Part shown: piece after piece, positions 1-21,467 of the stretch
Position numbering within the stretch: the first letter of the stretch is position 1
How the letters are laid out: each line of letters begins with the position of its first letter
Virus record (IMG/VR): IMGVR_UViG_3300042549_000134
Coordinates: 1 to 21,467 of that record
Source of the DNA: a virus
DNA: 21,467 nt
Direction: 5' to 3' (one strand)
Notes under the pieces: generated by a model
Databases searched by the model: none
What the model saw: the letters and a program-made list of their open reading frames with translations, nothing else
What the model was told of the DNA's origin: nothing
Program-made: the position numbers and the translations under genes

Positions 1-53
1 CCTTTGAAGGAATTGCCAGCAGGAGAAGGGTTAACTCTTTTCGGTACGCTCAT
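1..53 (-). CDS. N-terminal fragment of a leftward gene (partial)
   Basis: An open frame begins at ATG (positions 53-51) and runs off the left edge; the visible start is MSVPKRVNPSPAGNSFK. It is too short to assign to a family. Support comes mainly from a well-formed sigma70-like promoter just upstream on the same strand (77-105), which would give a short leader of about 15-20 bases. The ribosome binding site is weak (an AGGT about 9 bases from the ATG). A competing plus-strand frame (1-114, ending TAA) is open over the same bases and cannot be excluded. Confidence 0.35.
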   Translation of the reverse strand, partial: MSVPKRVNPSPAGNSFK

Positions 54-76
54 GACTTCGTACCTAGCTGGATTCC

Positions 77-105
77 ATAATATCAAACTAATTCTACTTT
101 GTAAA
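77..105 (-). promoter_or_regulatory. sigma70-like leftward promoter
   Basis: Read on the minus strand, TTTACA (105-100) is followed after exactly 17 bases by TATTAT (82-77). Each hexamer matches the bacterial consensus at five of six positions, with ideal spacing. It lies in the gap between the stop of the winged-helix gene (107-469) and the ATG at 53, so it would drive the truncated leftward gene. This is a sequence match only. Confidence 0.5.
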
Positions 106-106
106 C

Positions 107-469
107 TTAAATAAATTGATTGTTGGTAATTTCATTTGTTGGTTTTCTGCCAAACAAACGAACAGCCTGAGCGTTCATATTCGCATATTCAGACTTGGTG
201 AAGATGCCTTTAGCGTTCCTGATGTCAAACGGATTAAGCAGATCACGAGGCTCTTCAACCTTTTCAGCCTCAATCATGTGTGGCTCTAGGGTGTACTGAG
301 AAACCCAAGAACGACCTAACTTAATTTTCCCAATTTTTAACTTCTTCTTGTAGCTCATCTTTGTGCAACAAGCTGCAATGGACAGTCTTGGTATGCCTGT
401 CAAGTCTTCTATTTGATAGGAAGTAAGTGGGCCGTTTTGTAATGCTCTGATAACTGCTTCTTGGGTCAT
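107..469 (-). CDS. Winged-helix DNA-binding protein (putative regulator)
   Basis: The protein has 120 residues. Residues about 3-60 look like a winged helix-turn-helix: a helix (VIRALQNGPLTSYQIEDLTG), a recognition-type helix (IPRLSIAACCTKMS) and a basic wing (KKKLKIGKIKLG) ending in SQYTLE. The C-terminal half is polar and unassigned. The ATG overlaps the TGA of the preceding small ORF as ATGA, so the two are probably co-transcribed and translationally coupled. Lying leftward of a divergent control region with palindromes, it is a reasonable candidate for a transcriptional regulator of the early genes, but its DNA target is not visible from sequence. A replication or recombination accessory role is also possible. 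Confidence 0.6.
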   Translation of the reverse strand: MTQEAVIRALQNGPLTSYQIEDLTGIPRLSIAACCTKMSYKKKLKIGKIKLGRSWVSQYTLEPHMIEAEKVEEPRDLLNPFDIRNAKGIFTKSEYANMNAQAVRLFGRKPTNEITNNQFI

Positions 470-645
470 TTGTAAAGGTTCTCCAGGTTAATTGTTCGGT
501 TTAGATGGAGTTCTAGCGTTCTGGCAAGCAAAGCTGTTACAGCCGCATCAAAGTCCTCTGGTTCAGTTGTATAAGCATCTGCCATTGTTTGAGAGTACCC
601 AAGCAAGGCTTCAGCGCATCTTTTTTCAAGTATTTCAGTTTTCAT
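466..645 (-). CDS. Small acidic protein of unknown function
   Basis: This ORF encodes 59 residues from ATG at 645-643, beginning MKTEILEKRCAEALLGYSQ and ending LENLYK. It is mostly helical in appearance and slightly acidic (TEPEDFDAAV in the middle), with no recognisable domain. It is supported by its position as first gene of the leftward pair and by the exact ATGA overlap between its stop and the start of the winged-helix gene, the same coupling used throughout this genome. The Shine-Dalgarno sequence is weak. I do not recognise the family. It could be a partner or antagonist of the regulator, which is inference from position only. Confidence 0.45.
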   Translation of the reverse strand: MKTEILEKRCAEALLGYSQTMADAYTTEPEDFDAAVTALLARTLELHLNRTINLENLYK

Positions 646-671
646 GCGAGTAGCCTAACATGATAAAAAAG

Positions 672-704
672 TTGCGTAAATTAGGGAAAACCCCTATGTA
701 AATT
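672..704 (+). promoter_or_regulatory. Candidate operator/promoter in the divergent control region
   Basis: The 123-base gap (646-768) separates leftward and rightward genes and should hold the promoters of both. It contains a perfect 5-bp inverted repeat, TAGGG (682-686) and CCCTA (692-696), flanked by two direct copies of GTAAATT (676-682 and 698-704) 22 bases apart. On the plus strand a weak promoter, TTGCGT (672-677), 17 bases, TATGTA (695-700), would place the palindrome in its spacer, as expected for a repressor site. The hexamers match consensus poorly, so the repeats are firmer than the promoter call. Confidence 0.4.
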
Positions 705-731
705 CAGGAAACTGTGTGGCACATTATCGGT

Positions 732-751
732 GTGGGCAAACAGTAACCCAC
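732..751 (+). promoter_or_regulatory. Small hairpin in the leader of the rightward operon
   Basis: GTGGG (732-736) and CCCAC (747-751) form a 5-bp stem with a 10-base loop. It ends 9 bases before the AGGAG ribosome binding site (760-764) of the first rightward gene. It could be a second operator or an RNA structure that modulates translation. No poly-U follows it, so it is not a terminator. Confidence 0.3.
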
Positions 752-768
752 GCTTAACAGGAGTAAAT

Positions 769-969
769 ATGCCGATTCTTAATGGAAAAAAGGTCATTGA
801 CCTAGAAGTAGATGGAGTAGATAGCAGAGACTTTCCAGACTTCTCTGATGCCTACTTTTCAAGTGGATGCTATGAAGATGGAACACCATTGACAGAAGAT
901 GAGTTAAACAAGCTCACCGATCTGGCGGGTGATGTTCTGTGGACAATGGCTTACGAGAGTTTCCACTGA
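769..969 (+). CDS. Small acidic phage protein, unknown function
   Basis: This is the first gene of the rightward operon, 66 residues. ATG 769 is chosen over an in-frame GTG at 730 because AGGAG sits 4-5 bases upstream of it and the GTG lies inside the leader hairpin. The protein is acidic (LEVDGVDSRDFPDFSDAYF, then LTEDELNKL) with aromatic residues among the acids and ends AYESFH. It resembles a family of short early-region phage proteins with the pattern DGVDxRDxPDFxDAYF, whose function is unknown to me. Its stop overlaps the next start as TGATG. Strong acidity in an early gene leaves a DNA-mimic or host-protein-binding role open, but nothing demonstrates it. Confidence 0.75.
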   Translation: MPILNGKKVIDLEVDGVDSRDFPDFSDAYFSSGCYEDGTPLTEDELNKLTDLAGDVLWTMAYESFH

Positions 970-1157
970 TGAAAACACTATTTGAGTTCTTTGTGGAAGA
1001 GTTCTCAGACATCCACTACTGCCCTTATTGCCTGGCAATCAAAGGGGATAAAATAGTTTGCTGCCAAGAAGCAGACTTTACTAAGTTCAAGGATTTATAT
1101 ATTGAACAACAAAAAGAAATAATCAATGCTGAATTAGATGAAAATCAAAGGAGTTAA
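969..1157 (+). CDS. Small Cys-rich protein, zinc-ribbon-like
   Basis: The protein has 62 residues from ATG 969, which overlaps the previous stop as TGATG; an upstream in-frame ATG at 939 would intrude 30 bases into the preceding gene and is less likely. Cysteines are arranged as HYCPYC followed about 11 residues later by IVCC, a possible metal-binding knuckle but with fewer spaced pairs than a classical zinc ribbon. The rest is acidic and helical (FKDLYIEQQKEIINAELDE). The 3' end contains AAAGGAG, the ribosome binding site of the next gene. The family is not recognised. Confidence 0.65.
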   Translation: MKTLFEFFVEEFSDIHYCPYCLAIKGDKIVCCQEADFTKFKDLYIEQQKEIINAELDENQRS

Positions 1158-1158
1158 T

Positions 1159-1776
1159 ATGTCAATAGAAATGCTACTTAAAAAGAACGTCAACGATCAC
1201 GTTGAGAAGAAGAATGGCCTATCCTACCTATCATGGGCATGGGCATGGGCAGAGGCTCTCAAAGCTGATGCAAAGGCTTCCTACAAGATAGAAATGTTTG
1301 GCGACAAGTGTTTCATGGATATCAATGGCACAGCAATGGTGTTCGTAACAGTTACCATGTTTGATAAGCCAATGACTTGCCAGCTTCCCGTGATGGACTA
1401 TCGAAACAAGGCCATCCTTAACCCTGATGCGTTTGCAGTAAACACGGCAATCATGCGCTGCATGACCAAAGCCCTGGCACTACATGGCCTCGGTCTATAT
1501 TTGTATAGCGGTGAAGACGTCCCCGAAGAGGGTGATAAGTTTGAGAAAATCATTATCAGCCCAACCCAAGGCGCACAAAATGACGTTCCAATTGAGGAAC
1601 TAAGGTATCTTGAAGAAGTGGCAATAGAATTGATTGCCATGTGTGAGCAAGGTGATCCAAGGGCAGCCTTGGTTAGGTTGGATGAAGAGAACCTAGATAA
1701 CGAGCAAAAGATCGCTCTATGGACTCTCATGCCTAGTAAAGTAAGAAATGCGTTAAAGAAAGCAAAGGAAATGTGA
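1159..1776 (+). CDS. DUF1071/Sak3-like single-strand annealing protein
   Basis: The protein has 205 residues; ATG 1159 is preceded by AAAGGAG at good spacing. The N-terminal region (about 18-125) shows the hallmarks I associate with DUF1071, a phage recombinase family often called Sak3-like and grouped with Rad52-type annealing proteins: [16 protein letters not shown] near the start, a beta-rich core ([29 protein letters not shown]), then [20 protein letters not shown] and a short acidic run (SGEDVPEE). The C-terminal 70 residues are helical and less conserved. Expected role: binding ssDNA and annealing strands during phage recombination and repair. The next gene encodes a small protein with an SSB-type tail, which fits a recombination pair. 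Family assignment is from memory of motifs. Confidence 0.75.
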
Positions 1777-2015
1777 TGGAAAAGAAAGATAACAGTGGTG
1801 TTTTGTTCCGCAACGACAAAAAAGAGTCAGAGAAACATCCCGATTACAAAGGGAATATTACTGTAAATGGTCAGGATTTCTGGCTCAGTGCTTGGATTAA
1901 AGAGGGCAAGTCAGGCAAATTCATGGGTTTAGCAGTATCACCCAAAGAAGACTATCAGCCCAAACAAGCCCCTAAGAAGTCCAACTTTGATGACTTGGAC
2001 TCACTTCCTTTTTGA
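1776..2015 (+). CDS. Small SSB-like protein with acidic C-terminal tip
   Basis: The protein has 79 residues; ATG 1776 overlaps the upstream stop as TGATG, and an in-frame GTG directly before it is an alternative. Residues about 22-55 ([15 protein letters not shown], then [12 protein letters not shown]) look like a short beta-barrel or beta-sheet core with aromatic residues. A flexible linker ([12 protein letters not shown]) and a terminus of [10 protein letters not shown] follow. Bacterial SSB proteins end in an acidic stretch finishing in PF that recruits partner enzymes, and this end matches that pattern. The core is shorter than a full SSB OB-fold domain, so this may be a minimal or divergent ssDNA-binding protein. 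Coupling to the annealing protein supports a recombination or replication role. Confidence 0.65.
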
Positions 2016-2029
2016 GTTAATATAAACCC

Positions 2030-2085
2030 GAGGGGAGAGCTGTGCAAAGGATTTTCCTAGCTTGCAGACGAGCAGTTTTCCCCTC
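2030..2085 (+). ncRNA. Long imperfect hairpin; candidate structured RNA or cis-regulatory leader
   Basis: The 88-base gap between the SSB-like gene and the next gene can fold almost completely. Bases 2030-2042 pair with 2073-2085 in 13 continuous pairs, including two G-U. Inside, TGCAA (2043-2047) pairs with TTGCA (2062-2066), and AGGA (2048-2051) with TCCT (2055-2058) around a TTT loop; AGC (2059-2061) and six bases (2067-2072) bulge out on the 3' side. The ribosome binding site AGGAG (2093-2097) follows 7 bases later. There is no poly-U tract, so it is not a standard terminator. It may be a small RNA, an RNase processing site or a translational control element. I cannot match it to a named RNA family. 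Confidence 0.5.
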
Positions 2086-2103
2086 ACCTAATAGGAGTTA
2101 ATG

Positions 2104-2433
2104 ATGACATTAGATAAAACATGGTTTGGTGGTGCAGTAGAGAGATTCTTTGGCTCACCAGCCTTTAAGTTGGTTAGAAAAGAAGACCCCACAACAAGCC
2201 ATCAGGCGGCTCAAGCAGTAGATAGCACCAAGCTAGAACAAATGGTCTACGAGGCCATTAAGAGCCATCCAGATGGGTGTATCTCAGACGAGATACTAGA
2301 GATGTATCCAAACTACCCATATTCCTCAATAACAGCAAGGTATCGTGCTTTGTTGGACAAGGATTTAATTGAAGTAACGGGTGTCAAACGTGGCAAATTT
2401 GGCAGAAATCAACGAGTGATGAAAGCGAAATAA
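2104..2433 (+). CDS. Winged-helix phage protein
   Basis: The protein has 109 residues. Two ATGs are adjacent (2101 and 2104); the second has the better 6-base spacing from AGGAG. After an N-terminal extension (WFGGAVERFFGSPAFKLV) comes a motif common in small phage wHTH proteins, KEDPTTSHQAAQAV. It is followed by a winged-helix: LEQMVYEAIKSHPDGCISDE, a second helix, SSITARYRALLDKDLIEVTG, and a basic tail with GKFGRNQRVMKAK. It probably binds DNA, as a regulator or a replication/recombination accessory. It is preceded by the structured RNA element and its stop overlaps the next start as TAATG. Confidence 0.65.
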   Translation: MTLDKTWFGGAVERFFGSPAFKLVRKEDPTTSHQAAQAVDSTKLEQMVYEAIKSHPDGCISDEILEMYPNYPYSSITARYRALLDKDLIEVTGVKRGKFGRNQRVMKAK

Positions 2434-2615
2434 TGATAGAAAAACCACCTTATTCCAAGATTAGTTATCCTTCTGTGCCAAACAAAGACTTTAAGTGGTC
2501 TTCAGGATCAGATGTCCAAGCAATCTGGAGAAAGTTTGGGTGGACTCCACCCTCTGAGAATATGCTGCCACCACCACCCGAGAAATATCAAGAGCCTCTG
2601 CGGAGGGTGCGGTAG
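2433..2615 (+). CDS. Small proline-rich protein, unknown function
   Basis: The protein has 60 residues; its ATG overlaps the previous stop as TAATG. A central patch, DVQAIWRKFGWTPPSE, looks conserved in style (aromatic and basic residues with a Pro turn) and is followed by LPPPPEKYQEPLRRVR. There is no domain I can name. It is the last gene of the rightward operon. Its TAG (2613-2615) abuts the TAA of the convergent leftward gene with no base between. CCTC/GAGG near its end (2595-2606) could form a tiny hairpin but lacks a U-tract. Confidence 0.65.
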   Translation: MIEKPPYSKISYPSVPNKDFKWSSGSDVQAIWRKFGWTPPSENMLPPPPEKYQEPLRRVR

Positions 2616-2759
2616 TTACTTAGCCAACAGATAAAGCCCCACATTGCTAAAGGCGTACCCTGCGTACACGATAGCCATGTGTGGGTTATCTTTCCAAAGC
2701 TGCTCACCAGCAATATAGGCGTAGATTGCCCCTGTCAAGATGATTAGCCAAGCACTCAA
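2616..2759 (-). CDS. Small hydrophobic membrane protein (TTG start)
   Basis: The protein has 47 residues. It starts at TTG (2759-2757), which overlaps the TGA of the phosphoesterase gene; AGGTG lies 4-5 bases upstream, and no ATG or GTG start is available in the open part of this frame ahead of the hydrophobic segment. The sequence is mostly hydrophobic: SAWLIILTGAIYAYIAGEQL, a polar turn (WKDNPHM), then AIVYAGYAFSNVGLYLLAK, consistent with two short transmembrane segments. I recall similar small phage proteins with the pattern YAYIAGxQLWKxNxxMA; their function is unknown. It is the last gene of the leftward operon. It could be an accessory lysis or envelope protein. Confidence 0.6.
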   Translation of the reverse strand: MSAWLIILTGAIYAYIAGEQLWKDNPHMAIVYAGYAFSNVGLYLLAK

Positions 2760-3742
2760 AATGCACCTACATCAATTACTTCGCCCCTAAACTGAATCTG
2801 ATTTTCTTCAAATTTATGGACGAGTTCAGGCCATAAAAGCTGACCATTGAAGAAGTTTAACACTGCAAAACCTGATCTGTGATTGCTAGGGTTTATCTCT
2901 GCATAAGTAAATTGTGGGCCATCTGTCTCAGCCAAAGTCCCTGTATCTACACCATATCGAATCCCGTTATAGTCGTTAAATGGCGTGACTTTTAGACTAT
3001 GCAAGTGTCCAGTAACTACTGACACACCAGCGTTAACTGTATTGTTGTGAGTAGCATGAACACCACCTTTGTATCGGTGCTTGATAATCACATCCTCGTT
3101 AGGCCATACCGCCCAACAAAACTCCCAATCAAGGAAGTGGTCTGTCAGTTTAAAACCTAATACTTCTTTGTATTGTGGTGCGTGTTGCGCTAATCTGTTG
3201 CCAAACCTAACATCGTGATTGCCCCATGTAAACAGGAGCTTTACATTATGTCGGACAGACTTTGCAATCTCCTCTATTTCGTTAAGCGCACCCTGACAAG
3301 CCTTTAGTTCTTGGATAACAGTAGTCGCTGGTTGTTCAGTTACGTCATGTCGGCTTATAGAAGCACCATCAAACGCATCCCCGTTACAGATAATGGCTTT
3401 GGGCTTGAACTCTTGGATAGCCCATAGAAGCCCTTTAAATGCTGTTGAGCGTTGACCAGGTATGAAGTGAGCGTCAGAGAAGACTATGACAGTCCCATCT
3501 AGGATGCCAAGTTCTACTTGCTTTAAAGGGGAGAAAGACTTGGGTCTGTTTTTGTTATACAAATCCCCTCGATGGTCTTTCGCATTGAGGGTCATGTTGT
3601 ATTCTTTTTCAATCCACCTTCTGCGTAAATGGACTGCCCTGTTATTTATACCAAGGTGTTCTGCCATTCTTTGTGCAGATTGAAGTTGACCCCATAGTTG
3701 GATAAACTCCATGTCGGTACAGGTTTCATTATGAGCGCCCAT
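2756..3742 (-). CDS. Calcineurin-like metallophosphoesterase
   Basis: The protein has 328 residues with the full metal-binding set of the calcineurin-like superfamily: VFSDAHF (DxH), ICNGDAFDG (GD), TWGNHDVRFGNRL (GNHD) and a late VTGHLHSLK (GHxH), followed by VDTGTLAE. These ligate two metal ions for hydrolysis of phosphoester bonds. Residues 1-60 form an extra N-terminal segment (AQRMAEHLGINNRAVHLRRR) that looks like a helix-turn-helix, suggesting nucleic-acid association. Phage relatives are usually annotated only as phosphoesterases; the substrate (nucleotide, DNA end or RNA) cannot be told. The start overlaps the metallopeptidase gene by 14 bases. Placing this gene after the lysis genes is unusual for a nucleic-acid enzyme. 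Confidence 0.85.
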   Translation of the reverse strand: MGAHNETCTDMEFIQLWGQLQSAQRMAEHLGINNRAVHLRRRWIEKEYNMTLNAKDHRGDLYNKNRPKSFSPLKQVELGILDGTVIVFSDAHFIPGQRSTAFKGLLWAIQEFKPKAIICNGDAFDGASISRHDVTEQPATTVIQELKACQGALNEIEEIAKSVRHNVKLLFTWGNHDVRFGNRLAQHAPQYKEVLGFKLTDHFLDWEFCWAVWPNEDVIIKHRYKGGVHATHNNTVNAGVSVVTGHLHSLKVTPFNDYNGIRYGVDTGTLAETDGPQFTYAEINPSNHRSGFAVLNFFNGQLLWPELVHKFEENQIQFRGEVIDVGAF

Positions 3743-4103
3743 TGGTATCCTTAGACAGTAACTTTTCTAAAAGGTTAATGACTCTATGCTCTTGCATTTC
3801 CACTTCATCTTGAGATGATTTAGGGTCTTGCGCCACAGTCATTAAATCGTGCAGAAACACATGAAGCAACTCATGTAAAGCAGTCTGATCCAGAGACTCA
3901 GGTGTGATCTTCTCAGCACCAAAGTCACCTAGTCTATAAGTAGCCAATCGAGCAGAAGTATTAAACTCAACAGAAGCCATAGCAGCCTTTGCTGGTTTAC
4001 TTCCTTTTTCAATTCTCCAATCACCCAAACTAAGCACTTGTTGCCACTTTTTGACACTTTGTGCGAAAAGTTTTGCATCTTCTGGTGTAGGAATGTTAGG
4101 CAT
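3729..4103 (-). CDS. HExxH zinc-metallopeptidase-like protein
   Basis: The protein has 124 residues; ATG 4103 is preceded by AAGGTG. The key motif is ALHELLHVFLHDL (HExxH, about residues 77-81), the zinc-binding and catalytic signature of many small metallopeptidases. A glutamate-rich helix (DEVEMQEHRVINLLEKLL) about 20 residues later could supply the third ligand. The upstream part (WQQVLSLGDWRIEKGS, ASVEFNTSARLATYRLGDF) matches the substrate-strand region of small phage zincin-like proteins. The target is unknown: regulator cleavage, capsid maturation and envelope processing are all open. It lies between the endolysin and the phosphoesterase in the leftward operon. Confidence 0.7.
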   Translation of the reverse strand: MPNIPTPEDAKLFAQSVKKWQQVLSLGDWRIEKGSKPAKAAMASVEFNTSARLATYRLGDFGAEKITPESLDQTALHELLHVFLHDLMTVAQDPKSSQDEVEMQEHRVINLLEKLLSKDTNGRS

Positions 4104-4138
4104 TTCAACACCTTATACAGTATTTATGACAATTTAAT

Positions 4139-4735
4139 TTAAGAAGCAAGCACAAGTAAGGCGTGATCTATGTGCTTTATGCGGTCTTCTAGCCCTATAA
4201 ACCCACCATTTATCTTCTTGGTTAAGGTTCTGTAATCCTTGTTATCAGCATATTGGTTCAGCTTTTGGACATCCCAAAACCACCCTGCGGTGAGTGCTGC
4301 ATACATGGGAGTAGCAACAAGTTCAGGTTGCATTACAAAATCCACCCCTAGAGCCTGACCTGCATGGAAATAGTTTGCATGGCCTGTCAATTGGATACAT
4401 CCTCGGCCTCGGAAACGATACCCATCCCCAGAAGCCTCATCCCTGTTTCCCATACGATTAGAGTAAACAGTATTGGCAATCAACTTAGGATTACGAGCGC
4501 AAGCCTGTGCCTTGGCAGCGTCAAACCTCTTAGGCCATAACTTCTGCAAAGCCTCTGCACGATAGTTTAAATTCTCTTCAAGTATTCTGAAGTTCCCACA
4601 TTCATGCCCACATTGACCAATGAAAGCCGCTTTTCTAAGTGGATTCATAATGTCAAAACGCTCAAAAGTGGCATTCAGGGCATCTACCCACTCTTCACCA
4701 ATATGAAGTTGTCGGAGTTGTTCTTTACTGACCAT
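4139..4735 (-). CDS. GH19-family endolysin (chitinase/lysozyme fold)
   Basis: The protein has 198 residues; AAGGAG stands upstream of ATG 4735. Motifs of glycoside hydrolase family 19 run in order: QCGHECGNF with the likely catalytic acid Glu45, EENLNYRAEAL, VYSNRMGNRDE, and GYRFRGRGCIQLTGHANYF (about 105-123). The C-terminal helical part ends EDRIKHIDHALLVLAS. Phage GH19 enzymes cleave the glycan strand of peptidoglycan. There is no signal peptide or signal-anchor segment, so export to the wall should depend on a holin; a holin-like gene and spanins lie directly upstream in the operon. The start overlaps the Rz gene by 11 bases. Confidence 0.92.
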   Translation of the reverse strand: MVSKEQLRQLHIGEEWVDALNATFERFDIMNPLRKAAFIGQCGHECGNFRILEENLNYRAEALQKLWPKRFDAAKAQACARNPKLIANTVYSNRMGNRDEASGDGYRFRGRGCIQLTGHANYFHAGQALGVDFVMQPELVATPMYAALTAGWFWDVQKLNQYADNKDYRTLTKKINGGFIGLEDRIKHIDHALLVLAS

Positions 4736-5201
4736 TGACTAATCTCCTTACTTCTTCGTAGGCGGCAACGCAGGAGTTAAGTTTGACGATGGCTTTGTCT
4801 CCGTCTGCTGCGATGTCGATAAGAGCTGCAATAGTTTGTCGCTCAAGTTCGCTTTCATCGGGCTGGCTGGATTGTGGATTTCCAGTGGCAATGGGGGTAC
4901 TTGCATTGGCTTGTGGACAACTTGCGGTTGGGAGCCGCAGCCGACCAGTCCTAGCAAGCTCATGCATAGCAGACTGTTTTTTCTTGACATCATCTTGGGC
5001 CTTTCTGAGTTTCGTTTCCTGATCTTGCAGTTTCTCGCCAAGCTCTTTCTCTTTGGCTCTGGCTTCATCATTCTTTTGGGCAATGGCGATTTTCATGTCG
5101 TTATCACGCTCTAGCCACCCATAGTGGTGTCCCACTTGGTATGTACCAAAGAGAGATACCAAAGCACCCACGATTAACCAAGGCAAAGGGATTGGGAACA
5201 T
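4725..5201 (-). CDS. Rz: i-spanin (Rz-like)
   Basis: The protein has 158 residues. An N-terminal transmembrane anchor (about 4-20, PLPWLIVGALVSLFGTY) is followed by a long charged coiled coil (about 33-85, rich in K, E, Q and D) and a polar C-terminal domain. This is the layout of Rz-type inner-membrane spanin subunits, which pair across the periplasm with an outer-membrane lipoprotein to disrupt the outer membrane at the end of lysis. The partner gene is nested inside this one in another frame (4748-4993). The start overlaps the holin-like gene stop as TAATG, and the end overlaps the endolysin start by 11 bases. Confidence 0.85.
   Translation of the reverse strand: MFPIPLPWLIVGALVSLFGTYQVGHHYGWLERDNDMKIAIAQKNDEARAKEKELGEKLQDQETKLRKAQDDVKKKQSAMHELARTGRLRLPTASCPQANASTPIATGNPQSSQPDESELERQTIAALIDIAADGDKAIVKLNSCVAAYEEVRRLVNGQ
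4748..4993 (-). CDS. Rz1: o-spanin (Rz1-like lipoprotein) nested in Rz
   Basis: The frame encodes 81 residues, entirely within the Rz gene in a different frame. The start is chosen at ATG 4993 (a second ATG is adjacent at 4990) because AAAGG lies 6 bases upstream. The N-terminus MMSRKNSLLCMSLLGLVGC is a lipoprotein signal with lipobox LVGC; the mature protein would begin at Cys19 followed by Gly-Ser, which allows sorting to the outer membrane. A proline-rich segment (MQVPPLPLEI) follows, typical of Rz1 proteins. It would be the outer-membrane half of the spanin complex. At about 63 mature residues it is within the range of known o-spanins. Confidence 0.85.
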   Translation of the reverse strand: MMSRKNSLLCMSLLGLVGCGSQPQVVHKPMQVPPLPLEIHNPASPMKANLSDKLLQLLSTSQQTETKPSSNLTPALPPTKK

Positions 5202-5710
5202 TATTCAGCCTCTTTTCTTGCTTGAGCCAATTCTTCACGCTCATGGTCATCTTCTAAGTGGTCAGGAGGAGTAGTGGGAGGAGGGCCAGGTGTCCATGAT
5301 TCATCCAACTCTGGGTTCTTCCAAACAGGCATAGCACCAAAAGGTTGACTAGGCAAACCATACGCAGATTGCGGAGGGGCATAGGACGAGTTAAAACCGC
5401 CCATAGAGCCTCCATAGCCCATTGGTTGACACATTGGTTGCGTTGGAGGATTAAACGCTCTGGCGGCACTAGACATAGCCCGTTTGCCAATAACTCCACC
5501 GATACCGCCCACGATCAGTAGAACAATGTCGTTCAGCATCTTGGTATAGGCTTGGTCAATCGGGGCCATACTTTTGATTGGCTGAGTCACAAACGTGACC
5601 GAGTAGAGCAAAGCACCAACAATAAACATGAGGATAAGCGTGACCGCAATCACGACAAACCCCCAAATTCTTACCTCTATCTCTTCAGTTGTTAGGTTTA
5701 ACTTCGTCAA
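5201..5710 (-). CDS. Holin-like two-helix membrane protein (TTG start)
   Basis: The protein has 169 residues. It starts at TTG 5710, supported by GGAG 7 bases upstream; the first in-frame Met lies inside the membrane segment. There are two hydrophobic helices, about 13-41 (RIWGFVVIAVTLILMFIVGA) and about 58-77 (MLNDIVLLIVGGIGGVIGKR), separated by a polar loop with APIDQAYTK. A Gly/Met/Pro/Tyr-rich region follows, with a strongly acidic end (DHLEDDHEREELAQARKEAE). The two-helix core and the position just upstream of Rz/Rz1 and the endolysin make it the best holin candidate. The long low-complexity tail is unusual for holins, so a structural membrane protein remains possible. Confidence 0.65.
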   Translation of the reverse strand: MTKLNLTTEEIEVRIWGFVVIAVTLILMFIVGALLYSVTFVTQPIKSMAPIDQAYTKMLNDIVLLIVGGIGGVIGKRAMSSAARAFNPPTQPMCQPMGYGGSMGGFNSSYAPPQSAYGLPSQPFGAMPVWKNPELDESWTPGPPPTTPPDHLEDDHEREELAQARKEAE

Positions 5711-5876
5711 TCTTTTTCTCCAAAATTGGTGCTACTAAGTACTCAGGGCAAGTCTGAGTGAATTGGCATCTAGGTTTTTGACAAGGTTCAGCATGGAAGT
5801 TGTCTGGGTTTTGGCAAAAATAGCGATATTTCTCATCGCATCCAGTTAGCAGTAAAAGAAGCAATAAATATCTCAT
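5685..5876 (-). CDS. Small Cys-rich lipoprotein (inner-membrane type)
   Basis: The protein has 63 residues. The N-terminus MRYLLLLLLLTGC is a minimal lipoprotein signal with lipobox LTGC, and the lipidated Cys13 is followed by Asp-Glu. In enterobacteria Asp at +2 keeps a lipoprotein in the inner membrane, so this would face the periplasm from the inner membrane. Four more cysteines (FCQNPDNF, EPCQKPRCQFTQTC) could form two disulfides. The gene overlaps the holin-like gene by 26 bases and its start overlaps the previous stop as ATGA. Similar Cys-rich lipoproteins are common in phage lysis regions. Superinfection exclusion or lysis control is inference only. Confidence 0.7.
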   Translation of the reverse strand: MRYLLLLLLLTGCDEKYRYFCQNPDNFHAEPCQKPRCQFTQTCPEYLVAPILEKKIDEVKPNN

Positions 5877-6028
5877 TTACCTAATCCTATTCTACCTAGC
5901 AGTAAATTAACGATTCTGTCCGATAAGTCATCAGGCAAAAATTTGAGGAATCCAAGAGCGTATAAAGCTACACATCCGTAAACGAATATTTTTAGGCACA
6001 AGTCAAAGGTTTTCTGATACTCATTCAC
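5873..6028 (-). CDS. Small single-pass membrane protein (GTG start)
   Basis: The frame encodes 51 residues, from GTG (6028-6026), overlapping the upstream stop as GTGA, to TGA (5875-5873), overlapping the lipoprotein start as ATGA. AAGGTG lies 8 bases before the GTG. The sequence reads VNEYQKTFDLCLKI, a hydrophobic helix (FVYGCVALYALGFLKFL), then PDDLSDRIVNLLLGRIGLGK. Both-end start/stop coupling and good codon use argue that it is real despite its size. It is one helix with a short tail, possibly an accessory holin, antiholin or pinholin-type protein. The family is not recognised. Confidence 0.55.
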   Translation of the reverse strand: MNEYQKTFDLCLKIFVYGCVALYALGFLKFLPDDLSDRIVNLLLGRIGLGK

Positions 6029-6528
6029 CGACCACACCTTCTAGTGGCTTCACAGAATGTCATCAACTCATTTACGCCAATAAAGACTAAAAACAAAACA
6101 AAGCAGACTCCACCTATTGCCAAGCCAATCTCTAGTTGTTCTTGCTCTTTCTCTTTAGCTTCTTTCTCTGCCTTCTTTAAAGCACTAATCTCTTTAGCAT
6201 CTGCCAAGTCCATCTCTGCTTGACGGGCTTTAATCTTCTGCCATACGTCAATCTTGCCTGTTTGCATAAAGAGCATCTTTAACTCTTCCTCGAATGCCCT
6301 AGCCTGTTCTAAAGCCATCTCAATCTGGAGAGCAGTCCCCATGTTTGAGCCTTTGCCAGACTGTTTAGCCTGAAGCATTGCTTTTGTAGCTACAGACTTA
6401 GCGTCAAATAGCTTACCAATCATGGGCGCAAGTGAGCCTAAGTCATTGGCAACATTAGCCGCCTTCTTGACCATGCTGATTGCTGACTGTATGCCAGCTA
6501 AAGCGGTTAGAGGATCGATGGGAATCAT
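6025..6528 (-). CDS. Coiled-coil protein with C-terminal membrane anchor
   Basis: The protein has 167 residues. The first 60 residues are helical and small-residue rich (DPLTALAGIQSAISMVKKAA). Residues about 68-130 form a long charged helix (LEQARAFEEELKMLF, then a K/E-rich run). One transmembrane helix follows (about 134-155, GLAIGGVCFVLFLVFIGVNE), with a short Cys-containing tail (FCEATRRCGR). It resembles a recurrent, uncharacterised phage family with the pattern DPxTAxxxxxxAxxxIKKA that sits between internal virion proteins and lysis genes. Function unknown; membrane placement in either virion ejection or lysis would fit. Confidence 0.65.
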   Translation of the reverse strand: MIPIDPLTALAGIQSAISMVKKAANVANDLGSLAPMIGKLFDAKSVATKAMLQAKQSGKGSNMGTALQIEMALEQARAFEEELKMLFMQTGKIDVWQKIKARQAEMDLADAKEISALKKAEKEAKEKEQEQLEIGLAIGGVCFVLFLVFIGVNELMTFCEATRRCGR

Positions 6529-6677
6529 CTCTTATCTACCTTTTGCCACTCAAGGCATACTACTTTTCGGTTGTAAACATCACCTGTCCATGCCCACCTG
6601 ACACACCTGTATTCAGTTTTTTCCTTACTAGATACTACCAATGTAAACAACACTGACAGCACTAGTAGCCATTTCAC
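6525..6677 (-). CDS. Small secreted or membrane-anchored protein with two Cys (GTG start)
   Basis: The frame encodes 50 residues from GTG (6677-6675), which overlaps the preceding stop as GTGA; its own TGA overlaps the next start as ATGA. The N-terminus (KWLLVLSVLFTLVVSS) is a signal peptide or anchor, followed by a compact domain with TEYRCVRWAWTGDVYNRKVV and CLEWQKVDKR. The pattern CxRWxWTGDVYxRKVxCLEW recurs in small proteins of other marine and freshwater phages as I recall them, so I consider it a genuine gene. The two Cys could form a disulfide in the periplasm. Function unknown; its position suggests the envelope or lysis stage. Confidence 0.6.
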   Translation of the reverse strand: MKWLLVLSVLFTLVVSSKEKTEYRCVRWAWTGDVYNRKVVCLEWQKVDKR

Positions 6678-6766
6678 GGGTACGCCCAAACAATAATGTA
6701 ACTACAAAAGATTACAAAACAAAGAATGAGGGCTGCTACTGAGATAGCAAACAGCCCGTCTTTCAT
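6674..6766 (-). CDS. 30-residue transmembrane peptide
   Basis: The frame runs from ATG (6766-6764), 2 bases after the stop of the large virion gene, to a TGA that overlaps the next GTG start. It encodes a near-pure membrane helix: MKDGLFAISVAALILC, then FVIFCSYIIVWAYP. There is no convincing Shine-Dalgarno, so translation would rely on reinitiation after the upstream gene. Size and composition fit tiny phage membrane effectors, but length alone gives little statistical support. Its best evidence is that it exactly fills the gap between two real genes with coupled ends. Confidence 0.4.
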   Translation of the reverse strand: MKDGLFAISVAALILCFVIFCSYIIVWAYP

Positions 6767-6768
6767 TG

Positions 6769-8937
6769 TCAATACGACAAAGGTATTTTTGCCCTTGCCG
6801 CCTCCATTAACAAAGAATTTAAGCTACGAACTGCACGACCTGTTCCCTCTTCATCACCCTTCTCTTGCGAAGCCATTGATCTACCCATTTCAGTTTTTAA
6901 TTCGGCATTAAAAATTGCTTGACGTTGTTGGTCAATAGTTGTTGTTGGTTGCGGAGGTGGCGCAGTTAACTCAGGTGGAAGTTCAATGTTTTGCTCAGAA
7001 GGCATGGCTGAAATTTCTGGTGGCAATTCAATATCGAAAGGCATTTCAGATGGTTCTTGCACAGTTTGTTCTTGTGGAGCAGAAACAACACCACCAGTAA
7101 CCAAAGGACGCAAATCATCAAGTGATTTAGCTGACAACATCATTGCACGACCCGCTTTTGTATCAAATACAGTACGAGATAAAGCTTCTATAGCCCTATT
7201 GACAGGAACGGCAGCAATAGCCGCACCCGTAGGGCCACCTACTAATGCTCCAACACCAACCCTTGCGCCTTGTGTAATAGCCTCATCTAGTCCAGAACCA
7301 GCCGCTTGACGGGTCATAGAGCTTGTTAAGAAGCTATATTTATTCAGCAATGTATCAAGGTTTTCGTCAACAAATGGTTGCAAGTTTGTTTTTCTTGATT
7401 GCAAGAATGTAGAAAACTTGATTGGATCAAATGCGCCAGTACCAACATCGGTTGCTTCTTTTCTTGCAGTATCAAAGGTAGCCGCAGCAACATCTTGCTT
7501 AATGTCTGGTGGCAGAACTTTAGCAATCATCATTGATGCTCGTTTTGCACCTTCTTGACCAGTAGACTCAGCAGAGACAATTCTGTTTACCAACTTAGAA
7601 ATATCAGTTTTAAGTTCCCCAGAATTAGGGTCTTTAATCATCGTCATTGCCAAATCAGCATCACGCAAAGGAATTACATTTCCTCTCCAATATTGTCTAG
7701 CAGTTGAAAAAGCATCAGATACAGCTTGATTTTGAGTCAAAGACTGACCCCAATTTTCAATATCCCGATCCATTGCATCTAAGACTTCGTTTAAACGAGT
7801 TGTTTCTTTAGCACCAAATTTATTCTGTGCTTTTGCAACTTGCAAGGCATCAGTTAAGCCTTCTCTTGCTTTGCGGATGTCATTAAAAGTAAAGTCTGTC
7901 GGGCCTTTAATCTCTGGAATAAATGGCCTTCCACTTTCGCTAACAATCAATCCAGCTTCTTGCTTAACTTCTTCTTTACCAAGTTTTGAACCAAAAGACG
8001 ATAATTTAGCTTCCAAACTAGGACGCTCAAGAACTTTAAACAAGTCGCCATACTCTGAAATAACATTATTAACAGCCGTTTCAGTCTCAGTTGGTCGAAT
8101 TTTTGAAAGTTCATTCTGTGTAGCTAAAGTATCTAATTTTGAATATAAACGATTGCCTTCTTTTGTGGCGCTTGTATAGTTTGTTGCAACAGCTTTGGCA
8201 ATATTCTCACCCGCTTTGCCAGAATATTCAGCACCACCAGTGATTGCTTTTTCTACAGTACCACCAGCCTTTTGAAGTTCTTTGGCATTCTGCTTTAGAC
8301 GATCTGCAACACCACCAGCCCTCAATCTATTCATTGCTTCAGCCGCACGAGTAGCATCATCACCAGTAAAATCACCAAGTAATTTGGGACTAATCCCAAG
8401 AGAAGCAGAAGCATCTTTTACTGCTTGAATATTGCTCTTAAAGTCAAAGTTAGTGACTTTTTCTATTGGTCTTCCAACTACACCAAGAACAGCAGTTGCA
8501 CCACCACTGATTAAGCCCGCTTGAGTAGCCACTTCTTGTCTGCTTTCGCCCTCTTTAACTGTCTTAGTTAGACCTTCCCAAAGACCACCGAACAAACCTT
8601 GCTTCAATATTTGAGCAACTTTTCCACCCGCACCAAACCAACCTAAAGTAGAGGCGGGAGCAGCAATGATTAGTTCGCCAACAATCTCACCTGCCGCACC
8701 AATTACTTTATTGTCATAAGACAATCTATCTGGTTGTTTGGCAAGTTGAGCGTTAAATTTATCAAGTGTTTGCTGTTTTGTTAAACCAGTCATAGTGCCG
8801 AGTTCAAGCACCGATTGCATGATTCCTTCAGCAAGTTCATTAGCTTTGTTAACTTTACCTTTTTCAAAGTCAGTCAAGTACTTCTGTTGCAGTTTATCTG
8901 CATCAGTTTTATTCTTCCACTGGTCAAACAATCCCAT
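6769..8937 (-). CDS. Large internal/ejection-type virion protein
   Basis: The protein has 722 residues. The N-terminus is charged and helical (MGLFDQWKNKTDADKLQQKY). Small-residue hydrophobic stretches follow at about 78-125 (AAGEIVGELIIAAPASTLGW) and 139-155 (GLISGGATAVLGVVG), with another near 560-585 (GVGALVGGPTGAAIAAVPV). The middle is a long helical, coiled-coil-like region. Near 640-665 a Pro/Glu-rich linker repeats IELPPEI and IELPPEL. Large helical proteins with glycine-rich amphipathic segments, encoded last among the virion genes and next to lysis genes, are typical of DNA-ejection or inner-core proteins of podoviruses. No lysozyme or transglycosylase motif is evident. The role is inferred from order and composition, not from a named family. 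Confidence 0.65.
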   Translation of the reverse strand: MGLFDQWKNKTDADKLQQKYLTDFEKGKVNKANELAEGIMQSVLELGTMTGLTKQQTLDKFNAQLAKQPDRLSYDNKVIGAAGEIVGELIIAAPASTLGWFGAGGKVAQILKQGLFGGLWEGLTKTVKEGESRQEVATQAGLISGGATAVLGVVGRPIEKVTNFDFKSNIQAVKDASASLGISPKLLGDFTGDDATRAAEAMNRLRAGGVADRLKQNAKELQKAGGTVEKAITGGAEYSGKAGENIAKAVATNYTSATKEGNRLYSKLDTLATQNELSKIRPTETETAVNNVISEYGDLFKVLERPSLEAKLSSFGSKLGKEEVKQEAGLIVSESGRPFIPEIKGPTDFTFNDIRKAREGLTDALQVAKAQNKFGAKETTRLNEVLDAMDRDIENWGQSLTQNQAVSDAFSTARQYWRGNVIPLRDADLAMTMIKDPNSGELKTDISKLVNRIVSAESTGQEGAKRASMMIAKVLPPDIKQDVAAATFDTARKEATDVGTGAFDPIKFSTFLQSRKTNLQPFVDENLDTLLNKYSFLTSSMTRQAAGSGLDEAITQGARVGVGALVGGPTGAAIAAVPVNRAIEALSRTVFDTKAGRAMMLSAKSLDDLRPLVTGGVVSAPQEQTVQEPSEMPFDIELPPEISAMPSEQNIELPPELTAPPPQPTTTIDQQRQAIFNAELKTEMGRSMASQEKGDEEGTGRAVRSLNSLLMEAARAKIPLSY

Positions 8938-8948
8938 GACTTAACTCC

Positions 8949-10304
8949 TTAAAGTTTGCCAGCATTACGCAAGGCTTGTTCGGCTTGCGCACGAGTAATA
9001 GTTCTATTAAATTGATTTTTTTGATATTCAATAGTGCTGTTAATCATTTGCTCTTTAGTCATTTTGCCTGTTGTAGCCACAGGCTTGGGAGTTGGCCTTG
9101 GCTCAGATGGCTTAGTAGAAGTCTCTTGTACTGGTTTTTGTTGTTCTTGAGACTCAGGTGTTTTAGGAGTTTCTGGTCTACCTTGAGATTGCAAAGATGT
9201 CCTTTTTGCGTTAAGTTCTCGCTCAAGTTTTTTCTCTGCTCTTTGTAAACCTTCGATTGCACCAATCATCCTAGCTTGACTTAAAAATGTTGTTGTACTT
9301 GCAATTTGATCTTTTGCCCGTTCAGCATCACCTTCCGTTTGAGTGCCTTTTGCCATCAACAGTAATGTATTTACACGTTCAGTTAATGCACGTTTAATTT
9401 CATCTTTTTTAACTTGAGAGCCTTGTTCTTTAAGTCCCAAAGCTGGAAGTACTGTCGCACCTAGTATGTCTAATGTGTTAGAAGTAGCGTCGTATACAAC
9501 TTCCTTGTTAATCAAAGATTTTAAGAATGAATCTAATTCAGGGGCAGAATTTTCTAGCTTCGTTAGACTTGCTGCAATTTCGCCAATCTCTTTTTGTGAA
9601 CCAGCAGGTATATTTCCCGCTGTTGCTTGTTGAACAGTTGGTTTTGGAACTGTTGTAGCACCACCTTCAGTAGTAGCACCCATCTCTTTGTATGCCAACG
9701 GAAATGCTTTGGATGGGTCTGTAGCCGCTTGAGTAATCATTTGACCACTTGCTTGGTCAAGATAACTGCGAGGCTTTGATAACATCTGTCCTGAAATATT
9801 AGCATTAGCTAATTCTGTAAGAGTAGGCTTCTCACCTTTCTGCAACTTAGTTTCAACAATTCTTAATGCCTGAATATAACGTTCATCACCAGTAAGTTTT
9901 TCTGGTTGTAATGCTTTAAGAGTTTGTGCTTGGTTAAGTGCAATTTTTGATTGTGATTCAGCTAATGATTTAGCTTTTTCAATCAATCCTACAGCAAACT
10001 CACCATCTCCAAGACCTGCGGCTTGCTTTGCTACAGAAACAAAAGACTCTGGATCATTTACGTCAAGTTGCTGAAGTAATTGATTACGTTGCGACATTTT
10101 CTTCATTTGTGGGTCTTCTACACCTAAAGCACCCGCAATAGCACCACCAAGCCCTTTAGCACCTGCATAGGTCATTGCCGCACCCCTAGAAGCAGGGTCT
10201 AGTTGAGCAAGGTCAATACCTTCTTGTAAAGCACTTCTACGCTGTTGCTCACCATACATTTGTGGGTTCAGTCCAAACAGACCCGCTACGATATTTTCTG
10301 CCAT
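8949..10304 (-). CDS. Internal virion/ejection protein, helical
   Basis: The protein has 451 residues. It begins MAENIVAGLFGLNPQMYGEQ, then a Gly/Ala-rich stretch (GAKGLGGAIAGALGVEDPQM), long alpha-helical segments with Q, K and E (KSLAESQSKIALNQAQTLKA), and a probable helical bundle (about 255-365). Residues about 375-410 form a Pro/Gln/Thr-rich linker (TPKTPESQEQQKPVQ, RPTPKPVAT) before a short C-terminal domain (MTKEQMINSTIEYQKNQF ... QALRNAGKL). It has no enzyme motif. Placed between two other large virion proteins, it is probably a second ejection or core protein. The charged linker suggests a modular tail docking to a partner. Confidence 0.6.
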   Translation of the reverse strand: MAENIVAGLFGLNPQMYGEQQRRSALQEGIDLAQLDPASRGAAMTYAGAKGLGGAIAGALGVEDPQMKKMSQRNQLLQQLDVNDPESFVSVAKQAAGLGDGEFAVGLIEKAKSLAESQSKIALNQAQTLKALQPEKLTGDERYIQALRIVETKLQKGEKPTLTELANANISGQMLSKPRSYLDQASGQMITQAATDPSKAFPLAYKEMGATTEGGATTVPKPTVQQATAGNIPAGSQKEIGEIAASLTKLENSAPELDSFLKSLINKEVVYDATSNTLDILGATVLPALGLKEQGSQVKKDEIKRALTERVNTLLLMAKGTQTEGDAERAKDQIASTTTFLSQARMIGAIEGLQRAEKKLERELNAKRTSLQSQGRPETPKTPESQEQQKPVQETSTKPSEPRPTPKPVATTGKMTKEQMINSTIEYQKNQFNRTITRAQAEQALRNAGKL

Positions 10305-10313
10305 GATGATTCC

Positions 10314-12518
10314 TTACAAGAATAAACCGAGGTCTTGATTGCCGTAATAGTTACCAGCTCCAAATGTTGTTGCTGGTGCGCTCATGGCTGTTGTTGGCGG
10401 TACACCACTAAACATTCCACCTACATATTGTCCAAAGGCAGGATTAGCCGCTAAACCACTTATTGCTGAAGCATAAGGATTATTTGTTGCCGCTTTTCCT
10501 GTTGCCAACTCAACGCTTGCACCCGCACCTCTTAGTCCTAATTGACCAACATTAAAGCCCGCTTGAGCCGCTGTTTGACCAAGATTAGCACCCATTTGTA
10601 AAGGTTGTTGTGCCAATTGTTCCAAGCCTTGAACTTGTCCCAAAGCAGTCGTATAAGGTGCATAAGCCGCTTGTTGACCACCATAGTATTGACCCATAGC
10701 TTGTGAGCCTTGACCCAATAGACCCGCACCAAACAACACATTTTGTTGACCATACTGTTGAGCATTAGCCGCCAATTGAGCCTCTTGTTGCGCTCTAGCG
10801 TTATACAGAGCTTGCAACTCAGGAGTGGTAGCACCCATAGTACCGCCTTGAGCTACAGAAAGACCACCACGACCTTGTTGTTGCAGTCTGTTTTGCAGAT
10901 TAGCAAGTTCAGTCTCACGACCAGGTTGTAACAAAGCCATCTGCTGATTGAGATAGTTCTGTGCAACATCTTGAGGGTTTTGAGCCAAATACTGATTGCC
11001 CAAACCAAACAAACTTTGTGCGCCTGTTTGAAGGGGAGCAAATGCTTGTTGTGCGCCTTCTGCTTGTTGAATACCAGACTCAGCAAGTCTTACAAATCTA
11101 TCTTGAGCCGCTTTAGCTTCAGGGCTTAAAGTGTATCCTGCGCTAGTCAATTGCCCTGTTACGGGATCAAAACCAAACTGTGAAGCACCAAACCTAGTAG
11201 TCATACCAATAGGTCTGAACTGAGCAGCTGTTTTAGCCGCAGCAGTCTCTCTGTCAATCATAGCTTGCGCTTTTTGAGCCGCTTCACGGGATGTTTGTTG
11301 TTGGAGAAGACCCGCACCAGTTTGTGCAGTAGATTGGAACAAAGCCGCAATCTGAGCCGCAGTTAAACCTGATTTTAACAAGTCAGCAACAGGAGGAATA
11401 ACAGGAGGAATAACTGTCGGAGGAATTACAGGTGGCACTACAGGTGGCACTACAGGTGGAACTACAGGAGGCACTACAGGAGGTACAACTGGAGGTACAA
11501 CTGGAGGGACAATGGGCGGTACAACAGTAGGAGTTAGCAAGCCAGGTATAGTTGCAGGTGGTGTCCCCGCTAAAGCACCTCCTCCTACAGCTAAATCTTG
11601 AGCAGTTAATGCCGCAATTTGAGCCGCTGTCAAACCAGTTGCGCCAACAGTAGCATTAGCTAAAGCCGCATCGAATGCTGGCACTCCTGATAAAACGCCT
11701 TCACCTAAAAACGCACCATTAGCACCAGTAACGCCCAATGTTCCAACTCCACTACCACCTGTTAAGTTGGTTAATGTTGGCACAGCCGCACCAGTAGTTA
11801 AAGCCGCAGCCAAGGTTTCAGCACCAAGAGTACCACCTGCACCACCAAGAGCAAGATCAAGTTGAGCAAGTTCACCCATTGTTAAGCCAGTAGTACCAAC
11901 AGTTCCTGCCGCACCACTAGCACCACCAAATAAACCCTCAAAACCACCACCAAAACCATAAGCTAAACCAGCAACTGCCGCCAGTTTAAGAACATCATTT
12001 TTTAGAGTGCTAGAAGATGCGCCTTGTGTGTAAAAAACAGGCTTACCAGATTCGTCAAAATTAACACCAAAACCAGTATTACCCTTGCCTTCGTAAGAGC
12101 CAGACCATAAATTATCTTTTGTACGCTCACCATAACCAGAGATTAACTTCTCACCTGTCATAGCGTTAATGATTCCATCATCGCCTTTGGCAACTTGCGT
12201 AATGTTTGTTACACCACTTTTAGCCAACTCATCTGCCATATACAAAGCGGCTTTTTCAGGAGGTAATCCACCCGTCCACGCCTCAGTAGTTCCTTGAGAA
12301 AGAATCTGATCCGCTAGTTTATTAACATTTTCAGCGGTATAAGTATTTGGAGCAGCCGCAACATAGCGTTCTTGCACCGCCTCAGTTGGCAAACCAACAG
12401 CCGCAGCCATTTGTGCAGGGGTGACGTTATATTCCTGCATTGCAGCAGCAATCTGGGCATCAGTCATGCCAGGATTTGCAAGCAGAAAATCTACAATTTG
12501 TGCGCTAGTTACAGCCAT
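10314..12518 (-). CDS. Large Ala/Gln-rich virion protein with (VVPP)n repeat
   Basis: The protein has 734 residues. The N-terminus has three related motifs, VTSAQIVDFLL, MTDAQIAAAMQ and VTPAQMAAAVG. A glycine-rich hydrophobic zone (about 175-290) follows. Residues about 331-376 are a proline repeat (PPVVPP units), flanked on both sides by the identical decapeptide GLTAAQIAAL. The C-terminal half is Gln/Ala-rich and helical (EAAQKAQAMIDRETAAAKTA, NLQNRLQQQGRGG, QYLAQNPQDVAQNYLNQQMA), with a glycine-rich end. Composition and order make it the first of three ejection-type structural proteins. It lacks known catalytic motifs. The start has AAGGAG upstream. The repeat may vary in copy number between relatives. 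Confidence 0.65.
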   Translation of the reverse strand: MAVTSAQIVDFLLANPGMTDAQIAAAMQEYNVTPAQMAAAVGLPTEAVQERYVAAAPNTYTAENVNKLADQILSQGTTEAWTGGLPPEKAALYMADELAKSGVTNITQVAKGDDGIINAMTGEKLISGYGERTKDNLWSGSYEGKGNTGFGVNFDESGKPVFYTQGASSSTLKNDVLKLAAVAGLAYGFGGGFEGLFGGASGAAGTVGTTGLTMGELAQLDLALGGAGGTLGAETLAAALTTGAAVPTLTNLTGGSGVGTLGVTGANGAFLGEGVLSGVPAFDAALANATVGATGLTAAQIAALTAQDLAVGGGALAGTPPATIPGLLTPTVVPPIVPPVVPPVVPPVVPPVVPPVVPPVVPPVIPPTVIPPVIPPVADLLKSGLTAAQIAALFQSTAQTGAGLLQQQTSREAAQKAQAMIDRETAAAKTAAQFRPIGMTTRFGASQFGFDPVTGQLTSAGYTLSPEAKAAQDRFVRLAESGIQQAEGAQQAFAPLQTGAQSLFGLGNQYLAQNPQDVAQNYLNQQMALLQPGRETELANLQNRLQQQGRGGLSVAQGGTMGATTPELQALYNARAQQEAQLAANAQQYGQQNVLFGAGLLGQGSQAMGQYYGGQQAAYAPYTTALGQVQGLEQLAQQPLQMGANLGQTAAQAGFNVGQLGLRGAGASVELATGKAATNNPYASAISGLAANPAFGQYVGGMFSGVPPTTAMSAPATTFGAGNYYGNQDLGLFL
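11428..11523 (-). repeat. 12-base tandem repeat coding for VVPP units
   Basis: There are eight 12-base units in a row, from ACAGGTGGCACT (11428) to ATGGGCGGTACA (ending 11523) on the plus strand. The first two units are identical and the later ones differ mostly at synonymous positions. Degenerate units continue on both sides. Each unit encodes four residues (V/I-V-P-P) of the large virion protein. The gradient from identical to diverged units suggests recent growth at one end by slippage. Confidence 0.85.
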
Positions 12519-12527
12519 GATTGCTCC

Positions 12528-13322
12528 TTATTGTGGCTCAATGCCAAGTTCTTTGCGTATTTTTGTAGCTGAAATGGCATGAGTAGCCGCATCAAACGAC
12601 TCTTGCTCTATTTTATATCCAACATCCCTACCATAGGTGATATTAACAATATTTGGCACAAGTTGTATCTCATACTGACCTTGATACAAAGGGTCAAGAT
12701 CACGCTTAATAAAGTCTTTTACCTGATTAGCAGCAAATGGGTTAGAACCATTCCAACCCTGACAATCTCTAATCTGAATAACTACTTGACCAGTTTTAGC
12801 TAAGGCTCTCTCAAACAGCTTACGATGGCCTTCATGCCAAGGTTGCCATCTGCCAAGCATCTGTACAGTTTCTTTCTGCCAATCAAAGACAGGGCGTTGG
12901 CGGTTGTCCAAGATGTGTGCGGCAATAAACTCACCCCACTTTTCAGCCTTCTGCTCTGTGATCCTAAAGTCATACTGCTCTGGTGCAACAAACACCTTGT
13001 TTGTGTCCTCAAACCTACCCTTGTCAATGGTATCAACCCAGACAGTCCAATCTGCCTTGAAGTTGTTACGCATCTCAACTAGAGGGGCTACAAAGTCACA
13101 AATAACATAATCCACATCGTAACTATCGGCTAGGTCACGCATCCGCAAACTCTGACGAATGCGGCCTTCATGGGAAAAGTCCCAATCGTTGTATTTCTTA
13201 CGCACATCATCAGCGTTCAGCCACATAACTGTTTTATGGTTGTTTTGCAGATGCTCAAGAACGTGCTGTGCAAGGTAAGTTTTACCAGCACCAGGCAAGC
13301 CCATGATTAAGATTCTTTTCAT
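12528..13322 (-). CDS. APS-kinase-like / nucleotidylyltransferase fusion
   Basis: The protein has 264 residues in two domains. Residues 1-145 form a P-loop kinase: GLPGAGKT (8-15), NADDVRKKYNDWDFSHEGRI (36-55), resembling the APS kinase signature in which a D-x-D-N-V-R core precedes a F-S-x-x-x-R segment, VICDFVAPL (73-81) and VWVDT with a later APEQYDF. APS kinase phosphorylates adenylyl sulfate to PAPS. Residues 150-264 show an HxGH nucleotidylyltransferase: MLGRWQPWHEGHRKL (HEGH 163-166) and ISATKIRKEL (250-259). That motif style is closest to NMN- or glycerol-type adenylyl/cytidylyltransferases, though ATP sulfurylases also use HxGH. It is coupled by ATGA to the upstream sulfotransferase. 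The likely role is supplying activated sulfate; the nucleotide product of the second domain is uncertain. Confidence 0.8.
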   Translation of the reverse strand: MKRILIMGLPGAGKTYLAQHVLEHLQNNHKTVMWLNADDVRKKYNDWDFSHEGRIRQSLRMRDLADSYDVDYVICDFVAPLVEMRNNFKADWTVWVDTIDKGRFEDTNKVFVAPEQYDFRITEQKAEKWGEFIAAHILDNRQRPVFDWQKETVQMLGRWQPWHEGHRKLFERALAKTGQVVIQIRDCQGWNGSNPFAANQVKDFIKRDLDPLYQGQYEIQLVPNIVNITYGRDVGYKIEQESFDAATHAISATKIRKELGIEPQ

Positions 13323-14140
13323 CCCTTGACCTTGTAAAGTTGTTTGATTGCAAACTCTGGTGCGGGTGTGCGCCAGAATTCTTTACCCGAATACTTTTCC
13401 CAAACTGATTTGGGCAGAATAGATGGACGTTCTTGCCATGTCACTTCTTTGCGTACTGTATGAAGACTCTTCATGTTTAAGGCTTTGTCATAGACTTCGT
13501 TCTCATACTCAACATTCTTGAAGTCATGGTCAAAATAAGGCTTGCCAATAAACCCATAAATCTCACGCATCACGTTCTCAGGTTGTTTGCATAGAGATTC
13601 ATATTCCACCAACATAATCATGTCTGGGTTTAGCAGTAAACCTTCTTCTAAGAAGTAATAAGGCTTGACTACTTGGCCCTCCTTCTTCACATCCATTAGG
13701 GCATCGCACCTTGTGGTGACTGTTTGCCTAGCTTCATCGTCTGTTAGTGCCGCACCATACAAAGAGTTCTTGGCAGCAATACGCTCAAAGCTATCAAGTA
13801 TCCAAGGCAAATCACGCACACAGCAAATGATTTTGGTCTGTGGGTAAAGCTCTTTCAATAGAGATGTTTTAGAAGTCCAACGTCTGCTAGTGTCAAATAC
13901 TGTATTTGGCTTAACTTCTTTGTAGTAAGCATTAAATAAATCTTTAAGTATTTGCTTGCGTCTGTCTTCATCAATCAAATGGTTATTTTCGTTTTCTGTA
14001 ATCACATTGATGGTTGAGATCACCAAACTTTGCATGGGCGAAGATATATCCGCATGGAACTCAGGGTTCTGACGCAAGATGGCCGAGAGCAGGGTTGAAC
14101 CTGACCTTGGCAAACCTGAGATAAAGAAAAACTCTTTCAT
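13319..14140 (-). CDS. PAPS-dependent sulfotransferase
   Basis: The protein has 273 residues from ATG 14140, which overlaps the upstream TGA as ATGA; an in-frame ATG at 14155 would add five residues. Residues 8-16 are SGLPRSGST, the 5'-phosphosulfate-binding loop of sulfotransferases. CVRDLPWILDSFERI (about 107-121) carries the conserved Arg and Ser that bind the 3'-phosphate of PAPS. A third segment, VEYESLCKQPENVMREIYGF, matches the later helix of Sulfotransfer-type domains. There is no signal peptide, so it acts in the host cytoplasm. The acceptor is unknown: a virion protein side chain, glycan, lipid or small metabolite. It precedes the APS-kinase-like fusion and follows the fibre genes, pointing to virion or surface modification. 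Confidence 0.85.
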   Translation of the reverse strand: MKEFFFISGLPRSGSTLLSAILRQNPEFHADISSPMQSLVISTINVITENENNHLIDEDRRKQILKDLFNAYYKEVKPNTVFDTSRRWTSKTSLLKELYPQTKIICCVRDLPWILDSFERIAAKNSLYGAALTDDEARQTVTTRCDALMDVKKEGQVVKPYYFLEEGLLLNPDMIMLVEYESLCKQPENVMREIYGFIGKPYFDHDFKNVEYENEVYDKALNMKSLHTVRKEVTWQERPSILPKSVWEKYSGKEFWRTPAPEFAIKQLYKVKG

Positions 14141-14562
14141 TCTGCTGGAATCCAATTGACTGTAGCTTCATCCCATTGATAGCGCACATTGCCACCATTC
14201 ATAATCGCATCAGCAGGTCTTGGTACAGGTGCGGCCCATGTCATTGTGTCAGAGTAGCCAATCCAAGATGGATAAGGTTTACGGGCTTCATGTTCAGCAG
14301 CTCTCGCAGCGTTGTATTCTTCTTCAGTCAGAACTTGGAGAACACCCGCAATGCTTGTGTCGGCATCATCATCGCAAGTTCCATAGTATTTAGGCGCACT
14401 TAAATATGTTCCATTAGATGATGTTTGCACAGGCCATGCTGAACTGTCATGCCATAAATGAGTCCAACCCTTAACTGCTGGCATTGATGGGCCTGTGCGT
14501 TGTGGCTCAACTGTGCAAGGTATTTTTGTAACTGCATCTACTTCGGTAATACAAATGTACAT
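14137..14562 (-). CDS. Probable tail-fibre-associated protein
   Basis: The protein has 141 residues; AAAGGAA lies 8 bases ahead of ATG 14562. It begins MYICITEVDAVTKIPCTVEP, has a TGPSMPAVKGWTHLW strand region, an acidic YYGTCDDDADTSIAGVLQVL, a helix LTEEEYNAARAAEHEARKPY, and ends with PVPRPADAI ... RYQWDEATVNWIPAE. The ending, a Pro-rich turn then YxWDEATxNW, recurs in short phage proteins encoded after fibre genes, which may be fibre chaperones or tip proteins. I have no firm family. It sits between the adhesin and the sulfotransferase and is coupled to the latter by ATGA, so it could also be a sulfation substrate or partner. Confidence 0.55.
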   Translation of the reverse strand: MYICITEVDAVTKIPCTVEPQRTGPSMPAVKGWTHLWHDSSAWPVQTSSNGTYLSAPKYYGTCDDDADTSIAGVLQVLTEEEYNAARAAEHEARKPYPSWIGYSDTMTWAAPVPRPADAIMNGGNVRYQWDEATVNWIPAE

Positions 14563-14577
14563 TGTGATATTCCTTTA

Positions 14578-15504
14578 TTAAACAGGAATTCTGCGGATGG
14601 CACGAACAGGGTTTTCATAACTCTTAGGGTAGCTGTTCTGTGAGCCATCGAAGAAAGAAACTGTTCTTGCGTTCGTAGCAGAAACCTCAGTGCTAGACCA
14701 ATAATGGGTTGATGAGAAAAATTCTGTGCCTGTGCTACGAAAATCTGTGACTGACGTTTGAGCTGGTGTTCCTGTTGTGTAATTAGAAGTTCTTTCGGGA
14801 ACTGAATTTGCATTTGTGCCTACTGATGTGACGTTTGATTGGGTTGTAGGTTTTAGGTTGTAGTAGCAAACTTCTAACTCGTTTCTTGCTGGCATATACC
14901 AGTCAGAAAAACCACCAATTACCAAATCATTACAGAAGTGTGCAGAGGGGTAAACTGTTGAGCTACCATCAGCTACCATGTCTGCCGTGTTTTGTGGGCC
15001 GTCTATAACACTATCTGCACCCGCAGTAGCTGTGGTTGCATTTTTATATTTTTTATTATTACTTTGGGCAGAAGCCACAGGCCCAATAATTAAGTAATGT
15101 GTTGCCGTACCGCTTACACCAATCTGACCAGCGTAAAAACCACCACCAAATGCCTCACCTATTGTTGTGGGGGCAATTGGCGTTACGCTGTTACTTGCTG
15201 CGCTTGCTGGGCCTGTTCCAACTGCATTGGTTGCAGTAACTGTAAATGTATAGCTTGTATTTGTTGTTAAACCCGTAACAGTAATTGTTCCTGAACCTGC
15301 TTGGCTCAATGTTCCTGTACCACCAGCGGGTGAAGATGTGGCTGTATAAGACGTAATAGCAGTTCCACCATCACTTGCTGGTGCTGTGTAAACCACAGTA
15401 GCCGTTGTTGGGCCTGTTTGAGTTGCTGTACCAATGGTAGGCGCACCTGGAACAGTAATAAAACTTCTTTGGTTCTGAAAAACTACTTGTAGTGCGCCAC
15501 TCAT
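14578..15504 (-). CDS. fn3 + Lcl/DUF1566-like adhesin (receptor-binding candidate)
   Basis: The protein has 308 residues from ATG 15504, which overlaps the tail-fibre stop as ATGA and has AGGGAG 9 bases upstream; an in-frame ATG at 15531 is less likely. Residues about 18-115 form a fibronectin type III domain (VPGAPTIGTATQTGPTTATV to GLTTNTSYTFTVTATNAVG). Residues about 125-308 match the Lcl/DUF1566 pattern: GGFSDWYMPARNELEVCYYN, then HYWSSTEVSATNARTVSFFD and ending PVRAIRRIPV. That domain has a C-type-lectin-like fold and occurs in adhesins and phage tail tips. It is probably a host-recognition protein attached to the fibre. No reverse transcriptase or template repeat is present here to diversify it. 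Confidence 0.75.
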   Translation of the reverse strand: MSGALQVVFQNQRSFITVPGAPTIGTATQTGPTTATVVYTAPASDGGTAITSYTATSSPAGGTGTLSQAGSGTITVTGLTTNTSYTFTVTATNAVGTGPASAASNSVTPIAPTTIGEAFGGGFYAGQIGVSGTATHYLIIGPVASAQSNNKKYKNATTATAGADSVIDGPQNTADMVADGSSTVYPSAHFCNDLVIGGFSDWYMPARNELEVCYYNLKPTTQSNVTSVGTNANSVPERTSNYTTGTPAQTSVTDFRSTGTEFFSSTHYWSSTEVSATNARTVSFFDGSQNSYPKSYENPVRAIRRIPV

Positions 15505-17450
15505 GTTAAGCCACTCCCTGAGATAAGCCAAGTTGTTGAACTCATCTTGATTGCTGTTGCAGAACCATACTGAGCCAAAGTTCTTGATCCAGTTGTGCCA
15601 GCAGCAGACAAATACATTGTGTCTGTCGTGATTGCAATCGTAACAACTTCAGCAGTCATGTTGATAAAGGTTATTGCTGTTCCAACTGGGTAAGCAACAG
15701 AACTATTTGCAGGGATTGTGTATGTCCTTGCATTGGCATCACCAGATGGATGAAAGATATGCTTACCAGCATCAGCCAAAACTAATGTGTAGGCAGCAGA
15801 TTGACTGTTCTGTGGGATATTTCTAAAACCAACAGAGTCTGTGCCATCAACTGTGCAATTACTTAATGTTCCACTTGTTGGCGTACCAAGTACAGGGGTT
15901 GTAAGTGTTGGAGATGTAAGAGTCTTGTTTGTCAGGGTTTCTGTGCCTGTCAAAGTAGCAAAGCCACTAGCAGTAAATGCCGCCTGAGTCCATGCCGATC
16001 CTGTCCACACATACAGAGTGTTTACTGAGTTGTTCCAGTACAAAGCACCCGTCAACAAGGCATTTCCATCGTTGTCAACAGTAGGAGCAGAAGACTTAGA
16101 ACCTAAGTATCTGTCATCAAAAGAGTCATAACTTGCCGCTGCCGATGTTGCACTAGCTGCCGCATTTGTCTCACTTGTAGAGGCATTAGATGCACTTGTT
16201 GCCGCATTAGAAGCAGAGGTAGCCGCATTAGATGCAGAAGTAGCCGCAGCAGTAGTCGAACCAAATATCGAATCTATTTCAGTTTTGGTATAAGCATTTG
16301 TTATGTTATAGCCAGCAATAGTTGTAGGATTAGTTCCTGCCGTTGCCCGACCATAGGTATCAAAAGTTACAGATTGGTAAGTGCCTGGCGTAACACCAGA
16401 AGATGCCAAATCAATGTTGTCTCCATTGACAACAATACGGCTAGAAGATGCAGTTCCTACATTGAGAGTGTTACCTGTCTTTGTCAGGCCATCACCCGCA
16501 GTAATCTGACCCGCACCTGAGAACTGCGCCCATGTGATTGATGTGCTACCCAATGTCCCACCTGCATCTATTGTGCAGATAAAGCCAGAATCAGCGTTAG
16601 TTGTACCTTTTTCAACAAAGGTAAAAGCCGCTACCAACTCAGCATAAGTGTCTGCATCGGTTGTGCGTGTCCAAGAACCTGTTGCACACAAGTAAATACC
16701 ATTGTTAGAAGCAGTAGACTGGTCTTTAACCAAGACCCGATCACCCGCAACAATCGAGATGCCATCAATGGTTTGTGCGCCAGACAAGGTGATGTTTGCA
16801 GTAGTAGCCGCAACAACAGAGGCTTTGGCATCAATACCTTGGGCTAGTGCATCCACATAACCCTTGGTAGCCGCATCAGAATCGTTTGTAGGGCTTGCCA
16901 AACCAGTAATGGTTGCCGATGTACTGCTATCCATATCCAATGCGCCAGAGATGGTCACATTGTTGAATGTAGAAGTGCCAGAAGCCGCAGTCACATTGCC
17001 TGTCAGGTTGCCAGTGACGTTACCTGTGACATTGCCTGTAACAGCACCCGTTAAGTTGCCTGTTACGTTACCTGTCACTGCACCTGTCAATGGGCCAGTA
17101 AAGCCTGTTGTAGCAGTAATGTTTGTGCCAGTAATAGCAAGGGCAGAAGAACCACCGATTACCACACCATTGATTGTTCCTGCACTAATGGCGGCAGAAG
17201 CAATCGTAGCGGCTGTGCTGACAGTAAGGTTGGTAAAAGTACCCGCTGCGGCAGTTGTTCCACCGATAACCGCACCATTTATAGTACCGCCAGTAATCGT
17301 GGCAGAAGAGTTATCTGTCTTTGTTGCTATGGCAGTAGCAATGTTATTGAACTCTGTGTCAATCTCAGTACCCTTAACAATCTTTAGAGGATTGCCAGGC
17401 GAGAGATTATCTTTGGTTGCAAAGTTAGTGGATTTTGAATAATTAGACAT
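15501..17450 (-). CDS. Tail fibre protein
   Basis: The protein has 649 residues. The N-terminus STNFATKDNLSPGNPLKIVK then GTEIDTEFNNIATAIATK is the attachment-type start seen in many podovirus fibres. A beta-rich shaft with TGNVTGNLT-type four-residue repeats (about 121-154) follows. Then come TGLASPTNDSDAATKGYVDA and a DRVLVKDQSTASNNGIY module, a trimeric coiled-coil-like stretch of TSASNAA repeats (about 403-430), a region with YWNNSVNTLYVWTGSAW, the run LTNKTLTSPTLTTPVLGTPT, and a beta-structured C-terminus. No enzyme motif such as an endosialidase or lyase is visible. The protein likely forms a homotrimer and carries or cooperates with the adhesin encoded next, coupled by ATGA. Confidence 0.85.
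   Translation of the reverse strand: MSNYSKSTNFATKDNLSPGNPLKIVKGTEIDTEFNNIATAIATKTDNSSATITGGTINGAVIGGTTAAAGTFTNLTVSTAATIASAAISAGTINGVVIGGSSALAITGTNITATTGFTGPLTGAVTGNVTGNLTGAVTGNVTGNVTGNLTGNVTAASGTSTFNNVTISGALDMDSSTSATITGLASPTNDSDAATKGYVDALAQGIDAKASVVAATTANITLSGAQTIDGISIVAGDRVLVKDQSTASNNGIYLCATGSWTRTTDADTYAELVAAFTFVEKGTTNADSGFICTIDAGGTLGSTSITWAQFSGAGQITAGDGLTKTGNTLNVGTASSSRIVVNGDNIDLASSGVTPGTYQSVTFDTYGRATAGTNPTTIAGYNITNAYTKTEIDSIFGSTTAAATSASNAATSASNAATSASNASTSETNAAASATSAAASYDSFDDRYLGSKSSAPTVDNDGNALLTGALYWNNSVNTLYVWTGSAWTQAAFTASGFATLTGTETLTNKTLTSPTLTTPVLGTPTSGTLSNCTVDGTDSVGFRNIPQNSQSAAYTLVLADAGKHIFHPSGDANARTYTIPANSSVAYPVGTAITFINMTAEVVTIAITTDTMYLSAAGTTGSRTLAQYGSATAIKMSSTTWLISGSGLT
16159..16242 (-). 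repeat. 21-base tandem repeat coding for TSASNAA heptads
   Basis: There are four consecutive 21-base units beginning GCCGCA or GAGGCA at 16159, 16180, 16201 and 16222 on the plus strand. The last two are nearly identical. Each encodes one seven-residue T-S-A/E-S/T-N-A-A/S unit of the fibre, consistent with a heptad coiled-coil stalk. Confidence 0.75.
16989..17090 (-). repeat. 12-base repeat coding for GNVT/GNLT/GAVT units
   Basis: A run of about eight degenerate 12-base units (for example ACGTTACCTGTG, ACATTGCCTGTA and ACAGCACCCGTT on the plus strand) encodes four-residue G-N/A-V/L-T steps in the fibre shaft. Regular four-residue steps with alternating small and beta-branched residues suggest a beta-solenoid-like shaft. 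Confidence 0.7.
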
Positions 17451-17453
17451 GGT

Positions 17454-18998
17454 TTATCCTATCTTGCCTTCTTTGGCTTGAAGTTCAATTTTCTGAATTG
17501 ACAACTGAGTGCCATTGATAGTGGCTTCGTAACCAGTTTGTACGATTTTACCCGCACTTGAAGCATTACTTGTCAATGCTTTAATTGGGATACCGCTTGA
17601 GTAGTCTGCAACTGCATATTCACCAACCCCATACTCAAAGTAGCCTTGAGGTGGGATAAAGACGTTCTCTGACTGATAAGCACCTGAATAGTCAAAAGCC
17701 CACTTGATTGTGAGAAACTGATTAGAACCGCCAATCACCACGGCAGTAATAGACTTCAGAATGGAAATCTGATTAGGATTACCTAAGTCCGCATTGTTGG
17801 TGTAGTACAGGAATCGATAAGTAGAAGCATCATCGAGATAACCACCATACTTACCAATATAGCCGTTCTTTCCAATGTATAAGTCGCCATTACGCAACGA
17901 TCTTAGTGCAGTTGGTGAAATACTGTCCCATTTGGTTACACGGGAAGCACCATCTTGCAGGGATTGTTTGGTATCAAAACAATAAACTTGCAAAGTAGCT
18001 GGTAGAACAAGCAGATAAAAAGCATTCTTCTCTGAATAAACAGATTTGACGTTTGCTAGTGTTTCTCCAGACAAAGAAGATTCCAAATCAAATCGAACAT
18101 TCTTAGAAAGGTCTCGCAATGGAGCAGACTTCTCTTGAATGGTACGCATCAATGAGCGAACACCTGAGTCTGACAAGAAAACAACGTCAGTACCAATACT
18201 TTGTATGGTATCCCTAGCAATACACCCAATAGAGCCTACTGTGTCGCTCAGAACAAGAGAGGCAGGAGTAGAAGCACCAGAGTAAACAAGAATCTGCTTC
18301 TTACCAAAAATAAACAAGAAATCATTGTGAGCTGCCAAGCCCATAACTTCATCTGCACCATTAGGCCATACACGAGATACATCCAATGAACCTGAAGTGC
18401 CACCACCCCATACATGACCCGCAATCAGATCAGAAAAGGTAACAGTTACTTTGTCTGTAGATGTATTAGCTACCCATAAGCGACCAAAAGCAGAGATGCA
18501 GATGTTTGCTTGAGGAACTGTAGCTACATAACCAGACTTCTCAGAGACTCTGCGATAGGTAGTAGTACTTACTGCGGGATCATAGATGAGTGGATCGTGA
18601 CCTGTTTGGAAGAAGTATGCAATGCCATTCAAGGATGCACACTGCCAGTTAGATGCTGAGATGGTAGGAGCAGAACCGCCACCACCATAGGTCAACTCAG
18701 TCACCGCATTAGCAGTACCAAGTTTAAATATCTTGTTGTTGCCAGCAAACAGAACTGTCAAAGTCCCATCGTTTTGGACTAATTCATGGATTACACCAAC
18801 ATCGTTAGCACCTAGATTGCCAGAGGAAGAGTTAACCCTTGTCCAACCTTTTCTAGCACCAATACGACCATACTGATCCAAGATGCAGTTAGTCGCAACC
18901 AAAGCAAATCCTGCCCCTAAATCAAGGGGAGAATCTTCAGTATTCAGGCCATAAAAGCCTGGCGCTGAGAGACTATAACTTTGGAGTGCTGATGCCAT
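17454..18998 (-). CDS. Tail nozzle-like / beta-propeller virion protein
   Basis: The protein has 514 residues; its ATG overlaps the adaptor stop as TAATG. It starts LSAPGFYGLNTEDSPLDLG with ATNCILDQYGRIGARKGWTR, a start common in podovirus tail proteins of the nozzle or stabilisation type. The body is beta-rich, with repeated blade-like strands containing short runs such as LNGIAYFFQTGHDPLIYDP, FGRLWVANTSTDKVTVTFSD, HNDFLFIFGKKQILVYSG and GDLYIGKNGYIGKYGG. The gene order adaptor, nozzle, fibre parallels genes 11, 12 and 17 of T7-like phages, although T7 gp12 is longer. Role: closing the short tail tube below the adaptor. A beta-propeller fold is inferred from the strand pattern. Confidence 0.7.
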   Translation of the reverse strand: MASALQSYSLSAPGFYGLNTEDSPLDLGAGFALVATNCILDQYGRIGARKGWTRVNSSSGNLGANDVGVIHELVQNDGTLTVLFAGNNKIFKLGTANAVTELTYGGGGSAPTISASNWQCASLNGIAYFFQTGHDPLIYDPAVSTTTYRRVSEKSGYVATVPQANICISAFGRLWVANTSTDKVTVTFSDLIAGHVWGGGTSGSLDVSRVWPNGADEVMGLAAHNDFLFIFGKKQILVYSGASTPASLVLSDTVGSIGCIARDTIQSIGTDVVFLSDSGVRSLMRTIQEKSAPLRDLSKNVRFDLESSLSGETLANVKSVYSEKNAFYLLVLPATLQVYCFDTKQSLQDGASRVTKWDSISPTALRSLRNGDLYIGKNGYIGKYGGYLDDASTYRFLYYTNNADLGNPNQISILKSITAVVIGGSNQFLTIKWAFDYSGAYQSENVFIPPQGYFEYGVGEYAVADYSSGIPIKALTSNASSAGKIVQTGYEATINGTQLSIQKIELQAKEGKIG

Positions 18999-19642
18999 TA
19001 GACCGCCACAAAGTTGTCTTCAGGATAACGAGTGCTTTCCAATGCAATAGCATCAGAGAGCATTCCTCTGAACAAAGCATAAGCCTCATTAGAGTTTGTT
19101 CCACCATCCTCACCACGCTCAATCAAAGCACGAGAATAGGCACTTTGAGCAACCAAATAATCAAGAACCTTGACAGAAGTGCCATCAGCAGACAGATTAG
19201 CCTGTGGGACAGTTACATCAAATTTAAGTGTATATACGCCATTAGGAACTGGGAACAAATCAATCTTTGTGTCGCCATTGCCATCTACACCACTAAAGCA
19301 GAACTCTGAAGGAATAGACTGTGAAGGCGTACCAAAGTTTAGCTTGCGGTTCATATCCGCAACAGTAGTGTTATCTAAAGTAATAACACTTGTAGTATTG
19401 ATAGCATCGTTAACACGAAACTTCTGACCAACACCTGTCAAAGCATAAGAACTTGTGCCAGAGGTAGTAGTAACTGTAATTGTTTGAGATAAGACATTCC
19501 ATGAATAAGCATCTTCAATCTGACGCTTACCATCATTGACAAACTTGCCAATCAAAGCAGAATAGGCGGTTTCGCCAACAGTAGATACTGTGCTTTCACG
19601 CAAGCGAACTAGCACATCGTTAACAAGTTCTAAATAGGTCAT
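18998..19642 (-). CDS. Tail adaptor protein (T7 gp11 / P22 gp4-like role)
   Basis: The protein has 214 residues. The N-terminal helices carry TYLELVNDVLVRLRE and SALIGKFVNDGKRQIEDAYSW, followed by a beta domain (LSQTITVTTTSGTSSYALTG, FCFSGVDGNGDTKIDLFPVP) and a C-terminal helix LVAQSAYSRALIERGEDGG. This helix, beta-insert, helix plan with VNxxKRxIEDAYxW is the pattern of podovirus portal-to-nozzle adaptors. It should form a ring under the portal. It lies upstream of the nozzle-like gene and is coupled to both neighbours by start/stop overlap. Length is close to T7 tail tubular protein A. Confidence 0.8.
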   Translation of the reverse strand: MTYLELVNDVLVRLRESTVSTVGETAYSALIGKFVNDGKRQIEDAYSWNVLSQTITVTTTSGTSSYALTGVGQKFRVNDAINTTSVITLDNTTVADMNRKLNFGTPSQSIPSEFCFSGVDGNGDTKIDLFPVPNGVYTLKFDVTVPQANLSADGTSVKVLDYLVAQSAYSRALIERGEDGGTNSNEAYALFRGMLSDAIALESTRYPEDNFVAV

Positions 19643-19974
19643 GTTCGTTGCGCTCCTGATACTTCAAATGTGGCAATAAAACTGAATGTACTTGCACTTT
19701 GAGTAGTAATTTGAATTCTATCGCCTTCTTCTAAAACGATATAAGCATTGCCATCAAACTGAAGGTATTGCTTAGATGTAAAGTCGTAATTAGTAAGAAT
19801 ATCCAAGGTTGTGGCAGCACTTGCGTCATACCATTGAACAGTAATGTGCTTAGTCGAACCACCAGTATTGTGAATGTACATCACAGTAAACTTGGCGTAA
19901 TAACCCGTAGGAACTGTATAAACAGTTGTCAGCGTTGCGGCTGTTGGGTTAACTCCGACAGATACTGGTCTCAC
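19639..19974 (-). CDS. Small beta-rich virion protein (GTG start)
   Basis: The protein has 111 residues, starting at GTG 19974, which overlaps the previous TGA as GTGA. It is almost all beta-strand in character: TLTTVYTVPTGYYAKFTVMY, then HITVQWYDA and YLQFDGNAYIVLEEGDRIQI, ending FSFIATFEVSGAQRT. This resembles small jelly-roll or Ig-like virion proteins, such as decoration or head-fibre parts, and some capping domains. Position between capsid-side small genes and the tail adaptor supports a structural role. No closer family is recognised. Confidence 0.6.
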   Translation of the reverse strand: MRPVSVGVNPTAATLTTVYTVPTGYYAKFTVMYIHNTGGSTKHITVQWYDASAATTLDILTNYDFTSKQYLQFDGNAYIVLEEGDRIQITTQSASTFSFIATFEVSGAQRT

Positions 19975-20264
19975 TTCATATTCCTCTTAGAGATCGCTTT
20001 AGCCTTAGCTTTAGCGTCTTCCTTGGACGTTGCGCCCCAAGCTCTAAGAGAAAGTAAAAGTCGGGTAGGCTTTCCATCTTTCATCTCAGCGCCAGGCATA
20101 TTGCCCATTCGTGCTAAAAAGGATGCCCTACGAGGGTTATCTCCCGACTTAACTGGTGGTTTTAAATTGCCACCTGTTTCTGCATTATACGATGCTCTTC
20201 CTTTGGCATTCAAGCCCCCCTTGGGGTTTTTTCCTTCTTTTGTTTGCCAAACAGGAGATTTCAT
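19971..20264 (-). CDS. Small basic phage protein (KEGKNPKGGLNAKGR family)
   Basis: The protein has 97 residues and is very basic. It begins MKSPVWQTKEGKNPKGGLNA followed by KGRASYNAETG, then RRASFLARMGNMPGAEMKDG and SLRAWGATSKEDAKAKAKA. I recognise the recurring KEGKNPKGGLNxKGRxSY and FxARMGxM pattern from small marine and freshwater phage proteins; I believe the family is catalogued as DUF6321 but am not certain. Function unknown. Strong positive charge suggests nucleic-acid or capsid-interior contact. Its start overlaps the previous stop as ATGA, and its end overlaps the next start as GTGA. Confidence 0.65.
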   Translation of the reverse strand: MKSPVWQTKEGKNPKGGLNAKGRASYNAETGGNLKPPVKSGDNPRRASFLARMGNMPGAEMKDGKPTRLLLSLRAWGATSKEDAKAKAKAISKRNMK

Positions 20265-20407
20265 TTCTTCTTTGCGGTCTTAGCCGCAGCCTTAAATGCC
20301 GCCTCAGTAGGTGCGCCTTTAGAACCAACCTTACGCATCTTTTCCTTAGAACCCGCTTTGATGCGTTCTTGTTTGGCATTGATGTTAGCGTATAGACCTT
20401 GTTTCAT
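20261..20407 (-). CDS. Small Lys/Ala-rich basic protein
   Basis: The protein has 48 residues from ATG 20407. It begins MKQGLYANINAKQERIKAGS, continues KEKMRKVGSKGAPTEAAF, and ends in an Ala/Lys-rich tail (KAAAKTAKKK). The pattern GLYANIxAKxxRIxAGSxEKMRKxGxKGAPT is one I recall from many small marine and freshwater phage proteins of unknown function. Both ends overlap neighbours as ATGA, which supports translation. The lysine tail resembles DNA-condensing peptides, so packaging or virion DNA contact is possible but not shown. Confidence 0.65.
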   Translation of the reverse strand: MKQGLYANINAKQERIKAGSKEKMRKVGSKGAPTEAAFKAAAKTAKKK

Positions 20408-20550
20408 TTCTTTTTAGCCTTCCCTGCTTCGGATAAAGCAATAGCAATGGCCTGTTTTGGATTAGTAACGACCTTTTTATTGGTAGTCAACTTGCCCTTA
20501 CCAAACTCAGTCATCACTTTGCTGATCTTCTTTTGGGCTTTAGTTTTCAT
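20404..20550 (-). CDS. DUF6496-like small basic protein
   Basis: The protein has 48 residues from ATG 20550. It begins MKTKAQKKISKVMTEFGKGK, with VTNPKQAIAIALSEAGKAKK near the end. The arrangement K-A-Q-K-K-x-x-K-V-M, then a short basic linker, then NPKQAIAIALSEA matches what I remember as DUF6496, small proteins found in phages and bacteria without known function. The start lies 1 base after the preceding stop and its TGA overlaps the next ATG. It is one of a run of short, lysine-rich proteins between capsid and tail genes. Confidence 0.7.
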   Translation of the reverse strand: MKTKAQKKISKVMTEFGKGKLTTNKKVVTNPKQAIAIALSEAGKAKKK

Positions 20551-20551
20551 A

Positions 20552-20833
20552 TCAATACATGATCTTGGCAGTAATTGTGCCAGTTACATAAACTGTGCAA
20601 TTGGCTCTTAAATACTTAGGAGCGTTAGCAATAGTAATAATGCCATCACCAGTTAAGGCCGTACCAATCGTTGAATATGTTACCCCGTCCAAACTGCCTT
20701 GCAAAGCAACAGTAGCACTTGTGATGCCTGAAACTTGTAAGAATGCGGGTTGACCAGGATCGACTTGAACTGCGGTTGATGCGCCAGTAGCGACAACGGC
20801 ATTCAAAAGTGTAATTGGAGCAGCTATAGCCAT
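20552..20833 (-). CDS. Small beta-rich virion protein
   Basis: The protein has 93 residues. It begins MAIAAPITLLNAVVATGAST and contains VQVDPGQPAFLQVSGITSAT, VALQGSLDGVTYSTIGTALT and a terminal ANCTVYVTGTITAKIMY. Strand-rich and low in charge, it resembles a single beta-sandwich of the kind used as a capsid decoration or fibre-base domain (the GSLDGVTYSTIG motif is common in such structural proteins). It lies close downstream of the capsid gene and overlaps the previous stop as TAATG. A structural role is inferred from fold character and position. Confidence 0.6.
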   Translation of the reverse strand: MAIAAPITLLNAVVATGASTAVQVDPGQPAFLQVSGITSATVALQGSLDGVTYSTIGTALTGDGIITIANAPKYLRANCTVYVTGTITAKIMY

Positions 20834-21018
20834 TATTTACCCCTTGTAGATTTTTTCATCATGTTGGTAGCAGTACGACCACCACGGGTAGGCATAGCTT
20901 TAGGCTTACCAATAGCAATCATTACAGTAACGGGCATAGATTTCTTCTTGCCATACTCTTTGGCTTCTTTCTCGCCTTTTTCTGTGTATGGGAATTTCTT
21001 GTTTCCAACTTGTGGCAT
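20833..21018 (-). CDS. Small basic phage protein, unknown function
   Basis: The protein has 61 residues; ATG 21018 follows the preceding stop by 8 bases. It begins MPQVGNKKFPYTEKGEKEAK with EYGKKKSMPVTVMIAIGKPK, then a basic tail with TRGGRTATNMMKKSTRGK. The opening (VGxKxFPYTxxGxxEAKxY) recurs in short marine and freshwater phage proteins as I remember them. It is strongly positively charged. With the three basic genes downstream it forms a cluster between capsid and tail genes. Function unknown. Confidence 0.65.
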   Translation of the reverse strand: MPQVGNKKFPYTEKGEKEAKEYGKKKSMPVTVMIAIGKPKAMPTRGGRTATNMMKKSTRGK

Positions 21019-21026
21019 ATAAATCC

Positions 21027-21230
21027 TTATCGAACTAGCTTGGTTGCAATGAAAGAAATGATACCGCCAACAACAGAGGCGATTGCCATTCCAACGAAAA
21101 AGCCACCTTTAGACTTGTTTGCCATTTCTAAAAGCGTTTTAATATCTTGGCGAAGTGCGTGAACTTCTGTTTGAAGAGCCTCAACTTGAGCTTCCAATTT
21201 GCCAAATTCTCTTGGATCAATTTCCGACAT
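21027..21230 (-). CDS. Coiled-coil single-TM protein (XhlA/holin-like)
   Basis: The protein has 67 residues. ATG 21230 is chosen because GAGG precedes it; the longer in-frame start at 21296 would lie deep in the upstream gene. Residues 1-44 are a polar helix with heptads (FGKLEAQVEALQTEVHALRQ, DIKTLLEMANKSKG); residues about 45-65 are a transmembrane helix (FFVGMAIASVVGGIISFIAT) ending KLVR. A short coiled coil followed by one C-terminal membrane helix is the layout of XhlA-type holin-associated proteins. It lies next to the capsid gene, far from the lysis cassette, so an unrelated virion-membrane role is also possible. Confidence 0.6.
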   Translation of the reverse strand: MSEIDPREFGKLEAQVEALQTEVHALRQDIKTLLEMANKSKGGFFVGMAIASVVGGIISFIATKLVR

Positions 21231-21393
21231 TTTCAACCTCTTTCTTTGGTCTTCCAACCTTAGGTTTGTCTTCAACTTTCTTTGGAGTTTCCTCAACTAG
21301 GACGTATCCTTCGTGACCTTTCATGCTATCAATATCATGTTGATAGGTGAAAGTAACTGTGTTTCCCGACTTTAAGCAACGAAAAGTAGCCAT
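21217..21393 (-). CDS. Small phage protein, unknown function
   Basis: The protein has 58 residues from ATG 21393 to TGA (21219-21217), overlapping the next gene by 14 bases. GGAG stands 5 bases before the ATG, immediately after the T-run of the terminator. It begins MATFRCLKSGNTVTFTYQHD with IDSMKGHEGYVLVEE, then a Lys/Pro/Glu-rich tail (TPKKVEDKPKVGRPKKEV). The front half (FxCLxSGNxVxFxxxHDIxSMxxHxxYVxV) recurs in small capsid-proximal phage proteins as I recall them. The tail resembles a flexible docking arm. First gene after the capsid terminator. Confidence 0.65.
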   Translation of the reverse strand: MATFRCLKSGNTVTFTYQHDIDSMKGHEGYVLVEETPKKVEDKPKVGRPKKEVENVGN

Positions 21394-21402
21394 AAAAACT
21401 CC

Positions 21403-21429
21403 AAAAAAAGGGGGGTATTAGCCCCCTTT
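21403..21429 (-). terminator. Rho-independent terminator after the capsid gene
   Basis: On the minus strand AAAGGGGG (21429-21422) pairs with CCCCCTTT (21414-21407) around a 7-base loop, and the T-run continues to 21403. It lies between the stop of the partial gene at the right edge (21432) and the next gene (ATG 21393). A partial terminator there would lower expression of the downstream genes relative to capsid protein. It also fits known phage practice of a terminator after the major capsid gene. Confidence 0.85.
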
Positions 21430-21431
21430 AA

Positions 21432-21467
21432 TTAAACTGCACGACCAATAATTAAGGTCAATGTAGT
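21432..21467 (-). CDS. C-terminal end of an upstream gene, probably major capsid protein (partial)
   Basis: The last 11 residues, TTLTLIIGRAV, are followed by TAA (21434-21432) in a frame running off the right edge. A short hydrophobic ending with IIGRA or VVGRS is common in major capsid proteins. The strong terminator directly after it and the adaptor, nozzle and fibre genes that follow downstream also fit a capsid gene here. Eleven residues cannot prove the family, so the call rests mainly on gene order. Confidence 0.45.
   Translation of the reverse strand, partial: TTLTLIIGRAV

Follow-up and report, generated by a model that had tools for sequence, protein, structure and literature searches.

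The window analysed here, 21,467 bases long, is a phage record. A rightward gene run extends over 730–2615 and is made up of two small genes, a Sak-type single-strand annealing protein gene, an SSB gene, a winged-helix-like gene and a 60-aa gene, after which the genes run leftward. A hairpin lies between the SSB and the winged-helix-like genes, and its parts are collected in Table 1. The family matches agree with the boundary between recombination genes and a winged-helix gene that had been proposed in a sequence-only reading of this DNA. A relative of the winged-helix-like gene also matches phrog_1687, of the MarR family, and the SSB and winged-helix genes show mosaic identities among relatives. 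The gap, mostly occupied by the hairpin, amounts to 85 bases when counted to the ATG at 2101; the 88 bases given by the sequence-only reading hold for the in-frame ATG at 2104. The ribosome binding site that it had placed after the hairpin is indeed present.

Table 1. Features of the window around the hairpin that follows the SSB gene.
Feature	Positions	Strand	Basis or remark
Sak-type single-strand annealing protein gene	1138–1776	+	PF06378, E 2.6e-40; phrog_659
SSB gene	1773–2015	+	phrog_18154, E 3.9e-15; stop codon 2013–2015
Leader GTTAATATAAACCC, SSB stop to hairpin	2016–2029	+	identical or almost so in type A relatives
P1 5' arm	2030–2035	+	fold, alignment
AGAG, paired with UUUU 2076–2079	2036–2039	+	replaces GAA/GUA internal loop of canonical element
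P2 5' arm (CUGU)	2040–2043	+	fold, alignment
P3 inner hairpin: GCAA/UUGC and AGGA/UCCU, UUU loop, 3' bulge AGC (2059–2061)	2044–2065	+	fold
Six-nt one-sided bulge AGACGA	2066–2071	+	3' bulge at same place in other elements, by eye
P2 3' arm	2072–2075	+	fold, alignment
UUUU, partner of AGAG 2036–2039	2076–2079	+	fold
P1 3' arm	2080–2085	+	fold, alignment
ACCU after P1	2086–2089	+	window sequence
Ribosome binding site AGGAG of downstream gene	2093–2097	+	sequence
Winged-helix-like downstream gene	2101–2433	+	phrog_1123, E 1.6e-8

The strong nested hairpin that had been reported at 2030–2085 is borne out by folding: its MFE is −27.7 kcal/mol, against a mean of −15.1 (sd 3.0) for shuffled sequences (z −4.24), and none of 200 shuffles equals it. 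Its stems had been given as 13, 5 and 4 pairs with two G-U; refolding yields 14 outer pairs, three of them G-U, then 4 and again 4, with the loop of three U and the one-sided bulges as originally described; both bulges are on the 3' side. The opposite strand folds less well (−19.6 kcal/mol, z −2.52), and the structure is thus assigned to the plus-strand transcript. The hairpin has no U-tract, as had been stated, and no terminator is predicted there. Promoter predictions around the gap are at chance level, 5 being found for 5.0 expected.

The Sak protein was used as an anchor for finding relatives, and 80 loci were kept from its scan, two of them without a full SSB match. In these relatives the slot after the SSB gene holds the window hairpin, an intermediate, or a diverged element with a highly conserved core, called canonical in what follows. 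The 60 distinct post-SSB sequences, window included, comprise 29 of the window type (type A), 14 of the short types B and E, 11 canonical elements and six cases in which a gene directly follows the SSB; in two loci of the latter arrangement (L033 and L047) the element is present further downstream. The intermediates L022 and L039 combine a type A inner part with an outer part in which GAAAGC stands against CGUA, and thus connect type A to the other types. Alignment of 16 distinct A, B and E forms, including the intermediates L022, L039 and L038, keeps P1 and P2 in register with 99.3% of cells paired, and double changes that preserve pairing are observed at columns 2–55 (G-C/A-U) and 5–52 (G-C/U-G/C-G). 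HNH-like genes, recognized by eye at L002 5637–6122 and L155 1729–2115, adjoin the SSB gene and the element in several loci.

Located just after a phage SSB gene, the window hairpin is a genuine and strongly conserved RNA element. Over its 56 nt, the 28 type A relatives are on average 98.5% identical to the window, 20 of the 28 being fully identical, and in the same 28-locus comparison the third positions of the codons in the neighbouring SSB gene have a mean identity of 57%. Selection or recent recombinational exchange could account for this near-frozen state, either one being sufficient. Like the canonical elements, whose spacing peaks at 5–9 nt, the window hairpin lies close to the stop of an SSB-type gene, beginning 14 nt after it. 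It is devoid of the GAA/GUA internal loop and of the GAAAGCGGAUGC/GACGCAGCGAGUA core of the canonical elements. The canonical model R1, run with filters off against the window, returned nothing at 2030–2085, the rows elsewhere being at chance level (E 0.17 and worse). The link between the window and canonical forms is thus drawn from place and intermediates, not from the model. Since R1 does not match and the AGAG/UUUU pairing replaces the core loop, the window hairpin is a derived sister type of the element class and not a canonical member, homologous to it by place and through the intermediates. That this hairpin represents a broader class of elements linked to SSB genes could not be seen in the sequence-only reading.

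The canonical core, GAAAGCGGAUGC...GACGCAGCGAGUA, is highly conserved and lies between two covarying helices. Its strands beside P1, GAA and AGUA, resemble a bulged-G (loop E) motif. Searching viral contigs with the pattern AAAGCNGATGC-N15-45-GACGCNGCGAGTA gave at least 120 stretches, with 111 distinct cores among the matches listed. With its two single N fixed, the pattern is present in four stretches of 84,980 prokaryote genomes, found in a Xylophilus MAG, a beta-proteobacterial MAG, a Burkholderiaceae genome and an Armatimonadetes MAG. RNAalifold analysis of 64 elements yielded P1, a two-pair step and P2, with double changes in 7 of the 10 consensus pairs; a structure written by hand, in which the inner helices were out of register, scored worse on these 64 elements and was dropped. 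In the 148 distinct cores from all loci, pairs 1–4 of P1 are Watson–Crick in 139, 145, 143 and 138, and pairs 1–3 of P2 in 138, 133 and 126 of 138. The 148-core table, summed over pairs 1–4 of both helices, gives 34 G-U against 13 A-C, which matches the expectation for a plus-strand RNA. The compensatory changes that the sequence-only reading had proposed to look for in homologous gaps are therefore present.

Twenty-four alignment columns are invariant in the 64 elements, a figure partly imposed by the search pattern, and cores that are shortened or altered occur among the loci found by gene and not by pattern (L304, L306, L343, L439). The commonest bases after the 148 canonical elements (A in 98, C in 120, C in 118 and T in 93) are those found after P1 in the window. 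A match to the element is present in 38 of the 43 virus records searched, in 33 of them exactly once (E up to 1), and the five records without a match include the window. Three consecutive element matches, the outermost weak, follow one gene in L087 (2759–2992, minus strand), and apparent tandem copies after one gene are also seen in L083, L100, L115 and L152. The L160 record has equal-scoring elements at both contig ends (10–84 and 33653–33727), probably a terminal repeat. The element is present in one of the nine named phage regions examined, MW202710.1, where a canonical form lies between the SSB gene and a gene annotated ntP-ppase, without any annotated feature on the element itself; blastn with three elements gave no further convincing named record.

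An ORF of 50 aa or longer has its stop codon within 15 nt upstream of 111 of the 147 canonical elements having enough upstream sequence (one of the 148 being dropped), compared with 5.3% of 2,940 random positions, and the spacing peaks at 5–9 nt (88 of 147); the other 36 elements have no such stop codon within 15 nt. On the downstream side, a likely start codon is found within 40 nt for only 82 of 148 elements, and the downstream genes vary, belonging to many families. Among the proteins encoded upstream are OB-type SSBs, an Enc34/gp2.5-like ssDNA-binding protein, a PF23977 protein, a family with a DWDDE tail, and a small Cys-rich protein. An SSB-family match was obtained within 1.3 kb upstream for 68 of 111 core-found elements and for none of 266 controls, a proportion that measures consistency and not discovery, since the SSB seeds were drawn from the same loci; the remaining 43 have no upstream SSB-family match, and some of these loci end early. 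Acidic tails occur in 58 of the 111 adjacent proteins, versus 12.5% of 877 control ORFs.

Proteins of two of these upstream families were modelled. The predicted model of a PF23977-type protein (pLDDT 64.5) has weak OB-fold neighbours, the best in Foldseek being an RPA chain (E 6.2e-3), and VIA-align gives Z scores of 8.7 for an integrase-RDF fusion chain, 6.3 for BRCA2-DSS1 and 5.7 for the gp32 core. The model of a DWDDE-tail protein (pLDDT 48.7) is too poor for use. An SSB-like nature of both types is thus weakly suggested by their C-terminal tails and their place and, for the PF23977 type only, by a weak likeness of fold. The small Cys-rich gene (~50 aa) lies between the SSB gene and the element in L142, L144, L151, L174, L180, L181 and L131, and an SSB-type gene is found just before it in most inspected loci. 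Its product begins like a signal peptide and has ...C.TNC(Y/F) at the C terminus; the one such protein tested had no match in PHROGs, Pfam or NCBIfam.

The same slot could be surveyed after 80 PF23977-type genes and 77 usable DWDDE-type genes (three of 80 being too short). The strict pattern finds the element in 29 of the 80 and 21 of the 77, respectively. The remaining slots hold variants, plain GC hairpins, either followed by U-rich runs (e.g., L320 and L333) or not (e.g., L405 and L420), and other structured-looking sequences; a few have no obvious hairpin or pass straight into the next gene (L396, L397, L412, L456). The other structured-looking sequences are seen in L327, L329, L391, L399, L411, L323, L337, L408, L409 and L415, and Rfam gave no match at the slots of L327, L391, L409, L323, L337 and L415. 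In Burkholderia phage Bm1, a tRNA-Met (L295 2876–2951) begins 6 nt after the SSB stop, in the usual place of the element. The L429 slot, right after a DWDDE-tail gene, resembles a tRNA in having an end stem like an acceptor stem and two stretches that look like T-loops; ARAGORN predicted no tRNA there. Folding of whole slots in three gene families gave median z values of −1.48, −0.57 and −1.22, compared with −0.12, 0.33 and −0.22 for controls, and z falls below −2 in 16% of the DWDDE-type slots versus 4% of controls, a weak excess. The excess of folding in the slot is modest, and covariation is the stronger evidence.

The comparison of the interval with Rfam that had been suggested was carried out: Rfam 15 at the gathering cut-off gave nothing on the window, nor at the elements that occupy the slot in 30 distinct related loci, and lowering the threshold to E 5 gave no match in the window gap (2000–2130) and, for one canonical element, only five sub-threshold, chance-like rows. 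No earlier description of the element was found in the open papers searched; a 2023 survey, which reportedly presents candidate structured RNAs in viruses, could list it. With covarying helices in homologous gaps and no Rfam match, the undescribed phage RNA anticipated by the sequence-only reading is supported. The int-alpA RNA (RF02996) is likewise ~70 nt long and is present in four of these phage contigs, but it differs in sequence, fold and place on the contig; matches above the gathering score lie at L002 1302–1367 (minus strand), L327 5167–5232, L337 4966–5031 and L376 4939–5004. A riboswitch would have genes of one pathway downstream, and the many families found there count against it. 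REP elements of E. coli occur in many copies per genome, whereas 33 of 43 phage records have exactly one match to the element.

Other known systems show partial resemblance. The protective structures of the malE-malF type in E. coli (PMC5927463) are also structured RNAs without a U-tract that follow an upstream operon gene; the phage element differs in being mostly present as one copy per record, in having its own core and in being tied to SSB genes, and its stabilizing effect is one that we infer. The L17 downstream element, as outlined in PMC2864571, is similarly a conserved structure in the potential 3' UTR of one kind of gene, with its strand deduced from G-U pairs, although it belongs to other hosts and another gene, and the phage element has no Rfam match. 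The T4 gene 32 message is a phage SSB message of unusual stability and processing; the elements described for it in PMC3014915 are different, namely a pseudoknot 5' of the gene and an RNase E site near the stop codon, with no hairpin class. The putRNA of HK022, like the element, is a phage RNA of ~70 nt in early transcripts, but consists, according to PMC9378689, of two stem-loops downstream of early promoters that act in long-range antitermination; the window has a single irregular nested hairpin, located towards the end of a short rightward run. A long-range antiterminator was rejected because the element is too near the end of that run. The window hairpin is not classed as a member of any Rfam family, as a terminator, as a put RNA or as a REP family member.

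The element class is well supported, and the mechanism that we infer for it is as follows. The hairpin would act within the 3' UTR of the phage SSB gene and protect the SSB mRNA against 3'–5' decay, a proposal to which we give about an even chance. An endonuclease would cut the polycistronic early mRNA downstream of the element, and 3'–5' exonucleases would halt at the folded RNA, so that the Sak-SSB part of the message would outlive the downstream part and SSB would be made in abundance although the transcript is shared. In the canonical form, the conserved core could act as a particularly rigid obstacle or be bound by a host factor, and the window form would do the same job by means of its continuous 14-pair helix. 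Protection of the upstream message is suggested by the link to the upstream stop codon, the replacement by other stable structures, the absence of a U-tract and the nature of the proteins, which are needed in quantity; different yet structured RNAs indeed occupy the same place in other phages, and only 19 of the 148 elements have a run of four T at most 8 nt away from P1. Among the functions offered by the sequence-only reading, a role in processing or stability fits best. A trans-acting small RNA or a switch of the downstream gene fits less well, because the spacing to the upstream stop is kept and the downstream gene is variable or distant. Structures without a U-tract at 3' ends inside E. 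coli operons, malE-malF included, are protective (Dar and Sorek, PMC5927463). Against protection, in six of the 60 distinct Sak-neighbour slots another gene directly follows the SSB, a few slots after the PF23977-type and DWDDE-type genes are without an obvious hairpin, the folding excess of the DWDDE-type slots is weak, and 43 of 111 elements lack an upstream SSB-family match and 36 of 147 a close upstream stop. The invariant internal loops also exceed what an exonuclease block needs, given that relatives have plain GC hairpins in that position. Protection alone does not account for the fixed core, and the element may be read by a protein or a ribosome.

This core brings in a protein-binding operator, recognized in the 3' UTR or between cistrons by a phage or host protein and controlling translation of the SSB or of the downstream gene. 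The 24 invariant columns (in part a product of the search pattern) and the fact that the window form is almost identical in diverged phages speak for it, and precedents are provided by T4 gp32, which regulates its own mRNA through the 5' pseudoknot (PMC3014915), and by the L17 downstream element (PMC2864571). However, the upstream genes come from several unrelated families, so that a single self-recognizing SSB cannot account for the common core, the downstream genes vary, and the window form has no core loop, which makes an operator rather unlikely. A processing site, at which RNase III or another host nuclease would cut the early transcript between the SSB and the next gene, is unlikely as well: the long irregular intergenic hairpin followed by a ribosome binding site would suit it, as would the tRNA, itself a processed RNA, that follows the SSB in one named phage, but the plain short GC hairpins in the slot of relatives appear too short for RNase III. 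RNase III sites are also not known to require some 24 fixed nucleotides.

An element acting at the DNA level, either as a recombination linker or as a single-strand replication signal beside SSB and Sak, would be consistent with 56 almost identical nucleotides next to a diverged SSB and with the mosaic SSB and winged-helix identities, as recombination through shared patches would give, and with the mostly single copy (33 of 43 records); the G-U pairs, the poorer fold of the opposite strand and the narrow spacing to the stop codon render it quite improbable. Partial intrinsic termination or attenuation after the SSB gene is very improbable, since the U-rich runs behind some slot hairpins of relatives (L320, L333) have no counterpart in the window, runs of four T are confined to 19 of 148 elements and several swapped-in hairpins are without U runs (L405, L420). 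A 5–9 nt spacer is typical of recoding stimulators, and 88 of 147 elements have this spacing, which would suit stimulation of readthrough or frameshifting at the SSB stop. Such recoding is nevertheless extremely improbable: none of the three frames is preferentially open across the element (0: 40, −1: 51, +1: 34 of 111), the median in-frame extension is only 51 nt, and in some Sak-neighbour slots, whose sequences start with TAAACT, a TAA immediately follows the stop.

Structured RNAs acting from 3' UTRs have rarely been described in bacteria, and phage expression is discussed mainly in terms of promoters and terminators. Related elements are found in the same place in many freshwater phages and in no RNA database searched. 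Many environmental phages have a conserved RNA core after their SSB gene, which is exchanged for other structures in relatives. It is possible, if somewhat doubtful, that this new class of phage RNA, with a core as invariant as those of many riboswitches or protein operators, is a dedicated 3'-UTR module of SSB genes read by a common host factor. Under that reading, the reader must be shared by the hosts, since the element is common to phages with unrelated SSB families; it could be a factor such as a nuclease, an RNA-binding protein or the terminating ribosome, in hosts that are mostly Burkholderiales, as judged from a few genome matches. The window type would then mean that the module can lose its core and yet keep its place. 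If mRNA protection sets SSB levels, the element would be a portable expression part; recognition of the core by a host factor would point to a host–phage contact not yet described. Either reading yields a covariance model and clear mutants.

Follow-up and report, generated by a model that had tools for sequence, protein, structure and literature searches.

A candidate phage sulfation module in which a PAPS-type sulfotransferase is coupled to an APS-kinase-like/HxGH adenylyltransferase fusion

A 21,467-base viral record, analyzed over its whole length and referred to here as the window, encodes a predicted sulfotransferase followed by a small protein in which an APS-kinase-like domain is fused to an HxGH nucleotidylyltransferase-type domain. 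We read this pair, with a probability of roughly two in three, as a sulfation module in which a miniature, non-canonical PAPS synthase feeds a phage sulfotransferase. In such a module, the C-terminal HxGH domain would probably adenylylate sulfate (ATP + sulfate -> APS + PPi), and the N-terminal APS-kinase-like domain would phosphorylate the 3'-OH of APS to yield PAPS. Direct transfer of APS from one half to the other (channelling) would help to pull its unfavourable formation in the first step, and the translationally coupled sulfotransferase would use the PAPS to sulfate an acceptor. We infer that the fusion catalyzes both steps, with PAPS as the product. What is sulfated, and how the phage profits from it, are guesses; the likeliest acceptors are a host surface glycan or LPS or a phage tail adhesin, and a tail or virion acceptor in particular is speculation. 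The pair belongs to three chained genes on the minus strand (14562-14137, 14140-13319, and 13322-12528, encoding a 141-aa protein, the sulfotransferase, and the fusion), with the following features:

14137..14562, minus strand: small protein of 141 aa (phrog_7759), directly upstream of the sulfotransferase
13319..14140, minus strand: predicted sulfotransferase of 273 aa (Sulfotransfer_3; PF13469, 2.6e-19; PF00685, 1.4e-12; phrog_27463, 1.3e-49)
14093..14119, minus strand: 5'-phosphosulfate loop SGLPRSGST, sulfotransferase aa 8-16 (alignment with divergent relatives)
13790..13816, minus strand: 3'-phosphate motif R109-x7-S117 (RDLPWILDS) of the sulfotransferase (alignment with divergent relatives)
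12528..13322, minus strand: fusion of 264 aa, APS-kinase-like plus HxGH adenylyltransferase-type (PF01583, 2.4e-9; PF01467, 2.8e-4)
12885..13322, minus strand: APS-kinase-like domain, approximately aa 1-146 of the fusion (Foldseek; profile against PDB sequences)
13278..13304, minus strand: P-loop MGLPGAGKT, fusion aa 7-15 (G8, G13, and K14 invariant in 70 sequences)
13137..13217, minus strand: APS-binding signature NADDVR...DFSHEGRIRQSLRMR, fusion aa 36-62 (alignment of 70 sequences)
12531..12881, minus strand: HxGH adenylyltransferase-type domain, fusion aa 148-264 (NadM-like sequence; PPAT/NMNAT-like fold)
12825..12854, minus strand: ATP-binding motif GRWQPWHEGH, fusion aa 157-166 (alignment of 70 sequences)
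12615..12632, minus strand: family signature GRDVGY, fusion aa 231-236 (G231, R232, V234, and G235 invariant; Y236 in 69/70)
12555..12575, minus strand: ISATKIR, second ATP-site motif of NMNAT-type enzymes, fusion aa 250-256 (S251 in 69/70; R256 in 69/70)

The original prediction had described a sulfotransferase with an SGLPRSGST loop, followed with an ATGA overlap by an APS-kinase-like and HxGH fusion, and the open reading frames, motifs, and overlap were found as described. The junction between the two genes reads ...AAGGGATGAAAAG... in the DNA, which is a real ATGA overlap, and the coordinates of the open reading frames place an ATGA overlap between the 14562-14137 gene and the sulfotransferase too. 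The sulfotransferase starts with the ATG at 14140, with a TTG at 14155 as a possible alternative, and its stop codon occupies 13319-13321. Its 141-aa partner is conserved in the window-type lineage and adjoins window-type sulfotransferases in most of the loci examined. The genes before this partner on the minus strand encode SU10-adaptor-like, tail, tail-fibre-type, and fn3/Lcl_C proteins (Pfam and PHROG), in line with the proposed setting of the pair among tail genes. This setting is not general: in two other phage loci (L085 and L086), the pair lies within a T4-like clamp-loader region, so that it evidently travels without a tie to fibre genes. Genes farther downstream of the fusion, earlier taken to encode ejection proteins, had no match in Pfam or PHROG.

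A single tail gene linked the window to known phages, by weak tblastn matches to those of Pelagibacter, Roseobacter, Sinorhizobium, and Aeromonas; the 722-aa gene of the window had no tblastn match, and a tRNA search of the window returned none. Elsewhere, the window encodes a Sak-type single-strand annealing protein (1138-1776, plus strand; PF06378, 2.6e-40) and a GH19-type endolysin (4139-4735, minus strand; PF00182, 1.3e-10).

The sulfotransferase matched Sulfotransfer_3 with 70.8 bits (Pfam gathering cut-off, 27), and its closest solved structures were tyrosylprotein sulfotransferases (E value of about 1e-3). In an alignment with 17 divergent relatives, R12, S13, G14, S15, and T16 of the 5'-phosphosulfate loop were invariant, and the whole PRSGST stretch was invariant or nearly so. 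R109 and S117, at a spacing of 8, were likewise present in 17/17, so the PAPS-site residues on which the original prediction depended are kept across the relatives. Judged by these motifs, the protein is a predicted PAPS-type sulfotransferase. A point against the sulfation module is a DKSR motif, found in most relatives, whose lysine is replaced by T in the window's lineage (DTSR, within "FDTSRRW"); moreover, the 17-relative alignment held no conserved acidic candidate for the catalytic base. The sulfotransferases of cyanophages S-SRM01 and S-SKS1 are 28-31% identical to that of the window and have the same PAPS motifs. Both phages carry the sulfotransferase with no fusion gene detectable by tblastn, which counts in part against the expected co-occurrence of the two genes. 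A sulfotransferase of OM43 phages, 33.2% identical to the S-SRM01 protein, has also been reported, its function being called unclear by the authors (PMC10580990).

The fusion is a member of phrog_10255 (2.4e-49 across its full length), a family that PHROG labels just "kinase," and its AF2 model had a pLDDT of 90.3 and a pTM of 0.75. The Pfam APS_kinase model matched aa 4-90 with 37.8 bits against a cut-off of 21.1. When the kinase half was compared with the PDB by Foldseek, the comparison that had been proposed as a check, ranks 1-44 were all APS kinases, some of them APS bound and PAPSS1 chains included; similarly, a profile built from 70 divergent members of the fusion family found an APS kinase, 2yvu, as its best match among PDB sequences (4.4e-14). 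The signature region aligned with APS kinases position by position and nearly without gaps, with Q57 in place of the N of fungal APS kinase. D38, R41, F49, and R60 were invariant and R54 was present in 69/70 sequences. Together with F77, P80, and R85, which were also invariant or nearly so, D38, R41, F49, and R54 make up a set that we take to correspond, for the most part, to positions lining the APS site in APS kinase structures. Because these motifs are invariant or nearly invariant in 70 divergent relatives, they are not due to chance. The APS-kinase-like character of this half, in fold and in its retained APS-site residues, is one reason for reading the fusion as a PAPS synthase.

Compared with CysC (PF01583/TIGR00455), the fusion has the same P-loop, DxxR, FSxExR, and FxxPxxxxR motifs and the same fold, but its kinase half is shortened after the VDT strand and obligately linked to the HxGH half. 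The APS_kinase match stops at model position 94 of 152, the lid region is not complete, and the score against TIGR00455, the APS kinase equivalog, was 27.5 bits, far under the cut-off of 138.7; for these reasons, we name this half APS-kinase-like and not CysC. The incomplete lid region counts against the PAPS-synthase reading.

The HxGH half was nearest by sequence to NadM-type NMN adenylyltransferases (1.8e-9), and by fold (Foldseek) it had a 75-80-residue core in common with PPAT and NMNAT at 2-3 A. It has the GRFQPFHxGH, NPF, and ISxTxIR motifs and the core fold of NadM/NatV and PPAT; within the first of these motifs, G157, R158, Q160, P161, H163, G165, and H166 were invariant in 70 sequences, and the NP is conserved too. 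In contrast to NadM, it has the GRDVGY signature, and residues 68-108 of the NadM chain (MJ0541) map to about 15 positions of the family profile, leaving about 25 residues unmatched in an alignment whose second part is weak. The 68-108 stretch presumably helps to hold NMN in NMNAT structures, and an enzyme that has lost such a segment for the acceptor nucleotide would be suited to a small substrate, e.g., sulfate. Against the NadM equivalog TIGR01527, the half scored 27.6 bits (cut-off, 181.2). A canonical ATP sulfurylase was ruled out for the C-terminal half by Pfam, NCBIfam, PDB-sequence, and fold searches: neither PF01747 nor CysD (TIGR02039) matched the fusion, and ATP sulfurylase was absent from the best 50 Foldseek matches. 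The likeness to NMNAT and PPAT is a point against the PAPS-synthase reading, and the HxGH half may represent a novel kind of sulfate adenylyltransferase or have another function. Of the sulfation pair as originally proposed, the coupling of a transferase that uses PAPS to an APS-kinase-derived enzyme is supported, on fold and linkage; the HxGH half did not prove ATP-sulfurylase-like.

The NMNAT-like C-terminal half also invites an explanation in which the protein is a NadR-like kinase and NMN adenylyltransferase with its domains reversed, serving the NAD supply of the phage or counter-defence. A NADAR gene (Pfam, 4e-26) adjoins the fusion relative in Casjensviridae, which would suit such a function and counts against the sulfation module. 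However, the kinase half is APS-kinase-like and not ribosylnicotinamide-kinase-like by both profile and fold, about 25 residues of the NadM segment described above are unmatched in the weak alignment, and the genes linked to the family are sulfotransferases or cysQ, with no NAD genes; we regard an NAD-related function as improbable.

In human PAPSS1/2 and in CysNC, as in the fusion, an APS-kinase-type domain and a nucleotidylyltransferase share one polypeptide, and the order of the fusion, kinase first and adenylyltransferase second, is to our understanding that of human PAPSS. This domain order argues for the PAPS-synthase reading. The fusion differs from PAPSS in its size (264 aa against approximately 620; the 1x6v chain has 630) and in its NMNAT/PPAT-like C-terminal half, which has no ATP sulfurylase family match. 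The architecture therefore fits a bifunctional PAPS synthase whose adenylyltransferase belongs to another family. The component families are known and the fusion is an unnamed group: no NCBIfam model names it, all scores being far under cut-off, and a search of the open-access literature, which turned up work on viral cysC and on viral sulfotransferases, gave no description of the fusion.

Linkage between the fusion and sulfotransferases was strict among the near relatives in IMG/VR. Of the 80 nearest fusion loci, 72 contained a sulfotransferase, and in the remaining 8 the sequence upstream was always shorter than 4.5 kb; every near relative with at least 4.5 kb there had a sulfotransferase close by. 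Starting from window-type sulfotransferases, the fusion adjoined 79 of 80, and the sequence of the lone exception ends 16 bases downstream. Fusions at 90-95% identity to that of the window were found paired with sulfotransferases at about 28%, as in L048 (fusion, 94%; sulfotransferase, 29%) and L077 (90% and 28%). Since nearly identical fusions are accompanied by non-orthologous sulfotransferases, the common link is probably the cofactor, and this strict and recurrent linkage supports the sulfation module. The claim that the two genes always occur together therefore holds in the window's lineage, with independent recurrence in phages and bacteria; distant phage fusions often stand without a sulfotransferase. 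Among 47 distant viral fusion records, most of which are fragments, 8 had a sulfotransferase match (6 over cut-off), and Sulfotransfer_3 was not found in three complete Casjensviridae or in DLP_6, all of which have a fusion relative. That distant viral members mostly lack a sulfotransferase weighs against the sulfation module; in these phages, host sulfotransferases could use the PAPS, or the members may have another role.

Viral cysC genes have been reported and interpreted as auxiliary genes that boost assimilatory sulfate reduction (PMC10914622, PMC9529941, PMC8190135). For the fusion family, this interpretation is not supported: PAPS reductase (PF01507) was encoded in 0 of 48 fusion-bearing phage records, and the canonical upstream genes are missing from the SAR11 and SAR86 relatives. 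We give an ordinary assimilatory cysC the least credence of the alternatives. Scarcely more probable is a pair whose product is not PAPS and is some different 3'-phosphonucleotide donor, with the sulfotransferase-fold enzyme transferring the corresponding group. Such a donor has a precedent in the phosphoramidate decoration of the Campylobacter capsule, in which CDP-phosphoramidate is the substrate of an APS-kinase-like enzyme. However, no glutamine-kinase or amidase partner was seen in the neighbourhoods read, sulfate requires no precursor pathway, and sulfotransferases are PAPS enzymes.

Outside phages, the family was present in SAR11, SAR86, SAR116, Rhizobiales, and others. The kinase and HxGH halves were always together, either fused or, for the most part in SAR11 and SAR86, as two adjacent genes. 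A sulfotransferase was directly adjacent in Bradyrhizobium (including TPR-sulfotransferase proteins), and in five SAR86-type loci it lay 18-32 bases upstream of the family genes. Overall, coordinates read by eye placed a sulfotransferase within 4 kb of the family gene in 11 of 48 genomes (locus L294 included), compared with about 0.4 expected by chance, the genomes being partly related and not all independent. On an 81-member tree, the label for a nearby sulfotransferase needed nine changes, at least five of them forced by well-supported branches. In 17 related alphaproteobacterial loci, cysQ was immediately upstream (TIGR01331, 288 bits; cut-off, 228.8). This adjacency also argues for the PAPS-synthase reading, and its confinement to one clade, which makes it one event, reduces its weight.

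The 48 family-bearing bacterial genomes were drafts of unestablished completeness. PF01747 occurred in 4 of them, CysD and full-length APS kinase exceeded their cut-offs in 5 and 6, respectively (CysD in 8 at an E value of <=0.001), and Sulfotransfer_3 was present in 38. All 11 SAR86 genomes among them encoded a sulfotransferase and none had PF01747, CysD, or full-length ApsK, the families to which these absences refer. SAR86 thus has sulfotransferases and, among the families tested, no known PAPS source, which again favours a PAPS synthase. Among 81 SAR86-family genomes sampled, 76 had the fusion family and 77 a sulfotransferase, and a phylogenetic profile is uninformative since both are nearly universal. 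SAR11 is reported to lack assimilatory sulfate reduction; it is listed with cysC and cysQ, no sat, no cysHIJ, and mostly no cysD or cysN (PMC5069961). This gene list fits the family, and the listed cysC is a candidate member.

SAR11 also encodes AprBA, a possible other source of APS (PMC5069961), and this bears against the PAPS-synthase reading. The kinase half could make PAPS while the HxGH half does something else, the APS coming from a host ATP sulfurylase or from AprBA (sulfite + AMP). The NMNAT/PPAT-like character of the HxGH half is consistent with this division, as are the few family-bearing genomes with CysD or ATP sulfurylase. It accounts poorly for two halves that are never apart, and for SAR86, where neither PF01747 nor CysD offers an APS source. 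We consider host-supplied APS unlikely, although it is the most credible of the alternatives to the PAPS-synthase reading.

A broader proposal is that the HxGH half is a new, NMNAT/PPAT-derived ATP sulfurylase with no relationship to Sat or CysDN, that the family supplies PAPS to the sulfotransferases of SAR86 and of many SAR11, and that phages have taken the fusion as a mobile cofactor gene pairing with any resident sulfotransferase. We hold this tentatively, at somewhat less than even odds. If true, an unexplained "cysC" would become a testable enzyme, and some viral "cysC" genes would serve sulfation and not sulfur assimilation. It would matter because the SAR86 genomes tested lack a known sulfate-activating enzyme, yet 77 of 81 encode PAPS-type sulfotransferases.

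Several phage loci differed in their gene content. Phage proteins of about 590 aa with an N-terminal sulfotransferase followed by a TPR-like stretch were found at L060 (919-2694), L077 (3846-5612), and L207 (3913-5610); by eye, their second half resembles GT9 heptosyltransferases, a lead for which the Pfam E value was just 0.11. Their loci (e.g., L060 and L077) have RCC1-like repeat proteins and sugar-nucleotide-type genes nearby. On the 3' side of the fusion in L060 (7006-9185), and also in L065, L077, and L083, genes for a cytidylyltransferase-like protein, a cupin, a PfkB kinase, and an NAD-dependent epimerase resemble an ADP-heptose-type sugar-nucleotide pathway (Pfam). Among L003-L005 and L007, the fusion relative comes after the NADAR gene in the Casjensviridae and is near DNA ligase and other metabolic genes in DLP_6 (L003). 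A defence-system reading was rejected, PADLOC having returned just weak P-loop-level matches. In L087 (2401-6406), a 20-kb contig with no sulfotransferase, the fusion lies by FolE-, QueD-, and QueE-like genes (by eye), suggesting a deazaguanine region. A kinase-only paralogue is immediately 5' of the fusion in L176 (5540-6001), and a kinase-like protein with a C-terminal P-loop region after another domain directly precedes it in L234 (5102-5992).

Among the bacterial loci, the order in L269-L287 (e.g., L272, 5198-6799), from an uncultured alphaproteobacterial clade, was cysQ (PAP phosphatase), kinase, and adenylyltransferase. In two SAR11 loci (L302 and L312), the two genes are found amid a Rieske-type oxygenase, methyltransferase or PhyH-like proteins, and a crotonase-like protein (by eye).
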